NCBI RefSeq assembly: GCF_011603255.1
Contig: NZ_JAANCM010000002.1
Location: forward strand, 372,001-436,000
Direction of reading: 5' to 3'
DNA length: 64,000 nucleotides
Source: Ferranicluibacter rubi
GTDB lineage: Bacteria > Pseudomonadota > Alphaproteobacteria > Rhizobiales > Rhizobiaceae
The translations under genes and the position numbers were made by a program. Positions 1 to 64,000 of the stretch are shown piece by piece. The notes beneath the pieces were generated by a model. It was not told the DNA's origin. It worked only from the letters and a program-made list of their open reading frames with translations, and ran no database searches. Positions within the stretch are counted from its first letter, which is position 1. Every line of letters begins with the position of its first letter.

Positions 1-1
1 C

Positions 2-364
2 AAGGGCGTAGCCAAGGGCGGATCTGATCTTGCTTTCGGCGAATTCGGCTTGAAGTCCTTGGAACCGAACCGCGTCAATGCGCGCGAGATCGAAGCGGCC
101 CGCCGCGCGATCACGCGTCACATGAAGCGTGCCGGCCGCGTTTGGATCCGTGTATTCCCGGACGTTCCGGTTACCGCGAAGCCAACCGAAGTCCGCATGG
201 GTAAGGGTAAGGGCTCCGTCGAATACTGGGCGTGCAAGGTCAAGCCTGGTCGTATGATGTTCGAGATCGATGGCGTCAACGAGGAGCTCGCACGCGAAGC
301 CCTTCGTCTTGGTGCTGCGAAACTCTCCGTCAAGACGCGCTTCGTTCAGCGCATTGCGGAGTAA
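2..364 (+). CDS. rplP: 50S ribosomal protein L16 (5' end outside window)
   Basis: L16 of the large ribosomal subunit, which sits near the peptidyl-transferase and A-site region. The open frame runs in from the left edge, with Lys-Gly-Val-Ala as the first readable residues, and gives 120 residues before a TAA stop. The family is about 137 residues long, so roughly 17 N-terminal residues lie outside. The TTG at 50 is an internal leucine codon, not a start. rpmC follows after 11 nt behind an AAGGAG ribosome binding site, the S10-operon order. Identification rests on near-complete match to the known rhizobial L16 sequence. Confidence 0.97.
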
Positions 365-375
365 GGAGAAGCCCC

Positions 376-576
376 ATGAAAACCAATGACGTTCGGGCGC
401 TCAGCGCCGACCAGCTCAACGACGAGCTTGCCAAGCTGAAGAAGGAGCAGTTCAACCTGCGCTTCCAGAAGGCGACCGGCCAGCTTGAAAAGTCGTCGCG
501 CATCAACGAGGTCCGCAAGGACATCGCGCGCATCAAAACAATTGCCCGCCAGAAGGCGGCAGAAGCCAAGGCTTAA
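376..576 (+). CDS. rpmC: 50S ribosomal protein L29
   Basis: Small two-helix protein (66 residues) at the polypeptide exit tunnel, part of the docking site for trigger factor and SRP. The sequence has the family hallmark of a charged N-terminal helix with Leu-Arg-Phe-Gln in the middle. The ATG at 376 is preceded by AAGGAG at 365-370 with good spacing. A longer in-frame opening starting at 232 overlaps rplP and is not used. It lies between rplP and rpsQ in the S10 operon. Confidence 0.97.
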
Positions 577-588
577 GGACCAAGAAAA

Positions 589-825
589 ATGCCGAAACGC
601 ATTCTGCAGGGCACCGTCGTCTCCGACAAGAACGAGAAGACCGTCGTCGTACGGGTCGAGCGCCGCTTTGCGCATCCGATCCTTCAGAAGACCGTCCGTC
701 GCTCCAAGAAGTACAAGGCGCACGACGAGAAGAACCAGTTCAAGGTCGGCGACCTTGTTTCCATTCAGGAATGCGCGCCGATCTCCAAGGACAAGACCTG
801 GACGGTCATTTCCGCCCAGGCCTAA
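589..825 (+). CDS. rpsQ: 30S ribosomal protein S17
   Basis: S17 (78 residues) binds 16S rRNA early in 30S assembly. It begins Met-Pro-Lys-Arg and carries the OB-fold pattern with Gly-Thr-Val-Val-Ser near residue 8 and the lysine-rich His-Asp-Glu-Lys-Asn loop. It is 12 nt downstream of rpmC with a GGACCAAG sequence upstream. It is the last gene before a 442-nt gap holding a terminator, so it closes the S10 transcription unit as in E. coli. Confidence 0.97.
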
Positions 826-1267
826 TTCTACCAGACGTCACGCCGATGGCGCCGCGCAGTGTCGCAAGACACGGAAGCGCGGCGTCTTCGTAAGATCGAG
901 GGTCGTCCTGCTTCTGGCCAATTCGGCTTGGGTTTGGGACGTCGCCCCTTGTAATCGGCGAGAATCTCTGTAAGAAGCAGCCACGGAACGCTCGGGGTTA
1001 CGAGCGTTCTTTTGCTTTGAGCGCACGGAAGGTCCTGTCTTCAGGAAACCACCCTGGCAAGACCGATCCCGCGCTGTCGCATCATGTCCCGCCTGCTTCT
1101 CCCGAGAGGCGAGGGACTGGGAATGCCATTGAAAGCATTGTGGCGTGCCGCCCTTCGCAAGAGGGTGCAGCGCGCCGCATGCAAATTTTCATAAGCCGGA
1201 ACAGGGGGCTCTCTTTCACGATGAGGAGATCCCAACCGGTTCGGTCACAACAAGAAGGCGACCTGAC
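826..1267 (+). other. Gap between S10 and spc operons
   Basis: No protein gene is supported in these 442 nt. The left part holds a strong intrinsic terminator (986-1015). The right part must carry the leader and probably the promoter of the rplN operon. I could not pick a convincing -35/-10 pair. A Shine-Dalgarno AAGAAGG lies just before the rplN ATG. Confidence 0.7.
986..1015 (+). terminator. Intrinsic terminator after rpsQ (S10/spc boundary)
   Basis: Perfect 9-bp stem GAACGCTCG / CGAGCGTTC (986-994 and 1001-1009) with a 6-nt loop GGGTTA, followed by a T-rich run (TCTTTTGCTTT). It faces the plus strand and lies 160 nt after the rpsQ stop. Confidence 0.85.
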
Positions 1268-1636
1268 ATGATTCAGATGCAAACAAACCTCGACGTGGCG
1301 GATAATTCCGGCGCACGTCGTGTCATGTGCATCAAGGTGCTGGGCGGCTCCAAGCGCAAGTATGCTTCCGTGGGCGACGTCATCGTCGTTTCCATCAAGG
1401 AAGCCATCCCGCGCGGCCGCGTCAAGAAGGGCGATGTGATGAAGGCGGTCGTCGTACGCACCGCCAAGGACATTCGTCGTCCGGACGGCAGCGTCATCCG
1501 CTTCGATAACAACGCAGCCGTTCTTATCGACAACAAGAAAGAGCCGATCGGCACCCGTATCTTCGGACCGGTTCCGCGCGAGCTTCGCGCCAAGAACCAC
1601 ATGAAGATCATCTCGCTGGCTCCAGAAGTACTGTAA
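1268..1636 (+). CDS. rplN: 50S ribosomal protein L14
   Basis: L14 (122 residues) is a 23S rRNA binding protein at the subunit interface. It starts Met-Ile-Gln-Met-Gln and contains the family signature Asp-Asn-Ser-Gly-Ala-Arg-Arg near residue 12 and Arg-Ile-Phe-Gly-Pro-Val near residue 98. The ATG at 1268 has AAGAAGG 7 nt upstream. An in-frame upstream extension to 1145 has no homology and is rejected. It is the first gene of the spc unit; rplX follows 13 nt downstream. Confidence 0.97.
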
Positions 1637-1649
1637 GGGGCGATTAGAG

Positions 1650-1952
1650 ATGAACAAGATTCGTAAGGGCGACAAGGTCGTCGTACTCGCCGGCAAGGAC
1701 AAGGGCCGGACCGGCGAAGTTATCCAGGTCATGCCGAAGGACGACAAGGCTGTCGTGCGTGGCGTCAACATGGTGAAGCGTCACCAGCGCCAGACCCAGA
1801 GCCAGGAAGCCGGCATCATCAACAAGGAAGCCCCGATCCACCTGTCGAACATCGCGATCGCTGACACGGACGGCAAGGCCACCCGCGTCGGTTTCCGCAT
1901 CGATGGCGACAAGAAGGTTCGCGTGGCCAAGCGTTCGGGAGATGTTATCTGA
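1650..1952 (+). CDS. rplX: 50S ribosomal protein L24
   Basis: Assembly-initiating large-subunit protein (100 residues) with the KOW motif [10 protein letters not shown] at residues 6-15. The start ATG has GGGGCG/GATTAGAG upstream. The TGA stop shares its A with the ATG of rplE (1-nt overlap), implying translational coupling. Confidence 0.96.
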
Positions 1953-2512
1953 TGGCTGACACCAAGACCTATGAGCCGCGGCTCAAGAGCGAGTACAACG
2001 CTCGCATTCGTCCGGCACTGCGGGAGAAGTTCTCCTACGCCAACGAAATGATGATCCCGAAGCTCGACAAGATCGTCATCAACATGGGCGTGGGCGAAGC
2101 GACGGCAGACTCGAAGAAGCCTACGATCGCGGCAGCCGACCTTGCAGCGATCGCCGGCCAGAAGCCGGTCGTCACCAAGGCTCGCACCTCCATCGCCGGC
2201 TTCAAGCTGCGCGAAGACATGCCGATCGGCGCAAAGGTTACCCTGCGCGGCGCACGCATGTACGAATTTCTGGACCGCCTGATCAACATCGCGCTTCCGC
2301 GCGTTCGCGACTTCCGCGGACTGAACCCGAAATCCTTCGACGGCCGTGGCAACTTCGCCATGGGCGTGAAGGAACACATTGTGTTCCCTGAGATCAACTA
2401 CGACAAGGTCGATCAGATGTGGGGCATGGACATCATCGTTTGCACGACGGCCACGACGGACGACGAAGCGCGGGCTCTGCTCACAGAGTTCAACTTCCCG
2501 TTCCGCCAGTAA
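1952..2512 (+). CDS. rplE: 50S ribosomal protein L5
   Basis: L5 (186 residues) binds 5S rRNA in the central protuberance. It shows the family segments [10 protein letters not shown] near residue 41 and Arg-Asp-Phe-Arg-Gly-Leu in the middle. The C-terminus, Phe-Asn-Phe-Pro-Phe-Arg, is canonical. It overlaps rplX by 1 nt and precedes rpsN. Confidence 0.97.
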
Positions 2513-2543
2513 GCCGTAACGACAAGCAGAAGGATTACGTTTC

Positions 2544-2849
2544 ATGGCGAAAACGAGCGCAGTTGAAAAGAACAAGCGCCGCCGCAAGCTGGTCACCCAG
2601 CAGGCCTCCAAGCGGGCCGAGCTGAAGGCGACCATCATGAACCAGTCTCTTCCGATCGAAGAGCGGTTCAAGGCAACTCTGAAACTGGCAAGCCTGCCGC
2701 GTGATGGGTCGAAGACCCGCGTTCGCAACCGTTGCGAAGTCACCGGCCGTCCGCGCGCCTACTACCGGAAGCTGGGAATGTCCCGTATCGCCCTGCGCGA
2801 ACTGGGCAATTTCGGCAAGATCCCGGGTATCGTGAAGTCGAGCTGGTAA
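2544..2849 (+). CDS. rpsN: 30S ribosomal protein S14, zinc-independent form
   Basis: S14 (101 residues) belongs to the long zinc-free class: it lacks the Cys-x2-Cys pairs of the zinc-ribbon form and starts Met-Ala-Lys-Thr-Ser. The C-terminal segment [10 protein letters not shown] is the family signature. AGAAGGATTACG precedes the ATG. It assembles late into the 30S head. Confidence 0.96.
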
Positions 2850-2861
2850 GGAGACGGGCAA

Positions 2862-3260
2862 ATGACAATGACTGATCCCTTGGGCGATATGCTCACCCGT
2901 ATCCGTAACGGCGCTGCACGCCGCAAGACGAACGTAACGACGCCGGCTTCCAAGCTGCGCGCCCGCGTTCTCGACGTGCTGCAGTCGGAAGGCTACATCC
3001 GCGGCTACTCCGAAGTCGATTTCGACAACGGCAAGTCCGAGCTCAACATTGAGCTGAAGTACTACGAAGGCGCGTCGGTGATCCGTGAGATCGGCCGCGT
3101 GTCCAAGCCGGGCCGCCGGGTCTATGTCTCGGTCAAGTCCATTCCGCAGGTCGCGAACGGTCTCGGCATCACCATCCTTTCGACTCCGAAGGGTGTGATG
3201 GCTGATCACCAGGCTCGTGAACAGAACGTTGGCGGCGAGGTTCTCTGCTCCGTATTCTAA
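2862..3260 (+). CDS. rpsH: 30S ribosomal protein S8
   Basis: S8 (132 residues) binds helix 21 of 16S rRNA; in E. coli it is the translational repressor of the spc operon. The N-terminal [12 protein letters not shown] and the C-terminal Gly-Gly-Glu-Val-Leu-Cys are typical. AAGGAG precedes the start. Whether S8 represses this operon cannot be read from the sequence. Confidence 0.97.
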
Positions 3261-3302
3261 TACGGACCAGGGATCTCCAGAACGAACAGACAGGATTGAA
3301 AC

Positions 3303-3836
3303 ATGTCTCGTATCGGTAAGAAGCCCGTTCAGGTTCCCGCTGGTGTCACCGCGACTGTCGATGGACAGAAGGTGACGGCAAAGGGCCCGAAGGGCGAACT
3401 GTTCTTCGTCGCGAACGACGAAGTCACTGTAAAGCTGGAAGACAACGCCGTTGTCGTTGAGCCGGTCAGCCAGTCCAAGGATGCTCGTTCCAAGTGGGGC
3501 ATGTCCCGCACGATGGTCGAGAACATCCTGAAGGGTGTCAAGGACGGCTTCGAGCGCAAGCTCGAAATCAACGGCGTTGGTTACCGCGCGGCTCTGCAGG
3601 GCAAGAACCTGCAGCTGGCACTCGGCTTCAGCCATGACGTCGTCTACCAGACGCCGGAAGGCATCACGATCGCTGTTCCCAAGCCGACGGAAATCGTCGT
3701 CACGGGTATCAACAAGCAGCAGGTCGGCCAGGTGGCAGCAGAGATTCGCGAATACCGCGGCCCCGAGCCCTACAAGGGCAAGGGCGTCAAGTATGCGGGC
3801 GAGCGGATCATCCGCAAAGAAGGCAAGAAGAAGTAA
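3303..3836 (+). CDS. rplF: 50S ribosomal protein L6
   Basis: L6 (177 residues) has two repeated alpha/beta domains near the factor-binding site. It starts Met-Ser-Arg-Ile-Gly-Lys-Lys-Pro, and the C-terminal signature Pro-Glu-Pro-Tyr-Lys-Gly-Lys-Gly is at about residue 155. ACAGGATTGAAAC supplies the ribosome binding site. rpsH lies 42 nt upstream and rplR 12 nt downstream. Confidence 0.97.
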
Positions 3837-3848
3837 GGATCACGCGAA

Positions 3849-4211
3849 ATGGCTAGCAGGAAAGATAATCTTGTACGTCGCGCTTCGCGCGTTCGTCGTC
3901 AAATCAAGGCGGTCGCCAACGGCCGTCCGCGCCTGTCGGTTCATCGCTCGTCGAAGAACATCTACGCACAGGTCATCGACGATGTCGCTGGCACGACGCT
4001 GGCGTCCGCTTCGACGCTCGACACCGGTCTGCGCACGTCTCTGAAGACGGGCGCCGACACGGCAGCAGCAGCTGCCGTCGGCAAGCTCCTTGCGGAGCGT
4101 GCATCCGAAGCCGGCGTCAAGGACGTCGTCTTCGATCGTGGCGCCTTCATCTATCATGGCCGTATCAAGGCCCTGGCTGAAGCCGCCCGCGAAGGTGGCC
4201 TCAACTTCTAA
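3849..4211 (+). CDS. rplR: 50S ribosomal protein L18
   Basis: 5S rRNA binding protein (120 residues) with the motif Arg-Pro-Arg-Leu-Ser-Val-His-Arg-Ser near residue 27 and the C-terminal [10 protein letters not shown]. It follows rplF by 12 nt with AAGGAT upstream. A 192-nt hairpin-rich gap follows before rpsE, which is unusual for this operon. Confidence 0.97.
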
Positions 4212-4220
4212 GTTTGATGA

Positions 4221-4348
4221 GGAAAGCCGAGAACCGGCTTTCCGAATCTGACGAAGACAAGTAAGGCTCCCATTTCCACGACGGGCCGGCCCGGTACATC
4301 CGGGCCGAAGCCATGTTGGGAATTCGCCGTACTCTCGCAACTCGCGAG
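4221..4348 (+). promoter_or_regulatory. Three perfect hairpins in the rplR-rpsE spacer
   Basis: Three perfect inverted repeats stand in a row: GGAAAGCCG/CGGCTTTCC (4221-4243, 5-nt loop), CGGCCCGG/CCGGGCCG (4287-4307, loop TACAT) and CTCGC/GCGAG (4334-4348, loop AACTC). None is followed by a T-run, so they look like mRNA structure or processing sites rather than terminators. Function is unknown. Confidence 0.6.
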
Positions 4349-4403
4349 GGGCGGCACCGATCAATCTGCCGATTGCACCCGGAAAAGAAAAAGGAAAAGG
4401 ACA

Positions 4404-4973
4404 ATGGCACAAGAAAGAAGAGGTTCTCGCGACGACCGCCAGAACCGTGAAGAGCGCGACAGCGAATTCGTTGACAAGCTCGTTGCTATCAACCGCGTCG
4501 CCAAGGTGGTGAAGGGCGGCCGTCGTTTCGGCTTCGCTGCTCTCGTCGTCGTCGGCGACCAGAAGGGCCGCGTCGGCTTCGGTCATGGCAAGGCACGTGA
4601 AGTGCCGGAAGCTATCCGCAAGGCGACAGAAGCTGCCAAGCGCGAGCTGATCTTCGTTCCGCTGCGCTCCGGCCGTACCCTGCATCATGACGTTCACGGC
4701 CGCCACGGCGCCGGCAAGGTTCTGCTGCGTTCGGCCAAGGCTGGTACCGGCATCATCGCCGGCGGCCCGATGCGCGCTGTTTTCGAAACGCTCGGCATGC
4801 ACGACGTCGTTGCCAAGTCGACCGGTTCGTCCAACCCCTACAACATGATCCGCGCCACCTTCGATGCTCTGAAGAACCAGATGCACCCGAAGGATATCGC
4901 GGCTCAGCGCGGCCTCAAGTTCGCCACGCTGCAGGCCCGTCGCGAAGCGGCTGGCGTCACGTCGGAAGAATAA
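4404..4973 (+). CDS. rpsE: 30S ribosomal protein S5
   Basis: S5 (189 residues) is a decoding-fidelity protein with a double-stranded RNA binding-like N-terminal domain and a ribosomal S5 C-terminal fold. The family segment [13 protein letters not shown] is at about residues 30-42. GGAAAAGGACA precedes the ATG. It is separated from rplR by the structured spacer, and rpmD follows 13 nt later. Confidence 0.97.
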
Positions 4974-4986
4974 GGGAGTCCGTACG

Positions 4987-5187
4987 ATGGCCACTGAAAC
5001 CACCGGTAAGACGGTTACTGTCGAGCAGATCGGCAGCCCCATCCGCCGCCCCGCCAGCCAGCGTGCAACGCTGATAGGCCTGGGTCTCAACAAGATGCAC
5101 CGGGTGCGCACGCTGGAAGACACGCCTTCCGTTCGCGGCATGATCCGGTCCGTCCAGCACCTCGTCCGCGTTATCGACGAGAAGTGA
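4987..5187 (+). CDS. rpmD: 50S ribosomal protein L30
   Basis: Small protein (66 residues) with the Gly-Ser-Pro-Ile-Arg-Arg start of its core and Leu-Gly-Leu-Asn-Lys-Met-His-Arg-Val, the family signature, near residue 30. The start is ATG at 4987 after AAGGGAGTCCGTACG. It lies between rpsE and rplO, as in other spc operons. Confidence 0.96.
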
Positions 5188-5200
5188 GGGAGATACCATC

Positions 5201-5683
5201 ATGAAGCTGAATGAAATCAGAGACAACGAAGGTGCCACCCATTCGCGCAAGCGTCTGGGTCGTGGTATCGGCTCCGGCTCCGGCAAGACGGCCGGCCGCG
5301 GTGTCAAGGGTCAGAAGGCCCGTTCCGGCGTCGCGATCAACGGCTTTGAAGGCGGTCAGATGCCCATCTACCGTCGTCTGCCGAAGCGCGGCTTCAACAA
5401 CATCTTCCGTTCGGACTTTGTTGTCGTGTCGCTCGGCCGTATCCAGACCGCAATCGACGCCAAGAAGCTCGACGCAACCGCCACGATCGATGCTGCTGCC
5501 CTGAAGGCTGCCGGCATCATTCGCCGCGCGCGCGACGGCGTTCGCGTTCTCTCGGACGGCGAACTCACGGGCAAGGTCACGATCGAAGTGGCCGGTGCCT
5601 CGCAGTCCGCTGTCGAGAAGATCGAAAAGGCCGGCGGCTCCATCAAGCTGCTGTCTGCCAAGCCGGTCGCTGCCAGCGAATAA
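5201..5683 (+). CDS. rplO: 50S ribosomal protein L15
   Basis: L15 (160 residues) has the glycine-rich, basic N-terminal extension typical of the family ([10 protein letters not shown] near residue 21) and a globular C-terminal half. It has a GAGGGAG ribosome binding site upstream. A strong terminator 12 nt after the stop ends this part of the operon, so secY probably has its own promoter. Confidence 0.97.
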
Positions 5684-5695
5684 TCTTGAAGACGG

Positions 5696-5729
5696 ACCGC
5701 CCGGGGTGTTACACACCGGGCGGTTTATT
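5696..5729 (+). terminator. Intrinsic terminator after rplO
   Basis: Perfect 9-bp stem ACCGCCCGG / CCGGGCGGT (5696-5704 and 5716-5724), 11-nt loop, then TTTATT. It separates the spc ribosomal genes from secY-adk. Confidence 0.85.
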
Positions 5730-5885
5730 GCGTCTGGAGGACGCGCGAGAAGCGCGGGCGAGGCGTAGAGGGCAGGGGAGGTCGGTCGGTTGGCCAGCAT
5801 CTCCGGGCCGGATCTCCAAAGGCGACCGGACGACATTCCCTTGGCGGATGTGACGATATGCCTGGAGATATCGACAAGCGCATGA

Positions 5886-5913
5886 TTGCTCTTTCAATCG
5901 ATTTGGTTCTAAG
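5886..5913 (+). promoter_or_regulatory. Candidate promoter for secY-adk
   Basis: TTGCTC (5886-5891), 16-nt spacer, TCTAAG (5908-5913). It matches the loose alphaproteobacterial sigma-70 form and resembles the candidate ahead of rpsM. Its position after the rplO terminator fits. No experimental support. Confidence 0.35.
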
Positions 5914-5999
5914 ACGTCGTGCAGAAACGTAATTCAAGCTTTTCCGGAGTCGGCCGGGTCTGACGCCGCGGGTTCGGAACTGGCTACGCGGAGAATCGC

Positions 6000-7340
6000 A
6001 TGGCTTCTGCAGCGGAACAGCTCGCCTCCAATCTCAATTTCAGAACGTTCGCGAAGGCGGAGGACCTCAAGAAGCGCCTCTGGTTTACGCTCGGCGCGCT
6101 GCTGGTCTACCGGCTCGGCACCTATATCCCGCTTCCGGGTCTCAATCCCGATGCGTTCGCCCAGGCATTCCAGGGGCAGAGCGGCGGCATCCTCGGCCTT
6201 TTCAACATGTTTTCCGGCGGCGCGGTCTCGCGCATGGCGATCTTCGCTCTCGGGATCATGCCCTATATCTCCGCTTCGATCATCGTCCAGCTCATGACCT
6301 CGGTCGTTCCCTCGCTGGAACAGCTGAAGAAGGAAGGCGAGCAGGGCCGCAAGATCATCAACCAGTACACGCGCTACGGCACGGTGCTGCTCGGCCTGCT
6401 GCAGGCATACGGCATTGCCGTCGGCCTTGAGAGCGGCAACGGTCTCGTGAACGATCCGGGCTGGTTCTTCCGCATCTCCACCGTCATCTCGCTGCTCGGC
6501 GGCACGATGTTCCTGATGTGGCTCGGCGAACAGATCACCTCGCGCGGTATCGGCAATGGCATCTCGCTGATCATCTTCGCCGGCATCGTCGCGCACCTGC
6601 CGACGGCCCTTGCCGGTACGCTCGAGCTGGGCCGTACGGGCGCTCTGTCCACGCCACTGATTCTCGGCATCATCATCATGGTCGTCGGCGTCATCGCGCT
6701 CATCGTCTTCGTCGAGCGTGCGCAGCGTCGCCTGCTGATCCAGTATCCGAAGCGCCAGGTCGGCAACCGGATGTTCCAGGGCGACACGTCGCACCTGCCG
6801 CTGAAGCTGAACACGGCCGGCGTCATCCCTGCGATCTTCGCCTCGTCGCTGCTTCTGCTTCCGGCAACGCTTGCAGGCTTCGCAGACAGCGCAACGCTTC
6901 CGGGCTGGGCAACCACCATCGTCGGCTCGCTTGCCCACGGACAGCCGCTCTACATGGTGCTCTACGCCGCCATGATCGCCTTCTTCGCCTTCTTCTACAC
7001 GGCGATCGTGTTCAATCCGAAGGACACGGCCGATAACCTGAAAAAGCACGGCGGCTTCATCCTCGGTATCCGTCCGGGTGAACGCACGGCCGAATACATC
7101 GACTACGTCCTGACGCGGATTACCGTCGTTGGCGCGATCTACCTGATCTTCGTCTGCATCCTGCCGGAATTCGTCATCGCGCAGACGGGCGTGCCCTTCT
7201 ACCTTGGTGGTACATCGCTTTTGATTGTTGTCAGCGTGACGCTTGATACTGTAGCACAGATCCAGGGTCATCTGATCGCTCAGCAGTATGAGGGGCTGAT
7301 CAAGAAGTCGAAGTTGCGTGGAGGGAAGAGGGGCCGATGA
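6000..7340 (+). CDS. secY: Preprotein translocase subunit SecY
   Basis: Channel subunit of the SecYEG translocon in the inner membrane (446 residues, the usual length, ten hydrophobic segments). Visible signatures are Pro-Leu-Pro-Gly near residue 44, the first periplasmic/plug region rich in Gly and Met, and Gly-Ile-Arg-Pro-Gly-Glu-Arg-Thr before the last helices. GCGGAGAATCGC precedes the ATG. The stop overlaps the adk start by 4 nt (ATGA), so adk is translationally coupled. Confidence 0.97.
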
Positions 7341-7933
7341 GACTGATATTTTTAGGACCGCCCGGGGCCGGCAAGGGGACGCAGGCCAAGCTTCTGACGG
7401 AACGCTTCGGCATTCCCCAGTTGTCGACCGGTGACATGCTGCGGGCCGCCGTCGCGGAGGAGAGCGACGTCGGCAAGCGGGCGAAGGCGGTCATGGACGC
7501 GGGGCAGCTCGTGTCGGACGAGATCGTCAACGAGATCGTCTCGGACCGCATCGACGCCCCCGACTGTGCGAATGGCTTCATTCTTGACGGCTACCCGCGG
7601 ACGGTTCCGCAGGCGGTCGCCCTCGGGCAGATGCTTGAGGGCAAGGGGCTGAAGTTGGATGCCGTTATCGAGCTCAAGGTCGATGAAGCAGCCCTTCTGC
7701 GCCGGATCGAGAATCGAGTCGCGGAAACTTTGGCAGCCGGCGGCAAAGTTCGCTCGGACGACAATCCAGAATCGGTTAAGAAGCGTCTTGTCGAATATCG
7801 CGAGAAGACAGCACCGCTTTCGCAGCATTACGCAGAGACCGGCGAGCTGAAAACGCTTGATGGTATGGCGCCTGTGGAAACGGTCACGCGACAGATCAAC
7901 GAGATTCTTGCTTCGGCTGCGGCCGAAGCCTGA
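7337..7933 (+). CDS. adk: Adenylate kinase
   Basis: Catalyses ATP + AMP to 2 ADP in the cytoplasm. The 198-residue protein has the P-loop Gly-Pro-Pro-Gly-Ala-Gly-Lys-Gly-Thr (7-15), the AMP-binding Ser-Thr-Gly-Asp-Met-Leu-Arg (30-36) and Asp-Gly-Tyr-Pro-Arg-Thr. The LID is the short type without a zinc-binding Cys cluster, as is usual in alphaproteobacteria. It overlaps secY by 4 nt. Confidence 0.97.
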
Positions 7934-7982
7934 CGATACCGGGCGCAAAGCCTTGTTGGACAAGAAAAGGACTGGCCGGGAG

Positions 7983-8010
7983 TTGACTTTTCCGGCCGAT
8001 TCCGTCTAAA
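7983..8010 (+). promoter_or_regulatory. Candidate promoter for rpsM
   Basis: TTGACT (7983-7988), 16-nt spacer, TCTAAA (8005-8010), in the 242-nt gap after adk. The predicted start would leave a leader of about 160 nt before the rpsM GTG, ending in a small hairpin TTGCC/GGCAA (8141-8154). Confidence 0.45.
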
Positions 8011-8175
8011 GACCGCGCTAACTCGCAACATGCAGGGGAATGGCGCGGATTTCACAAGTGAAGTCCGGGCTCGGCATTTGTCCCGTGTTCCGAACGAAAA
8101 TTGAAACTGACGGCTATTCAAGGCTGCATAGAAGCACCTATTGCCGGATGGCAACTGGAAGCAAGGAGAACAGAC

Positions 8176-8544
8176 GTGGCTCGTATCGCTGGCGTCAACA
8201 TCCCGACGGCAAAGCGCGTTGTTATCGCGCTGACCTATATTCACGGGATTGGACCGAAATTCGCACAGGAAATCGTCGCAAAGGTCGGTATTCCGGCTGA
8301 ACGCCGCGTGCATCAGCTCACGGATGCTGAAGTTCTTCAGATCCGCGAAGCCATCGACCGCGAATACCAGGTCGAAGGTGACCTGCGTCGCGAGACGTCG
8401 ATGAACATCAAGCGTCTGATGGACCTCGGCTGCTACCGCGGCCTGCGTCATCGTCGCTCGCTGCCCGTTCGCGGCCAGCGCACGCACACCAATGCCCGCA
8501 CCCGCAAGGGCCCGGCAAAGGCGATTGCTGGTAAGAAGAAATAA
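8176..8544 (+). CDS. rpsM: 30S ribosomal protein S13
   Basis: S13 (122 residues) forms the head-to-50S bridge. It starts at GTG 8176 ([10 protein letters not shown]), with AAGGAG at 8163-8168. In-frame codons reach further upstream but encode nothing conserved. The helix-two-turn-helix segment and the C-terminal [11 protein letters not shown] are diagnostic. Confidence 0.97.
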
Positions 8545-8565
8545 TCTCCCGGAAACGGGGGTGAG

Positions 8566-8595
8566 GGGGCTGGTGCGAAGCACCGGCCTCTTTTT
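8566..8595 (+). terminator. Terminator-like hairpin between rpsM and rpsK
   Basis: An 11-bp stem (8566-8576 with 8580-8590; two G.U pairs) closed by a GAA loop and followed immediately by TTTTT (8591-8595). It lies 22 nt after the rpsM stop and should terminate or attenuate transcription before rpsK. Confidence 0.75.
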
Positions 8596-8624
8596 GGTAT
8601 GTCGAGGATGGCTTGGCCATCGTT

Positions 8625-8760
8625 CGGTGGAGCTGCTGGAAATACGGCAGCGTTGATATCGCCGCGATGCCGGGGAGCCCCTGAAGGGTTCCGGCATTGC
8701 TGATGAAAGTGGGGAGCACGGCTCCCCGGTGTAGCCGCTGGAATTACGGCGGTGCAGAGA
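8625..8760 (+). promoter_or_regulatory. Structured rpsK leader with a repeated hairpin
   Basis: Two imperfect copies of a 32-nt direct repeat start at 8625 and 8727. Each folds into a 5-bp stem with a 10-nt loop: GCTGC-TGGAAATACG-GCAGC (8632-8651) and GCCGC-TGGAATTACG-GCGGT (8734-8753). The stem changes keep pairing (T-A to C-G, G-C to G.T). Between them lie a bulged hairpin (8667-8697) and GGGGAGC/GCTCCCC (8711-8727). The second copy ends 24 nt before the rpsK ATG. This may be a ribosomal-protein or attenuation leader; I recognise no named family. Confidence 0.55.
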
Positions 8761-8777
8761 TCCGTGAAAGGGTAAAC

Positions 8778-9167
8778 ATGGCCAAGGAAGCCACACGCGT
8801 ACGTCGTCGCGAACGCAAGAATATCTCGACGGGCGTCGCCCACGTGAACTCGTCGTTCAACAACACGATGATCACCATCACCGATGCGCAGGGCAATGCC
8901 ATTGCATGGTCGTCGGCCGGCTCGAAGGGCTTCAAGGGCTCGCGCAAGTCGACCCCGTTCGCAGCGCAGATCGCCGCTGAAGATGCTGCCAAGAAGGCGC
9001 AGGAACACGGCATGAAGACGCTCGAAGTCGAAGTCACCGGCCCGGGTTCCGGCCGCGAGTCGGCTCTGCGCGCTCTGCAGGCTGCCGGCTTCATGATCAC
9101 GTCCATCCGTGACGTGACGCCGATCCCGCACAATGGTTGCCGTCCGCGCAAGAAGCGCCGCGTCTGA
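8778..9167 (+). CDS. rpsK: 30S ribosomal protein S11
   Basis: S11 (129 residues) lies on the 30S platform near the E site. The ATG at 8778 follows GTGAAAGGGTAAAC. Conserved segments are His-Val-Asn-Ser-Ser-Phe-Asn-Asn-Thr near residue 24 and the C-terminal [12 protein letters not shown]. It lies behind the unusual 233-nt structured spacer from rpsM. Confidence 0.97.
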
Positions 9168-9225
9168 TACGCACTCGTCATCAGGTCCGGCGGGAGATCG
9201 CTCTCGCCGGCGCTTCAGGGCTCCG

Positions 9226-9248
9226 TTGCCACGACTGGATGGTGGCAA
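9226..9248 (+). promoter_or_regulatory. Hairpin in the rpoA leader
   Basis: Perfect 7-bp stem TTGCCAC / GTGGCAA with a 9-nt loop, ending 19 nt before the rpoA ATG. A second, less perfect hairpin (CCGGCG/CGCCGG, about 9187-9210) lies upstream. Neither has a T-run. Confidence 0.5.
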
Positions 9249-9267
9249 TGAACGGAAGGCAAAACAT

Positions 9268-10278
9268 ATGATTCAGAAAAACTGGCAGGAACTGATCAAG
9301 CCGAACAAGGTCGAGTTCGCGTCTTCCGGTCGCACCAAGGTTAGCTTGGTCGCGGAACCGCTGGAACGTGGCTTCGGTCTGACCCTCGGCAACGCGCTGC
9401 GCCGCGTTCTTCTCTCGTCGCTCCGTGGCGCCGCCGTCACGGCCGTGCAGATCGACGGCGTTCTGCATGAGTTCTCATCGATCCCGGGTGTTCGCGAAGA
9501 TGTCACCGACATCGTCCTGAACATCAAGGAGATCGCCATCAAGATGGACGGCGACGATGCCAAGCGCATGGTCGTCCGCAAGCAGGGCCCGGGTGTGGTC
9601 ACGGCTGGCGATATCCAGACGGTCGGCGACATCGAGATCCTGAACCCGAACCATGTCATCTGCACGCTCGACGAGGGCGCGGAGATCCGCATGGAGTTCA
9701 CGGTCAACAACGGCAAGGGCTATGTTCCGGCGGATCGCAACCGTTCGGAAGATGCACCGATCGGCCTCATCCCGGTCGACAGCCTCTACTCGCCGGTCAA
9801 GAAAGTGTCCTACAAGGTGGAAAACACCCGTGAAGGCCAGGTTCTCGACTACGACAAGCTGTCCATGCAGATCGAAACCGATGGCTCGGTAACGGGCGAA
9901 GATGCCGTCGCTTTCGCGGCGCGTATCCTTCAGGACCAGCTCGGCGTCTTCGTCAACTTCGACGAACCGCAGAAGGAAGCCGAAGAAGAAGCCGTTACCG
10001 AACTGGCGTTCAACCCGGCGCTGCTGAAGAAGGTCGACGAGCTCGAGCTGTCGGTCCGTTCGGCAAACTGCCTGAAGAACGACAACATCGTCTATATCGG
10101 CGACCTCATTCAGAAGACGGAAGCCGAAATGCTCCGGACTCCGAACTTCGGCCGCAAGTCGCTGAACGAAATCAAGGAAGTTCTCGCTTCCATGGGCCTG
10201 CACCTCGGCATGGAAGTGCCCGCATGGCCGCCCGAGAACATCGAAGATCTCGCGAAGCGCTACGAAGACCAGTATTGA
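9268..10278 (+). CDS. rpoA: DNA-directed RNA polymerase subunit alpha
   Basis: Alpha subunit (336 residues), whose dimer is the platform for beta and beta' assembly. The N-terminal domain (about 1-230) contains [14 protein letters not shown]. The C-terminal domain (about 250-320) has [12 protein letters not shown], the UP-element and activator contact fold. GGAAGG precedes the ATG at 9268. Alpha operon position between rpsK and rplQ. Confidence 0.98.
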
Positions 10279-10364
10279 TCGCGGGATGATGAAACGTGTG
10301 AAGCGGTTTTCCGCTCGCATTCCGCGATTTGAACAATAGACAAGGCAGGTCCAAACTCTGCCTT
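10278..10364 (+). promoter_or_regulatory. Hairpins in the rpoA-rplQ spacer
   Basis: A long imperfect stem (ATCGCGG 10278-10284 with CCGCGAT 10322-10328, ATG/CAT inside, apical AGCGG/CCGCT) overlaps the rpoA stop. It is followed by a 7-bp hairpin AAGGCAG/CTGCCTT (10342-10364) trailed by TCCCC. Possible processing or attenuation elements. Confidence 0.45.
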
Positions 10365-10469
10365 TCCCCGTCAAACAGCAGGCCCGGCCGGATACGGTTT
10401 GGTGCCTGTATGTGCCAGGAAACGGCAGGTCCTCCAGAGAGAGCGACACCTGCATAAAGGAGAATAGCC

Positions 10470-10895
10470 ATGCGCCACAAGAAAGCCGGCCGCAAGCTGA
10501 ACCGTACCGCCAGCCACCGGAAGGCGATGTTCGCCAACATGGCGGCTTCGCTGATCCTGCACGAGCAGATCATCACGACCCTGCCGAAGGCCAAGGAAAT
10601 CCGTCCGATCGTCGAAAAGCTCGTCACGCTCGGCAAGCGCGGTGACTTGCACGCCCGTCGTCAGGCCATCTCGCAGATCCGTGACGTCACTGTCGTCGCC
10701 AAGCTGTTCGATGCCATTGCAACGCGCTACGCCACCCGCAATGGCGGCTACCTTCGCATCATGAAGGCCGGCTACCGTCAGGGCGACAACGCACCGATCG
10801 CCGTCATCGAGTTCGTCGATCGCGACGTCGATGCCAAGGGCGCGGCCGACAAGGCCCGCGTTGTTGCAGAAGCGGATGCTGCTGAAGCAGCCTGA
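10470..10895 (+). CDS. rplQ: 50S ribosomal protein L17
   Basis: L17 (141 residues) lies near the exit tunnel. The N-terminus [13 protein letters not shown] and the Thr-Leu-Pro-Lys-Ala-Lys-Glu segment are diagnostic. The alphaproteobacterial Ala/Asp-rich C-terminal tail is present. AAAGGAGAATAGCC precedes the ATG. A strong terminator follows, closing the whole ribosomal cluster. Confidence 0.97.
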
Positions 10896-10916
10896 TTTAT
10901 TCAGGTCTTTGCGTTT

Positions 10917-10953
10917 GAAAACAGCCGGGCGAAAGTCCGGCTGTTTTCGTTTG
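10917..10953 (+). terminator. Terminator of the alpha operon
   Basis: Perfect 12-bp stem GAAAACAGCCGG / CCGGCTGTTTTC (10917-10928 and 10937-10948), 8-nt loop, T-rich 3' arm. It ends the rplQ transcript. Confidence 0.9.
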
Positions 10954-11186
10954 GGCATTTGCTTGCGGGTGATGGCCGGCACAACGATGCGCGTCTTGTT
11001 TTTGCCGCGGACGATGTCTTTGCTTTCCGGGCGCTTCATCCTATTTCTCATCCCGAGAGCATTTCTGGGCGGAGCGCGTTCGTTTCGCCGTCGGACAATG
11101 CCATAGAACAACGACCCGGAGTTTTCGGGTGGACACATGTTCATCCGAATCGCTCCGGCCAGTCCTCGTTTCACCAAGGGTTCTCC

Positions 11187-12692
11187 ATGCGTCGCTCGCC
11201 ATTGTCGCTCGTCCTGTCCGGTATCGCCGGCCTCGTCATCATCATGTTCCTTGCGCATTTCGTGGCGCCGACCGATCTCAGCGTTTCCTATCCAACGGTG
11301 GACCAGGTGCAGACCAGTGCGGTCACGACGCCGGTAGCTGCCACGAGCACGGCAACGGACGGGACGACGAAGGCGGTCCCCGAAAGCCGGGCGGACATGC
11401 AGATGTCGTTCTCGCCTCTCGTCAAGCAGACGGCGAATGCTGTGGTGAACGTCTATGCCGAGAAGCTCGTCGAGAGCCGCTCTCCACTGGCCGACGATCC
11501 CTTCCTGCAGCAGTTCTTCGGCCAGCGCATGCCGAACCGCTCCGAGAAGCAGTCCTCGCTTGGGTCCGGCGTGATCGTCGGGGCAGATGGCATCGTGGTG
11601 ACGAACAACCACGTCATCGAGGGCGCTGATGACATCAAGGTTGCGCTGGCCGATGGCCGCGAGTTCGAATCGAAGGTCGTGCTGAAGGATGACCGGCTGG
11701 ATCTCGCCGTCCTCAAGATCGAGGGAACTGCACCGTTCGAGACAATTCCGCTTGGTGATTCGGACAGTGTGGAGGTGGGCGATCTCGTGCTCGCGATCGG
11801 TAACCCCTTTGGCGTCGGGCAGACGGTGACGAGCGGCATCGTGTCGGCACTTGCGCGCAACCAAGTGACGCCGGGCAGTGACTTCGGCTTCTTCATCCAG
11901 ACGGACGCAGCGATCAATCCGGGGAACTCCGGAGGTGGCCTGATCGACATGAAGGGCGAACTCATCGGCATCAACACCGCCATCTTCTCGCGCGGCGGTG
12001 GATCGAATGGCGTCGGCTTCGCCATTCCTGCCAATCTGGTCAAGGTTTTCATCGAATCGGCAAAGGGCGGAACCGGGAGCTTCGTACGGCCCTTCATCGG
12101 CGCGAGCTTCGAGCCCGTGACCTCGGAAGTCGCCGACGCCCTTGGTCTCGATCGCGCGCGCGGCGCTCTCGTCAGTTCCGTCATTGAAGGCGGCCCTGCC
12201 GAGAAGGCCGGCATCCGCCCCGGCGAGGTGGTTACTGCCGTGAATGGCATTCCGGTCGAACATCCCGATGCGCTCGGCTATCGCCTGACCACCGTTGGCA
12301 TCGGCAAGGATGCGCGGCTGAGCGTCGCCGATAACGGCAAAGTGCGCGATGTCATGCTGCGGCTCGAGCGGGCGCCGGAGACGGCACCGCGCGATGAGAG
12401 GCTGATCGAGGGTCGTACGCCGTTTGCCGGCGCCGTCGTCGGAAACCTCTCGCCGCGCCTTGCCGATGAGCTCCGCATGCCGGCGACGTCGGAAGGCGTC
12501 GTGATCACGGCGATCAACCGAGGTTCGCCTGCCGCTCGCGTCGGCTTTGCGCCGAAGGACATCATCCTGGCCGTCAACGGCGTTCCGATCGACAAGACCG
12601 AGACGCTGGTCAAGGCGACGGCGGATGATCCGGCATTCTGGCGTGTCGAGATCCTGCGCGATGGGCAGCGGATCCGCCAGTTCTTCCGATGA
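11187..12692 (+). CDS. Deg/HtrA-family serine protease with two PDZ domains
   Basis: Periplasmic quality-control protease (501 residues) anchored by one N-terminal hydrophobic segment (about 6-25). The catalytic triad is visible: His142 in Thr-Asn-Asn-His-Val, Asp172 in Leu-Asp-Leu-Ala-Val, and Ser248 in Gly-Asn-Ser-Gly-Gly. PDZ1 lies at about 290-375 and PDZ2 at about 405-495. The ATG at 11187 follows CCAAGGGTTCTCC; it fits the signal anchor, whereas longer in-frame starts do not. The stop overlaps rarA by 4 nt. It belongs to the Do/DegQ-like group; the exact paralogue is not assigned. Confidence 0.93.
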   Translation: MRRSPLSLVLSGIAGLVIIMFLAHFVAPTDLSVSYPTVDQVQTSAVTTPVAATSTATDGTTKAVPESRADMQMSFSPLVKQTANAVVNVYAEKLVESRSPLADDPFLQQFFGQRMPNRSEKQSSLGSGVIVGADGIVVTNNHVIEGADDIKVALADGREFESKVVLKDDRLDLAVLKIEGTAPFETIPLGDSDSVEVGDLVLAIGNPFGVGQTVTSGIVSALARNQVTPGSDFGFFIQTDAAINPGNSGGGLIDMKGELIGINTAIFSRGGGSNGVGFAIPANLVKVFIESAKGGTGSFVRPFIGASFEPVTSEVADALGLDRARGALVSSVIEGGPAEKAGIRPGEVVTAVNGIPVEHPDALGYRLTTVGIGKDARLSVADNGKVRDVMLRLERAPETAPRDERLIEGRTPFAGAVVGNLSPRLADELRMPATSEGVVITAINRGSPAARVGFAPKDIILAVNGVPIDKTETLVKATADDPAFWRVEILRDGQRIRQFFR

Positions 12693-14005
12693 GCGATCTG
12701 TTCGCGCCGCACGAGCCGGAGGGAATGCAGGCGAAGCGGCCGCTGGCGGACCGGCTACGGCCACAGACTTTGGCCGACGTCACGGGCCAAGCCCATCTGA
12801 CAGGGGAAGACGGCGCGCTGCGGCGCATGATCGATTCGGGTTCGCTCGGCTCGATGATCTTCTGGGGCCCGCCCGGCACGGGGAAGACGACTGTTGCGCG
12901 GCTTCTTTCCGGCGAAACGGGACTGGCTTTCGAGCAGATTTCGGCGATCTTCTCCGGCGTGGCCGATCTGAAGAAGGTCTTCGAGACGGCACGCACACGC
13001 CGCATGTCCGGCCGCCAGACCCTGCTCTTCGTAGACGAGATCCATCGGTTCAATCGTGCGCAGCAGGATAGCTTCCTGCCGGTCATGGAAGACGGGACGA
13101 TCATCCTCGTCGGTGCCACCACGGAAAACCCGTCCTTCGAGCTCAACGCGGCTCTCCTGTCCCGCGCGCGCGTGCTCACCTTCCGCTCCCACGACGAAGA
13201 GAGCCTGCGGGAACTTCTGGGCCGCGCAGAGGCGACCGAGGGCAAGCCGCTGCCGCTCGATGAGGACGCGCGGGCGAGCCTCGTGCGCATGGCGGACGGC
13301 GACGGGCGTGCGGCACTGACGCTGGCTGAGGAAGTCTGGCGGGCGGCGCGCAAGGGCGAAACCTTCGACGTTGCCGGGCTGCAGGACGTGGTCCAGCGCC
13401 GGGCGCCGGTCTATGACAAAGGGCAGGATGGGCACTACAATCTGATCTCGGCGCTCCACAAGGCCGTGCGTGGCTCGGATCCGGATGCGGCGCTCTACTA
13501 TCTCTGCCGCATGTTCGATGCCGGGGAGGACCCGCTCTATCTCGGTCGGCGTCTGGTGCGCATGGCTGTCGAGGATATCGGGCTGGCCGATCCGCAGGCG
13601 CTCGTGGTCTGCAATGCCGCCAAGGATGCCTATGACTATCTCGGCTCGCCCGAGGGGGAACTGGCGCTGGCGCAGGCCTGCGTCTATCTCGCGACCGCGC
13701 CGAAATCGAACGCCGTCTACATGGCCTACAAGGCGGCGATGCGGGCGGCCAAGCAGAATGGCTCGCTGCTGCCACCGAAGCACATTCTCAACGCTCCGAC
13801 CAAGCTCATGAAGGGCGAGGGCTACGGGGATGGCTACCGCTATGATCATGACGAGCCCGACGCGTTCTCCGGTCAGGATTATTTCCCGGAGAAGATGGGT
13901 CGCCAGAAATTTTACGATCCGCCCGAGCGCGGCTTCGAGCGCGACATCCGCAAGCGGTTGGAATGGTGGGACAAGCTGCGCAAGGAGCGGGGCGGCGACC
14001 GCTGA
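12689..14005 (+). CDS. rarA: Replication-associated recombination protein RarA (MgsA) AAA+ ATPase
   Basis: Clamp-loader-like AAA+ ATPase acting at stalled forks (438 residues). Walker A Gly-Pro-Pro-Gly-Thr-Gly-Lys-Thr-Thr is at 60-68 and Walker B Val-Asp-Glu-Ile-His at 115-119. The sensor region Gly-Ala-Thr-Thr-Glu-Asn-Pro-Ser-Phe follows, and the C-terminal MgsA domain contains Tyr-Asp-Lys-Gly-Gln-Asp-Gly-His-Tyr. The start overlaps the protease stop (ATGA). Confidence 0.95.
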
Positions 14006-14040
14006 AGATTGCGCAATGTCGCCGGATATGGCATAAAGCG

Positions 14041-14100
14041 CGCAGCGGACGACCGCGAATTAACACCAATGCGGGGACGGCCTCGCTCCTCACGGGAGTG
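14041..14100 (+). promoter_or_regulatory. Guanidine-II (mini-ykkC) riboswitch
   Basis: Two short hairpins, each with an ACGR tetraloop, stand directly before the exporter gene: GCGG-ACGA-CCGC (14045-14056) and GCGGGG-ACGG-CCTCGC (14071-14086, one G.U). This is the known architecture of the guanidine-II class, where the loops kiss on guanidinium binding. CTCC (14086-14089) can pair with GGAG (14095-14098), which would mask the Shine-Dalgarno in the off state. Gene context (SugE/Gdx-type SMR) matches. Confidence 0.85.
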
Positions 14101-14106
14101 ATCTCC

Positions 14107-14421
14107 ATGTCTTGGTTTCTGCTTTTTCTCGCCGGACTGTTCGAAATCGGTTGGGCCATCGGCCTCAAATATACCGAGGGCTTCTCGAAGCCGCTTCCCA
14201 CCATCCTGACCATTGCCGCCATGGTGGCGAGCATCGCGCTCCTCGGTATGGCGTTGCGCACCCTGCCGCTCGGAACGGCCTATGCGATCTGGACCGGCAT
14301 CGGCACGGTCGGAACCGTCATTCTCGGTATCGTGCTGTTTGCAGAGCCCGCAACGGCACTTCGGCTCGGCTGTATCGGCCTCATCGTCGCGGGTATCGCC
14401 GGTCTGAAGCTGACGGCCTGA
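14107..14421 (+). CDS. sugE: SMR-family guanidinium exporter (Gdx/SugE type)
   Basis: Four-helix small multidrug resistance protein (104 residues) working as an antiparallel dimer in the inner membrane. The membrane-embedded glutamate is Glu13 in Gly-Leu-Phe-Glu-Ile-Gly-Trp-Ala; the Leu-Lys-Tyr-Thr-Glu-Gly-Phe and Tyr-Ala-Ile-Trp-Thr-Gly-Ile-Gly segments are typical of the Gdx/SugE subgroup. The upstream guanidine-II riboswitch strongly supports guanidinium export as its role. The start is ATG 14107 after GGGAGTGATCTCC. Confidence 0.92.
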
Positions 14422-14424
14422 GGC

Positions 14425-15216
14425 TCAGGCTGTTCGCAGCGAATCAAGCACGGCATTGGCTGCCTGCATGTCGCGCCAGCGAAGTTCGCGGCGCTGGAAG
14501 GCTTCGTCGTCCGTACCCCAATGCTCGATCTGCCAGTCTTCGTCGAGATGGGCGAACGCCCAGGCCTCGTCCACGCTCAGGCGACGCTCGGCAATGGCGA
14601 GCGGCAGGATGGCCGAGCCGGTGAGGGTGGTCATGGCGTGGATGGCGGAGAGCCCAAGCGGCGTCGCGTAGGCCCGCAACGCCTCGGCAAAGGCCGAGAT
14701 GGCCGCCTGTGGCTGGCGCTGGTGGATGACGCCTTCTGCAAGGATGAAACGAGCGCCGAACGTTTCCGACATCCAGGCAAGGATGGGATCCCATTGCGCT
14801 TGCTGGCGGCCGACGAGCCCTTCCGGCTGGTCGGCGCGGTAGCAGAGCATGTCGGTTCCGGCAAAGTTTAAAATGTCCTCGAACACGCCGCGAATGTCCT
14901 TCGCCACGCCGTCCAGCGCGCTGTTGACCAGACGCGTGACCGGCATGATACCGGGATCGATGTTTTCGACCTGTGCATCCCATTCCGCCGCCAGAAGTTC
15001 GGCCAGTTCCTCGGTCGGCACGGCCAGCACCTGCTTGGCCGGCGTCTTCACCGGGCGTCCGTCGAGCAGAATCGCGAAGCTGTCGCCCTCGCTGCGGCCG
15101 ATCGAGACCTCTTTGTAGAAACGCTTCGGCAATGGCTTCAGCATCTGGATTTGCGCACGGCGAACCGGATCCGGATCGCTGAAGGTGTTCGTGAATTCGT
15201 CGCGGATATCAGACAT
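14425..15216 (-). CDS. ATP12-family F1-ATPase assembly chaperone
   Basis: ATP12 family (263 residues), a chaperone that in mitochondria binds the F1 alpha subunit before assembly; alphaproteobacteria keep homologues. Visible features are Leu-Leu-Asp-Gly-Arg-Pro-Val-Lys-Thr-Pro near residue 45, Glu-Trp-Asp-Ala-Gln and, later, Tyr-Arg-Ala-Asp. The ATG at 15216 overlaps the upstream HAD gene stop by 8 nt, so the two are coupled. Longer in-frame extensions run into the HAD gene and are rejected. Confidence 0.92.
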   Translation of the reverse strand: MSDIRDEFTNTFSDPDPVRRAQIQMLKPLPKRFYKEVSIGRSEGDSFAILLDGRPVKTPAKQVLAVPTEELAELLAAEWDAQVENIDPGIMPVTRLVNSALDGVAKDIRGVFEDILNFAGTDMLCYRADQPEGLVGRQQAQWDPILAWMSETFGARFILAEGVIHQRQPQAAISAFAEALRAYATPLGLSAIHAMTTLTGSAILPLAIAERRLSVDEAWAFAHLDEDWQIEHWGTDDEAFQRRELRWRDMQAANAVLDSLRTA

Positions 15217-15868
15217 GCGCAGTCTCCAGCAAGGCAAGAATATCGTCCGGCGTCTGGACGATATGGTCGGCGCCGGCGGCAAGCAGGGCGCTTGTGGGCG
15301 CATAGCCCCAGGAAACGCCGATGGCCTTGGCGCCCGCACTCTTTGCCATCTGCATATCGTAAATCGCGTCGCCGATGACAAGCGTATCGCTCGGCTCAAA
15401 ACCGGCTTCCGCACAGCATTCGGCTACCATGGCGGGATGCGGTTTGGACGGGCAGTCGTCCGCGGTGCGCGAGACCGCGAAGTCGAAGCCGTGCGACGTG
15501 CGGATCATGTCCAATCCGCGCCGGGATTTTCCCGTGACGGCACCGATCACCAGATCGTCGCGTTGCGAGAGCGTTTCCATCATGGCGGCGATGCCCGGAA
15601 AGGGCTGCTCGGACATGCCGGCGGCGCGGACGTCAGTATAGATTTCCTTGTAATGCGCGGTCATCGCCAGCGCCTGGTCGTTGACATGCGGTTCGCCGGT
15701 CAGCCGGGCGATCGCGATGTCGAGCGTCAGGCCGATGATCGATTTCGTGTCCTCAAGCGCCGGCGGCGTGAGGCCGAAGGCCTCGAATGTACGCGCCATC
15801 GTCGCGTGGATCACGCCGGCGCTATCGACCAGCGTGCCGTCGCAATCGAACAGGACAAGCCGCATCAT
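15209..15868 (-). CDS. HAD-superfamily hydrolase (phosphoglycolate phosphatase-like)
   Basis: Cytoplasmic phosphatase of HAD subfamily IA (219 residues). The catalytic motif Asp-Cys-Asp-Gly-Thr is at 8-12, motif II Thr-Gly-Lys-Ser near 120, and motif III/IV Ile-Gly-Asp-Ala-Ile-Tyr-Asp near 170. Substrate is not readable; Gph-like or pyrophosphatase-like roles are possible. The start overlaps the pseudouridine synthase stop (ATGA), and a second ATG follows immediately, so the exact start is ambiguous by one codon. Confidence 0.9.
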   Translation of the reverse strand: MMRLVLFDCDGTLVDSAGVIHATMARTFEAFGLTPPALEDTKSIIGLTLDIAIARLTGEPHVNDQALAMTAHYKEIYTDVRAAGMSEQPFPGIAAMMETLSQRDDLVIGAVTGKSRRGLDMIRTSHGFDFAVSRTADDCPSKPHPAMVAECCAEAGFEPSDTLVIGDAIYDMQMAKSAGAKAIGVSWGYAPTSALLAAGADHIVQTPDDILALLETAHV

Positions 15869-16851
15869 TCCTCTCCGGCATTGGCCATGTCGAAACCGAA
15901 GAGGTTCCAGGTCTGGACCATATGCTGGGGCATCGGCGCCGTGATCGTCAGACGTCCGCCATCCGGATGAGGAATGTCGATCTTGCGCGCATGGAGGTGA
16001 AGGCGGTTCTGGACGCCGCTGGGAAAATTCCAGCCGGGGGCGTCGTCGAAGTACTTGGGGTCGCCAATAATGGGATTGCCGATATGGAGGGCGTGGACGC
16101 GCAACTGGTGGGTTCTGCCGGTGTAAGGCTCCATCTCCAGCCAGGCAAAGTTCTGGCCCGCCTGCTCCAGAACCCGGTAGTAGGAAATCGCGTGGTCGGC
16201 GCCATCGTCGCCATGACGGGCGATGCGCATCCGGTCGCCATCGGGCGTCTGTTCCTTGACGAGCCAGCTGGACACCTTGTCCTCGCGCTTGCGCGGAACG
16301 CCCTTGACCAGCGACCAGTAGGTCTTCTTCGTGTCACGTTCGCGAAACGCGGCCGTCAGCTTCTGGGCAGCACCGCGGGTGCGCGCCACGACCAGCACGC
16401 CGGACGTGTCGCGATCGAGCCGGTGAACGAGCCGCGGCTTCTCGCCCCGCGGGCTGGTCCAGGCCTCCAGCATCTGGTCGATGTGCCGGTTGAGGCCGGA
16501 GCCGCCCTGCACGGCGATGCCCGGCGGCTTGTTCAGCACGATCACCTTGGCATCTTCGTGCAGCAGCATGCGCGACAGCAGCTCGTGGTCGGACGAGTGC
16601 TTCAGGTCATGGTTCGGGATCGGCCCCGTCTTGCGGTTTTCATCGACATCCATCGGCGGAATACGGATCATCTGGCCGGCTTCCACCCGAAAGTCGGATT
16701 TCACGCGGCCACCGTTCACGCGGACCTGACCGGATCGGAGCAGCTTCTGCAGCGGCCCGAATCCAAGTCCGGGATAATGCACCTTGAACCAGCGATCGAG
16801 GCGCATGCCGTTTTCGTCGGCTTCCACCGTCTTGTGCTCGATACCCGCCAT
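15865..16851 (-). CDS. RluA-family 23S rRNA pseudouridine synthase (RluC-like)
   Basis: Large-subunit rRNA pseudouridine synthase (328 residues). An S4 RNA-binding domain occupies about 16-65. The catalytic motif His-Arg-Leu-Asp-Arg-Asp-Thr-Ser-Gly is at 143-151 with Asp146 as nucleophile. Glu-Pro-Tyr-Thr-Gly-Arg-Thr-His-Gln-Leu-Arg is motif III. Homology suggests the RluC specificity, which I infer rather than see. It is followed with 4-nt overlap by the HAD phosphatase. Confidence 0.92.
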   Translation of the reverse strand: MAGIEHKTVEADENGMRLDRWFKVHYPGLGFGPLQKLLRSGQVRVNGGRVKSDFRVEAGQMIRIPPMDVDENRKTGPIPNHDLKHSSDHELLSRMLLHEDAKVIVLNKPPGIAVQGGSGLNRHIDQMLEAWTSPRGEKPRLVHRLDRDTSGVLVVARTRGAAQKLTAAFRERDTKKTYWSLVKGVPRKREDKVSSWLVKEQTPDGDRMRIARHGDDGADHAISYYRVLEQAGQNFAWLEMEPYTGRTHQLRVHALHIGNPIIGDPKYFDDAPGWNFPSGVQNRLHLHARKIDIPHPDGGRLTITAPMPQHMVQTWNLFGFDMANAGEE

Positions 16852-16916
16852 GTCAGTGGTCTTTCGTCCTCGGCGGCCAAAGGCCTGCCATCCATCATCG
16901 TCTTCAAGCGCCCGCT

Positions 16917-17294
16917 TTAGACGATTGCGCGCATCAGGGCCAGACCTGCAAAGACGCCGAGGCCGGAAAGCACGAGACTGAGGGCCACATAGAGCGCCGC
17001 CGAGCCGAATTGCCCCTGTTCGGCCAGCATCGCGGCATCGAGCGAGAAGGCCGAGAAGGTGGTGTAGCCGCCGAGAATGCCGGTGACAAGGAAGAGGCGC
17101 AGCTCGGGCGAAGCCCCGAACCGCCGAACGACGACCTCGGAGAGCACGCCGATGAGGAACGAGCCGGTGACGTTGACGAACAGCGTGCCCCAGGGAAAGC
17201 CGGCACCCAACAGCCGGACGCTGGCGATGCCGCAGAGATAACGGAGGACGGAGCCGAGCGCTCCGCCCAGTGCGACGAGGAGAACGTTCAGCAT
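16917..17294 (-). CDS. crcB: Fluoride channel CrcB (Fluc)
   Basis: Four-helix inner-membrane fluoride exporter (125 residues) working as a dual-topology dimer. It shows the family's Gly-Gly-Ala-Leu-Gly-Ser-Val-Leu-Arg-Tyr near residue 10, Gly-Thr-Leu-Phe-Val-Asn-Val-Thr-Gly-Ser-Phe-Leu-Ile-Gly and Gly-Gly-Tyr-Thr-Thr-Phe-Ser-Ala-Phe-Ser. No fluoride riboswitch is seen in the 58-nt gap to fghA. Confidence 0.95.
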   Translation of the reverse strand: MLNVLLVALGGALGSVLRYLCGIASVRLLGAGFPWGTLFVNVTGSFLIGVLSEVVVRRFGASPELRLFLVTGILGGYTTFSAFSLDAAMLAEQGQFGSAALYVALSLVLSGLGVFAGLALMRAIV

Positions 17295-17352
17295 CGCCCG
17301 GATCTTCCGGGCTGATGGACCGACGCGGGAGAGAGGACTGCCGTGTCCGGCA

Positions 17353-18186
17353 TCAGGCCAGCCGCTCCGCATGCCACCGCAGGTGATCGTCCATGAAGGT
17401 CGAGATGAAATAATAGGAGTGATCGTAGCGCTCCTGCATGCGCAGCGTCAGGGCGATGCCGGTGCCTTTGATCGCCTCCTCGAACAGCCACGGGCGCAGG
17501 CCGCTTTCGAGGAACCCGTCGGCCGTACCCTGGTCGATCAGGAATTCCGGGAAGCGCGCGCCGTCTTCGACCAGCGCGCAGGCATCATAAGCGCGCCAGG
17601 CGGCCTTGTCCGCCCCGAGATATTTCTCGAAGGCGCCCATAGACCAATCGGCCGTCGAGGGCTGGACGATGGGGGCGAAGGCCGAGCAGCTGCGGAAACG
17701 CTCCGGGTTCTTCAAGGCGATCGTCATCGCGCCGTGTCCGCCCATGGAGTGGCCGAAGATGCCCTGACGGTTCATGTCCGTGCGGAATTGCGAGGCGATC
17801 AGCGCCGGCAGTTCCTGCGTGATGTAGGTCTCCATGCGGTAGTGGCGCGCCCAGGGTTCCTGTGTCGCATCGAGATAAAAGCCGGCACCCTTGCCCATCT
17901 GCCAGTTCGCCGCTTCGTCGGCAACGTCGTCGCCTCGCGGGCTGGTATCCGGGCAAACGATGATGAGGCCGAGTTCGGCCGCAAGCCGGCGGTACTCGCC
18001 TTTATCCATCACGTTGGCGTGGCTGCAGGTCAGACCTGAGAGGTACCAGACGACCGGGCAGGGCTGGCTGACGGCCTGCGGCGGCACGAAAACGGCAAAG
18101 GTCATATCGCAGTCGCAGGCTTCCGAGCGATGCGAATAGACGCCTTGCATGCCACCGAAGGCGACGTTTTGGGACAGGACTTTCAT
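17353..18186 (-). CDS. fghA: S-formylglutathione hydrolase
   Basis: Esterase-D family enzyme (277 residues) that hydrolyses S-formylglutathione to formate and glutathione, the second step of glutathione-dependent formaldehyde oxidation. The triad is visible as Ser147 (Gly-His-Ser-Met-Gly-Gly), Asp223 and His256 (Asp-His-Ser-Tyr-Tyr). The first-step enzyme is encoded four genes upstream on the same strand. The start has GGGAGTCTCCC-like sequence upstream. Confidence 0.95.
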   Translation of the reverse strand: MKVLSQNVAFGGMQGVYSHRSEACDCDMTFAVFVPPQAVSQPCPVVWYLSGLTCSHANVMDKGEYRRLAAELGLIIVCPDTSPRGDDVADEAANWQMGKGAGFYLDATQEPWARHYRMETYITQELPALIASQFRTDMNRQGIFGHSMGGHGAMTIALKNPERFRSCSAFAPIVQPSTADWSMGAFEKYLGADKAAWRAYDACALVEDGARFPEFLIDQGTADGFLESGLRPWLFEEAIKGTGIALTLRMQERYDHSYYFISTFMDDHLRWHAERLA

Positions 18187-18219
18187 GGGAGACTCCCTTA
18201 GGGCAAACCGGACGATGCG

Positions 18220-18885
18220 TTAAAGCAGGGCGACCGCAGCATTGACCGCCACGGCGATGAGCACGGTGTTGAAGAAGTAGGAGATGATGGCGTGCAGCAG
18301 GTTGATCTTGCGCATCGCCGTCGTGTTGATCGCGACATCCGATGTCTGCGCCGTCATGCCGATGACGAAGGAGAAATAGAGGAAATCGAAAATCCCCGGC
18401 ATATCAGTGCCCGGAAAGTCCAGCCCGCGGCGATCGCCGTTCTCTCCCGCACTGATATCGGAAAGCTCCGGGCTCCAGTAACGGTGCGCATAATGGATGG
18501 CCGCCATCGTATGCACCGTCAGCCAGCCGAGCGCCACGGAGGCGAAGGCGAGGATCTGGTCGGCGGGCGGTGCGCCGTCTTTTTCGTTCAACGCCTGAAA
18601 CAGGGAGACGAGGCAGATGACGACGGCGGCGAGTGTGACGCCGAGGATGACGATCTCCGGCTCGTCCGTACCGGCAGCGTTCTCCTTGAGATAGGCGCCG
18701 CTGAGCTTCGGAATACGGATCGCGATCATCACGAGGTAGACGAGGAAGAAGAGAACGGCGGCAAGTTCGATCGCGAAGCGCTCGCTTTCGATGAAGCCGA
18801 TCGGCAGCGACAGCGCAGCAACGGCGGCACCCAACGTAAAGGGCAGGTGGCGCCGGGGGATCAGCCCGCTGCTCGCGCGGGCCAT
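18220..18885 (-). CDS. DUF1345 family membrane protein
   Basis: Predicted inner-membrane protein (221 residues) with about five hydrophobic segments. The DUF1345-type segment Trp-Leu-Thr-Val-His-Thr-Met-Ala-Ala-Ile-His-Tyr-Ala-His-Arg-Tyr is in the middle, and Asp-Phe-Leu-Tyr-Phe-Ser-Phe-Val-Ile-Gly-Met-Thr follows. Function is unknown; the family looks channel-like. The start at 18885 is just after the UPF0178 gene stop. Longer frames extend into that gene and are rejected. Confidence 0.85.
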   Translation of the reverse strand: MARASSGLIPRRHLPFTLGAAVAALSLPIGFIESERFAIELAAVLFFLVYLVMIAIRIPKLSGAYLKENAAGTDEPEIVILGVTLAAVVICLVSLFQALNEKDGAPPADQILAFASVALGWLTVHTMAAIHYAHRYWSPELSDISAGENGDRRGLDFPGTDMPGIFDFLYFSFVIGMTAQTSDVAINTTAMRKINLLHAIISYFFNTVLIAVAVNAAVALL

Positions 18886-18889
18886 CGCC

Positions 18890-19333
18890 TCAGGCCTGCT
18901 TCGCCCGACGGCAGAGCCGGTCGAGCGTTTCGAGAAAGGCCGAACGGTCGCGGGCCGTGAAGGCAGCATTGAAGCCGCGGCTTTCGCCGGTCTCGCGAAG
19001 ATGCGCGCCGAGATCCCGCATGGCGGTTGCCATGCCGATATTCGCGACATCGAAGACGCGGCCCGTTGGCCCGGTCACCAGCGCGCCCTTGGCAACGCAG
19101 CGCCCGGCCAGAGGTACGTCGGCCGTGATGACGACATCACCCGGGCCCGCGCGTTCCGCAATCCAGTCGTCCGCCGCGTCGAACCCGGCCGACACGATGA
19201 CATTGGTGACCATCGGATCGCGCGACGGACGAAGCCCGGAATTGGCAACCAGCGTCACCGGCATATTGTGCCGCTCGGCGACCTTGAGAATCTCGGGCTT
19301 GACGGGGCAGGCATCGGCATCGACGTAGATCAT
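18890..19333 (-). CDS. UPF0178 (YaiI/YqxD) family protein
   Basis: Conserved 147-residue protein with a PIN-like fold family signature Met-Ile-Tyr-Val-Asp-Ala-Asp-Ala-Cys-Pro-Val-Lys at the N-terminus and Asp-Val-Val-Ile-Thr-Ala-Asp-Val-Pro-Leu-Ala in the middle. A nuclease-like role is suspected for the family but not established. It overlaps the upstream GNAT gene by 4 nt. Confidence 0.9.
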   Translation of the reverse strand: MIYVDADACPVKPEILKVAERHNMPVTLVANSGLRPSRDPMVTNVIVSAGFDAADDWIAERAGPGDVVITADVPLAGRCVAKGALVTGPTGRVFDVANIGMATAMRDLGAHLRETGESRGFNAAFTARDRSAFLETLDRLCRRAKQA

Positions 19334-19811
19334 GAGATGTCCGTGGATCGGGGTGAGGCGGGCCGCAGCATGTCGACATGCAGAATGCCGTCTTCGAGAT
19401 ACTCGTCGGATGTCACGACGAAGCCGAAACCGGTGTAGAATGCGCGCAGATGGCTCTGCGCCGAAAGCGCGATCGGTACGCTCGGAAATGTCGTGTCGCA
19501 GGCAGAGACCGCCTCGCGCATCAGGGCGTCTCCGAGCCGTCTGCCACGATGATCCGGTGAAACGACGACGCGGCCGATGCGGACCGGGTCGCCCGACTGC
19601 TGCGGTTCGATCAGTCGGGCGGACGCGACGAGCGCATCGCCCTCGATCAGCCGCAGGTGCAATGCGGCCGAATCCTTGCCGTCGAGTTCCGGGTAGGGGC
19701 ATGTCTGCTCCACCACGAACACATCGACCCGCATTTTCAACAGCGCATACAGGTCGGCTGCGGACAGGGCGTCCATCGTCCGCAGGTCGACCTTATAGGC
19801 GGTTGACGACA

Positions 19812-19812
<1 letters not shown>
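19330..19812 (-). CDS. GNAT-family N-acetyltransferase (ElaA-like)
   Basis: Acetyl-CoA-dependent acyltransferase (160 residues). The acetyl-CoA loop Val-Ser-Pro-Asp-His-Arg-Gly-Arg-Arg-Leu-Gly is at about residues 88-98, and the N-terminal Leu-Lys-Met-Arg-Val-Asp-Val-Phe-Val-Val-Glu-Gln matches the ElaA subgroup. Substrate unknown. Its ATG shares one base with the end of the formaldehyde dehydrogenase gene, so it is probably co-translated. Confidence 0.88.
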
Positions 19813-20939
<1,127 letters not shown>

Positions 20940-20992
20940 GAAATGTCTCCTGGATTTGAAGGTCTTGGTTGGTCGTGGCGTCACGCGGACCA

Positions 20993-21012
20993 AAGTCCCC
21001 GATTCGGGGCTT
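20993..21012 (-). terminator. Hairpin between xre and adhC
   Basis: On the minus strand AAGCCCCG-AAT-CGGGG(A)CTT followed by TGG. A short GC-rich stem with one bulge lies just after the regulator stop. It could terminate or attenuate readthrough into adhC. The T-tract is poor. Confidence 0.4.
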
Positions 21013-21017
21013 GCGTT

Positions 21018-21413
21018 TCAGATACCCTTTAGGACGCGGCGAAGCGAGGTCTCAAGCACGTCTATCGCCTTGCCGGTCTGCGCATGCAACGCCTTGGCGG
21101 TGGCCAGCTCATCGAGCAGGGACTGAACGGCCGATGGTGAAAGCATGACGCCGGAGGGTTCCGCGATGCCGGCACTGAGCCATTTCGGCGTCACGCCCAG
21201 CAGGTCGGCGAGCAGCGCCAGCTTTTCGCCCTCCGGCTCGCTCCGGTCGCGTTCCCAGTCCGAAACCATGTCGGGCGAAATGGCAAGACGTTCCGCGAGA
21301 TCCGCAAGGCTGAGGTTGAGCGCGCCCCGAGCGCGGAAGAGCCGCCCACCGGGCGTATCCGTGTCGCGCGGCTGCCGCAGCATTGCCATCATGGCTTCCG
21401 TCGATACGCGCAT
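21018..21413 (-). CDS. XRE-family helix-turn-helix regulator
   Basis: Small DNA-binding protein (131 residues). The HTH_3 domain spans about 24-79, with Leu-Ser-Leu-Ala-Asp-Leu-Ala-Glu-Arg-Leu and Ser-Asp-Trp-Glu-Arg-Asp-Arg typical of Cro/CI-like repressors. The C-terminal 45 residues form a predicted helix. Its position directly before adhC suggests control of the formaldehyde genes, or only readthrough; neither is shown. It is divergent from the DMT transporter. Confidence 0.85.
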   Translation of the reverse strand: MRVSTEAMMAMLRQPRDTDTPGGRLFRARGALNLSLADLAERLAISPDMVSDWERDRSEPEGEKLALLADLLGVTPKWLSAGIAEPSGVMLSPSAVQSLLDELATAKALHAQTGKAIDVLETSLRRVLKGI

Positions 21414-21656
21414 GGCGTTCTCCCTGATCGCGCTCCGGTGCCGCTCCGTATCCGTTGTAATGACGCGTTGACCACCACGTCGAAACCCGTTCCTGAACGC
21501 ACATGCCCGGAGCCTTCCATATGCCTGAGCCTACAGTCGCGACCGGGAAAGAAAAGAGCCTGCAGCGTCAATTATCTGTCGAGACACGCCTTGCGGAAAA
21601 CCGTGCGAGGGCATTGCCATAAGCACGTCCGACACCGGACCTGGAGCCTGATTCGC

Positions 21657-22595
21657 ATGACACGTCTATCTTCGTCCGCTCCACCCGCAACGGTCCTGCC
21701 GGCCACGGTCATGCAGGGAGTCCTGCTGCTGCTCGCCGCCATGATGATCCTGCCCTGCATGGATGCCATCGCCAAATATATGGCCGTCGAACTCGGCATG
21801 TCGCCGGCGCAGGTGACGTTCTACCGGTTCTTCTTCCAGCTCGTCGCGACGCTGCCCATGCTGCTGCGGCTCGGTGGCCAAAAGGCCCTCGTGCCGCAGA
21901 GGCCGTGGTACAACATGCTGCGCGGCATTCTGCTCGCGGCGGCATCGCTGTTCTTCTTCGTGTCGGTCAAATACATGCCGCTCGCCGACGTGTTCGCGAT
22001 CTATTTCGTCGAGCCGTTCATCCTCACCTGCCTGTCGGCCCTCATCCTCGGCGAGAAGGTCGGCTGGCGGCGGTGGGTGGCGATCGGGATCGGCTTCTTC
22101 GGCGCGATGATCGTCATCCAGCCGAGCTTTCAGGTGTTCGGCCTCACCGCGCTGATGCCGGTGGCCTGCGCCTTTCTCTTCGCCTGCTATCTCCTGATGA
22201 ACCGCGCCTCCGGCGCTGCCGACAGCCCGCTCGCCATGCAGACCTTCGCCGGTGTCGGCGGCACATTGTTCATGATAGCGACGATTGGCATCGGCCATGG
22301 CATGGGCGCTGCCGATTTCGTGCCATCGCTGCCGCATACGCCGCTCGGCTGGGTGCTCGTCATCGCGCTCGGCACGATCTCCGGCTACGGGCACCTCATG
22401 GTGGTGAAAGCGTTCCGGGCCGCGCCCGCCTCGGTGCTGGCGCCGCTGCATTATTTCGAGATCATCGCGGCAACCGCGCTCGGCTATCTCGTCTTCGGCG
22501 AGTTCCCGACGGCTTCCAAGTGGCTCGGCGTCGCCATCATCGTCGGGTCCGGCCTGTTCATGATCTGGCGGGAGCGTCGCCAGCCGGCGCACTGA
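21657..22595 (+). CDS. DMT-superfamily (EamA) transporter
   Basis: Ten-helix drug/metabolite transporter (312 residues) with two EamA repeats, the first containing Val-Thr-Phe-Tyr-Arg-Phe-Phe-Phe-Gln and Phe-Ala-Ile-Tyr-Phe-Val-Glu-Pro. Substrate unknown. The ATG at 21657 is preceded by CTGGAGCCTGATTCGC. The 3' end overlaps the convergent lipB gene by 38 nt. Confidence 0.88.
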
Positions 22596-23313
22596 CGGTC
22601 GTGTCTGTCACCGTCGGCCCGAAGACGGCCTCGAACGCATCCCGAAGCCGCATATCGGCATCCTCCATCATCACCGGCAGGCCGAGATCGACGAGGCTGG
22701 TGACGCCATGCCCGCGAATGCCGCAAGGCACGATGCCGCCGAAATGGTCGAGGTCGGGATCCACATTCAGTGAAAGCCCATGAAAGCTCACCCAGCGGCG
22801 CAGCCGGATGCCGATCGCGGCGATCTTGTCTTCCGCCGGCGTGCCATCGTGCAGCGGCGCCTTTTCCGGCCGGCGCACCCAGACGCCGACGCGATCCTCG
22901 CGCCGCTCGCCGGTGACGTTCATGCTGGAGAGCGTGCGGATGACGAGATCCTCGAGCGCTGCCACGAAGGCACGAACGTCCTGCCGCCGGCGCTTGAGGT
23001 CGAGCATGACATAGACCACGCGCTGCCCCGGCCCATGATAGGTATACTCGCCGCCGCGCCCTGTCGCGTAGACCGGGAAGCGGTCGGGCATCACGAGATC
23101 GGCCGCATCGGCACTCGTGCCGGCGGTATAGAGCGGCGGATGCTCGACCAGCCAGACGAGTTCGTCGGCTTCACCGGCGGCAATGGCCGCCACCTCGCGC
23201 TCCATGGTCTCCACGGCCGCCTCATAGGGCACGAGGCCCTCCGCGATCCGCCACCGAACCGGAGGACAGTCGTCCCCGGCAAAAAAACGACTGTCGAGAG
23301 CGTCGCGCTGCAT
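22558..23313 (-). CDS. lipB: Octanoyltransferase LipB
   Basis: Transfers octanoate from acyl carrier protein to lipoyl domains (251 residues). The signature [12 protein letters not shown] is at 86-97, the catalytic pair is Lys163 (Asp-Lys-Ile-Ala-Ala-Ile-Gly) and Cys197 (Val-Pro-Cys-Gly-Ile). Its C-terminal tail overlaps the convergent DMT gene. Confidence 0.95.
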
Positions 23314-23532
23314 GGTCTGTCCTGAATATGCTGCGGTCGGCGCGAAGCGATCTCATGCCGTGCAGGCTCATTGGAGTAAAAATCAGCGACGGCTCTTGCG
23401 AAAAGCGATCCGGCTAACCGATCAGCCCTGTAGATGGGGCGTGTTCACCAAGGGTTAAAGGCGGATTTCCGGGCTCTGTCCACAGACCTCCGAAATAGTT
23501 TTCACCACCGCCAACTTTTCCGCATTACGCCC

Positions 23533-23560
23533 TTGTGCCCCCCAAATCCTTTTGCTAAAC
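23533..23560 (+). promoter_or_regulatory. Candidate promoter of tRNA-Leu
   Basis: TTGTGC (23533-23538), 16-nt spacer, CTAAAC (23555-23560). This is about 35 nt before the mature tRNA 5' end, the usual place for a stable-RNA promoter. Confidence 0.45.
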
Positions 23561-23595
23561 GCACCCCTGCCGGAGCAATTCGGCTCTACCACGAT

Positions 23596-23680
23596 GCGGT
23601 CGTGGCGGAATTGGTAGACGCGCAGCGTTGAGGTCGCTGTGGGGCAACCCGTGGAAGTTCGAGTCTTCTCGACCGCACCA
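23596..23680 (+). tRNA. tRNA-Leu (anticodon GAG)
   Basis: Acceptor stem GCGGTCG / CGACCGC (23596-23602 and 23670-23676), discriminator A and encoded CCA (23677-23680). The anticodon stem is CAGCG/CGCTG with loop TTGAGGT, so the anticodon is GAG. The D-arm carries GGCGGAATTGGTAGA, and there is a long class II variable arm as expected for leucine. It is the integration site of the adjacent island: its last 17 nt with the following terminator recur at 26399. Confidence 0.95.
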
Positions 23681-23718
23681 AAAGAAACCGGCTTATGCCG
23701 GTTTTTTTGTGCCTTGTC
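23664..23718 (+). repeat. Left attachment repeat (attL-like)
   Basis: 55-nt direct repeat spanning the tRNA-Leu T-arm end, acceptor 3' strand, CCA and terminator through GTGCCTTGTC. The right copy differs at two positions (23673 C/G and 23696 T/C). Confidence 0.85.
23685..23708 (+). terminator. Terminator of tRNA-Leu
   Basis: Stem AAACCGGC / GCCGGTTT with loop TTAT (23685-23704) and a run of seven T (23702-23708). Confidence 0.9.
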
Positions 23719-23869
23719 ATTCGGCCGGTCGCTGGGAGTCCGATTTCCAGACCCTGTACGGCGACACAAACTCTCTCTTTATATTCGCTGCATTGAGAGC
23801 CAGCATTCATCGCTCCCTTCGCAGGTATGGAAATCGTTCGGACTTACTAAAAGTGGCGGTAATATTGCG

Positions 23870-24154
23870 TTAAATACTATTTAGTGATGCGCGGCCGAAC
23901 CGCATCTTGCCGGCGCGATCCACCGCGATCATGTCCCCGTCGCAGATCCCCTCACGCGTGAGGCTGTGGCCGGAGACGCGCCACCAGAAGGTGGAGGGCT
24001 CGTGCCGCACGATCCACGCAATCGGATCGACCACGTCCTCCAGATCATCGGCGGGCGGCGAGGGAAAGCCGGCCGGCACCCTGAGGCTGGAAACCTTGAC
24101 GACAGAGCGCACGTAATCGAGCGCAATCGGCGACAGCGTCGGGTGCTGGAGCAT
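23870..24154 (-). pseudogene. umuD-like S24 peptidase, 3'-truncated
   Basis: The 94-residue product matches the N-terminal half of UmuD/LexA-type autoproteases: Val-Pro-Ala-Gly-Phe-Pro-Ser-Pro contains the Ala-Gly self-cleavage site (near 28-29) and Ser-Gly-His-Ser-Leu carries the nucleophile serine. The sequence stops shortly after Asp-Gly-Asp-Met-Ile-Ala-Val-Asp-Arg, so the catalytic lysine region is missing; UmuD is normally about 140 residues. No umuC follows. The start at ATG 24154 is chosen; the TTG at 24214 falls inside the SOS box. Confidence 0.75.
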
Positions 24155-24205
24155 GACGAATGAGATCCGATGTTTGTGTGTCCGGAAGCGTTGATGGGCG
24201 CTTTC

Positions 24206-24220
24206 GTTCTGCAAATGTTC
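24206..24220 (-). promoter_or_regulatory. LexA (SOS) box upstream of truncated umuD
   Basis: GTTC-TGCAAAT-GTTC on the plus strand, that is GAAC-N7-GAAC toward the gene: an exact match to the alphaproteobacterial LexA consensus, 52 nt before the ATG. Confidence 0.8.
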
Positions 24221-24340
24221 TCACTGGGCGGAGGAGTCAAGGGGGAGATCACTCCAAGGAACACGCAGCACGCCCGGCAATGCGTGCGACATCGATTCGG
24301 CGATCACCGGGATATAGAAAAACAATAGTCAATGCTCCTT

Positions 24341-26167
24341 CTAGAATAGTTCAGACATCAAGTTAAATAGTTTCTCAAGTATCTGGCGTAAACGGCTGGC
24401 TGCCTCCGGAGAAGTCAGAATATTAGTGCTGACGCCATAGCCTATTGACGTGATCGCGCTGCCGACGAAGCCTGCCAATGCTAGGAGACCTTTCGTCGTT
24501 TTCTTTCGCTTCACCTCGCCTGATTTGGCTGAGACGACTTGGATTGCTCTCGCCTCGTTTAGTTCAACTGCCAAGTATTCGCCTGTTCTGACAGCAGGTT
24601 CTGTTAACACGTTCTCGGCGTCACTACTTCTAAAGGCTTTCGATGCTACATCCGCAATTTCTTGAATTGCCGCTTCGGACATCTTGTCAGGGTCAGGCAG
24701 CGGTGCCGGTAGGGGAGCTTGTGCGTCGAGAGGCGCTGGTTGGGCCGGCTGAAGTCGAGGCCTGAGTGCCTCATGGTTTGTGCACAGCTTGTGCAATCCG
24801 TTACGGGTACTGCCAGGCCAGCTTACGTCTTCATCCATATCGAGGTATGAGCGAATGTCATCTATGCTATCTGACAAGATATACCAAGAAGCAGGTCTTG
24901 CAGAAACCTGGTCGATGAAATGTGATAGATCAAATCTGATCGCGGCACCTAGGTTGTTCGGAAGCGAATGAAAAGCATCCAACAACTTCTTCGCGAGTGT
25001 CTCTTGTGCTTCAAGTCGTCTATTCAAGTCAAATTCATCAGGGAATGGTGGTGACGCGCTAGGAGGGCTGTCTTTCGCAGTGATCATGCCGTCTTCAACA
25101 ACTGCAGCCATCGGAGTGGCTGCAATGATTCGGCGTTTAACTTCGTCATTATCGGGAGGAGAGAGTTTGTCTTTTAATGATTGAAGGAGTTTTATAAGTT
25201 CAGGGTCACTGCGAAGCCCGTTCCATTTACGCAAGTCAGCGTATTGAGTCTCCATGAATCCATAAGGCAGCTTGGAATTGTCTAGACGAACGTGGATTAG
25301 TTTTTTCTCTGCTTGCGCACGAGAGGCTTCTTCAGTGACTGCAGCCGATTGTACACTGAAAACTGTCCATAATGTTAAAACAACTTTAGTCTCAGTGATT
25401 TTGTTGTCAATTGCCTCCCGCCAGTTGTCTCCAATCGCAATGTCCTGATCCCACCACGCCGAAATGCCCTCATCCAGCAAAATTGCTTTAATGAGTTTTG
25501 CAGTTTCTAGATCTTGGTGGGCGTAAGAAATAAAGACACTATGCTGCATATTTGGTGCAGCCTGCTCCATAGCAGGGTTTTTCTCATCTTCTGCAAAGCT
25601 CTCGGATGGTTCCTCTACGATTGCCCAGTGGCTCGGATACTCAAGGCCGTTTGGTAAAACAATCCCGGTGTCTCCAATCATCTCGTTAATTTGTCGTTGA
25701 TTCAGACCGTCAGCAAAAGCAGTAACGTCATGGTACCTTTCGGAAGAGATCTTTGCACCAGCTAATCGTGCTTTTGATAAATTCGCACCAACTAAGTATA
25801 CATTCGATAGATCTACGCCTCGAAGGTCAGACTTTCTTAGGTCGCACTGGTCAAGCGATGCGTGGTGTAGATTTGTTCCCTTCATATCTGAGTTTGCCAT
25901 GGTTGCGGTCGAAGCTTTTGCAAAACTCATATCAGCGTCAGTAAGCTTGGTACCAACCATTTGAGCGCCCATGAGGATTGAGTGTGTTAAATCCGCTCCT
26001 TCGAGATTGGCGCCGGTTAGAAGCGCTCCCCGAAGGTTCATGTACGCTAAATCAAGACCGCGAAGATCCGCGTTCTTGAGGCTCGGCACAAAGTACCGTT
26101 CCTCCCGCCGAGCATTCCATGCTTCGCTCCCCTGTTTCACCCACCTCATGTGTGTAGCGTTAGCCAT
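24341..26167 (-). CDS. Pentapeptide-repeat TIR-domain protein (putative immune effector)
   Basis: 608 residues. Pentapeptide repeats (A-D/N-L-x-x type) span about 31-140. A TIR domain starts at Ser-Val-Phe-Ile-Ser-Tyr-Ala (210-216) and ends near Ala-Asp-Leu-Arg-Lys-Trp (310-315); Glu279/Glu280 align with the NADase glutamate, though the usual preceding Trp is Ala. A linker with a Pro/Ala-rich stretch (474-494) leads to a hydrophobic segment (560-584) and a short amphipathic tail. ATG 26167 is chosen because Met-Ala-Asn-x-x-His-x-x-x-x-Lys-Gln-Gly is a common start of pentapeptide proteins; ATG 26176 or TTG 26248 are alternatives. AT-rich codon use unlike neighbours marks transfer. TIR proteins of this kind are often NAD-degrading phage defences; that role is inferred. 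Confidence 0.85.
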   Translation of the reverse strand: MANATHMRWVKQGSEAWNARREERYFVPSLKNADLRGLDLAYMNLRGALLTGANLEGADLTHSILMGAQMVGTKLTDADMSFAKASTATMANSDMKGTNLHHASLDQCDLRKSDLRGVDLSNVYLVGANLSKARLAGAKISSERYHDVTAFADGLNQRQINEMIGDTGIVLPNGLEYPSHWAIVEEPSESFAEDEKNPAMEQAAPNMQHSVFISYAHQDLETAKLIKAILLDEGISAWWDQDIAIGDNWREAIDNKITETKVVLTLWTVFSVQSAAVTEEASRAQAEKKLIHVRLDNSKLPYGFMETQYADLRKWNGLRSDPELIKLLQSLKDKLSPPDNDEVKRRIIAATPMAAVVEDGMITAKDSPPSASPPFPDEFDLNRRLEAQETLAKKLLDAFHSLPNNLGAAIRFDLSHFIDQVSARPASWYILSDSIDDIRSYLDMDEDVSWPGSTRNGLHKLCTNHEALRPRLQPAQPAPLDAQAPLPAPLPDPDKMSEAAIQEIADVASKAFRSSDAENVLTEPAVRTGEYLAVELNEARAIQVVSAKSGEVKRKKTTKGLLALAGFVGSAITSIGYGVSTNILTSPEAASRLRQILEKLFNLMSELF

Positions 26168-26398
26168 CAGTTCCATCCCGAGTTCATTAGCGAAACTGAG
26201 AATGCGGATCGCCGATAGACTAACTGATAGCCTCTTCGCTGGATTCAACCAAGCGTAGCCTATTAACTACCAAACGTTTTATTCTAGAATCAGGAAGTTC
26301 TGTAGAGCTGCCTGTGTTTGCGAGACAAAATGCACTACATCTGATCCCCAGCGGGACTATAAGTATGTGCTTTAATTGCTGTAAATTCGATCCAAGGA

Positions 26399-26453
26399 TC
26401 TTCTCGAGCGCACCAAAAGAAACCGGCTTACGCCGGTTTTTTTGTGCCTTGTC
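26399..26453 (+). repeat. Right attachment repeat (attR-like)
   Basis: Second copy of the 55-nt tRNA-Leu end repeat. It includes the hairpin with seven T (26420-26443). On the minus strand the same hairpin is followed by TTTCTTTT and can terminate the deformylase-like gene. Only the tRNA 3' tail is present, so it is not a tRNA gene. A 12-nt inverted repeat GATCCAAGGATC (26389-26400) abuts its left edge. Confidence 0.85.
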
Positions 26454-26494
26454 CATTGGGTTAGACCCAATGATGCCATTGGCTGGCACCTTCA

Positions 26495-26995
26495 TCATCC
26501 GGTCTTCAGCGCCTTCTCATAGCGCTTCACCAGCCGCTCCCGCTTCAGCCGCGACAGGCGCTGCAGCCAGAAGATGCCGTTGATCTGGTCGATTTCGTGC
26601 TGCAGGCAGACGGAGAGCAGGCCTTGCGCTTCCTCCTCGCGCCAGATGCCGTCGAGCATCTGGTATCGGACGGTCACGGTTGCGGGCCGCTCCACCTCAT
26701 CGGTGAAGCCCGGCATGGAGACGCTGCCTTCCATGTGGCGCGTCGTTTCCGTGGAGGCGCTGGCGATCTCCGGATTGATGAAGATCCGTGGACCCGTCTT
26801 CTCGTCTGTCTCGATGACCGTGACCGCCTTGAGGAGGCCGATATGCGGGCCGGTGATGCCGATACCAGGCGCCGCGCGCATGGTGTCGAGCAGATCGGCG
26901 GCGAGCGCGGCGAGGTCACTGTCGAATGTGGTGACCGGCTCTGCCGGCGTCTTCAGTCGGGTGTCGGGGTAGGGGATGATCGGTCTGATTGTCAT
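26495..26995 (-). CDS. Peptide deformylase-like protein lacking metal ligands
   Basis: 166-residue member of the deformylase family, which removes formyl from N-terminal methionine. All three motifs are altered: Gly-Ile-Gly-Ile-Thr-Gly-Pro-His replaces GxGxAAxQ, Glu-Gly-Ser-Val-Ser replaces EGCLS (metal Cys lost), and His-Glu-Ile-Asp-Gln replaces HExxH (second His lost). It therefore probably does not act as a normal metallo-deformylase. The true def gene must be elsewhere. It is the first core gene to the right of the island. Confidence 0.85.
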   Translation of the reverse strand: MTIRPIIPYPDTRLKTPAEPVTTFDSDLAALAADLLDTMRAAPGIGITGPHIGLLKAVTVIETDEKTGPRIFINPEIASASTETTRHMEGSVSMPGFTDEVERPATVTVRYQMLDGIWREEEAQGLLSVCLQHEIDQINGIFWLQRLSRLKRERLVKRYEKALKTG

Positions 26996-27335
26996 GCGAA
27001 GGCTCCGGAGTCGTGAGGATAGGGCACGTGTGCCGGCTTCCTCTCGCCCCTATATCACCGGGGTACCCGGTGCGTATCGGTATCCTCGCCCTGTGACGAC
27101 GCGAAGGCGAATTCGGAGGTGATTTGTGAGGTCTTGCAACAGGTTGAACAAATCTGCCCGATATGGCGCGCATGCGCGTCATCTTCGGTAGACCCACGCG
27201 TTTCCATGGTCTAGCAGGAAGTGCGGCCGGCCCTGGTTTCCGGTCTGTAACCATCGACACACTGGCAGAGCCTTCCCTCAAGCCCCGGGCATCGCTCCGG
27301 CGCCCGGAACGGCTGAACGATCGCGAGGCGGGCAG
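26996..27335 (+). other. Divergent spacer between deformylase-like gene and mgtE
   Basis: No gene is supported in these 340 nt. They hold the 5' regions of both divergent genes, a 12-nt perfect palindrome CGCGCATGCGCG (27167-27178) and a hairpin CCGGGC/GCCCGG (27285-27307) 28 nt before the mgtE ATG. I do not recognise a magnesium riboswitch. Confidence 0.55.
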
Positions 27336-28763
27336 ATGAGCAACACCGGCGACGACATGGAAACGCGCGTTCTTGAGGCGGACGATGCCTATGATGGGGC
27401 CGACATCTATGCCGAGGATGGATCGGTTCGCTCCGATTACCTGATGCATGTCGGCGCCGCGATCGCCGACCGGGATGTGCTGTATCTTCGCCAGCACGTG
27501 GCGCGTCTGCACGCGTCCGAAATGGGCGACCTTCTCGAAGCCATCAACCCTGAGCAGCGCCGCGCGATGGTCTCGCTGCTGGGCGACGATTTCGATCTCT
27601 CGGCCCTGACGGAGGTGGACGAGGCGATCCGTATGGACATCGTCGAGCACCTGCCGAACGAACAGATCGCCGCGGCGCTCGGCGAGATGGATTCGGACGA
27701 TGCCGTCTACATTCTCGAGGATATGGACCAGGAGGATCAGGAAGCGATCCTCGCCAAGCTGCCCTTTACGGAACGCGTGCGCCTGCGCCGCTCGCTCGAT
27801 TATCCCGAATCGACCGCCGGCCGGCGCATGCAGACGGAGTTCGTCGCGGTGCCGCCGTTCTGGACGGTTGGCCAGACGATCGACTACATGCGCGAGGACA
27901 CGGAGCTTCCCGAAAGCTTCACCCAGATCTTCGTGATCGACCCGACCTTCCGCTTGCTCGGCACCATCGATCTCGACCGCATCCTGCGCACCAAGCGCTC
28001 GGTGAAGATCGAATCGATCATGCGCGAAACCAACCATCCGGTGCCGGCCGAGATGGACCAGGAAGAGGCCGCGCAGGTTTTCGAGCAGTACAACCTGCTT
28101 TCGGCCGCCGTCGTGGACGAGAATCAGCGCCTCGTCGGCGTGCTGACCATCGACGACGTCGTCGACGTCATCCAGGAGGAGGCCGAGGAGGACATCATGC
28201 GCCTCGGCGGCGTCGGCGACGAAGAACTGTCCGACACGGTCCTGGATACGTCGCGCTCCCGCGTCGTCTGGCTGATGGTCAACCTGTTCACGGCCATGCT
28301 GGCCGCCTCCGTCATCGGTCTCTTCGACAAGGCGATCGAGCACATCGTCGCGCTCGCCGTTCTCATGCCCATCGTCGCCGGCATGGGTGGCAATGCGGGT
28401 TCGCAGACGATGACGGTGACGGTGCGCGCGCTTGCAACACGCGATCTCGACATCCACAACGCCTTCCGCGTCATCCGGCGCGAGGCGGGCGTGGGCCTCA
28501 TCAACGGCGCTCTGTTCGGCCTGCTCATCGGTCTTGCTGCCGGCACGTGGTTCCAGAGCGCGGATATCGGCGGCATCATCGCAACTGCCATGCTGATCAA
28601 TATGATCGCCGCGGCACTGGCCGGGATCTTCATTCCTCTGCTGCTCGACAAGTTCGGCGCGGACCCTGCCGTGTCCTCGGCTGTCTTCGTGACGACCGTG
28701 ACGGACGTCACCGGCTTCTTCGCGTTTCTCGGCCTCGCCTCATGGTGGTTCGGCATTCACTAG
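27336..28763 (+). CDS. mgtE: Magnesium transporter MgtE
   Basis: Homodimeric Mg2+-gated channel (475 residues). The cytoplasmic N domain (about 40-155) contains the typical Asp-Asp-Ala-Val-Tyr-Ile-Leu-Glu and Leu-Asp-Tyr-Pro-Glu-Ser-Thr-Ala-Gly-Arg. Two CBS domains follow (about 160-280), then five membrane helices with Met-Gly-Gly-Asn-Ala-Gly-Ser-Gln and a C-terminal Asp-Val-Thr-Gly-Phe-Phe. Start ATG 27336 after GAGGCGGGCAG. Confidence 0.94.
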   Translation: MSNTGDDMETRVLEADDAYDGADIYAEDGSVRSDYLMHVGAAIADRDVLYLRQHVARLHASEMGDLLEAINPEQRRAMVSLLGDDFDLSALTEVDEAIRMDIVEHLPNEQIAAALGEMDSDDAVYILEDMDQEDQEAILAKLPFTERVRLRRSLDYPESTAGRRMQTEFVAVPPFWTVGQTIDYMREDTELPESFTQIFVIDPTFRLLGTIDLDRILRTKRSVKIESIMRETNHPVPAEMDQEEAAQVFEQYNLLSAAVVDENQRLVGVLTIDDVVDVIQEEAEEDIMRLGGVGDEELSDTVLDTSRSRVVWLMVNLFTAMLAASVIGLFDKAIEHIVALAVLMPIVAGMGGNAGSQTMTVTVRALATRDLDIHNAFRVIRREAGVGLINGALFGLLIGLAAGTWFQSADIGGIIATAMLINMIAAALAGIFIPLLLDKFGADPAVSSAVFVTTVTDVTGFFAFLGLASWWFGIH

Positions 28764-28842
28764 ACTGAGGCGTGACGGCGTCGAGGCGCGGAAAACGGCG
28801 CCGTCATCGCAGATACCCGTCGATCTGTTCGTGCGCATTGAC

Positions 28843-28854
28843 TTTTACGTAAAT
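28843..28854. promoter_or_regulatory. TTTTACGTAAAT palindrome at merR
   Basis: 12-nt near-palindrome centred on TTTACGTAAA, 38 nt before the preferred start of the MerR-family gene. The identical 12-mer recurs at 36148-36159. MerR-family regulators of the LiuR type are known to bind TTTACGTAAA-like sites, so an operator is plausible. Confidence 0.45.
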
Positions 28855-28891
28855 GTCGCTCAGGATTTCCGTCTTGCAGATGAGGCACGGT

Positions 28892-29278
28892 TTGGACAAG
28901 TATTATACCATCACAGAACTGACACGGGAATTCGGTGTCTCGACACGCACGCTTCGTTTTTATGAGGACGAAGGGCTGATCCATCCCGAGCGGCGCGGTC
29001 GCACGCGCTTCTTCCGCTCGACGGACCGGCATCTGATCAAGGAGATCCTGCGCGGACGGCGGATCGGCTTCAGTATTGCTGAGATCCGGGAAATCATACA
29101 GATCTACAAGGAGCCGCCGGGCGAGGCCGGGCAACTCCGCCTGATGATGAAGCGGCTTGAGGACAAGCGCACGGAACTCATCCAGAAGCGCCGCGACATC
29201 GAGGAAACGCTCGAAGAAATGAGCAATGTCGAGGAAGCCTGCCTGACACGGCTGGCAGAAATCGGCGTCGGCACCTGA
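28892..29278 (+). CDS. MerR-family transcriptional regulator
   Basis: DNA-binding protein (128 residues from the chosen start). The MerR winged helix is at the N-terminus (Tyr-Thr-Ile-Thr-Glu-Leu-Thr-Arg-Glu-Phe, then Arg-Phe-Tyr-Glu-Asp-Glu-Gly-Leu), followed by a dimerisation coiled coil. TTG 28892 has GAGG 6-7 nt upstream. ATG 28880 has a weaker site, and ATG 28853 lies within the TTTACGTAAA palindrome, so it is unlikely. No cysteine-rich metal site; resembles the LiuR-type acyl/branched-chain regulators. Targets are not adjacent. Confidence 0.85.
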   Translation: MDKYYTITELTREFGVSTRTLRFYEDEGLIHPERRGRTRFFRSTDRHLIKEILRGRRIGFSIAEIREIIQIYKEPPGEAGQLRLMMKRLEDKRTELIQKRRDIEETLEEMSNVEEACLTRLAEIGVGT

Positions 29279-29305
29279 TTCCGCCCAATATCGTTACATG
29301 ATTTT

Positions 29306-29340
29306 CGCCGCGACAGACGTCTGTCGCGGCGTTTTCTTTT
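29306..29340 (+). terminator. Terminator after merR gene
   Basis: Perfect 26-nt inverted repeat (13 bp per arm, CGCCGCGACAGAC then its complement; 29306-29331) followed by TTTTCTTTT. Confidence 0.9.
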
Positions 29341-29346
29341 GCGGTG

Positions 29347-30363
29347 TTACTCCTGCGCCTTCATCGTGCATTGCCCCGCAATGTCGGCGACCCGCGCATC
29401 CGTGCGCCCATCGATTAGGCCCCGGTCCAGTGGGTCGAGCAGCTTCTGTTCCACCAGCCTGTCGAGCGTGCAGCCGCAGAAGCGCGTGCAGAAGGCCTGC
29501 GTCTGGTCGCCGGTGCAGGTTGCCATGCAGCTGGACTGGAAGGCCGGTCGCGGATCGGGCCGGGGTGCCGGATAGACCATGGCGAAGAGGGCGACCAGCG
29601 AGAACAGCAGGGGCTGATGGATGAGGTAGATCGGCAGGCTGTGTCGGCCGGCGAAGGCAAGACCGCGCGCGAGTCTGGTGGACTGACCTTCTGACGGCGC
29701 GGCCCGGTCGAGCCATTTCGAGCCGAGCGCGATGCGACCGAGTGCGATTCCGGTCAGGAACGGGGCAAGCCAGGGGAGGAGCGGGACGTAGTCGTTCGAC
29801 CGTGGCAGCGTTTCCGATAGCCCGACCCACCAAAGCGCCGGCGTATCGAAGAAAGCCGACCGGAGGTAGAGCGGCGCGACGAAGGCCGCGACGGCCGCAA
29901 CGAGCGTCACCGCGACCGGCAGGCGGAGGAACAGGAGCCCGATCAGGCTTGCCGCCGCGATCGAATGGAGAATGCCGAAGAAGATGAAGCCCGAGGGAAA
30001 GGCGAACCATGTGGCGATGCTGATCACGGCAGCGGCAGCGGCGATCTTTCCGAAGCGGATCAGGAACGGGCCACCCCGAAAGCGGGGGAAGTGGCCGAGC
30101 ACGAGGCTGAAGCCGGCGAGCAGCAGGAAGCTGCTGGCGATACCCCGCGCATAATACTTGAACAGCCCGGTGCCGACGGTTCCCGGCGCGAGATAGCCGA
30201 AATATTCCAGATCCCAGGAGAAATGATAGCTCGCCATGGCGAGGATGGCGATTCCGCGAACGACGTCCAGCCAGCCGAGGCGGCGGCGCGCGGGACGCGT
30301 CTCTGTCGGTGGCGACGGCGAGGATTCGGAAAACGACTGTGACATCAGTTCGGTACGCGACAT
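29347..30363 (-). CDS. DUF1624 membrane protein with Cys-rich tail
   Basis: Polytopic inner-membrane protein (338 residues, about eight hydrophobic segments), of the family related to heparan-alpha-glucosaminide N-acetyltransferase. The N-terminal Trp-Leu-Asp-Val-Val-Arg-Gly-Ile-Ala-Ile near residue 31 and Tyr-His-Phe-Ser-Trp-Asp-Leu are the acyltransferase-3-like signature. Residues 279-298 form a twin Cys-x3-Cys array (C-x3-C-x8-C-x3-C-x-C) that I do not know from this family. Likely acyl transfer to an envelope substrate; substrate unknown. Confidence 0.82.
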   Translation of the reverse strand: MSRTELMSQSFSESSPSPPTETRPARRRLGWLDVVRGIAILAMASYHFSWDLEYFGYLAPGTVGTGLFKYYARGIASSFLLLAGFSLVLGHFPRFRGGPFLIRFGKIAAAAAVISIATWFAFPSGFIFFGILHSIAAASLIGLLFLRLPVAVTLVAAVAAFVAPLYLRSAFFDTPALWWVGLSETLPRSNDYVPLLPWLAPFLTGIALGRIALGSKWLDRAAPSEGQSTRLARGLAFAGRHSLPIYLIHQPLLFSLVALFAMVYPAPRPDPRPAFQSSCMATCTGDQTQAFCTRFCGCTLDRLVEQKLLDPLDRGLIDGRTDARVADIAGQCTMKAQE

Positions 30364-30466
30364 GGGAAATTCCCCTAAAACATGCTCGGCGGACGGTGGA
30401 GCCGGTAGCGAACCGGAGCATGCAGGATCGGCAGGATGAAAGATTTATGGATTTCAGCCTCTGAAA

Positions 30467-31150
30467 TCATGGCTCCAGCAGCGCATCCCGCGCTTCGGAG
30501 AAGAACTGGCGGCGGAAGAGGACGACGATGACGACGCAGGTGGCGCCCATAAGGATATAGGGGCTGACAAACCAGCCAAGATAACCGATCGACAGGAAGA
30601 TGCTGCGCAGGCCCGCATTGAAGTGCTTGGCGGCAACGACATTCATCCGGATCGCCCGCTCGGCTGCCCGTTCCGCTGAGGCCCGGTCCACCCTTGTTTC
30701 CGACAGCATGGGAATGCCGCCGATCAGGATCGAGCAATAGTTGAACAGACGGTAGGACCAACCGAATTTGAAGAAGGCATAGCCGAAGATGCAGGTGAGG
30801 CCACCGACCTTGAGCTCGAAGGCCGTGCGGCCACCCTGGAAGACATAGGGAAGGTCGTTGAAGATCGCCTGCGCCTCCATCGCCCGGCCGAGCAGGGCAA
30901 AGCAGCCGCCGAGCGCGAAGATGCAGGTGGATGCGAAGAAGGCGGTGCCGGCCTGCAGGCCGGCGATGATCTGGGTGTCGATCATCTTCAGGTCACGATT
31001 GAGCGAATTGAGGATCCAGCGGCGCCGGCGCTCGATCATCAGCCGCGACAGGCTCGTCCGGCCGAAGACGGTGCGTCGGTCCGTCACCCAGACATAGCCG
31101 CCCCATAGAGCCGCGAACACGAGAAGTGCGATATAATCGACCAGAACCAT
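30467..31150 (-). CDS. DUF599 family membrane protein
   Basis: Predicted membrane protein (227 residues), with hydrophobic segments near the N-terminus, two central ones and one C-terminal. It matches DUF599 in the N-terminal Asp-Tyr-Ile-Ala-Leu and the Asn-Arg-Asp-Leu-Lys-Met-Ile-Asp-Thr-Gln segment. Function unknown. The ATG at 31150 starts at the first membrane helix; a longer frame crossing the divergent spacer to sdaA is rejected. Confidence 0.85.
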   Translation of the reverse strand: MVLVDYIALLVFAALWGGYVWVTDRRTVFGRTSLSRLMIERRRRWILNSLNRDLKMIDTQIIAGLQAGTAFFASTCIFALGGCFALLGRAMEAQAIFNDLPYVFQGGRTAFELKVGGLTCIFGYAFFKFGWSYRLFNYCSILIGGIPMLSETRVDRASAERAAERAIRMNVVAAKHFNAGLRSIFLSIGYLGWFVSPYILMGATCVVIVVLFRRQFFSEARDALLEP

Positions 31151-31319
31151 GCGGCTCTTGTGGCATGCTCGCCCGAAAAAGCAATATGCTGCAAAGCAGG
31201 GCGGATCTGCATGTCGCGCGCACCCCACCGGATGTCGGTCGGTCACCGCCCGACGAGGCCGGCAATGGCCTATGGTCGGCCATGAGGAATGCGCAGATCC
31301 GGCGCAGATCGGGGTTTCG

Positions 31320-32720
31320 ATGTTTCTTTCGGTTTTCGACGTCTTCAAGATCGGCATCGGCCCGTCGAGCTCCCACACCATGGGGCCGATGTCGGCGGCC
31401 AACCGCTTTCTCGAGCTGATCCCGTCCCCGGATTGGCCACGTCCGGCTGGTGCAGCTGTGACCTCCATCACCGCAAGCCTTCACGGCTCGCTCGCCTATA
31501 CCGGTATCGGCCACGGCTCGGGCAGGGCGGTCGTCCTGGGTTTGATGGGCGAGCGCCCCGACAGGGTGGATCCCGACCGCATGGACGGGATCATCGAGGC
31601 CGTCGAGCGGACCGGAGAGATCACGCCGCCGGGTCATCCGACATACCGGTTCCAGCCGAAGATCGATCTGGTCTTCGACAAGAAGGTGCCGCTACCCGGG
31701 CATGCCAACGGCATGTCCTTTTCCGCTTTCGACAAGGACGGTCGCCTGCTGCTGAAGCGGATATATTATTCCATTGGCGGCGGCTTCGTCGTGACGGACA
31801 CGGAACTCGAAGCCATGCGCGCTTCCAAGACCAAGCCGGGCGGCGTCAAGGTGCTCTATCCCTTCGCCAATGCGAAGCAGATGCTGGAGATGGCGGCGCG
31901 GTCGGGTCTCTCGATCGCGCAGATGAAGCGCGCGAACGAGGAATGTTCCATGTCGCGCGAGGATCTGGATGACGGCCTCGACAGGATCTGGGCCGCGATG
32001 AAAAGCTGTATCGACCGTGGTCTGGCACAGGAAGGCATTTTGCCGGGCGGGCTGAAGGTTCGCCGTCGCGCCGGGATGATCCATGACAAGCTGGAACAGG
32101 AGTGGCGTTCCAACAAGGTCAATCCGCTGCTGGCGAACGATTGGCTGAGCGTCTACGCCATGGCCGTTAACGAGGAGAATGCGGCCGGCGGCCGGGTCGT
32201 GACCTCGCCCACCAACGGCGCGGCCGGCGTCGTACCGGCGACCATTCGCTACTACCTGCATTTTCACGAGGATGCGGATGACAATGGCATTCGCGACTAT
32301 CTCCTGACCGCCGCCGCGATCGGTGGCATCATCAAGTTCAATGCCTCGATCTCGGGTGCCGAAGTGGGCTGTCAGGGGGAGGTAGGCTCCGCCTCGGCCA
32401 TGGCTGCCGCCGGCCTCGCCGCCGTCATGGGGGCGACACCGGAGCAGATCGAGAACGCGGCCGAAATCGCGCTGGAGCATCATCTGGGAATGACCTGCGA
32501 TCCGGTCGGAGGGCTGGTGCAGGTGCCCTGCATCGAGCGCAACGCACTCGGTGCCGTCAAGGCGGTGACGGCCGCGTCGCTGGCCCTGAAGGGTGACGGC
32601 AGCCATTTCGTGCCGCTGGATGCCTGCATCGAAACCATGCGCCAGACCGGTTTCGATATGCATGACAAGTACAAGGAGACCTCGACGGGCGGTCTCGCGG
32701 TCAACGTCGTCGAGTGTTGA
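31320..32720 (+). CDS. sdaA: L-serine ammonia-lyase (iron-sulfur, single chain)
   Basis: Deaminates L-serine to pyruvate and ammonia in the cytoplasm using a [4Fe-4S] cluster (466 residues). The N-terminal [11 protein letters not shown] is diagnostic. Cluster ligands are predicted as Cys351, Cys393 and Cys404. The protein ends in Cys466, matching the 'tail-in-mouth' C-terminal cysteine known from the Legionella enzyme, with identical spacing from the cluster (42, 11, 62). ATG 31320 is the start of the conserved Met-Phe-Leu-Ser-Val-Phe. Confidence 0.96.
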
Positions 32721-32770
32721 GAGAGCACGCCTCTTGACGGCGCTGCAGCAACGGTGTTGAACGCGCCATC

Positions 32771-33199
32771 ATGGCCTTGCATCTTCTCAAGCTTTGCGTC
32801 GGCGCAACTTCGATCGACGATCTGCGCGATTGGGTCGCCCAACGGGCGCTGAACGCGATGTCCGCCGGCCACGCGCCCCACTCCTTCCACACCACCCGCA
32901 TGGTGCCGAAGCGGATGGAGGAACTGCTGGACGGCGGCTCTCTCTACTGGGTCATCAAGGGGCAGGTGCAGGCCCGCCAGCGCCTGCTCGACATCACCAC
33001 CTTCACGGACGGCGAAGGCATCGGGCGCTGCAATCTCATCCTCGGGCCCGAGGTCATCGATACGGATTTCCAGCCAAGGCGCCCCTTCCAGGGCTGGCGG
33101 TACCTGACCGAAGCCGACGCACCGCGCGACCTCGCCTCCGAGACGGCCGACATGCCGAGCGAGCTGCGCCGCGAACTGACCGAACTCGGCCTTCTCTGA
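32771..33199 (+). CDS. DUF1489 family protein
   Basis: Conserved alphaproteobacterial protein (142 residues) starting Met-Ala-Leu-His-Leu-Leu-Lys-Leu-Cys-Val-Gly and ending near Trp-Arg-Tyr-Leu. Contains Thr-Arg-Met-Val-Pro-Lys-Arg, a family segment. No known function and no signal or membrane segment. It follows sdaA by 50 nt and is closed by a terminator. Confidence 0.88.
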   Translation: MALHLLKLCVGATSIDDLRDWVAQRALNAMSAGHAPHSFHTTRMVPKRMEELLDGGSLYWVIKGQVQARQRLLDITTFTDGEGIGRCNLILGPEVIDTDFQPRRPFQGWRYLTEADAPRDLASETADMPSELRRELTELGLL

Positions 33200-33216
33200 A
33201 CAACATCGCCTGAACG

Positions 33217-33260
33217 GAAACGCCCGCCGGTGGAAACCACGCGGCGGGCGTTTCTTGTTG
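33217..33260 (+). terminator. Terminator after DUF1489 gene
   Basis: Perfect 13-bp stem GAAACGCCCGCCG / CGGCGGGCGTTTC (33217-33229 and 33242-33254) with a nested GTGG-AAA-CCAC loop, then TTGTTGG. Confidence 0.88.
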
Positions 33261-33275
33261 GCTTCTGAGCCTGTG

Positions 33276-33545
33276 CTACTTGATCCGAAGTCGTACCGGG
33301 CGGCGCGAGGAGGGCGCCGTGACGTGGAGGTGGATCGAAACATCCGGCTGCGTCGAGCGCCAGGCCCGGGCGCCATGGGTGAGAAGCATTCCCACCAGAT
33401 CCTTGGTTTTCGATCGGGGCTTGGCCCCGAGTTCTGCAATCCGCATGGCCGCCTCGTGGAGCGGATGAAGTCCCCGGCGCGGGGCGCGGCGGACCTTGTT
33501 GTCGGGAAGCAGAGGTGCTCCCGAGCCATTCTCATTCATCGACAT
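33276..33545 (-). CDS. Small hypothetical protein
   Basis: 89-residue basic protein I do not recognise. The middle (His-Glu-Ala-Ala-Met-Arg-Ile-Ala-Glu-Leu-Gly, then Thr-Lys-Asp-Leu-Val-Gly-Met-Leu-Leu) looks like a genuine helical protein segment. An ATG with GGGG 10 nt upstream and a second ATG two codons later are possible starts. Plus-strand frames over the same stretch look less protein-like. Confidence 0.5.
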   Translation of the reverse strand: MSMNENGSGAPLLPDNKVRRAPRRGLHPLHEAAMRIAELGAKPRSKTKDLVGMLLTHGARAWRSTQPDVSIHLHVTAPSSRRPVRLRIK

Positions 33546-33662
33546 GACTGACCCCGTTTACGCAAAACAAATCCGAGGAGGAGACCGGCAAAACTGGGAC
33601 GTGCCGGTGCTCGAAAGACGGGGAAGGTCGGCGTCAACGCCGGCCTGCCCTTAAGCGATCGT

Positions 33663-35132
33663 TTACTGAGCGGCAGCCCAGCAGGCGAAGCCCTTCTTCT
33701 TCAGGGCGGAGCAGGCATTGATGGCCTTGTCCTGGCTGGAGAAGCCGCCGAAGCGGGCGCGGTAAAGCTGGCTGCTGCCGCTGGAGACGGCGACGGTGAA
33801 GGGCTTTGCGGCAGACAGTGCCTTGCCGCCCTTTTCCTTGGCATTGCCGAGAAGGGTCATGGCCTGGCCCTTGTCCGGCGTTGCGCCGATCTGGATGATC
33901 CAGCCGGAAGACGGTGCAACGACCTCGTCTTCGGTAACAGGCTCGGAGACCTTCTTGGCAACGGAATTGGTAACCTGACGGTCGATCGTGGCGTTGGTGC
34001 CGAGGGAGGCGAGCTTCTGGCTCTGGGCTTCCAGCGTGTTGGGCTTGGCGGCGAGAACCGGGTTGGCGCTGACCTTGGGTTCGGCGGCGTAGGCGACTTC
34101 GACGCTGCGGGTCGTTTCTTCGCTATAGCGTGCGCCAGGCAGAGGACCGCTATTGGGCAGGTTGAAGCTGCCGCCGGTGACGGCTGCCGTCGAGACGGGG
34201 CGCTGTTCGGTTTCCGAAAGGGTCGGCGCATCCTGCGTTTCCGCAACCAGATTGCCGCTGCCGCTGCGCGAGGCTGCCGGCATGTACTTGGCAACGAGAG
34301 CCCGCATCTGGGCGTCGCGGGCGCCGCCCGACTTGCCGCCGAGCACGACACCGACGATGCTGCGGCCATCGGCCTGGGCCGAGGTCACGAGGTTGAAGCC
34401 GGCTGCACGGGTATAGCCCGTCTTGATGCCGTCGACGCCGCGGACATTGCCGAGAAGCCGGTTGTGGTTGCCGATGACCTGTTTGCCGAAGCGGAAGCTG
34501 CGGGTCGAGAAATAGCTATAATACTGCGGAAAATGCTGGCGGAGTGCCATGCCGAGGCGTGCCTGATCGCGGGCCGTCGTCATCTGCCGGTCGTTGGGCA
34601 GGCCGTTGGCATTGCCATAGGTGGTGCGCGTCATGCCGAGTGCACGGGCCTTGCTGGTCATGATCCGGGCGAAGCGGTCTTCCGAGCCGCCGAGAAGCTC
34701 GCCCAGTGCCGTTGCAGCGTCGTTGGCGGAGCGCGTAACGAGCGCCTGGATGGCCTGCTCGACGGTGATCGTCTGGCCGGCGCGCACGCCGAGCTTGGAT
34801 GGTGGTTCGGCAGAGGCCTTCTTGGAGAAGGGAACGGGTGTATCCTTGCGGACCTTGCCGGCTTCCAGCGCTTCGAAGGTGAGGTAGAGGGTCATCATCT
34901 TCGTCAGCGAAGCGGGATAGCGCAGGCTATCGGCATCTTCGCTGTAGAGCACCTTGCCTGTCTTCGCATCGACGACGATGCCGGCGTAATTGGCTGCCAG
35001 GGCAGGTGCTGCGAAAACACAGACCGCCACGACGGAGGCAACGATCATACGTGAAGCCGCTTTGAAGAATGGGGTCGGCTGACGCTCGGTGGAACCGTTC
35101 AATGTTGGCATGGACACTACGCTTCTCTTCAT
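33663..35132 (-). CDS. D-alanyl-D-alanine carboxypeptidase with C-terminal SPOR domain
   Basis: Class A low-molecular-weight penicillin-binding protein (489 residues) trimming peptidoglycan stem peptides in the periplasm. An N-terminal signal sequence ends near Ala47. Active-site motifs are Ser75-Leu-Thr-Lys78, Ser135-Ala-Asn137 and Lys237-Thr-Gly239. After a variable linker, residues about 408-489 form a SPOR domain that binds denuded glycan and targets septa. Two starts are possible (35132 or the ATG seven codons later). Confidence 0.93.
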   Translation of the reverse strand: MKRSVVSMPTLNGSTERQPTPFFKAASRMIVASVVAVCVFAAPALAANYAGIVVDAKTGKVLYSEDADSLRYPASLTKMMTLYLTFEALEAGKVRKDTPVPFSKKASAEPPSKLGVRAGQTITVEQAIQALVTRSANDAATALGELLGGSEDRFARIMTSKARALGMTRTTYGNANGLPNDRQMTTARDQARLGMALRQHFPQYYSYFSTRSFRFGKQVIGNHNRLLGNVRGVDGIKTGYTRAAGFNLVTSAQADGRSIVGVVLGGKSGGARDAQMRALVAKYMPAASRSGSGNLVAETQDAPTLSETEQRPVSTAAVTGGSFNLPNSGPLPGARYSEETTRSVEVAYAAEPKVSANPVLAAKPNTLEAQSQKLASLGTNATIDRQVTNSVAKKVSEPVTEDEVVAPSSGWIIQIGATPDKGQAMTLLGNAKEKGGKALSAAKPFTVAVSSGSSQLYRARFGGFSSQDKAINACSALKKKGFACWAAAQ

Positions 35133-35270
35133 TCTCAGATCAAAAATTGTCGTCCGGGCATCGCCCCCCTACGGACGACCGTTCTCCGGACTTTATCCTC
35201 ACAGCGTTACCAATCGGTTTATGATGAAGGATTGGTTTCGAAATCGGCACAGATGCCGTGCTGATCATCG

Positions 35271-36026
35271 TCAGCGAACCAGCTTCGCCTCGACGAAACG
35301 GAGAACAGCCTCGTCGATGGCGCGCCATTGTGGCAGCAATTGGCTGGAGAACCGGTAAAGCACGACAAGGTCCTGGCCCGCGTGAACATCGCGCTGGCAG
35401 TCCGCACTGGTCGCAAGCTCCGCACGTTCCGGCAGGATGCAGCGAACGCCGTAATCTCCAGCGGTCCCTGCGGTGCCGGAAGGTCCGGTAAAGAAGATTT
35501 CCGCGCCGTAGCCGGATCCGGCCTTCATGCGGTGCGCCGTCAGCCCCGCAGGCCCTACAGACGGGTTTCCTTCGAACAGATGCCTGTAGATCGGGCCGAT
35601 CCGGCCCGACATATCCCGTGACATGGTGCTCTGGGAGATCTGCAGGAAGAGCAAGCCGTCCGTGCGTGTGACATCGTTGAAACGGTTCCGCGTCTCGTCG
35701 CTATAGCCCTGCATCTCCGGCCATGTCGCATAGATGTCGACACGCTCGGCAGCGCCCGTCTGGCGTTGCTCGGCAAAGCGGATGTGGTTGGAAGGCAGGC
35801 GCAGGTGATCCGTGCCGATCACGATATTGTTGTCGTCCGTGCTGGTGGTGTTGCCGCCAAGCGCAAGCGTCGTTCCTATGCGCTCACCACCGACGCAGAT
35901 CGCGACCGTCAGGCCGGCGAGCAGTCCGAGCATCAGGCCGGCGCGCAGGAGAAGGCGCGAGCCCGGATGCCCGAGGGCAGGGCCGGATGCTCCGGATGGT
36001 GCAGCGAGCTCTGATGAAGTGGTCAT
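35271..36026 (-). CDS. Conserved hypothetical protein with one membrane segment
   Basis: 251 residues with a single hydrophobic segment at about 25-47 near the N-terminus, so probably anchored with the bulk in the periplasm. Two cysteines lie near the C-terminal part (Val-Arg-Cys-Ile-Leu-Pro and Asp-Cys-Gln-Arg-Asp). I do not recognise a domain. ATG 36026 is chosen over an in-frame upstream start because of its position before the hydrophobic segment. A TTTTACGTAAAT site lies about 120 nt upstream. Confidence 0.7.
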   Translation of the reverse strand: MTTSSELAAPSGASGPALGHPGSRLLLRAGLMLGLLAGLTVAICVGGERIGTTLALGGNTTSTDDNNIVIGTDHLRLPSNHIRFAEQRQTGAAERVDIYATWPEMQGYSDETRNRFNDVTRTDGLLFLQISQSTMSRDMSGRIGPIYRHLFEGNPSVGPAGLTAHRMKAGSGYGAEIFFTGPSGTAGTAGDYGVRCILPERAELATSADCQRDVHAGQDLVVLYRFSSQLLPQWRAIDEAVLRFVEAKLVR

Positions 36027-36147
36027 CCGATCGTCCCAGCATCCCTCCCGGCGCGGCGCGCGCCTGTGTCGTGTCGACACAGGATCGATGGGCACGGATG
36101 AACGAACCGCAAATCGATACGGGCTCAGGCTGGGGCAAGAAGGTTAA

Positions 36148-36159
36148 TTTTACGTAAAT
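36148..36159. promoter_or_regulatory. Second TTTTACGTAAAT site
   Basis: Exact repeat of the palindrome at the merR gene (28843-28854), here in the spacer upstream of the 251-residue hypothetical gene and just past the terminator of the BTLCP gene. Confidence 0.35.
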
Positions 36160-36183
36160 CCCATGTACCGCGAACCGGGCATG

Positions 36184-36217
36184 AAAAAGGCCGGCTCCGG
36201 GGACAGCGGAGCCGGCC
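36184..36217 (-). terminator. Terminator of the BTLCP gene
   Basis: Perfect 11-bp stem GGCCGGCTCCG / CGGAGCCGGCC (36189-36199 and 36207-36217), 7-nt loop. On the minus strand it is followed by TTTTT (36184-36188). Confidence 0.88.
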
Positions 36218-36298
36218 GAGAGGGCCGCCGGTGACGGGGATCACCATGCAGACCCAAACTCAGGGTCGTAAAGAGTAAGCGTCGTCGCTGCGTTGTGC

Positions 36299-36910
36299 CT
36301 ACTGGGTCCGGACGCTGCCGACCGCCACAGCGCGGCCGTCCTGAAGCTTGACCCACCGGCCGGCATTGTCCACCGCCTGGCGCTTCAGGTAGGTGTATTC
36401 CGTATCCGACCAGATCAGCACCTTGCTGCGCATGTTGTCGAGAATGAAGTCGCCACGGTCCGTGCGCACGGTCAGCACGGCATGGCCATCGCCATTCGGC
36501 TGGAGCACGACGGTGATCAGGAGGTTGCCCGGCGCGATGCCGGCCTGCATCAGTTCGCGACGCTTCAGGAGAACGTAATCCTCGCAGTCGCCGACCGTAT
36601 CCGGGTAGGCCCAGTGCTCTTCGACACCGTAGATTTCCTTGTCCGTCATCGGCGTGATCTGTTCGTTCACGTCGTAATTGACCTCGAGAATGGTCTTCCA
36701 GGTCTCGCGCGTCAGCGTCAGCGGTGCGGCCTTGGTCGGGTTGGCGCGGCATTCGTCCGGTGCCGTGCGGCAGAATTCATAGTGGCCGACAGGCGGGTTG
36801 GTCGGGCCCTCGGTTTCCATGTTGGCTGGGAATGCGAATGCGGAGGTCGCCAGGGCGAGAAAGCCGAGTGCGCCGAAGATGCCTGCCTTGAAGCTTTTTG
36901 TTTTTGTCAT
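36299..36910 (-). CDS. Bacterial transglutaminase-like cysteine proteinase (BTLCP)
   Basis: Secreted protein (203 residues) of the Peptidase_C93 family. The signal peptide ends near Ala26. The predicted triad is Cys109 (Gly-Asp-Cys-Glu-Asp-Tyr), His143 (Gly-Asp-Gly-His-Ala-Val) and Asp158 (Phe-Ile-Leu-Asp-Asn). Relatives such as LapG cleave surface adhesins; no adhesin or LapD partner is nearby, so the substrate is open. ATG 36910 precedes the signal peptide. Confidence 0.9.
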   Translation of the reverse strand: MTKTKSFKAGIFGALGFLALATSAFAFPANMETEGPTNPPVGHYEFCRTAPDECRANPTKAAPLTLTRETWKTILEVNYDVNEQITPMTDKEIYGVEEHWAYPDTVGDCEDYVLLKRRELMQAGIAPGNLLITVVLQPNGDGHAVLTVRTDRGDFILDNMRSKVLIWSDTEYTYLKRQAVDNAGRWVKLQDGRAVAVGSVRTQ

Positions 36911-37445
36911 TGTCCGTGTCCCCGTTACAGGCACAGAATGACACGGACCTTTTGACCTCAGCCAAAAATGCGAAGTAAAACAAAGTACAAATACGGATCA
37001 ATTCAATATAAAAGACGCAGAAAATTAGATTTGTATTTGAGCGGTGTTTGAGGCAATTTTGTTGAAAATTTGAGCCATCCAGGTAAGCGGGAGCCGGCAG
37101 CATTTAAGTAAGCTGCTGATCGGATGAGGGAAAATGGTAAATGCCGATAGGCCTATGTCCGCCGGTCGTTCGAGACCATGCGGCGGAAGCGCGTACTTTC
37201 TAGAGAAAGCTCACGTCCAGTAACGGGAAACAGGCCGTATTTTTGTTCATGATCTGGTTAGGATAAACTGGAAAGACCATTTTCCGTCTTTTCATGGGCA
37301 CATCATCCGCAGCGATGAGAGATACCCGCAACGGCGCGTCGAATCCCTATCGGTCGACAGGCGGCGCACGATCGCAGAGCGCGTGGTTCGAACGCGCGCG
37401 ATACGAAGACGGACGACATCCATCGGATGTCGATGAGAGAGAGTT
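36911..37445 (-). other. Long spacer between BTLCP and PilZ genes
   Basis: 535 nt without a supported gene. The half next to the BTLCP start (36960-37075) is AT-rich and promoter-like. The other end has a short hairpin CGACATCC-ATC-GGATGTCG (37414-37432) that may terminate the PilZ transcript. Nothing else is recognised. Confidence 0.55.
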
Positions 37446-38054
37446 TTAGAGAAATTCGCGCAGCGTATCGCGGGACTGGACGCCCAGGAACTCGATGGCG
37501 ACGCCTTCCTGGAAGTGACGCACGATGCGTCCGCGCATGTTGCCGAGCAGCATGGGCGTGCCGAGTTCGAAACGGAATTCCGTATCGACGGCGGCGCCGG
37601 AGAGCGAAAGGTCGATGATGCGGCAGGCGTAACGCGTACCGTCTTCCAGCGTGATATCCGTATGGGTCTTGCGCGGCGCCAGTCGGTCGTGGCGTCGGTC
37701 TTCCGGCAGGCCGAGCTCGTGCTTGTTGGCAATCCAGGTCAGCTGGGCCGCAAGCTTGTCGCGCTTGCGCTCGGTCGCGTTGATGCGGACCGTGAAGGAG
37801 CCGTCGGCCAGCCGCGATACCAGGCCTTCGATGCGGCCGACGTGATCGACATAGGCAATCACACGTTCGCCGATCCGCGGACGCGCGGTCGTTGCGAGGA
37901 AAACGTCGCCGGGCGACATTTCCGTCGCAACACAATCATATTCGTCATGACTGGCCAGCATCAGGCGGCCACTGAGGTTCACGGTGACGCGCTGAAACGC
38001 GCCTTCATCATGCGGCTTCGACGTCGCGGCTTGAGATTGATTGAAATTGAACAT
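37446..38054 (-). CDS. PilZ domain protein (tandem PilZ)
   Basis: Putative c-di-GMP effector (202 residues). Two PilZ-like halves are seen: the first with Phe-Gln-Arg-Val-Thr-Val and Glu-Met-Ser-Pro-Gly (residues about 20-50), the second with Arg-Lys-Thr-His-Thr-Asp-Ile and Asp-Leu-Ser-Leu-Ser-Gly-Ala (about 127-153). The RxxxR motif is incomplete in both, so binding is uncertain. Soluble, no signal peptide. Confidence 0.82.
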   Translation of the reverse strand: MFNFNQSQAATSKPHDEGAFQRVTVNLSGRLMLASHDEYDCVATEMSPGDVFLATTARPRIGERVIAYVDHVGRIEGLVSRLADGSFTVRINATERKRDKLAAQLTWIANKHELGLPEDRRHDRLAPRKTHTDITLEDGTRYACRIIDLSLSGAAVDTEFRFELGTPMLLGNMRGRIVRHFQEGVAIEFLGVQSRDTLREFL

Positions 38055-38125
38055 TGCGACGCGCCCATGGACCTTGCGTCATCACGAATACTAGACACGG
38101 GTTAATAGAGTCTTCGAATGCAACC

Positions 38126-38767
38126 TTATCGACCCTTGCCGCCGTCCATGACCGAGAGGTGCATGACCCGGGCGATCACCTGCCGAAGCGCCGAATCGCG
38201 CGTCTGTGACGCGAAGCTGCGCGCGACCGTTGCACGCGCCGCGACCTCGGCCATGGGCGCGTTCCGATCCGGATAGTTGATGTGATCGAGCGAGAGAAAG
38301 GGCAAAGGGCGAGCGCCGATCCAGACTGGTCGCGAGAGGGGTGTCAGCGAGCCGAAGATCCGGTCGGTCCGGCCATCGCGTGACCGGAGCGGCAGAAGGA
38401 CAAGTTCCATATCCAGTTGCTCGCCCTGCGCCGTCGTGCCGGATGCGGTGATTACGGCGGGTTCACCTGCGAGCATGACCCGGCGCGTGACCGCGGACAG
38501 CTCTTCCATGTCGGAGGCAGACCAGAGGCTGTCGAGCCGTGCGCCGCGCAGTTCGCGCACGAACAGGGAGCAGAGGCGCGTACCCGCCAAGCGGAATCGG
38601 GGAGACTCCACGCGGCCATGCGTTGCCTCGGCGTCCTCGAGGATGAAGACATCCGGCAGGGCGTGACGGATCGCGCCGGGATCCAGCTGATCGCGGCACG
38701 GAATGCGGCCGTTGCTGCGAAGGCTCTGCCAGTACCGGAAAATGTCGGCGGATGTGCGCGTCTTCAT
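38126..38767 (-). CDS. PAS domain protein (PAS_5 family)
   Basis: 213-residue soluble protein of the rhizobial PAS_5 type: Tyr-Trp-Gln-Ser-Leu-Arg near residue 12, Leu-Pro-Asp-Val-Phe-Ile-Leu-Glu, and Phe-Arg-Leu-Ala-Gly-Thr-Arg-Leu-Cys in the core. No output domain. Such proteins are thought to sense or adapt; function not known. ATG 38767 begins the conserved part; an upstream in-frame extension is not homologous. Confidence 0.8.
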   Translation of the reverse strand: MKTRTSADIFRYWQSLRSNGRIPCRDQLDPGAIRHALPDVFILEDAEATHGRVESPRFRLAGTRLCSLFVRELRGARLDSLWSASDMEELSAVTRRVMLAGEPAVITASGTTAQGEQLDMELVLLPLRSRDGRTDRIFGSLTPLSRPVWIGARPLPFLSLDHINYPDRNAPMAEVAARATVARSFASQTRDSALRQVIARVMHLSVMDGGKGR

Positions 38768-39047
38768 GTGGATCGTCCCGCTTTGGTGCACAAGCGTCCC
38801 GCATCGGAGCGACGGGGGACGTATTGGCGCTTTGCAGGGATAGCCTCGCAATTCCCGTGCCACAGAGGATGTTAAGGATAATGAAGCGTTTCGATCATGG
38901 GGAGGTTGGGGGACGGAGAGAAGGGCCAATGGTGAACGATACGTCCCCTTCCGTACGGACTTGTCCAAGCGAGAGAGCAGTGCTTGCCAGCTGCAGTCGG
39001 GCAGGGGATAACCGCCGCTCGCATCCGACGATCGAAAGCATATTGCC

Positions 39048-39941
39048 ATGACCGACCAAGACAACGTGCCGCCGCCCGGCACGCCGCGACATTCCGGAGT
39101 TCACACGAGTGACGGACGCGCCACCGCGGGAGGGGATACGGCGCAGCCGAACCTGCAAGGTGCCAGCGATACGGACGGGCAGGCTACGGACCGTCCGAGC
39201 GAAGCCGGATATGATCCGGTGCCACCCGCGCTTGAAACAGCCGCTCGCGAGCCGGCCTTCAACCTACCATCGAGCCTCGTCTGGATCCTGACGGTTCTTG
39301 TCGTCATCCATGCCGTGCGCATGTATCTCCTCTCGGTCGAGATCGATGACGAGCTGATCTTCAATTTCGCCTTCCTGCCCGCCCGCTACGATCATGCGCT
39401 CTCGGAGCAGGGCCTCGCATGGCTCTGGACGCCGGTCACCTATTCCTTCCTGCACGGGTCCTGGGAACATCTCATCTTCAATGCCTTCTGGATGCTCGCT
39501 TTCGGCGCGCCGGTCGTTCGCCGGATTGGCGCCGGCAGACTGGCAGTCTTCTGGTGTCTTTCCGCCATCGCGGCTGTCGGGCTGCACCTCGCGCTTCACT
39601 GGGGCGACATGACCGTTGTCATCGGTGCTTCCGGCGTCGTCGCCGGCCTGATGGGGGCGGCCGCTCGGTTCGTCTTCTCGCCAAGCGGCCGCATCAGCCG
39701 CCAGTTCGCCCATCGCAACCCGCGCCTCAGCATAAGGGAGGCGCTGTCCAATCGATCGGTCCTCTTCTTTGCCGGCGTCTGGTTTGCCACGAACCTTCTC
39801 ATCGGCCTCGGCCTGTTCACGCTGGATGGTGGTGCCGGCATCGCCTGGGAAGCGCATATCGGTGGCTTCCTCTTCGGCTTCCTGTTCTTCGGCCTGATCG
39901 ACCCACCGACCGGATATGACGAGCGCGTGCAGCAGGACTGA
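39048..39941 (+). CDS. Rhomboid-family intramembrane serine protease
   Basis: 297 residues. A hydrophilic, probably disordered N-terminal region (1-72) precedes six or so membrane helices. The catalytic dyad is Ser195 (Gly-Ala-Ser-Gly-Val) and His270 (Glu-Ala-His-Ile-Gly-Gly). The N-terminal His-Gly-Ser-Trp-Glu-His-Leu-Ile-Phe-Asn motif of rhomboids is at 136-145. Substrate unknown. Confidence 0.92.
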   Translation: MTDQDNVPPPGTPRHSGVHTSDGRATAGGDTAQPNLQGASDTDGQATDRPSEAGYDPVPPALETAAREPAFNLPSSLVWILTVLVVIHAVRMYLLSVEIDDELIFNFAFLPARYDHALSEQGLAWLWTPVTYSFLHGSWEHLIFNAFWMLAFGAPVVRRIGAGRLAVFWCLSAIAAVGLHLALHWGDMTVVIGASGVVAGLMGAAARFVFSPSGRISRQFAHRNPRLSIREALSNRSVLFFAGVWFATNLLIGLGLFTLDGGAGIAWEAHIGGFLFGFLFFGLIDPPTGYDERVQQD

Positions 39942-40049
39942 AGGCCCGACCTGAAATTTCGGTCTCCTGCATTTCCGTTTTCGCGACGGATGGAGTATTC
40001 TCCGCCTGCGTCAAACTGTCTCAGGCGCATCGGAAACGGGAGGTTTCGA

Positions 40050-40478
40050 ATGACGGTGAAGAGGATACTGGACGAGAAGGGCCGCAAGGTCGTGACCATC
40101 GCACCGGACATGGCGGTGCGGGACGCCGTCGCGCTTCTTGCCGAAAACCGGATCGGGGCTATCGTGGTACTCGATGAGGCGCAAGCGATTACCGGTCTGC
40201 TGGCAGAGCGCGACGTGGTCGCCGCCGTCGCGCGGTATGGCGCCGAATGCCTCGACCGAACCGTGGCAGAGGTCATGTGCCGGGATGTCCACACCTGCGA
40301 AGAGGAGATGGAGATCGAGGCTGTGATGGAAATTATGAACAGTCGCCGCGCCCGTCACCTGCCTGTCGCCCGCAATGGCCGCCTCGTCGGCATCGTCTCG
40401 ATCGGCGATGCGGTACGCAGCCATATCCGCGCGATCGAGCATGAGACCCGCGAGATCAAGGCCTATATTGCCGGCTGA
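40050..40478 (+). CDS. CBS-domain protein
   Basis: 142-residue soluble protein made of two CBS motifs (about 10-65 and 75-135), with Asn-Arg-Ile-Gly-Ala-Ile-Val-Val-Leu-Asp and Arg-His-Leu-Pro-Val. Such stand-alone CBS pairs bind adenine nucleotides. GGGAGG precedes ATG 40050. It converges with the patatin gene. Confidence 0.9.
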   Translation: MTVKRILDEKGRKVVTIAPDMAVRDAVALLAENRIGAIVVLDEAQAITGLLAERDVVAAVARYGAECLDRTVAEVMCRDVHTCEEEMEIEAVMEIMNSRRARHLPVARNGRLVGIVSIGDAVRSHIRAIEHETREIKAYIAG

Positions 40479-40507
40479 CTCCGTGAACGGGAGGCCGTCG
40501 CACGCGA

Positions 40508-41494
40508 TCAGCGCAGCACGGTCTCCTGCAGGCGCTTGAGTTCGGTCAGGCGGTTCTTGGTTTCGACATAGCCGCGATCGATCGCCTCGCCGGCACGGTG
40601 GAATTCCGACAGGCCGATATCACTGAGCTTTGGATGCAGCGACAGATCCGGCGGATCGCCGGCGAGCTTTGCGCGGGAGATGCGGTCCTGGATGACGTTG
40701 AAGGCCTGAACCATGACGCTGGTCATCCCGAGGCGCGCGACGGGCGTCGCCGTCTGCTGGGGTTCGGGATGGGCGACGGGATCGCCGGCCCGCAGCTTGA
40801 TGACGGCCGAACGACCATAGAGATCGTACTGCAGATTGACGGCCACCACGAGCGGCTGCTCGTAGGCGCGGCACACCGACACCGGAACCGGGTTGACCAG
40901 TGCGCCATCGACCAGCATGCGGCCGTTGCAGCGGATCGGCTCGAAGATGCCGGGCAGGGCGTAGGATGCCCGCAAGGCCGTGATCAGCGACCCTTCCGTA
41001 AGCCAGACCTCATGCCCGGACTTGATGTCGGTGGCGATGGCGACGAAGGGGCGACCGAGATTTTCGATCAGCACATCGTCGAGATGTTCCTGCATGCGCT
41101 TGGTCAGCCGCAGACCGCCGAAGAGCCCGCCGCCGCCGATGGCGAGATCCAGCAGTCCGGCAATGCGCCGCATCGTCAGAGATCGGGCGAAGGCCTCCAG
41201 TTCGTCCAGCTTGCCCGCGAGATAGCAGCCGCCGACGAGGGCACCGATGGAGGTGCCCGCGATCATCCCAACGGGAATGCCTTCCTCGTCCAGCGCGCGC
41301 AGCACGCCGATATGCGCCCACCCGCGGGCAGCGCCGCCGCCCAGCGCAAGCGCGATCCGTGTTTTTTCCGGAGCGACGGTCAAGGTCTGGCCGGTTCCTT
41401 CCTGCTTGTGGCGGACAGGCGCGCTGCCCATACCGTCATGCGGTGCCGGATTTTCCGCACCCGTTCCATGTCGAGAGAATGTCCAGTTCAGCAT
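40508..41494 (-). CDS. Patatin-like phospholipase (RssA family)
   Basis: 328 residues. The oxyanion loop Gly-Gly-Gly-Ala-Ala-Arg-Gly is at 52-58, the nucleophile Ser82 is in Gly-Thr-Ser-Ile-Gly, and the catalytic Asp196 is in Val-Asp-Gly-Ala. The C-terminal 70 residues are helical. Lipid acyl hydrolase activity is expected; the target lipid is unknown. ATG 41494 is chosen over nearby TTG/GTG codons. Confidence 0.9.
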   Translation of the reverse strand: MLNWTFSRHGTGAENPAPHDGMGSAPVRHKQEGTGQTLTVAPEKTRIALALGGGAARGWAHIGVLRALDEEGIPVGMIAGTSIGALVGGCYLAGKLDELEAFARSLTMRRIAGLLDLAIGGGGLFGGLRLTKRMQEHLDDVLIENLGRPFVAIATDIKSGHEVWLTEGSLITALRASYALPGIFEPIRCNGRMLVDGALVNPVPVSVCRAYEQPLVVAVNLQYDLYGRSAVIKLRAGDPVAHPEPQQTATPVARLGMTSVMVQAFNVIQDRISRAKLAGDPPDLSLHPKLSDIGLSEFHRAGEAIDRGYVETKNRLTELKRLQETVLR

Positions 41495-41621
41495 GGGGCA
41501 CCTGTCCACCAAAACGGCCCAGCCTAACCGAAGACATTGGCCTATCCTGATTCATTACAGCGCCAACTGCGTTGAAACTTCGTTTAACGCCGCAAGAACT
41601 GTCTCAAATAAAAGCAGATGC

Positions 41622-42074
41622 TCATTTCTTGTCGTAGATCGTATCGGGATCGAAGTGCCTGATATCGTCGCGGACGGTGAGCGTCACTGCACCATCCGCT
41701 ATGTCCACGGAGCGGTAGAAGCACGAGCGCCGTCCCGTGTGGCACGTCGCATCGTGGCCTGCGACCTTGACCCTCAGCCACACGGCATCCTGATCGCAGT
41801 CCGTCCGCAGTTCGACCACCGTTTGAAGATTGCCCGACGTTTCGCCCTTTTTCCAGAGCGCCTTGCGGGAGCGACTATAGTAATGCGCGATGCCGGTTTC
41901 GACGGTGAGCGCCAGCGCCTCTGCGTTCATGTGCGCCACCATCAGCAGCATCCCGTCTTCCGCATCCGTCACGACAGCCGTCACCAGCCCATGCGAATCG
42001 AACCGGGGCGTGAAAGCGAGCCCTTCTTCGACCTTGGTATGATCGGACGATGGCTGGGCAAAAACGAGAGACAT
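41622..42074 (-). CDS. hisI: Phosphoribosyl-AMP cyclohydrolase
   Basis: Third step of histidine biosynthesis (150 residues, stand-alone HisI without HisE). Metal ligands are visible: Asp92-Cys93-Asp94-x-Asp96, Cys111 and Cys118 (Cys-His-Thr-Gly-Arg-Arg-Ser-Cys). Ser-Arg-Ser-Arg near 67 is the substrate segment. ATG 42074 has GGAG 8 nt upstream. Confidence 0.95.
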
Positions 42075-42248
42075 GAAAGGAACTCCGGCTGAATCGAACA
42101 CGCGCGCTCCGTGGATACGCGTCATTCATAGATTTTACAGCCTGCCAGCGAGCGCGACAATGGCACCCGACGAAGACGGGGCCAAACATGAAGAGGGCCG
42201 GCCCGCGTTGCGCGGCCAGCCCTGTCTTCGTTCCGCGTCAATGAGGTA

Positions 42249-42866
42249 TCAGCGAAACCCGCGCACCATCGACAGGAAGCGTGCCTGCTCGGCCGCATCC
42301 GTCTTGAACGCCCCGGTAAACGTCGTGGTCAGGGTGGTCGAACCCTGTTTCAGCACGCCGCGCATGGCCATGCACATATGCTCGGCCTCGATCATCACGG
42401 CCACGCCACGCGGGCGCAGCGTTTCGTTGATCGCACCGGCGATCTGCGCTGTCATGGTTTCCTGCGTTTGCAGCCGGCGACCGAAGATATCGACGACGCG
42501 GGCGATCTTGGAAAGGCCGAGAACGCGGCCTTCCGGCAGGTACGCGACATGCGCGTGGCCGACGACCGGCAGCATGTGATGCTCGCAATGCGAATGGAAG
42601 GGGATGTCCTTTACCAGCACGATATCGTCGAAACCGGCGACTTCCTCGAAGGTGCGGCCCAGCACGTCCTCTGCAGCGAGATCGTAGCCGGAGAAGAGTT
42701 CCTTATAGGCTTTCACCACGCGCTTCGGCGTATCGATCAGGCCTTCGCGCTGCGGATCGTCGCCGGCCCAACGCAGGAGAACACGAACGGCGTCCTCGGC
42801 TTCCTTCTGCGACGGCCGACCGTCGACGTCCGTTTGCGACGGAAAATTCTTCACGATGGCATCCAT
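42249..42866 (-). CDS. folE: GTP cyclohydrolase I
   Basis: First enzyme of tetrahydrofolate synthesis from GTP (205 residues), decameric. Zinc ligands Cys94 and His97 (His-Cys-Glu-His-His) and Cys165 (His-Met-Cys-Met) are present. Thr-Pro-Lys-Arg-Val and Gly-Leu-Ser-Lys-Ile-Ala-Arg are family motifs. A GC-rich imperfect hairpin (about 42190-42225) lies downstream. The leader is discussed in the findings. Confidence 0.96.
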
Positions 42867-43243
42867 GATGGCCTCTGCTGCGTGGCGCGTAGCTTGACGT
42901 TGATCTTTACGGACAACTCGCCACTCACCGGTCGCCTGTGCATGTCGTCAGGCTTCGGCTGCCGTTGGCGGGCTCCGGGGCTTTGCGGAAAGAGAGGTCA
43001 AGGCTCTCTCCCGTTCGGCACGGTTCCCCAAACAACAGGCGACAGCAGCGGCTCTGCCCTGTCGCCTTTTCCGTCGCTACCATATAATATATGCCAAGGT
43101 GTGTAAAAGAGCCCGACGCGACGCCCTGGTTCTTTTTTCCGCTATGGTGGAGAAAATCCTCCGCCTGCTTCTTATATCCACGCGAAATCATATCGATTGC
43201 CCGTTCGACCTGCGGACGGACCTGCCAGCGGGATGGCCGTATC
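42867..43243. other. Divergent folE / iscU-like spacer
   Basis: 377 nt without a supported protein gene. It holds AGAGAG/CTCTCT (42991-43009), a terminator-like hairpin on the plus strand (43037-43070) and a TATA-rich stretch CATATAATATATG (43081-43093) that could serve promoters in either direction. The hairpin may belong to an unannotated small RNA or to the folE leader. Confidence 0.5.
43037..43070 (+). terminator. Orphan terminator-like hairpin
   Basis: Perfect 9-bp stem AGGCGACAG / CTGTCGCCT (43037-43045 and 43059-43067) with TTTT at 43067-43070. No plus-strand gene ends here; upstream is the divergent folE gene. Confidence 0.5.
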
Positions 43244-43705
43244 ATGGATGACATCTACAACAGCCGCATTCTCGAATTCGCCGGAAACATTCCCCGCAGC
43301 GGGCGTCTCGATCCGGCGGACGCCGAGGCCTCCGCGCATTCCAAGCTTTGCGGATCCAAGGTCAAGGTGACCATCCGCTTGGCCGACGGCCACATCACGG
43401 ATTTCGCCCATGACGTCAAAGCCTGTGCACTGGGGCAGGCCTCCTCCTCGATCATGGCGCGCAACATCGTCGGCGCGAGTGTGGAAGAGGTGCGGGCCGC
43501 ACGCGAGGCGATGCTCGCCATGCTGAAGGCTGACGGCGAGGGACCGGACGGCCGGTTCGCCGACATGCGCATCCTGCGGCCGGTCAAGGATTACAAGGCC
43601 CGCCACGCCTCGACCATGCTGACCTTCGATGCGGTCGTGGATGCGATCGGACAGGTCGAAGCGGCCCGGTCGGCAACGTCGGAACGGCAAAAGGCGAGCG
43701 TCTGA
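43244..43705 (+). CDS. IscU/NifU-like iron-sulfur scaffold homologue
   Basis: 153-residue protein of the NifU N-terminal/SufU superfamily. Cys36 (Leu-Cys-Gly-Ser-Lys) and Cys61 (Ala-Cys-Ala-Leu-Gly-Gln-Ala-Ser) match two cluster ligands. The third ligand position, normally Cys, reads Ala122 in Arg-His-Ala-Ser-Thr-Met. Probably a rhizobial subfamily with altered chemistry. The yidD gene follows after 2 nt, so the two are co-transcribed. Confidence 0.85.
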   Translation: MDDIYNSRILEFAGNIPRSGRLDPADAEASAHSKLCGSKVKVTIRLADGHITDFAHDVKACALGQASSSIMARNIVGASVEEVRAAREAMLAMLKADGEGPDGRFADMRILRPVKDYKARHASTMLTFDAVVDAIGQVEAARSATSERQKASV

Positions 43706-43707
43706 CC

Positions 43708-44061
43708 ATGTGCGATGGCAAGGCCGAATGCCGACACGAGGCCAGGCAACCCGGCCCGTATCGCGGCCGCAACTGGCGGGGGCCATTCCCACGGACGCCG
43801 GGACGCCTTGCCGGCATGGCGCTGATCCGGCTTTATCAACTCACGCTATCGAGCTTCATCGGTCATGGCTGCCGTCATATCCCGACATGCTCGGAATATG
43901 GCTATGAGGCGATCGCCCGCCATGGCCTCTGGCCCGGCGGCTGGATGACGCTCTACCGGATCGCCCGTTGCGGCCCGGGCGGCAAGGGTGGGCTCGATCC
44001 GGTGCCGCCCCACCTTGGCGGTAGATTGCGTTGGCTGGCGCCCTGGCGCCGCTCTTCCTAA
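43708..44061 (+). CDS. yidD: Membrane protein insertion efficiency factor YidD
   Basis: Short membrane-associated protein (117 residues) that helps YidC-dependent insertion. The signature [10 protein letters not shown] and [10 protein letters not shown] is at about 43-64, and Arg-Cys-Gly-Pro-Gly-Gly follows. The N-terminal 35 residues are an extension rich in Arg and Gly. Here it is coupled to the IscU-like gene, not to rnpA-yidC as in many bacteria. Confidence 0.92.
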
Positions 44062-44222
44062 GGTCGGGTCGCGATCCTCACCTCTTTCCACGTGCCGAAA
44101 ATGCCTTTATACCGCGCGCGTTCATACACAAGACCGTTTGCGCCCGCGCCCCGGCCGCCCCCGGTCTCATTCATCGCATTCCCCACCCGCATTCGTTGGC
44201 GGGACTGGATAGGAGAAACAGC

Positions 44223-46217
44223 ATGTCCGTTGCCCTCACATTCCCCGATGGCTCCATTCGCGAATACGCGCCCGGCACGACCGGCCGCGAGGTCGCCGAG
44301 TCGATTTCCAAGTCGCTGGCCAAGAAGGCCGTCGCCATCGCGCTCGACGGCAAGCTGCGCGACCTGTCCGATCCGGTCGAGAACGGCCGCCTTGAAATCG
44401 TCACCCGCGAAGACCCGCGCGCGCTGGAACTGATCCGCCACGATGCCGCCCACGTCATGGCGGAGGCCGTGCAGGAGCTCTGGCCCGGTACGCAGGTGAC
44501 GATCGGACCGGTCATCGAGAACGGCTTCTATTATGACTTCGCGAAGGCCGAGCCCTTCACGCCCGACGATCTGCCGAAGATCGAAAAACGGATGAAGGAG
44601 ATCATCCAGCGCAACAAGCCTTTCACCAAGGAAGTCTGGCCACGCGACAAGGCCCGTCAGGTATTTGCCGACAAGGGCGAGGCCTACAAGGTCGAACTGG
44701 TCGATGCGATCGCCGAAGGGCAGGACCTGAAGATCTACTACCAGGGCGACTGGTTCGACCTCTGCCGCGGGCCGCATATGGCATCCACGGGTCAGATCGG
44801 TACGGCCTTCAAGCTGATGAAGGTGGCCGGCGCTTACTGGCGCGGCGACAGCAACAATCCGATGCTGACCCGCATCTACGGCACGGCCTGGCACAGCCAG
44901 GAAGACCTCGACCACTATCTGAACGTTCTCGCCGAAGCCGAGAAGCGCGACCACCGCAAGCTCGGCCGCGAAATGGACCTGTTCCATTTCCAGGAAGAGG
45001 GACCGGGCGTTGTCTTCTGGCACGGCAAGGGCTGGCGCATCTTCCAGACCCTCGTCGCCTATATGCGTCGCCGTCTCGCCGGCACCTATCAGGAGGTCAA
45101 CGCACCGCAGGTTCTGGACAAGTCGCTGTGGGAAACGTCCGGCCACTGGGGCTGGTACCGCGACAACATGTTCAAGGTGACGGTCGCTGGCGACGATACG
45201 GATGACGATCGCGTCTTCGCGCTCAAGCCGATGAACTGCCCGGGCCACGTGCAGATCTTCAAGCATGGCCTGAAGTCCTACCGCGAACTGCCCATCAGGC
45301 TTGCGGAATTCGGCAACGTCCACCGCTACGAACCCTCGGGCGCGCTGCACGGGCTGATGCGCGTGCGTGGCTTCACGCAGGACGATGCGCATGTCTTCTG
45401 CACTGACGAGCAGATGGCCGCCGAATGCCTACGCATCAACGACCTGATCCTCTCGGTCTATGAGGATTTCGGTTTCGACGAGGTTGTGGTCAAGCTCTCC
45501 ACGCGCCCGGAAAAGCGCGTCGGTTCCGACGAACTCTGGGATCGCGCCGAAAGCGTGATGACGGATGTGCTGAAGACCATCGAGGCGCAGTCGGAAGGCC
45601 GCATCAAGACCGGCATTCTGCCGGGCGAGGGCGCCTTCTACGGTCCGAAGTTCGAATATACGCTGAAGGACGCCATCGGCCGTGAGTGGCAGTGCGGCAC
45701 GACGCAGGTCGACTTCAACCTGCCGGAACGCTTCGGTGCCTTCTACATCGACAGCAACTCGGAAAAGACGAAGCCCGTCATGATCCACCGCGCCATCTGT
45801 GGTTCGATGGAGCGGTTCCTCGGCATTCTCATCGAGAACTTCGCCGGTCACATGCCGCTGTGGGTCTCGCCGCTGCAGATCGTCGTCGCCACCATCACCT
45901 CCGAGGCCGATGCCTATGGCGAGGAAGTGGCCGAACTCCTGCGCGAGGCTGGCCTTACGGTCGAGACCGACTTCCGCAATGAGAAGATCAACTACAAGGT
46001 CCGCGAACACTCGGTCACCAAGGTGCCGGTCATCATCGTCTGCGGTAAGCGGGAAGCGGAAGAGCGCACCGTCAACATCCGCCGTCTCGGCAGCCAAGCC
46101 CAGACGCCGATGACGCTCGATGACGCCATCACAAGCCTGGTGGACGAGGCGACACCGCCAGACCTTCGCCGTAAGGCAGAGGCCAAGAAGGCACGCGCTG
46201 CCGCCGCTGCGGTCTGA
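44223..46217 (+). CDS. thrS: Threonyl-tRNA synthetase
   Basis: Class II synthetase (664 residues). TGS domain 1-62, editing domain with His73-x3-His77 and Cys181-Arg-Gly-Pro-His185, catalytic core with Met-Asn-Cys-Pro-Gly-His (zinc-binding Cys), and C-terminal anticodon-binding domain from about 545. ATG 44223 follows AGGAGAAACAGC. An in-frame extension to 44031 overlaps yidD and is not homologous. A terminator follows. Confidence 0.97.
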
Positions 46218-46238
46218 TCGTCTCGACGGACAATAAGC

Positions 46239-46269
46239 AAAAAGCCGGGCCTCAGGGTCCGGCTTTTTG
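46239..46269. terminator. Bidirectional terminator between thrS and the secreted protein gene
   Basis: Perfect 10-bp stem AAAAAGCCGG / CCGGCTTTTT (46239-46248 and 46259-46268), 10-nt loop. A-tract and T-tract on the two sides let it serve both convergent genes. Confidence 0.9.
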
Positions 46270-46296
46270 TCATTTCACCAGGTGCGTGTTGCCAGC

Positions 46297-47352
46297 TCAA
46301 TCCTGAGCGCTGGCAGGCGCGACGGCTGCGGACTGGGCGCCCGGTTGTGCCGCCGTGTTCGACAGCAGCACCTCGACATCGGCATTCACGCCCGCCGTCA
46401 CGGTGAAGTCGCGCTGGTAGATCTTCTCGTTGTTGCGGGCGACGGCGCTATAGTCGCCTTCGGCCAGCACAAGCGTGGGAAAGGCGCCGACGCTTTCGCT
46501 GACCACGTCGCCGGATGCGGTCAGGATCGACCAGGCTGTATCGGCGATCGCCTCGCCGCCGGGCTCCGCGACCAGTTTCAAGGTCAGTTTGGCGGCCCGG
46601 TGCTGAATCGTCGCTTCGGTCAGTTTGCCCGCTTCCACCTGGATATCGGCACGGATAACCGCGTTCACGGACCCGTAATTCGAAACGACGTGATAGGTGC
46701 CGGTGTTCAGCCGCACGACGGTGCTGGGCTTCACATCCGCTACCACCAGCGCCCGCTCGCCGTCTCCCTTCACATCGGAAGAGAAGATCGAGAAGGAAAG
46801 CTCGCCCTGCGGGATACGAACATCCGCGCCCGAGACGGCGTTGAGCGTGACGCCGCCTGCGTCGAGCACCAGTACCTGCCGTTCAAAGCTGCCGGTTTCC
46901 GCAACGCGGATCTTGCGTGTGGCGCCGGCACGCCCGAAGGCGACGTTGACGAAATATTCGCCCGGCACCAGCTGAAACGCGGCCGAACCGCCCTGCGACG
47001 TCGCGACCAGCGGCAGTTTGCCGTCGGAGCCGGGGATGGGGCTGAACACGCGCCACGTCAGGCCCTGCTCCACGGCACCGCCCTTGTCCTTGAGAAGTGC
47101 CTCCAGCCGCACGTCGCGGGTGGTCGGTCCGTGCGCGGCTTCGCTCGGGATGACCGGGCTGAAACTGTTCAGCTTGGGCATCTTCGTCGGTGCGGAGATC
47201 GACGGAAAGCTCTTGAAAGGATCGTCCTGAACGTCCTGCGCCCATGTGCTGCCAGCCGTGCCGCCAGCTGCGCCGAAAGCAATCAGGGCAGCAAGGGCAA
47301 GGCCCGGGCGAGGGGCCGGGGGCAGGCAGCGAAGAAGAGCCGGGTAACGCAT
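46297..47352 (-). CDS. Secreted hypothetical protein
   Basis: 351 residues with a typical signal peptide (basic start, hydrophobic 18-32, cleavage near Ala-Gln-Asp at 37-39). The mature part is a series of beta-rich repeats of the type Gly-x-Tyr-x-Val-x-x-x-x-Gly, as in carboxypeptidase-regulatory or PEGA-like folds. The C-terminus is Ala/Pro-rich. No catalytic motif. It is widespread in rhizobia as far as I recall; function unknown. ATG 47352 starts the signal peptide. Confidence 0.75.
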   Translation of the reverse strand: MRYPALLRCLPPAPRPGLALAALIAFGAAGGTAGSTWAQDVQDDPFKSFPSISAPTKMPKLNSFSPVIPSEAAHGPTTRDVRLEALLKDKGGAVEQGLTWRVFSPIPGSDGKLPLVATSQGGSAAFQLVPGEYFVNVAFGRAGATRKIRVAETGSFERQVLVLDAGGVTLNAVSGADVRIPQGELSFSIFSSDVKGDGERALVVADVKPSTVVRLNTGTYHVVSNYGSVNAVIRADIQVEAGKLTEATIQHRAAKLTLKLVAEPGGEAIADTAWSILTASGDVVSESVGAFPTLVLAEGDYSAVARNNEKIYQRDFTVTAGVNADVEVLLSNTAAQPGAQSAAVAPASAQD

Positions 47353-47635
47353 GATACGGTTGACTTCCTGACGAGGTGGCTCCACTTGAGACGCCGGTAT
47401 GGCGAATTCGTGGCTACCGGCAATGGACCTCACCTGCGGCAACCTACTGCATAATGTGCAGGACCGGTACAGGGTTGCGCAAGGTTAAAGCATCTCCGTT
47501 GTGCATATCGGTATGCGGCGCCACGCTCGGGCCTTCGTGCCAAGGCATTCCGGCCGGCGGATGACGTCGGCAGCAGACGACATTCCGGCATGCGACGGCC
47601 TCCGTCGCAGGACCGCTTCCGTGAAAGTGACCGAC

Positions 47636-48220
47636 ATGACGACGGCTCCCGGCCTCAAGGACTACCTCGCAACGCGCCGCTCCATCCCCGCCTTTCAGAT
47701 GTGCGAACCCGGACCCGGGCAGGCGGAGATCGAGGAGATGCTGACGCTTGCCTCGCGCGTTCCCGATCACGGCAAGCTCGCGCCGTGGCGCTTCATCGTC
47801 TATCGCGGCGAAGAACGTGGCCGTATCAGCGCGGACCTTGCCCGCCTGGCGCTGGAAGCGAAGCCGGATCTCTCCGAGGAGATGATCAAGGTCGAGAACA
47901 CGCGGCTGACCCGCGCGCCGGTCGTCGTCGCCGTCGTCAGCACGGCCGCGCCGCATGCCAAGGTGCCGGAGTGGGAGCAGATCATGTCGGCCGGTGCCGT
48001 CTGCCTCAACCTGCTGATGGCCGCCAATGCGCTCGGCTATTGCTCGAACTGGCTGAGCGAGTGGTTCGCGTTCGATCAGCGCGCCTTTCCGGTTCTCGGC
48101 ATTCGGGACAATGAGAAGGTCGCCGGCTTCATCCATATCGGCTCGCCGCAGGTGCCGCCGACGGAGCGTCCGCGTCCGGCGCTTTCCGATATCGTCACCT
48201 GGGTCGGCAGCGACTCGTAA
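47636..48220 (+). CDS. Nitroreductase family protein (YdjA-like)
   Basis: FMN-dependent oxidoreductase (194 residues), short nitroreductase type. Thr-Arg-Arg-Ser-Ile-Pro near residue 13, [15 protein letters not shown] near 40 and the C-terminal Gly-Phe-Ile-His-Ile-Gly are family motifs. Substrate unknown. A GTG at 47621 is an alternative start. The next gene is also flavin-related and 10 nt downstream. Confidence 0.9.
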
Positions 48221-48230
48221 AGGCTCTGTG

Positions 48231-48833
48231 ATGTTCTATCCGACCGACACCAACGCTCACGGCCTGCCGCACGATCCGTTCAAGGCCATCGTCTCGCCGC
48301 GACCGATCGGCTGGATCGGTACGCGGGCAAAGGACGGCAGCTTCAATCTCGCGCCCTATTCCTTCTTCAATGCCATCTGCGATGTGCCGAAGATGGTGAT
48401 GTTCTCGTCTTCGGGGTGGAAGGACACGGTCCGCAACATTGAGGAGACCGGTGTCTTCACCGCCAGCTTCGTCAGCCGAGACCTTATCGACCCGATGAAC
48501 CGCTCGTCGGCCCCGTTGCCGCATGGGGAAAGCGAGTTCGCCGCCGCCGGTCTGACGCCGGTCGATGGAAACCTCGTCGAGGCACCGTTCGTCGGCGAGG
48601 CCTATGCTGCGCTCGAATGCCGGATGACGGAGATGTTCCGGCCTAAGACCTTGTCGGGCGAGCCCGCCGAAAACCATGTGGTCATCGGGCAGGTGGTCGG
48701 TATCCACATCCGCGAGGAAGCCCTGCGAGACGGTCGCTTCGACATGGCGAAGGCGCGTCCGGTCGGCCGGCTCGGCTACATGGACTATGCCGACGCCGGC
48801 GATGTCTTCGAACTGGTTCGCCCGAAGCGCTGA
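48231..48833 (+). CDS. Flavin reductase-like FMN-binding protein
   Basis: 200-residue protein of the flavin reductase/DIM6-NTAB split-barrel family, with Ser-Pro-Arg-Pro-Ile-Gly-Trp-Ile near residue 23 and Asn-Leu-Ala-Pro-Tyr-Ser-Phe-Phe-Asn-Ala near 42. Probably binds FMN and reduces flavin or an unknown substrate. It is co-oriented with and 10 nt after the nitroreductase, suggesting a shared redox task. Confidence 0.9.
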   Translation: MFYPTDTNAHGLPHDPFKAIVSPRPIGWIGTRAKDGSFNLAPYSFFNAICDVPKMVMFSSSGWKDTVRNIEETGVFTASFVSRDLIDPMNRSSAPLPHGESEFAAAGLTPVDGNLVEAPFVGEAYAALECRMTEMFRPKTLSGEPAENHVVIGQVVGIHIREEALRDGRFDMAKARPVGRLGYMDYADAGDVFELVRPKR

Positions 48834-48864
48834 GCTGTATAGTCGGACGCCCTACTTAGAAGCG

Positions 48865-49527
48865 TCAGTCCGGGCGGCCGTCTTGCCCCAGCGCCATCCA
48901 TTGCGCCGCCGTCCGCACGAGCACGTTCCGGAACCCATAATCCAGCGCGGCATCGCGCAGGCGCTCCAGCGCATCCCCATCGATTTCGCCCGAGGGAAGA
49001 GACCAAAAGCAGGGTACGCCGGCGCTCGCAGCCTGCAGGATCATGTAGCCACGCGCCATGATGACAGCCGGGAATGTGGACCGAGCAGCCTTCGCCGGCA
49101 GGCCGAGGGCATCGGCAAGTGCGTCCTCGTCCAGCACCAGCGCGATCAGACGAACTGACGCGCCGGACAGGTGTTCTGTACCGAGGAAACTCGCCGGCGA
49201 CGTGCCGAAGACGGCAACGATCGAAAGACTGCCGGCCGCAAGTCCGGCTTCCGCCTCGATCACCCCGAGCGCAACGTCTGCCGCCTGCAGATCGGCGCGT
49301 CCCCGACAGTCTGGCAGCAAAATCCCATCCGGGCGGAGGGTTTCGAAAACGGCTGTGGCATCGTCTCGCTCGAGCGCATCGAGGCTGGCCTCAAGGAGCA
49401 GACGCTGCGGGCGCGGTGTGGGAACAGGGTCCTCCAACCCGATCACGACGGCGAAGGCTGCCTCCGGTGGCGTGTCGCCCGGGGCCAGTCGCACGATCGG
49501 ACCGGTTTCGCTGGCGTTAATCGACAT
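48865..49527 (-). CDS. HpcH/CitE aldolase-like protein, divergent
   Basis: 220 residues. Several segments recall CitE/HpcH beta/alpha barrels: Gly-Leu-Glu-Asp-Pro-Val near residue 30, Asp-Gly-Ile-Leu-Leu-Pro near 67, and Ala-Arg-Gly-Tyr-Met-Ile-Leu-Gln-Ala-Ala-Ser-Ala-Gly-Val-Pro near 158. The barrel is short and the usual metal-binding Glu-Asp pair is not evident, so a degenerate or repurposed enzyme is likely. Assignment is tentative. Confidence 0.55.
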   Translation of the reverse strand: MSINASETGPIVRLAPGDTPPEAAFAVVIGLEDPVPTPRPQRLLLEASLDALERDDATAVFETLRPDGILLPDCRGRADLQAADVALGVIEAEAGLAAGSLSIVAVFGTSPASFLGTEHLSGASVRLIALVLDEDALADALGLPAKAARSTFPAVIMARGYMILQAASAGVPCFWSLPSGEIDGDALERLRDAALDYGFRNVLVRTAAQWMALGQDGRPD

Positions 49528-49602
49528 GGTGAACCAATCTTAAACGTTTCGCATCTAACGTGACGACATCAGCATCTGTTCGTTTTGCGTAGTGGGGCGT
49601 CG

Positions 49603-50730
49603 GTGATCATACAAGCATTTCTTCGCTGGGTCGAAACCGCCAAGGCAACGGACCGCGCTCGCGCCGCCAGCGCCCTGGCGCGCGCCTATTGTGCGAAGGA
49701 TGGCGACCGGATCGACCGGCATGCCGCCGATATGGCGATGACCTTTCTTCTGGACGATCCCTCGCCGAAGGTGCGTCTGGCCCTTGCCGAAGCGCTGGCG
49801 TCGGCGAGGGACGCCCCACGTCCGATCATTCTGTCGTTGGCCGAAGACCAGCCGGAGATCGCCTTCGCCGTCGCCACCCGCTCCCCCGTTCTCTCCGATG
49901 ACGACCTGATCGATCTCGCGGCGCGCGGAACGCCCGAGCTGCGCGCCTTCATCGCCTCCCGCAGAACGGTGTCTCGCACGGTGGCGGCTGCCATCGGCGA
50001 GATCGGCGGCGTGCCGGAGGTCGTGATCCTCCTCGAAAATTCCTCGGCCGACCTGTCGCGCCGAACCCTGAAGCGTCTCGCGGACCGTCATGGAGATGTT
50101 TGCACCGTGCGCAACATGCTTCTGGAGCGCGAGGATCTGCCGGCCGATGCGCGGCAGGTTCTGGTCGAGCATGTCGGTACCGCGCTCAACGGCACGGCCT
50201 TCCTTCAAGCCGTGGTCGGCACCGAACGCCTGCAACGCGTGGCCCGACAGGCCTGCGAAACCGCCGCCATCGACATGGCAGGCGAGGTCGCGGACGTGGA
50301 TATCAAGGCCTTGATCGCGGAACTCCGCGTTACCGGACGCCTGACGCCCGCTTTGCTGGTCAACGCGCTCTGCCATGGCCGCATCGACTTCTTCGCCGCC
50401 GCCATCGTAGACCTGACCGATGTTGGGGAAAAGCGGGTGCGCTCCATTCTCTCCGACGGGCGCACGCAAGCGCTCCAGGCTCTGTTCGAATCGGGCGGTC
50501 TCGGTCGCGAGATCGGCGCGCTCTTCGCGGAGGCCATCCTGATCTGGCGGAGAGAGCGACGGCAGGGCAGCCATCTCCCCGCAGCGTCCATCGCCGCGGT
50601 CCTCGTCCATCGCCTCCGCCAGACGCCGGATAGCTCCGGCCTATCGGAATGTGTGGAAAAGCTCGCCATCGCCGAGCAGCGGCGCTTCGCCCGCGATTAC
50701 GCCCAACTGGCTGCACGACAGGCGGCCTGA
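49603..50730 (+). CDS. DUF2336 family protein
   Basis: 375-residue alpha-helical protein of the alphaproteobacterial DUF2336 family, with HEAT-like repeats such as Pro-Ser-Pro-Lys-Val-Arg-Leu-Ala-Leu-Ala-Glu-Ala-Leu-Ala near residue 48 and Ala-Phe-Ala-Val-Ala-Thr-Arg-Ser. Soluble; function unknown. GTG 49603 is taken as start, with GGGG upstream; no ATG lies near. Confidence 0.82.
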   Translation: MIIQAFLRWVETAKATDRARAASALARAYCAKDGDRIDRHAADMAMTFLLDDPSPKVRLALAEALASARDAPRPIILSLAEDQPEIAFAVATRSPVLSDDDLIDLAARGTPELRAFIASRRTVSRTVAAAIGEIGGVPEVVILLENSSADLSRRTLKRLADRHGDVCTVRNMLLEREDLPADARQVLVEHVGTALNGTAFLQAVVGTERLQRVARQACETAAIDMAGEVADVDIKALIAELRVTGRLTPALLVNALCHGRIDFFAAAIVDLTDVGEKRVRSILSDGRTQALQALFESGGLGREIGALFAEAILIWRRERRQGSHLPAASIAAVLVHRLRQTPDSSGLSECVEKLAIAEQRRFARDYAQLAARQAA

Positions 50731-50875
50731 CACAAGCGGGCTCATCCCATCGGCTTGAGCATACCCCATGTCGAAGGGCTTTTGTCCGGCGAAGAATTCC
50801 GATTGCTGACGGGATACTGTAAGGCATGAGGCACGCCGGAAATGGCGAAGGTCATCGCATGCCAAGGAGAACCTC

Positions 50876-51898
50876 ATGTCCGAAACGAATCGGAGCGTCG
50901 TCGTCACCGGTGCGGGTGGGTTTCTCGGCCGCCATCTGACGCTGTCCCTTCTGCAGCGGGGCTATGCTGTCTGCGGAACCTTCCGCTCGGCCGTTCGTGG
51001 CAAACAGGCGAAGATGGCTCTCGAAGAGATGCACGGGCAGCCCACCGACAATCTCACCATCGCCCTCGCGGATCTGGAATCCGATGACGGTTGGTCGGCG
51101 GCGCTGAAGGGCGCCGATGCTCTGTTCCACACGGCCTCGCCCTTTCCGGCAAAGACGCCGGACGATCCACAGGACGTGATTCGGCCGGCTGTCGAGGGCA
51201 CCCGGCGCGTGTTACGGGCAGCGGCCGACGCCGGTATTCGACGCGTCGTGCTGACCTCATCGATTGCCGCCGTCATGTATGGCGATGGCGTGGCCCCCTA
51301 TGACGAGGGGAACTGGACGGACGCGGACGGCAAGTTCGCCACCGTCTACTACGCGTCGAAGACGCTTGCCGAGCGCGCCGCCTGGGCCGAGGCCGAAGCG
51401 CTGGGTCTCGACCTCACGGTGCTCTGCCCGGGTATGATCCTCGGTCCGATGATCGGAAAGACTGCTGCGACCTCGGTCGGGATCGTGCGCAATCTGCTGA
51501 ACGGCCGCTATCCCGCCATGCCCAAGTTTTCCGTGCCCGTCGTCGATGTCCGAGATGTCGCGACGGCGCATGTCTTGGCGCTCCAGACGGAGGCCGCGAT
51601 CGGCGAGCGGTTCATCATCGCCGGGCAGTCGCTGAGCATCGCGGAGATCGTCGCCATTCTCCGCGAGGTCGTTCCGGAGAGAGCGGGCAAGTTGCCCGGC
51701 ATGACCGTTCCGAACTGGACGGCCAAGGCCGCAGCCTCCATGCATCCCGGCCTTGCCATGATCGTGAAAGAGCTTGGACGCGACAACCGCGTGAACAGTG
51801 AGAAGGCACGACGCCTGCTCGGCTGGACAACCCGCCCGGAGCGCGACACCATCGCGGCAACTGCCGCGAGCCTGATCGCGGTCGGCTTGATCGTTTGA
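50876..51898 (+). CDS. NAD(P)-dependent epimerase/reductase of the dihydroflavonol reductase type
   Basis: Extended short-chain dehydrogenase (340 residues). Gly-Ala-Gly-Gly-Phe-Leu-Gly at 12-18 binds NAD(P). The catalytic Tyr-x3-Lys is in Tyr-Tyr-Ala-Ser-Lys near residue 159-163. The C-terminal part with Val-Pro-Val-Val-Asp-Val-Arg-Asp-Val-Ala resembles dihydroflavonol-4-reductase and carbonyl reductases. Substrate unknown. Confidence 0.88.
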   Translation: MSETNRSVVVTGAGGFLGRHLTLSLLQRGYAVCGTFRSAVRGKQAKMALEEMHGQPTDNLTIALADLESDDGWSAALKGADALFHTASPFPAKTPDDPQDVIRPAVEGTRRVLRAAADAGIRRVVLTSSIAAVMYGDGVAPYDEGNWTDADGKFATVYYASKTLAERAAWAEAEALGLDLTVLCPGMILGPMIGKTAATSVGIVRNLLNGRYPAMPKFSVPVVDVRDVATAHVLALQTEAAIGERFIIAGQSLSIAEIVAILREVVPERAGKLPGMTVPNWTAKAAASMHPGLAMIVKELGRDNRVNSEKARRLLGWTTRPERDTIAATAASLIAVGLIV

Positions 51899-51932
51899 CT
51901 GCAGGCACGTCGAGAGGGCCGTTCGTCGGACG

Positions 51933-52415
51933 TCAGCGGGCGATTCGCGTTGCAACCCAGGAATAGCCGTCACCCAGATAGTGAACGGGAACGGATATTG
52001 CGTGGCGGATCTTCTGCGTGTCCGGCAACACGCCGCGGATCATCGCATAAGCCCGCTGGGGGAGGGGCTGACGCTCTCCAGAGGCGACATCGGCCGGATG
52101 TGAAGCGGGTGGTGCGTTCGTAGACGTCGCTGTCGTGGGGGAGGCCGGCGCGGGAGTGGAGGCGAGCGGGGGTGCGGTAGGGGTGACAGTGCTGCTCTCC
52201 GCTGCCGTTGCGATTGATGCATCCACCGTCTTCTCGCACATGGCGACGATCACGGGATAACTGGCATTCGAATAGGCGGGGAGCTTTCGCTGGGATTGGT
52301 CGTCGCAGGCCGCCACCGTCTCCCATGAGCCCTTCACCGTATCGACATAATGGCACTGGCTGACGCTGTCGTCACATCCGAGAATCGTCATTACGACGAG
52401 TGCTGCAGTCACCAT
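51933..52415 (-). CDS. Hypothetical secreted or lipoprotein-like protein
   Basis: 160 residues. A short N-terminal hydrophobic stretch ends in Thr-Ile-Leu-Gly-Cys (10-14), a lipobox-like sequence, so it may be a lipoprotein. The region 70-105 is Ala/Pro/Thr-rich. Four cysteines (14, 21, 37, 60) lie in the first 60 residues. I do not recognise a domain. Confidence 0.6.
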   Translation of the reverse strand: MVTAALVVMTILGCDDSVSQCHYVDTVKGSWETVAACDDQSQRKLPAYSNASYPVIVAMCEKTVDASIATAAESSTVTPTAPPLASTPAPASPTTATSTNAPPASHPADVASGERQPLPQRAYAMIRGVLPDTQKIRHAISVPVHYLGDGYSWVATRIAR

Positions 52416-52638
52416 GATCTGTCCTGTCTCCTGTTTCGAAGACGATGGTAAACAAATCGTAGCTCGGAATTATGGCGCGAACATTCAAGCTGTTATCGAT
52501 TTCGCTTCGGCTTTGCCGCAGCATTTGCAAGCCGTGACCGCACACTCTGGATCACTGCCAGAATCAGTATAGAACCGGCTAAAGCAGCTTTTGCGGCTCT
52601 TCACCTTGCAGCTTCTCTTTCTCAGGAACCTAAGCCAA

Positions 52639-53097
52639 GTGACTCTGGACATTCGAAAAGAAACCCCACGCCAACCTGACGTCATCGATCTCCTCAACCA
52701 GTCGGACATCTACGCCCAGTCGCTCTATCCGGCGGAGAGCAACCATCTGGTCGATCTCGAGACGCTGGAAAAGCCGGAAGTCTCGTTCTTCGTTGCGCGG
52801 CATGACGGCGCCATCATCGGCTGCTGTGCGCTGGTGGCGGCCGGTGATGGCAGCGGCGAGATCAAGCGGATGTTCGTCGATCCGAAGGCGCGCGGCATGC
52901 GCGCAGGACGGTCTCTCCTCGACGCCATCGAGCAGACGGCGCGGGACACCGGACTGACGACGGTTCGGCTCGAAACCGGGATCTATCAGCCAGAAGCCAT
53001 CAGCCTCTACCGCAAGGCGGGCTACCGCGACATCGAGCCGTTCGGAAGCTACAAGCCCGATCCGCTCAGCCTCTTCATGGAAAAGATCGTCGCCTGA
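52639..53097 (+). CDS. GNAT-family N-acetyltransferase
   Basis: 152 residues from the chosen start. The acetyl-CoA site Val-Asp-Pro-Lys-Ala-Arg-Gly-Met-Arg-Ala-Gly-Arg is at about 79-90, and Leu-Tyr-Arg-Lys-Ala-Gly-Tyr near the C-terminus is typical. GTG 52639 with AGGAA about 10 nt upstream is preferred over a TTG at 52591. Substrate unknown. Confidence 0.85.
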   Translation: MTLDIRKETPRQPDVIDLLNQSDIYAQSLYPAESNHLVDLETLEKPEVSFFVARHDGAIIGCCALVAAGDGSGEIKRMFVDPKARGMRAGRSLLDAIEQTARDTGLTTVRLETGIYQPEAISLYRKAGYRDIEPFGSYKPDPLSLFMEKIVA

Positions 53098-53125
53098 CCA
53101 ATAGGGACGGGCGCAGCGCTGCCGA

Positions 53126-55246
53126 TCAGATGTCGAGGTTCTCGGCGAAGACAGCCCGTTCCTGAATGAAGCGGAAACGGGCTTCCGGCTTGGTGCCCAT
53201 CAGATTGTCCACCGCGTCGCGTGTGCCCTCGAAGTCCACATCATCGATGGAGACCTTGAGGAGCGTGCGCTTTGCCGGATCCATCGTCGTTTCCTTCAAC
53301 TGCGCCGGCATCATCTCGCCAAGGCCCTTGAAGCGTCCGATCTCGACCTTGCCGCGCCCGGTGAATTCCTTCTCCATCAGCTCGACTCGGTGGATGTCGT
53401 CACGCGCATAAAGCGTCCTCGTCCCCTGCGTCATGCGGTAGAGCGGGGGCACCGCGAGATAGAGATGACCGCCGCGAATCAGTTCCGGCATTTCCTGGTA
53501 GAAGAAGGTGATCAGCAGCGAGGCGATATGCGCACCGTCCACGTCGGCATCTGTCATGACGATGACGCGGTCGTAGCGGAGATCTTCCTGACGATATTTC
53601 GACCGTGTGCCGCAACCGAGCGCCTGCACGAGATCCGAGATCTGCTGGTTTGCGCCCAGCTTTTCGCGGCCCGCGCTGGCGACGTTGAGGATCTTGCCCC
53701 GCAGCGGCAGGATCGCCTGGTTGGAACGGTTGCGCGCCTGCTTGGCCGAGCCACCGGCCGAATCGCCTTCGACGATGAAGAGTTCGGCACCGAGCGCCGA
53801 GTTCTGTGAGCAGTCGGCGAGCTTGCCCGGCAGGCGCAGCTTGCGCACCGCGCTTTTGCGGGTGACTTCCTTCTCCTTGCGGCGACGGACGCGCTCGTCT
53901 GCGCGCTCGATCACCCACTCCAGAAGCTTTGCCGCTTCCTGCGGATTGCCGGCGAGGAAATGATCGAAGGGATCGCGGATCGCGTTTTCGACGATGCGCT
54001 GTGCTTCGACGGTGGCGAGCTTGTCCTTGGTCTGGCCGACGAATTCCGGCTCGCGGATGAACACGGACAGCATGCCGGCAGCGGAAATCATCACGTCGTC
54101 CGTGGTGACGATCGCCGCGCGCTTGTTCTGCGTCAGGTCCGCATAGGCCTTCAGGCCCTTGGTCAGTGCAATGCGCAGGCCCGCTTCATGCGTGCCGCCC
54201 TCGGGCGTCGGAATGGTGTTGCAATAGGAATGAACGATCGAATCGCCGCCGTACCAAGTGACGGCCCATTCGAGCGCGCCGTGGCCGCCGGTCTTCTCCG
54301 TCTTGCCGGAAAAGATCTCACGCGTCACCGTGAACTCGGAGCCCATCGTCGCCTTGAGGTAATCCTTCAAGCCGCCGGGGAAATGGAACACGGCCTTGTC
54401 CGGCGTGTCCGTACCCTCGACCAGCACCGGATCGCACGACCAGCGGATTTCGACGCCACCGAAAAGATAGGCCTTGGAGCGGGCCATGCGGAAAAGGCGT
54501 GCCGGCTCGAATTTGGCGTGAGGGCCGAAGATCTCCGGGTCCGGATGGAAACGCACGCGGGTGCCGCGCCGGTTCTGCACATCGCCCAGTTCCTCAAGGC
54601 CGCCCTGCGGGATGCCGCGGGAAAAACGCTGGCGATAGAGGCGCCGGTTGCGCGCGACTTCCACTTCCAGCACGTCGGACAGTGCGTTGACGACGGACAC
54701 ACCGACGCCGTGGAGACCACCAGACGTCTCGTAGACCTTGCTGTCGAATTTGCCGCCGGCGTGGAGCACGGTCATGATCACTTCGAGCGTCGACTTGCCC
54801 GGAAATTTCGGATGGTTCTCGACCGGGATGCCGCGACCGTTATCGGTCACCGCGAGGCACCCTTCTGCGTCGAGATGGACGTCGATGAAATTGGCGTGGC
54901 CGGCCACGGCTTCGTCCATCGAGTTGTCGATGACTTCGGCAAACAGATGGTGCAGCGCCTTCTCGTCCGTGCCGCCGATATACATGCCGGGGCGACGGCG
55001 GACCGGCTCGAGGCCTTCGAGAACTTCGATCGCAGACGCGTTGTAATCGCCCGTGTCGGCCTTCAGCTGAGAAGCGGGGGTTCCCGGAGCACGCGTGGCC
55101 GCTTTCGGTTCCTCTGCCTTCGTCGGGGCGCCTGGTTTGGCATCCGCTGCCTTGCCGGCAGACGACGTCGGGTCGAGCGTCTTCGGCTCGGAGGGCTTCC
55201 GGGGAGCGGGCGGTGTGTTCGCGAAAAGGTCGTTGCTGTCCGTCAT
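53126..55246 (-). CDS. parE: DNA topoisomerase IV subunit B
   Basis: GHKL ATPase and TOPRIM subunit of topoisomerase IV, which decatenates daughter chromosomes (706 residues). A Pro/Ala/Lys-rich extension occupies 1-65. ATP-binding residues include Glu-Val-Ile-Asp-Asn-Ser-Met-Asp-Glu and Gly-Gly-Leu-His-Gly-Val-Gly. TOPRIM motifs are Val-Glu-Gly-Asp-Ser-Ala-Gly-Gly and Asp-Ala-Asp-Val-Asp-Gly-Ala-His. The C-terminus lacks the gyrase-type insertion. ATG 55246 is preferred over a TTG four codons upstream. Confidence 0.95.
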   Translation of the reverse strand: MTDSNDLFANTPPAPRKPSEPKTLDPTSSAGKAADAKPGAPTKAEEPKAATRAPGTPASQLKADTGDYNASAIEVLEGLEPVRRRPGMYIGGTDEKALHHLFAEVIDNSMDEAVAGHANFIDVHLDAEGCLAVTDNGRGIPVENHPKFPGKSTLEVIMTVLHAGGKFDSKVYETSGGLHGVGVSVVNALSDVLEVEVARNRRLYRQRFSRGIPQGGLEELGDVQNRRGTRVRFHPDPEIFGPHAKFEPARLFRMARSKAYLFGGVEIRWSCDPVLVEGTDTPDKAVFHFPGGLKDYLKATMGSEFTVTREIFSGKTEKTGGHGALEWAVTWYGGDSIVHSYCNTIPTPEGGTHEAGLRIALTKGLKAYADLTQNKRAAIVTTDDVMISAAGMLSVFIREPEFVGQTKDKLATVEAQRIVENAIRDPFDHFLAGNPQEAAKLLEWVIERADERVRRRKEKEVTRKSAVRKLRLPGKLADCSQNSALGAELFIVEGDSAGGSAKQARNRSNQAILPLRGKILNVASAGREKLGANQQISDLVQALGCGTRSKYRQEDLRYDRVIVMTDADVDGAHIASLLITFFYQEMPELIRGGHLYLAVPPLYRMTQGTRTLYARDDIHRVELMEKEFTGRGKVEIGRFKGLGEMMPAQLKETTMDPAKRTLLKVSIDDVDFEGTRDAVDNLMGTKPEARFRFIQERAVFAENLDI

Positions 55247-55391
55247 CTGGTGCGTCAAACGTCTTTCGATGTGTCGGCTGATCCTGTAGGTCGGGCATCG
55301 CCTGTCCGTCGTCTGCCCGCCTCTTCATACAAGGGCCGGCCGTCCGGCGAAAGAGCCAAGCGTGCCAAAGAGATCAAAAAGGGAACAAGAC

Positions 55392-56288
55392 ATGGCCCGG
55401 TCCACACTTTCTTTGAGACGCATCGCCGCTTCGAGCGCTCTTGCCCTCGTTTTCGGCCTTGCCATCGGCCTCACCGGGGCCGGCGCTGCGACGTTGAAGC
55501 CGTTCAAGGACGATCTTTTCGGCTACGGCCGCATTCTGGAATCACGCGACGACGGAAACTGGCTGACGGTAGACTACAACGAGATGCGTGACATCAATGA
55601 CCGGGACGAGATCCCGGAGCGACGCGTCAAGCGGCCCTACGTCTCGCTGGGAATCAAGCGTGCGCAGGCGAACGAGACCGTCGATATCGGCGGGCGCGGG
55701 CTCGATGTGTTCCGGGTGGGCGCACCGCAGAATGCCGCCTTCACGGTGATCTTCATCCACGGTCGCGGCGGCGACCGGCGGCTGGGCGCAAACGACTACT
55801 CCTTTGGCGGCAACTTCAATCGCCTGAAGAACCTCGCCGTGGACAACGGCGGCGCCTATTACGCGCCAAGTGCCCGCTCCTTCGATACGGACGGCGCTGC
55901 GGATATTGCGGGGCTGATCGATGCGCTGGCGCGCCGTTCTCCCGGTCGCCCCATCATCCTGTCCTGCGCGTCGATGGGCAGCTTCCTCTGCTGGGGCGTC
56001 ACGCGCAATGCGGCGGCGGTCAAGCAGCTCTCGGGGATGATGATCATGGGCGGCGCAACCGATCCGGACTTCGGCAAGAGCGCGGCCTTCGCTAGCAAGT
56101 TGCCCATCTTTTTCAGCCATGGGAGCGCGGACGGCACTTACAAGGCGGAGGATCAGGCTGCACTTTACGGGCGTCTGAGGAAGGGCGGCTATCCCACCCG
56201 CTTCGTCCTGTTCCAGACAGGCACACATGGAACGCCGGTGAGAATGACCGACTGGCGGGATGCCATCAACTGGATCCTTTCGCGCTAA
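55392..56288 (+). CDS. Secreted alpha/beta hydrolase
   Basis: 298 residues. Signal peptide ends near Ala-Gly-Ala-Ala (30-33). The oxyanion segment His-Gly-Arg-Gly-Gly is near residue 122. The nucleophile is probably Ser in Cys-Ala-Ser-Met-Gly-Ser, where the first Gly of GxSxG is Cys. Asp in Gly-Ser-Ala-Asp-Gly and His in Gly-Thr-His-Gly-Thr complete the triad. Substrate unknown. It is divergent from parE. Confidence 0.82.
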   Translation: MARSTLSLRRIAASSALALVFGLAIGLTGAGAATLKPFKDDLFGYGRILESRDDGNWLTVDYNEMRDINDRDEIPERRVKRPYVSLGIKRAQANETVDIGGRGLDVFRVGAPQNAAFTVIFIHGRGGDRRLGANDYSFGGNFNRLKNLAVDNGGAYYAPSARSFDTDGAADIAGLIDALARRSPGRPIILSCASMGSFLCWGVTRNAAAVKQLSGMMIMGGATDPDFGKSAAFASKLPIFFSHGSADGTYKAEDQAALYGRLRKGGYPTRFVLFQTGTHGTPVRMTDWRDAINWILSR

Positions 56289-56421
56289 TTTAGATGCAAC
56301 CTGAGCGATTTTCCGTTCGTTAACCACCGATTGAAGTCCCAACCCTTTTGCGGGTCGTGTTTGTCTTTCGGAAAGCACGGCATGACAGTCTCCCGGCAAT
56401 TGAAAAAACCGGGGTGCAATC

Positions 56422-57864
56422 ATGGATGCGCGAACCGACACACGGCTTGTTCCGCTTTGCGTCGATTTGGATGGTACGCTTGTCGCAGCCGATACGCTGT
56501 GGGAAGGCGTCGCCGTCGTCCTGTTCCGCAATCCGCTGATGCTGTTCGCGCTCGTCCTCTGGGCGTTGCGGGGCAAAGCGCATCTGAAGCATGAGGTGGC
56601 GGCCCGGTCCGGACGCACGGGTGGCGACTGGCCCTATCGCCCCGAGGTCATGGAGCGGCTGCAGCGGGAGCGGGCGACCGGCCGCGATATCGTCCTCGTC
56701 ACCGGCGCCGCCGAACGGGTGGCGCTGGATGTCGCAGCCCATGCCGGCATCTTCACCGGCGTACTGCATTCCTCGCCCACCCACAACCTCACGAGCCATC
56801 GCAAGCGCGCGGAGCTGATCGCGCGCTATGGCGAGGCCGGGTTCGACTACATGGGCAACAGCCGGGATGACGTGGCCGTTTTCGATGCCGCCCGCACGGC
56901 CATCGTCGTCGCACCGGATCGCGCAGCGGAAACATGGCGCCGTCGCCATGGTGCCGAGCGTCTCGAGACCGGCACGATCGGCATCAAGGACACGCTGAAA
57001 TCCATCCGCGTCCACCAATGGGCGAAGAACATCCTGATCGCCGTGCCGATGGCGCTCGACCACGACATCCTCCAGCAAGAGGCGCTGATCAACACGATCG
57101 TTGCCTTCTTCGCCTTCAGCTTCCTCGCCTCTGCCGTCTACGTCATCAACGATATCTCGGACCTGACGAATGACCGCCGCCATCCGAAGAAGCGGTTCCG
57201 GCCGCTAGCGAGCGGGCGCATGTCCGTTCCGACCGGCTTGGCACTCGCCGCAAGCCTCCTCATCGCGTCCGGCGCGTTGACGCTCACAATGCCGCGCGAT
57301 TTCATCCTGACACTTGGCATTTACCTTGCAATCACGACGGCTTATACATTTTTCCTCAAGCGGAAGCTTTTGGTCGATGTCTTCACGCTGGCGGGCCTCT
57401 ACACAATCCGCATCGTCGCAGGCGCGACGGCAACCGGAACGGAGCTTTCCTTCTGGCTTCTCGCCTTCTCGATCTTCTTCTTCCTCAGCCTTGCGCTGGT
57501 GAAACGCTATGTCGAGCTGGACGAGCATGGCGGCGAAGCCGGTGCGCAGGTTCCGGGGCGCGGCTATATGCAGGTCGATTTCGAGATGGTCGGCCAGGCC
57601 GGCGTCTCCTCGGCTTTCGCCTCCGCGCTCGTTCTCGCGCTCTACATCCACAGCGTCGAGATGCAGCAGATGTACAGCATGCCGGCCGCGCTCTGGCCGC
57701 TCTGCCCCATGGTCCTCTACATGCTGCTGCGCATCTGGATGCTCGCCCGACGTGGCGCGTTGCATGAGGATCCGGTCGTTTTCATCATGCGCGACTGGCG
57801 CAGCATCGCTACCATGGCCGCAGGCGGCGTGCTGGTGATGATCGGCGCGGTCGGCATTCAATGA
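56422..57864 (+). CDS. HAD phosphatase fused to UbiA-family prenyltransferase (DPPR synthase-like)
   Basis: 480 residues. The N-terminal HAD domain (about 1-185) has Asp15-Leu-Asp-Gly-Thr and, near 145, Gly-Asn-Ser-Arg-Asp-Asp. The membrane domain (190-480) is UbiA-type; Asn243-Asp-x2-Asp247-x3-Asp251-Arg-x-His-Pro-x-Lys-Arg-x-Arg-Pro closely follows decaprenyl-phosphate 5-phosphoribose synthase. The expected reaction joins PRPP and polyprenyl phosphate; the HAD part could then remove the 5'-phosphate (inference). The stop overlaps the DprE1-like gene by 4 nt. Confidence 0.88.
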   Translation: MDARTDTRLVPLCVDLDGTLVAADTLWEGVAVVLFRNPLMLFALVLWALRGKAHLKHEVAARSGRTGGDWPYRPEVMERLQRERATGRDIVLVTGAAERVALDVAAHAGIFTGVLHSSPTHNLTSHRKRAELIARYGEAGFDYMGNSRDDVAVFDAARTAIVVAPDRAAETWRRRHGAERLETGTIGIKDTLKSIRVHQWAKNILIAVPMALDHDILQQEALINTIVAFFAFSFLASAVYVINDISDLTNDRRHPKKRFRPLASGRMSVPTGLALAASLLIASGALTLTMPRDFILTLGIYLAITTAYTFFLKRKLLVDVFTLAGLYTIRIVAGATATGTELSFWLLAFSIFFFLSLALVKRYVELDEHGGEAGAQVPGRGYMQVDFEMVGQAGVSSAFASALVLALYIHSVEMQQMYSMPAALWPLCPMVLYMLLRIWMLARRGALHEDPVVFIMRDWRSIATMAAGGVLVMIGAVGIQ

Positions 57865-59198
57865 CGGGCGCGACGAAAACACCGATGGTCGCGAATTTCG
57901 ACAGCTGGGGCCGTCTCGACACGCGCACGCGCCATGCCATCAGCCCGGATGCCTTCGAGGACGATATCCATACGGCCGCACCGGGCGGATATCTCCCCTT
58001 CGGCAACGGCCGCTCCTACGGCGACAGCTGCCATAATGATCCGGGCCTCTTGATCGACAACCGCAAGCGCGGCCGCATCCACGCCTTCGATACGGGTACC
58101 GGCATTCTCTCCGCCGAAGCCGGCGTCACTCTGTCGGCCATTCTCGCGCGCGCCGTGCCGCATCGCTTCTTTCTGCCGGTTACCCCCGGCACGGCCCATG
58201 TCACGCTCGGCGGCGCGATCGCCAACGATGTGCATGGTAAGAACCACCACGCCCGCGGAACCTTCGGAAACCATATCCGGCGCCTGACACTGCTGCGCTC
58301 CGACGGCGTAGTTCTCACATGCTCGGAAACCGAGAACCCGGAGATGTTCAGCGCCACGATCGGCGGCATGGGACTGACCGGCCTTATCCTCGATGTCGAT
58401 CTGCAGATGATGAAGGTGCCCTCGGCGCACATCCAGCAGCACGCCATCCGCTTCGACAGCCTGGACGACTATTTCGGCATGATCGACCGCGTCGATGCCG
58501 AACATGAATATTCCGTCGCCTGGATCGATCAGCTGGCCACGGGCCGCAAGGCGGGCAGGGGCATACTCCTGGCCGGCGACCATGCCGACGCCTCCTGCGA
58601 ATTGCCCGACCTGCCGCGCGGACGCACGCTTGGCATTCCCGCGACGCCGCCGTTCAGCCTTCTCAACCGCCTGACGCTGAAGGCCTTCAACGCCGCCTAT
58701 ATCCGCAAGGCGAAAGCCGGCGAGACGGTCGAGACGGTGAAATGGTCCGGCTATTTCTATCCCCTCGATGCGATCAGGAACTGGAACCGGCTCTACGGGC
58801 GCAAGGGCCTCTATCAGCACCAGAGCGTTTATCCCGTCGACGTCGCACCTGCTATCACCGCGCGGCTGATGGAAGCGGCCCGAGACGCCGGACATGGCTC
58901 CTTCCTGACGGTTCTGAAACGCTTTGGCGAACACCGTTCGCGCGGCCTGTTTTCCTTCCCGCGCCCCGGCTTCACGCTCACCCTCGATTTCGCCAACCAG
59001 GGCGAGGGCACGTTAAAGCTCCTCGATACGCTCGACCGGATCGTCGTGTCTGCTGGCGGTGCGGTCAATCCCTACAAGGATGCACGGATGAGCCCCCAGA
59101 CTTTCGACGCGTCCTTCCCGGAATGGCGGAAGCTCGAGGCGATGCGGGATCCCGCAATGATGTCGGACTTCTGGCGGCGAACCGCCATGGCACTGTGA
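57861..59198 (+). CDS. DprE1-like FAD-binding oxidoreductase
   Basis: 445 residues of the vanillyl-alcohol oxidase fold. The FAD loop Gly-Asn-Gly-Arg-Ser-Tyr-Gly-Asp is at 48-55, then Leu-Pro-Val-Thr-Pro-Gly-Thr and Gly-Gly-Ala-Ile-Ala-Asn-Asp-Val-His-Gly-Lys-Asn-His-His, all as in decaprenylphosphoryl-ribose 2'-oxidase. It would oxidise the C2' hydroxyl of a lipid-linked ribose to the keto form. Translationally coupled to the UbiA fusion, which makes its presumed substrate. Confidence 0.9.
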   Translation: MTGATKTPMVANFDSWGRLDTRTRHAISPDAFEDDIHTAAPGGYLPFGNGRSYGDSCHNDPGLLIDNRKRGRIHAFDTGTGILSAEAGVTLSAILARAVPHRFFLPVTPGTAHVTLGGAIANDVHGKNHHARGTFGNHIRRLTLLRSDGVVLTCSETENPEMFSATIGGMGLTGLILDVDLQMMKVPSAHIQQHAIRFDSLDDYFGMIDRVDAEHEYSVAWIDQLATGRKAGRGILLAGDHADASCELPDLPRGRTLGIPATPPFSLLNRLTLKAFNAAYIRKAKAGETVETVKWSGYFYPLDAIRNWNRLYGRKGLYQHQSVYPVDVAPAITARLMEAARDAGHGSFLTVLKRFGEHRSRGLFSFPRPGFTLTLDFANQGEGTLKLLDTLDRIVVSAGGAVNPYKDARMSPQTFDASFPEWRKLEAMRDPAMMSDFWRRTAMAL

Positions 59199-59311
59199 AC
59201 GACGAGATAGAATCAATTTTAATAAAAGAAATCAGCAAGTTTCACCGAATAGTGGGCTCTCTGCCGTAAGGTGGGTCCCAAGCGAGAACGAGCCCGAAAA
59301 GGGAATACGAC

Positions 59312-59752
59312 ATGAAATATTTGGCTTTCATATTGTTTACCGTGCTGACCAATGCGGCGGCACAGCTGATGCTGAAGCAGGGCATGCTGAGCCTCGGTCC
59401 TCTGACATTCTCGTCCGATACCGCGATCGCCCGCTTCTTTCAGATCCTGTTCAACCCCTGGGTCTTTGCAGGTCTTGCCACCTTCGCCATCTCGATGGTG
59501 TCGCATCTCTACGTGCTGTCGAAGGTCGAGCTTTCCTTTGCCTATCCCTTCCTCAGCCTCGCCTATGTCGCCGTGGCCATCTTCGCCTACTTCATCTTCC
59601 GCGAGGACCTGAACGCCTGGCGCATCGCTGGCATCGGCTTCATCTGCGTGGGAACCGTCCTCATTGCCCAGTCCGGCCGCTCGACGCCTGCGGAAACTGC
59701 GACGATCGAAACCCCGGCCGCAAAATCCATTCATATTGGGAGCCCGACATGA
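59312..59752 (+). CDS. Small EamA/SMR-type membrane transporter
   Basis: 146 residues with four hydrophobic helices, resembling ArnE/ArnF-type flippase subunits for undecaprenyl-phosphate sugars: Thr-Asn-Ala-Ala-Ala-Gln-Leu-Met-Leu-Lys near residue 13 and Ala-Tyr-Pro-Phe-Leu-Ser-Leu-Ala-Tyr near 77. A flipping role for the lipid-linked sugar of this cluster is inferred. The stop overlaps the epimerase ATG by 4 nt. Confidence 0.85.
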   Translation: MKYLAFILFTVLTNAAAQLMLKQGMLSLGPLTFSSDTAIARFFQILFNPWVFAGLATFAISMVSHLYVLSKVELSFAYPFLSLAYVAVAIFAYFIFREDLNAWRIAGIGFICVGTVLIAQSGRSTPAETATIETPAAKSIHIGSPT

Positions 59753-60765
59753 AACACGTCATTTTCGGAGGCGACGGCTTCGTCGGTCGCCACCTCGCCG
59801 AGCGCCTCGTCAACGAAGGCGAACAGGTTCTGATCGCCGACATCGTCAAGACCGACCTGCCGCATTACGGCCATGGCCGCGTCGGCTTCGTACACTGCGA
59901 CGTGACGGATCTCGACCAGGTCATGAAGGTCGATATCGGCCCCGAGGACATGGTCTACAATATGGCGGCAAAGATGCTGTCGCCGCTGCAGGTCCGCGCC
60001 AAACGCTGGAAATTCTTCTGGCCGGTCAACTATTACGGTGCCGAGAACATCATGAAGGCGACGGCGGCTTCGGGCGCCAATCGCCTCGTCCAGTTCACGA
60101 CCGACATGATCTACGGCCACACGGTGCAATCGCCGCAGGCGGAAGATCATCCGGTCAAGCCGCTCGGCGAATACGGCAAGTCGAAATGGGCGACGGAGCA
60201 GCTCTGCCATGCCTATCGCGAGAAGGGCATGCGGATCTCGATCTTCCGTCCGCGCCTCATCATCGGCCCGGGCCGCCTCGGCATCCTAGAAAAGCTGTTC
60301 AAGCTGATCGACGCCAACCTGCCGGTGCCGATGATCGGCTCGGGCAAGGCGCCTTACCAGTTCATCTCCGTGTTCGATTGCGCCGAAGCCGCGCGTCTCG
60401 CCTGGAAGGGCGGTGTGCCGAACGAAGCCTATAACCTCGGTTCCGACAATCCGCCCTCCGTGCGCCAGCTTCTGGGCGGGCTGATCAAGCATGCCGGTTC
60501 CAAATCCATCCTGATCCCCACGCCGGGTTTTGCCGTCAAGGCGACGCTGGCCGCCTTCGATGCGATCAACCTGCCGATCATGGACCCGGAACAGTACCTG
60601 ATCGCCGACGAGATGTGCGTTCGCGAAACCGGCAAGCTGAAGCAGGAGCTCGGCTGGAAGGCCCAGTTCAACGACGGCGCCATGCTGATCGCCGCCTACG
60701 ACGAATACCGCGCGAAGAAATCCAAAGGCACCGTCGGCACGCCCGCCGCCCTGCCGGCCGAATAA
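59749..60765 (+). CDS. NAD-dependent epimerase/dehydratase (extended SDR)
   Basis: 338 residues. NAD-binding Gly-Gly-Asp-Gly-Phe-Val-Gly at 7-13, the catalytic Tyr-Gly-Lys-Ser-Lys near residue 144-148, and Phe-Arg-Pro-Arg-Leu-Ile-Ile-Gly-Pro-Gly. It resembles sugar-nucleotide or lipid-linked sugar epimerases. In this cluster it may reduce or epimerise the keto-pentose, although DprE2 enzymes are usually shorter classical SDRs. Confidence 0.88.
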   Translation: MKHVIFGGDGFVGRHLAERLVNEGEQVLIADIVKTDLPHYGHGRVGFVHCDVTDLDQVMKVDIGPEDMVYNMAAKMLSPLQVRAKRWKFFWPVNYYGAENIMKATAASGANRLVQFTTDMIYGHTVQSPQAEDHPVKPLGEYGKSKWATEQLCHAYREKGMRISIFRPRLIIGPGRLGILEKLFKLIDANLPVPMIGSGKAPYQFISVFDCAEAARLAWKGGVPNEAYNLGSDNPPSVRQLLGGLIKHAGSKSILIPTPGFAVKATLAAFDAINLPIMDPEQYLIADEMCVRETGKLKQELGWKAQFNDGAMLIAAYDEYRAKKSKGTVGTPAALPAE

Positions 60766-60779
60766 GAGGGAACGACAAG

Positions 60780-62249
60780 ATGCTCGATACGCCCGCCCGT
60801 ATCCTCGTTGACTCCACAGTCGTCGAAGGCCCGCAGCCCGTCCGCAAAGCGGTTGCCAAGCCCGACCTCCTCACGGTCGAGGACGCCAAGGCCCTGACCG
60901 TTCCGGAAATGACGACCCTGTTCAAGGATCACGTCAATCCCGGCCAGCTCCACTTCATGAAGCTGCTCGGCTTCCACAAGGTGAAGATCGAGAGCGCCGA
61001 GGGGATGTACTACACCGACCAGAACGGCCGGAAGATCCTCGATTTCTTCGGCGGTTTCGGTTCGCTCGCCTTTGGCCACAACCACCCGCGTCTGCTCGAA
61101 GCCCGCAAGCGCTTTCAGGACGAGAACCGCCACGAGATCGCCATCGCCTTCATGTCGCAATATGCGGCAGCCTTCGCGAAGAATCTCGCGACCATTTCGC
61201 CCGGTGACCTCGACATGGTGTTCCTCGGCTCGTCCGGCTCCGAGGTCATGGAAGCCGCCGTCAAGCTTGCCGAGCGCGCTGCGGGCCCGAAGCGGCCGAA
61301 GGTCGTCTATGCCGAGAATTCTTTCCACGGCAAGACGAAGGGCGTGCTGAACATCACCGACGGCGCTCTCTACCGGGCTGATTTCGCGGTCTCGGGAAAC
61401 ACCGTCCGCGTTCCCTTCGGCAACATCCAGGCGATCGAGAACGCCTTCCGGGCCGATCCGCAGATCGGGGCGATCGTTCTGGAAACCATCCAGGGCGGCG
61501 GCGGTATCATCCGCGCACCCGATGGCTTCTGGAAGGAGCTCCGCGCCCTTTGCGACCGCTACGGCGTCGTCTGGGTCGCGGACGAGGTCCAGTGCGGTTA
61601 CGGCCGCTCGGGCCGCTTCTTCGCCTTCGAGCATGAGAATGTGGTGCCCGACATCACGGCGCTTGCCAAGTCGCTCGGCGGCGGCAAGGCGGCCGTGGGC
61701 GCCATGATCGCCCGGCGCGAGATCTACATGAAGGCTTATGGCACGCCGAAGACGGCGATGATCCACGCGATGGCGACGTTCGGCGGCATGGGCGAGGCCT
61801 GCGTCACCGCCATCGAGGCGCTGAACATCATGTATGACGACGGCTTGATCGATAACGCGGCAGAGCAGGGCGCCTACCTGCTCGCCCGCCTCGATGCGCT
61901 GCGCGAGAAGTACCCGAAGATCATCAAGGAGGTTCGCGGGCAGGGGCTCATGGTGGGGCTCGAGTTCCAGGACTTCAGCCAGACGATGCCGCTGGTGCTG
62001 CGCCCGGTCATCGGCATGCTCGACGACAAGCTCAAGGGCTCGCTCTCCGGCTTCATCGGCGCGCTGCTGCTGCGGGACTACGACACACTCGTCGCCTTCA
62101 CCGAATACAACCGCAACGTCATCCGGCTGGAGCCGCCGCTGATCTGCGAACGCGCCCATGTAGACCAGTTCGTCGATGCGCTCGACGATCTCCTCGGCCG
62201 CGGCATCATTCGGATCGTCAAGGATTTCGTCGGCAGCCAGATGGGCTGA
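60780..62249 (+). CDS. Class III PLP-dependent aminotransferase
   Basis: 489 residues, fold type I. Gly-Ser-Ser-Gly-Ser-Glu at 150-155 binds PLP phosphate, Asp268 is in [10 protein letters not shown], and the Schiff-base lysine is Lys297 (Ala-Lys-Ser-Leu-Gly-Gly-Gly). An N-terminal extension of about 45 residues precedes the domain. Substrate is open: the usual class III donors are omega-amino acids, but the cluster suggests a keto-sugar acceptor. GAGGGAACGACAAG precedes ATG 60780. Confidence 0.88.
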
Positions 62250-62269
62250 GTCGAGACGACGAACATGGG

Positions 62270-62297
62270 ACGCGGGCGGGGGAACGGCCCGCGTTTC
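62270..62297 (+). terminator. Terminator-like hairpin after aminotransferase
   Basis: Perfect 8-bp stem ACGCGGGC / GCCCGCGT (62270-62277 and 62287-62294), 9-nt loop, followed by TTC. Weak T-tract, so partial termination is likely. Confidence 0.55.
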
Positions 62298-62389
62298 TGA
62301 TTCCGATGTTCCACGCGCGATCAACGCTTTCCACGACCGGGTGGATTTGCTACGGCCGATCCATCGTCGGAAAACGGGAGAGAAGCCGA

Positions 62390-63160
62390 ATGACACCTGA
62401 TGTGCGTCCGCTTGTTGCGGGGAACTGGAAGATGAACGGGCTGCGCGCCTCTCTCGACCAGATCAAGGCGATGGCCGAGGGGGTCACGGGCCCGCTGTCC
62501 GAAAAGGTCGAGGCGCTCATCTGCCCGCCAGCAACGCTTCTTTACGTTGCCACGGCCCTCTGCACCGACAGCCCGCTCGCCATCGGCGCGCAGGATTGCC
62601 ACATCGCCGTGTCCGGTGCGCATACGGGCGATATCTCCGCCGAAATGATCGCCGACTGCTTCGGCACCTATGTCATCGTCGGCCATTCCGAGCGCCGCAC
62701 CGATCACGCAGAGACGGATGCGATCGTGCGCGCGAAGACGGAAGCTGTTCTGGCCGCCGATCTCGCCGCCATCGTCTGCATCGGTGAAACCGGTGACGAG
62801 CGCAAGGCAGGCCAGACGCTGGATGTTCTCAAGTGCCAGCTCGATGGCTCGCTGCCGGATGGCATCACGGCTGATAACACCGTCATCGCTTATGAGCCCG
62901 TCTGGGCGATCGGCACAGGGCTGACACCGACCGTGACCGACATCGAGGAGGCTCACGCTTTCATGCGCAAGGAACTGACGGCGCGGTTCGGCGACGAAGG
63001 CGCGGCCATGCGCATCCTCTATGGCGGCTCGGTCAAGCCGGGCAATGCCGTCGAACTGATGGGTATTGCGAACGTCGACGGCGCACTGATCGGCGGCGCA
63101 AGCTTGAAGGCGCAGGACTTCCTCGCCATCTACGGCGCATACGAGCAACTGCTCGGCTGA
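62390..63160 (+). CDS. tpiA: Triosephosphate isomerase
   Basis: Interconverts dihydroxyacetone phosphate and glyceraldehyde 3-phosphate (256 residues). Catalytic residues are visible: Asn12/Lys14 in Gly-Asn-Trp-Lys-Met-Asn, His in Val-Gly-His-Ser-Glu-Arg-Arg, and Glu in [11 protein letters not shown]. GGGAGAGAAG precedes ATG 62390. Confidence 0.97.
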
Positions 63161-63359
63161 TCATCGGGGCTTGGAATAGCGGGCTGCTTGGTATATTGAG
63201 CCCGCGAAACCGAAATTCGCTGCGAGGACGCGGCCGGGAACACGCGGCCGTGCCGTGCCTGGCTTTTCGTGAAGATTTGCGGCAACAAAGACGTCAAGTG
63301 CGGGTGACGAACGGCGACACGGCCGGGGTCCGGCGCGCTTCAAGCCAGGACTGGACGAA

Positions 63360-63950
63360 ATGCAGGAAGTATTGCTTGTCATCTATCTCATGGTCGTGCT
63401 GGCGCTGATTGGCGTCGTGCTGATCCAGCGCTCGGAAGGCGGCGGTCTCGGCGTCGGCGGCGGCTCGGGCTTCATGTCCGCTCGCGGTACGGCGAACGCG
63501 CTGACGCGTACGACGGCGATCCTTGCCACGCTCTTCTTCGTCCTCGCTCTGGCCATGAGCATCTATGCTCGCTACCAGCCGAACGCGACCGACGTCCTCG
63601 ACCGTATCCCCGGAACGACCAACAACGGCAACGGCGTCCTCGATTCGCTCGGTGGCACCACCACGGCGCCTGCGACACCCGCGACCCCGGCACCAGCCGC
63701 TCCCGGCAACGGCGTTCCCACCGGTGGCGATGCTCCGGCCAGCACGGCCCCGGCAGCCACGGCACCCGCGACGCCCGCTCCTGCGGCAACGACGCCGGCA
63801 GCACCGGCTCCGTCGAACACGATGGCGCCCGCCAACAATACCATGGCGCCTGCCAACACGATGGCGCCTGCCGCACCGGCACCTGCGACGGAAACTCCTG
63901 CGGCCACGCCGCCTGCAGCGACTGGCACGGGCGCACCCACCGCTCAGTAA
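63360..63950 (+). CDS. secG: Preprotein translocase subunit SecG with long Ala/Pro/Thr tail
   Basis: Two-helix translocon subunit (196 residues). The N-terminal 75 residues match SecG, with Val-Leu-Ile-Gln-Arg-Ser-Glu-Gly-Gly-Gly-Leu-Gly and Arg-Gly-Thr-Ala-Asn-Ala-Leu-Thr-Arg-Thr-Thr. The tail from about 100 is low complexity (Ala, Pro, Thr) with three Asn-Thr-Met-Ala-Pro units. Canonical SecG is about 110 residues. ATG 63360. Confidence 0.93.
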   Translation: MQEVLLVIYLMVVLALIGVVLIQRSEGGGLGVGGGSGFMSARGTANALTRTTAILATLFFVLALAMSIYARYQPNATDVLDRIPGTTNNGNGVLDSLGGTTTAPATPATPAPAAPGNGVPTGGDAPASTAPAATAPATPAPAATTPAAPAPSNTMAPANNTMAPANTMAPAAPAPATETPAATPPAATGTGAPTAQ

Positions 63951-63970
63951 GCCGAGCGCAGCCAAATCCG

Positions 63971-64000
63971 ACCGGCGGAACCTGTTTTCCGCCGGTTTTC
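63971..64000 (+). terminator. Terminator after secG
   Basis: Perfect 10-bp stem ACCGGCGGAA / TTCCGCCGGT (63971-63980 and 63987-63996), 6-nt loop, then TTTC at the window edge; the T-run may continue outside. Confidence 0.85.

Follow-up and report, generated by a model that had tools for sequence, protein, structure and literature searches.

A five-gene cluster of Ferranicluibacter rubi as a candidate pathway to a polyprenyl-linked amino-pentofuranose

Lipid-linked pentofuranoses and the five genes of the locus

In the parts of Kelly et al. 2024 (PMC11127046) drawn on here, pentofuranose donors are handled by a three-component pathway consisting of a HAD-UbiA synthase, a flippase and a GT-C enzyme, with an auxiliary SDR epimerase or DprE1/E2 serving for other pentofuranoses. 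The same parts describe the Citrobacter youngae O1/O2 system, comprising ORF15, ORF14, ORF12 (GT136) and ORF13, and the mycobacterial decaprenylphosphoryl-arabinose pathway of Rv3806c, Rv3807c, DprE1, DprE2 and Rv3789 (PMC11127046). The three-component pathway is the closest known system to the Ferranicluibacter rubi cluster described here, and the original prediction that no described pathway combines such genes was too strong in view of its synthase, flippase, GT-C and auxiliary SDR or DprE1/E2 scheme. A word search of the paper's main text (PMC11127046) returned no instance of 'aminotransferase', and no paper listed in our literature searches showed an aminated form of a lipid-linked pentofuranose, which is weak evidence; some of these searches were swamped by common genus names and prove little.

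The cluster occupies positions 56422-62249 of the window, by which we mean the whole 64,000-nucleotide stretch of contig NZ_JAANCM010000002.1 that was analysed, with all five genes on the + strand. Open frames and overlap coordinates confirm that the genes are contiguous and co-oriented with two 4-nt overlaps, as predicted, at 57861-57864 (synthase and oxidase) and 59749-59752 (SMR protein and SDR), and the Pfam domains of all five proteins score above their cut-offs. A promoter and terminator scan found sites no more numerous than in shuffles.

The first gene (56422..57864, +) encodes a 480-aa protein with Pfam UbiA (5e-23) and HAD (5e-7) domains, the phosphoribosyltransferase and phosphatase domains of a three-component pentofuranose synthase. 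It scores 582 bits against NCBIfam PRK08238 (cut-off 351) and matches the solved decaprenyl-phosphate phosphoribosyltransferase 8j8j at E 2e-29. Among 27 selected rows (conservation counts here and below use selected rows of the 80 named loci), D15, D17, N243, D244, D247 and D251 are each invariant, or differ in a single row, among those with a residue at the position, and the spacing of N243/D244/D247/D251 equals that of N247/D248/D251/D255 in Citrobacter ORF15 (PMC11127046). The protein is a HAD phosphatase fused to a UbiA-type polyprenyl-phosphate phosphoribosyltransferase (PPPRS-like), and we propose polyprenyl-P-ribofuranose as its product.

The next protein, a DprE1-like FAD oxidase (57861..59198, +; 445 aa; Pfam FAD_binding_4), aligns with solved DprE1 over residues 41-440 (E 4e-70), and its K406-D407, conserved in 28 selected rows, align with the KDSR stretch of DprE1. 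Its score of 351 bits falls short of the 500 required for the NCBIfam DprE1 equivalog (NF053785), so it is by that rule a relative and no equivalog; we propose that it oxidizes C2 of the lipid-linked ribofuranose to a ketone. The SMR/EamA-type small membrane protein that follows (59312..59752, +; 146 aa; Pfam EamA) has ArnF (2e-15) and ArnE (2e-10) as its best NCBIfam matches, both below the equivalog cut-offs (57.3 versus 99 and 41.2 versus 92, respectively), and ArnF is the top match for all five of its tested relatives as well. It is a candidate flippase subunit for the lipid-linked sugar.

The fourth gene (59749..60765, +) encodes a 338-aa extended SDR (Pfam Epimerase, 3e-35) whose GxxGxxG at 7-13 and YxxxK at 142-146 align with GalE-type structures and are conserved in 19 selected rows; these are the glycine-rich NAD motif and the YxxxK expected in an SDR of the GalE-like, ORF13 type. 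It might tentatively be assigned as an auxiliary epimerase, perhaps acting at C3. HpnA heads its NCBIfam matches, which led us to consider a hopanoid role (HpnA/HpnO), but its 61.6 bits fall short of the 367.65 cut-off.

The last gene encodes a class III PLP aminotransferase (60780..62249, +; 489 aa; Pfam Aminotran_3, 3e-83), read here from the ATG at 60780, 14 bases past the SDR stop, in preference to a longer frame from a GTG at 60615. Its K297 and D268 are invariant in the nine rows of alignment A1, and K297 aligns with a lysine of putrescine aminotransferase 4uox that we take to be the PLP lysine, so that both domain and lysine of class III enzymes are present. The nearest solved chains are 4ppm and 4uox. 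Its closest relatives of solved structure, a PigE-type enzyme and putrescine aminotransferase, use terminal amines and aldehydes as substrates; a ring ketone would therefore be a new substrate for this branch, a point against the role that we propose for it, transamination of the 2-keto-pentose on polyprenyl phosphate. Overall, homology supports the gene roles first assigned and the polyprenyl-linked pentose donor pathway to which they were thought to belong.

Co-occurrence of the genes and the place of DprE2

All five genes keep the same order in 78 of 80 related loci, the other two being cut by contig ends, and they stand together in many root-nodule bacteria and relatives. The aminotransferase is present in 31 of the 61 genera of the family, and the genomes that have it invariably have the HAD-UbiA synthase and DprE1 (31/31 for each), with DprE1 at most 4 kb from the aminotransferase in 28. 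Co-occurrence in other genomes had been named beforehand as one of the tests that could refute the prediction, and it held. Together with conservation of the five-gene order far above chance, it rules out chance neighbours; the five genes are an inherited unit. Fisher values for the co-occurrence overstate independence, as the 61 genera are related and the glycosyltransferase profiles were built from aminotransferase-adjacent loci. The DprE1 and aminotransferase genes lie at separate places in G037, G042 and G046, the DprE1 of the first two belonging to another clade, a point against our reading, under which DprE1 would serve the aminotransferase in these genomes too.

Outside the family, with the best five or fewer candidates considered per genome, this aminotransferase type occurs in at least one of 288 genomes of the class, G265, and there too with DprE1 (1/1). 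Its five genes lie together in another order. We discounted a match in G227 (34% identity, with DprE1 on a different contig) as an ordinary paralogue.

DprE2 follows DprE1 in eight of nine regions read from genomes with DprE1 and without the aminotransferase (nine of 30 such genomes). By contrast, among the best 44 or fewer candidates per genome, a DprE2 profile that recovered G047, whose own DprE2 is in the profile, found none at E <= 1e-35 in the 31 genomes with the aminotransferase, F. rubi included, and on this count we rejected the ordinary arabinose pathway as the main reading. Nor does DprE2 occur among called genes at the 80 named aminotransferase loci, and in the F. rubi genome the search at E <= 1e-35 gave no arabinose epimerase pair, with a classic SDR DprE2 beside DprE1. 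With candidate numbers capped in this way, here and outside the family, a gene may have been missed. In a tree of 28 DprE1 rows, 20 of them from genomes with the aminotransferase, these DprE1s occupy three separate places among DprE2-linked DprE1s; the tree draws on selected rows of the 80 named loci, with rows of up to 330 aa dropped and L035 and L049, whose DprE1 was missed by the gene caller, left out, and the regions of L036, L038 and L040 contain no DprE1. G045 counts against our reading: it has an open cluster-type DprE1 and neither the aminotransferase nor, among the best 44 or fewer candidates scored, a detected DprE2. So does L051, scored as without the aminotransferase, in which a class III enzyme of this kind with 29% identity is encoded about 8 kb from DprE1.

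Candidate glycosyltransferases

No glycosyltransferase had been seen that would use the donor, and for the window this stands: a crude hydropathy scan for stop-to-stop frames with at least five hydrophobic segments listed six, and inspection by eye revealed no such enzyme among them. For the genome it does not, as a candidate, a c38 family protein at G000:C42:154165-155931, lies on a contig other than that of the cluster. The c38 family and a second, cluster-7, both without a Pfam match, are likely glycosyltransferases for the donor. The search for a co-occurring GT-C enzyme that was suggested as a check yielded these two families as candidates: one family or the other is found in all 31 genomes with the aminotransferase and, save one weak match, in none of 30 without it. 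F. rubi holds one of the two, c38, with no match to cluster-7 at E <= 0.1. Homology between the families was considered and rejected (hhalign probability 0.1, E 0.61, with alignment at the WD motif only).

The cluster-7 protein follows the aminotransferase in 54 of 80 loci. Its model (mean pLDDT 88.6) aligns with ArnT 5f15 at Z 17.4 and rmsd 4.5 over 291 aligned residues, and it is on account of this structural alignment, rather than of Foldseek, whose PDB matches all lie above E 0.001 (best 0.025), that we read the cluster-7 protein of these relatives as having a predicted GT-C fold. The c38 model, from a two-sequence input, reached pLDDT 37; in G033 a relative of c38 adjoins the genes for GtrA and a UbiA-type synthase, as in the three-component arrangement. 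Near the glycosyltransferase candidate in L073, L080 and L149 are pairs of a PIG-L-like deacetylase (matches of 28.6 and 22 bits, at or below the Pfam cut-off of 28.2) and a GNAT acyltransferase, which would suit an amino sugar.

A proposed pathway and its place among known systems

We assign a probability of about 0.6 to the reading that the product of the cluster is an amino-pentofuranose, made on polyprenyl phosphate and then flipped. The HAD-UbiA protein would, by homology, transfer phosphoribose from PRPP to polyprenyl phosphate and take off the 5-phosphate, and the DprE1-like oxidase, likewise by homology, would form the 2-ketone. As the aminotransferase takes the place of DprE2, the ketone is most likely transaminated, instead of being reduced to arabinose, to give polyprenyl-phosphoryl 2-amino-2-deoxy-pentofuranose. 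The GalE-like SDR might set another centre, perhaps C3, in the manner of Citrobacter ORF13 with xylofuranose, and the ArnE/F-like SMR protein would, by homology, move the donor to the periplasm. There, as co-occurrence and, for one family, fold suggest, a multi-TM glycosyltransferase of one of the two families, in F. rubi the c38 protein, would pass it to an envelope acceptor. The choice between an arabinose-like sugar and a 2-amino-pentose was originally left open; amination is now favoured over plain arabinose because the aminotransferase sits where other alphaproteobacteria have DprE2, and because one genome, G019, retains the synthase, DprE1, SMR protein and aminotransferase with no SDR of the cluster type at E <= 1e-50.

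That SDR is present in the other 30 of the 31 genomes with the aminotransferase, which have DprE2 in none (best 44 or fewer candidates each), and SDRs are able to reduce ketones. It might accordingly replace DprE2 and yield an ordinary arabinofuranose donor, leaving the aminotransferase to act on a different molecule in the same glycan. We consider this unlikely: the cluster SDR is extended and GalE-like, unlike the classic SDR of about 250 aa in those DprE2-type loci that were read, the aminotransferase occurs without the SDR in G019, and in G265 it is the aminotransferase, not the SDR, that immediately follows DprE1. Flippase type also follows the partner, ArnF-like in aminotransferase clusters and GtrA in four of eight DprE2 clusters.

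Somewhat less likely again is oxidation of C3 or C5 by the SDR followed by amination of that carbon, giving a 3- or 5-amino-pentose. The SDR adjoins the aminotransferase in 79 of 80 named loci, the two stand with the SMR gene apart from UbiA-DprE1 in G046, and the aldehyde substrates of the nearest structural relatives would fit; the SDR-less G019 argues against it, as does the constant company of DprE1, which would have no clear role. A separate job for a merely co-transcribed aminotransferase, for instance in polyamine metabolism, is suggested by its sequence relation to putrescine aminotransferase but is very improbable given that it co-occurs exactly with DprE1, UbiA and the glycosyltransferase families, and that all five genes also stand together, differently ordered, outside the family at L034.

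A fuller version of the aminated-pentofuranose reading has, we judge, about an even chance of being right: that the aminotransferase replaced DprE2 more than once and works with an ArnF-like flippase and two interchangeable new GT-C families to place an aminopentofuranose on a rhizobial envelope glycan, a system as yet unreported. If so, the lipid-linked pentofuranose pathway would take in an amino sugar besides ribose, xylose and arabinose, Mesorhizobium, Ensifer and Rhizobium might carry a possibly cationic envelope sugar, and there would be named gene targets, including the two putative glycosyltransferase families. DprE1 users could then be divided into likely arabinose makers, with DprE2, and likely amine makers, with the aminotransferase.

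Like the three-component systems, the cluster has a UbiA-type synthase that carries a fused HAD domain and shares their catalytic spacing, a candidate GT-C partner (by predicted fold, in relatives), a flippase candidate and a GalE-like SDR or DprE1 that would alter the sugar on the lipid; it differs in its added class III aminotransferase, in DprE1 without DprE2, in an ArnF-like SMR rather than MATE flippase candidate and in a glycosyltransferase candidate that, in F. rubi, lies on another contig. With the mycobacterial decaprenylphosphoryl-arabinose pathway it shares a UbiA-type synthase and DprE1, whereas the fused HAD phosphatase, the aminotransferase and extended SDR, and the lack of a detected DprE2 are its own. 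The noeCHOP genes for Nod-factor arabinosylation in Azorhizobium are likewise rhizobial and presumed to supply a D-arabinose precursor of the same kind, but the parts of their account used here (PMC2443382) mention no aminotransferase and place them in an inducible nod operon, whereas the F. rubi cluster has a parE-tpiA chromosomal neighbourhood. Ara4N modification of lipid A (ArnA-F, ArnT) resembles the cluster in an SMR protein closest to ArnF/ArnE, in the ArnT fold of the relatives' GT-C protein and, if the proposed product is right, in a lipid-linked aminopentose; the cluster, however, has one SMR gene, and its sugar would be made on the lipid from PRPP. Ara4N is built from UDP-GlcA, and its aminotransferase, ArnB, belongs to another family than that of the cluster.

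Conservation of the five-gene unit

In the window (G000:C22:372001-436000, from a genome of 5.47 Mb), Pfam confirmed the family of each member of the cluster: a HAD-UbiA synthase (56422-57864), a DprE1-like oxidase (57861-59198), an SMR protein (59312-59752), an extended SDR (59749-60765) and a class III aminotransferase (AT; 60780-62249), all on the + strand within the limits originally predicted and with 4-nt overlaps at two joints. The synthase also scores above its NCBIfam cut-off (PRK08238), and the NCBIfam DprE1 and ArnF scores of the window proteins lie below theirs. Among the matches listed, the closest named relative of the AT comes from Rhizobium sp. PP-CC-3A-592, at 98% identity. 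Threonine 374 of the DprE1-like protein aligns with Cys387 of mycobacterial DprE1, the residue bound by benzothiazinones.

Scanning a genome collection with an AT alignment confirmed 467 stretches, of which we retained the best 80, a sample biased towards the query's nearest relatives and comprising, by title, Rhizobium, Pararhizobium, Ensifer, Sinorhizobium, Mesorhizobium, Nitratireductor, Tianweitania and other Rhizobiales/Hyphomicrobiales. The five genes are a conserved unit: the neighbourhood check proposed with the original prediction found the complete order UbiA-DprE1-SMR-SDR-AT on a single strand in 78 of these best 80 of 467 loci, the other two (L078 and L095) being truncated at a contig end. 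The cassette has two main settings: it occupies the parE/tpiA interval, 3' of an alpha/beta-hydrolase gene, in Rhizobium, Ensifer and the window, and is bordered in Mesorhizobium and Nitratireductor by an MscS-type gene on one side and a dehydrogenase on the other. The last three genes, SMR-SDR-AT, also act like a unit that can move: genome G046 carries them at the parE locus and UbiA-DprE1 at another place (read in L040 and L041). The alpha/beta-hydrolase-like gene upstream of the window cluster (55362-56288), which matched no Pfam family above cut-off, has a counterpart near the cluster in 21 of the best 80 of 467 loci.

We profiled the family with one genome per genus (61 genera) and per-gene search thresholds, finding AT in 31 genera, DprE1 in 33, SDR in 30 and HAD-UbiA in 34, with no member of the set in 27. 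DprE1 and UbiA both accompany the AT in 31 of 31 AT genomes and the SDR in 30, the exception being G019, where the other four genes stand together; AT and DprE1 lie within 4 kb of each other in 28 of the 31. Because genera share ancestry, Fisher values for this co-occurrence are descriptive only. A further 288 genomes sampled from the class yielded DprE1 in 29 and, on a scoring of up to five candidates in each, an AT of the cluster type in a single one (G265), which holds all five genes together in the order SMR-SDR-UbiA-DprE1-AT, its UbiA match lacking the HAD part. A dxs-like gene (named by eye) lies near UbiA-DprE1 in two alphaproteobacteria of different families (L034:904-2823 and L049:3085-5007).

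The aminotransferase and the position of DprE2

Thirty searched genomes carry DprE1 without a cluster-type AT, 28 outside the family and two (G045 and G047) inside it. We read the DprE1 regions of nine of these 30 (L043-L051), and in eight a classic DprE2-kind SDR directly follows DprE1 (that of L049 seen by tblastn only); L051, which is among these eight, additionally encodes a class III aminotransferase ~8 kb away, at 29% identity. The ninth, L043 from G045, holds a cluster-type DprE1 by itself, and neither AT nor DprE2 was detected in that genome. This lone gene (L043, G045:C3, 9015-10358) is flanked by an alpha/beta-hydrolase and tpiA, and the UbiA match of G045 (39% identity) lies on a different contig.

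A DprE2 profile that recovers the expected gene in G047 gave no match at E <= 1e-35 in any of the 31 AT genomes of the family (up to 44 candidates scored per genome), nor was any DprE2 present among the genes called in the best 80 of 467 AT loci. For G265 the DprE2 check covered the 12.6 kb of L034. The AT thus stands where DprE2 stands. In a tree of 28 DprE1 proteins, those from AT genomes are scattered over three places between DprE2-linked proteins: one is the rhizobial clade, one joins L034 to L037 (100/100), and the third is L039. The L034 DprE1 adjoins an AT, whereas those of L037 and L039 do not; we infer that these two serve the AT nonetheless.

Candidate glycosyltransferases

Directly 3' of the AT and on the same strand, 54 of the best 80 of 467 loci encode a protein of ~400 aa that is rich in hydrophobic segments, has an invariant NWD around residue 62 and matched no Pfam family. 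Its AlphaFold model is good (mean pLDDT 88.6) but returned weak E-values in Foldseek, the best being 0.025 (ArnT); a second structural comparison placed it with ALG12 (Z 17.6) and ArnT (Z 17.4; 291 residues aligned at rmsd 4.5). Rows 1-46 of that comparison, all with Z >= 10.4, are either GT-C enzymes by title or proteins with this fold, and the next row, WaaL, falls to Z 6.2. The family occurs in 13 of the 61 genera, all AT-bearing, and adjoins the AT in 11; no member was found in the window's own genome. The gene immediately 3' of the candidate glycosyltransferase gene belongs to the same cluster in L083 (11682-12440) and 35 others of the best 80 of 467 loci; the one member tested, that of L083, is an FkbM-type methyltransferase.

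A second family, c38 (~570 aa, WD near residue 55), is present in 22 AT genomes, 13 of which have it no more than 2.1 kb from the AT; the window's own genome carries it on contig C42, between a ppiD-like and a glmU-like gene (named by eye). Its putative GT-C type rests on motif, place and co-occurrence. The search for a co-occurring GT-C enzyme suggested by the original prediction thereby yielded likely candidates, the two putative families jointly covering 31 of 31 AT genomes, with profiles that derive from AT-adjacent loci and are biased towards AT-linked members. Within AT genomes they tend toward mutual exclusion, both occurring in four, and the sole match among the 30 non-AT genera is a weak one to c38 in G033 (4.8e-29). 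There, in a genome from which DprE1 and AT are both absent, a c38-like multi-TM protein, a UbiA-type synthase and GtrA are encoded consecutively (L152, G033:C1, 8545-12071), in what looks like a plain three-component system; the c38 relative is 26% identical to that of the window's genome, and the synthase matches residues 8-473 of the window synthase, its HAD part scoring below the Pfam cut-off. A possible third GT-C candidate is a multi-TM protein of G265 that matched no Pfam family and has a WD after the first helix; its gene (L034:2861-4462) lies upstream of the five-gene cluster and on the opposite strand.

A proposed aminated pentofuranose route

By homology, the HAD-UbiA protein would synthesize the donor and DprE1 would oxidize it to a 2-ketone; we infer both the amination and its position, transamination of this ketone by the AT being the simplest reading of an AT found instead of DprE2. 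The SDR may, more tentatively, act as an auxiliary epimerase, a role that agrees with G019 doing without it. Flipping would fall, again by homology, to the SMR protein, which is nearest to ArnF and ArnE, though below their cut-offs; these relatives are flippase subunits for an aminopentose lipid. A GtrA protein occurs in four of the eight DprE2 clusters, the search of the other four not being exhaustive. In L073, L080 and L149, genes for a GNAT acyltransferase and a PIG-L-like deacetylase lie near the glycosyltransferase candidate. The PIG-L scores reach the Pfam cut-off or fall below it, and the pair in L073 takes its names from clustering with L080; together with the FkbM-type gene, these pairs are only suggestive of an amino sugar.

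In Kelly et al. 2024 (PMC11127046), a HAD-UbiA protein is shown to produce polyprenyl-phosphoryl ribofuranose and a GT-C enzyme to use a donor of this kind; ORF13, a GalE-like SDR, decides for xylofuranose, and arabinofuranose systems contain DprE1/E2 homologues. Motif residues N243, D244, D247 and D251 of the window synthase are spaced like N247, D248, D251 and D255 of the synthase in that study. An aminated pentofuranose pathway was not found in the open-licence literature searched (some queries too broad), and because that search was limited we file the cluster as a variant of the three-component pentofuranose pathway rather than as a separate kind of system.
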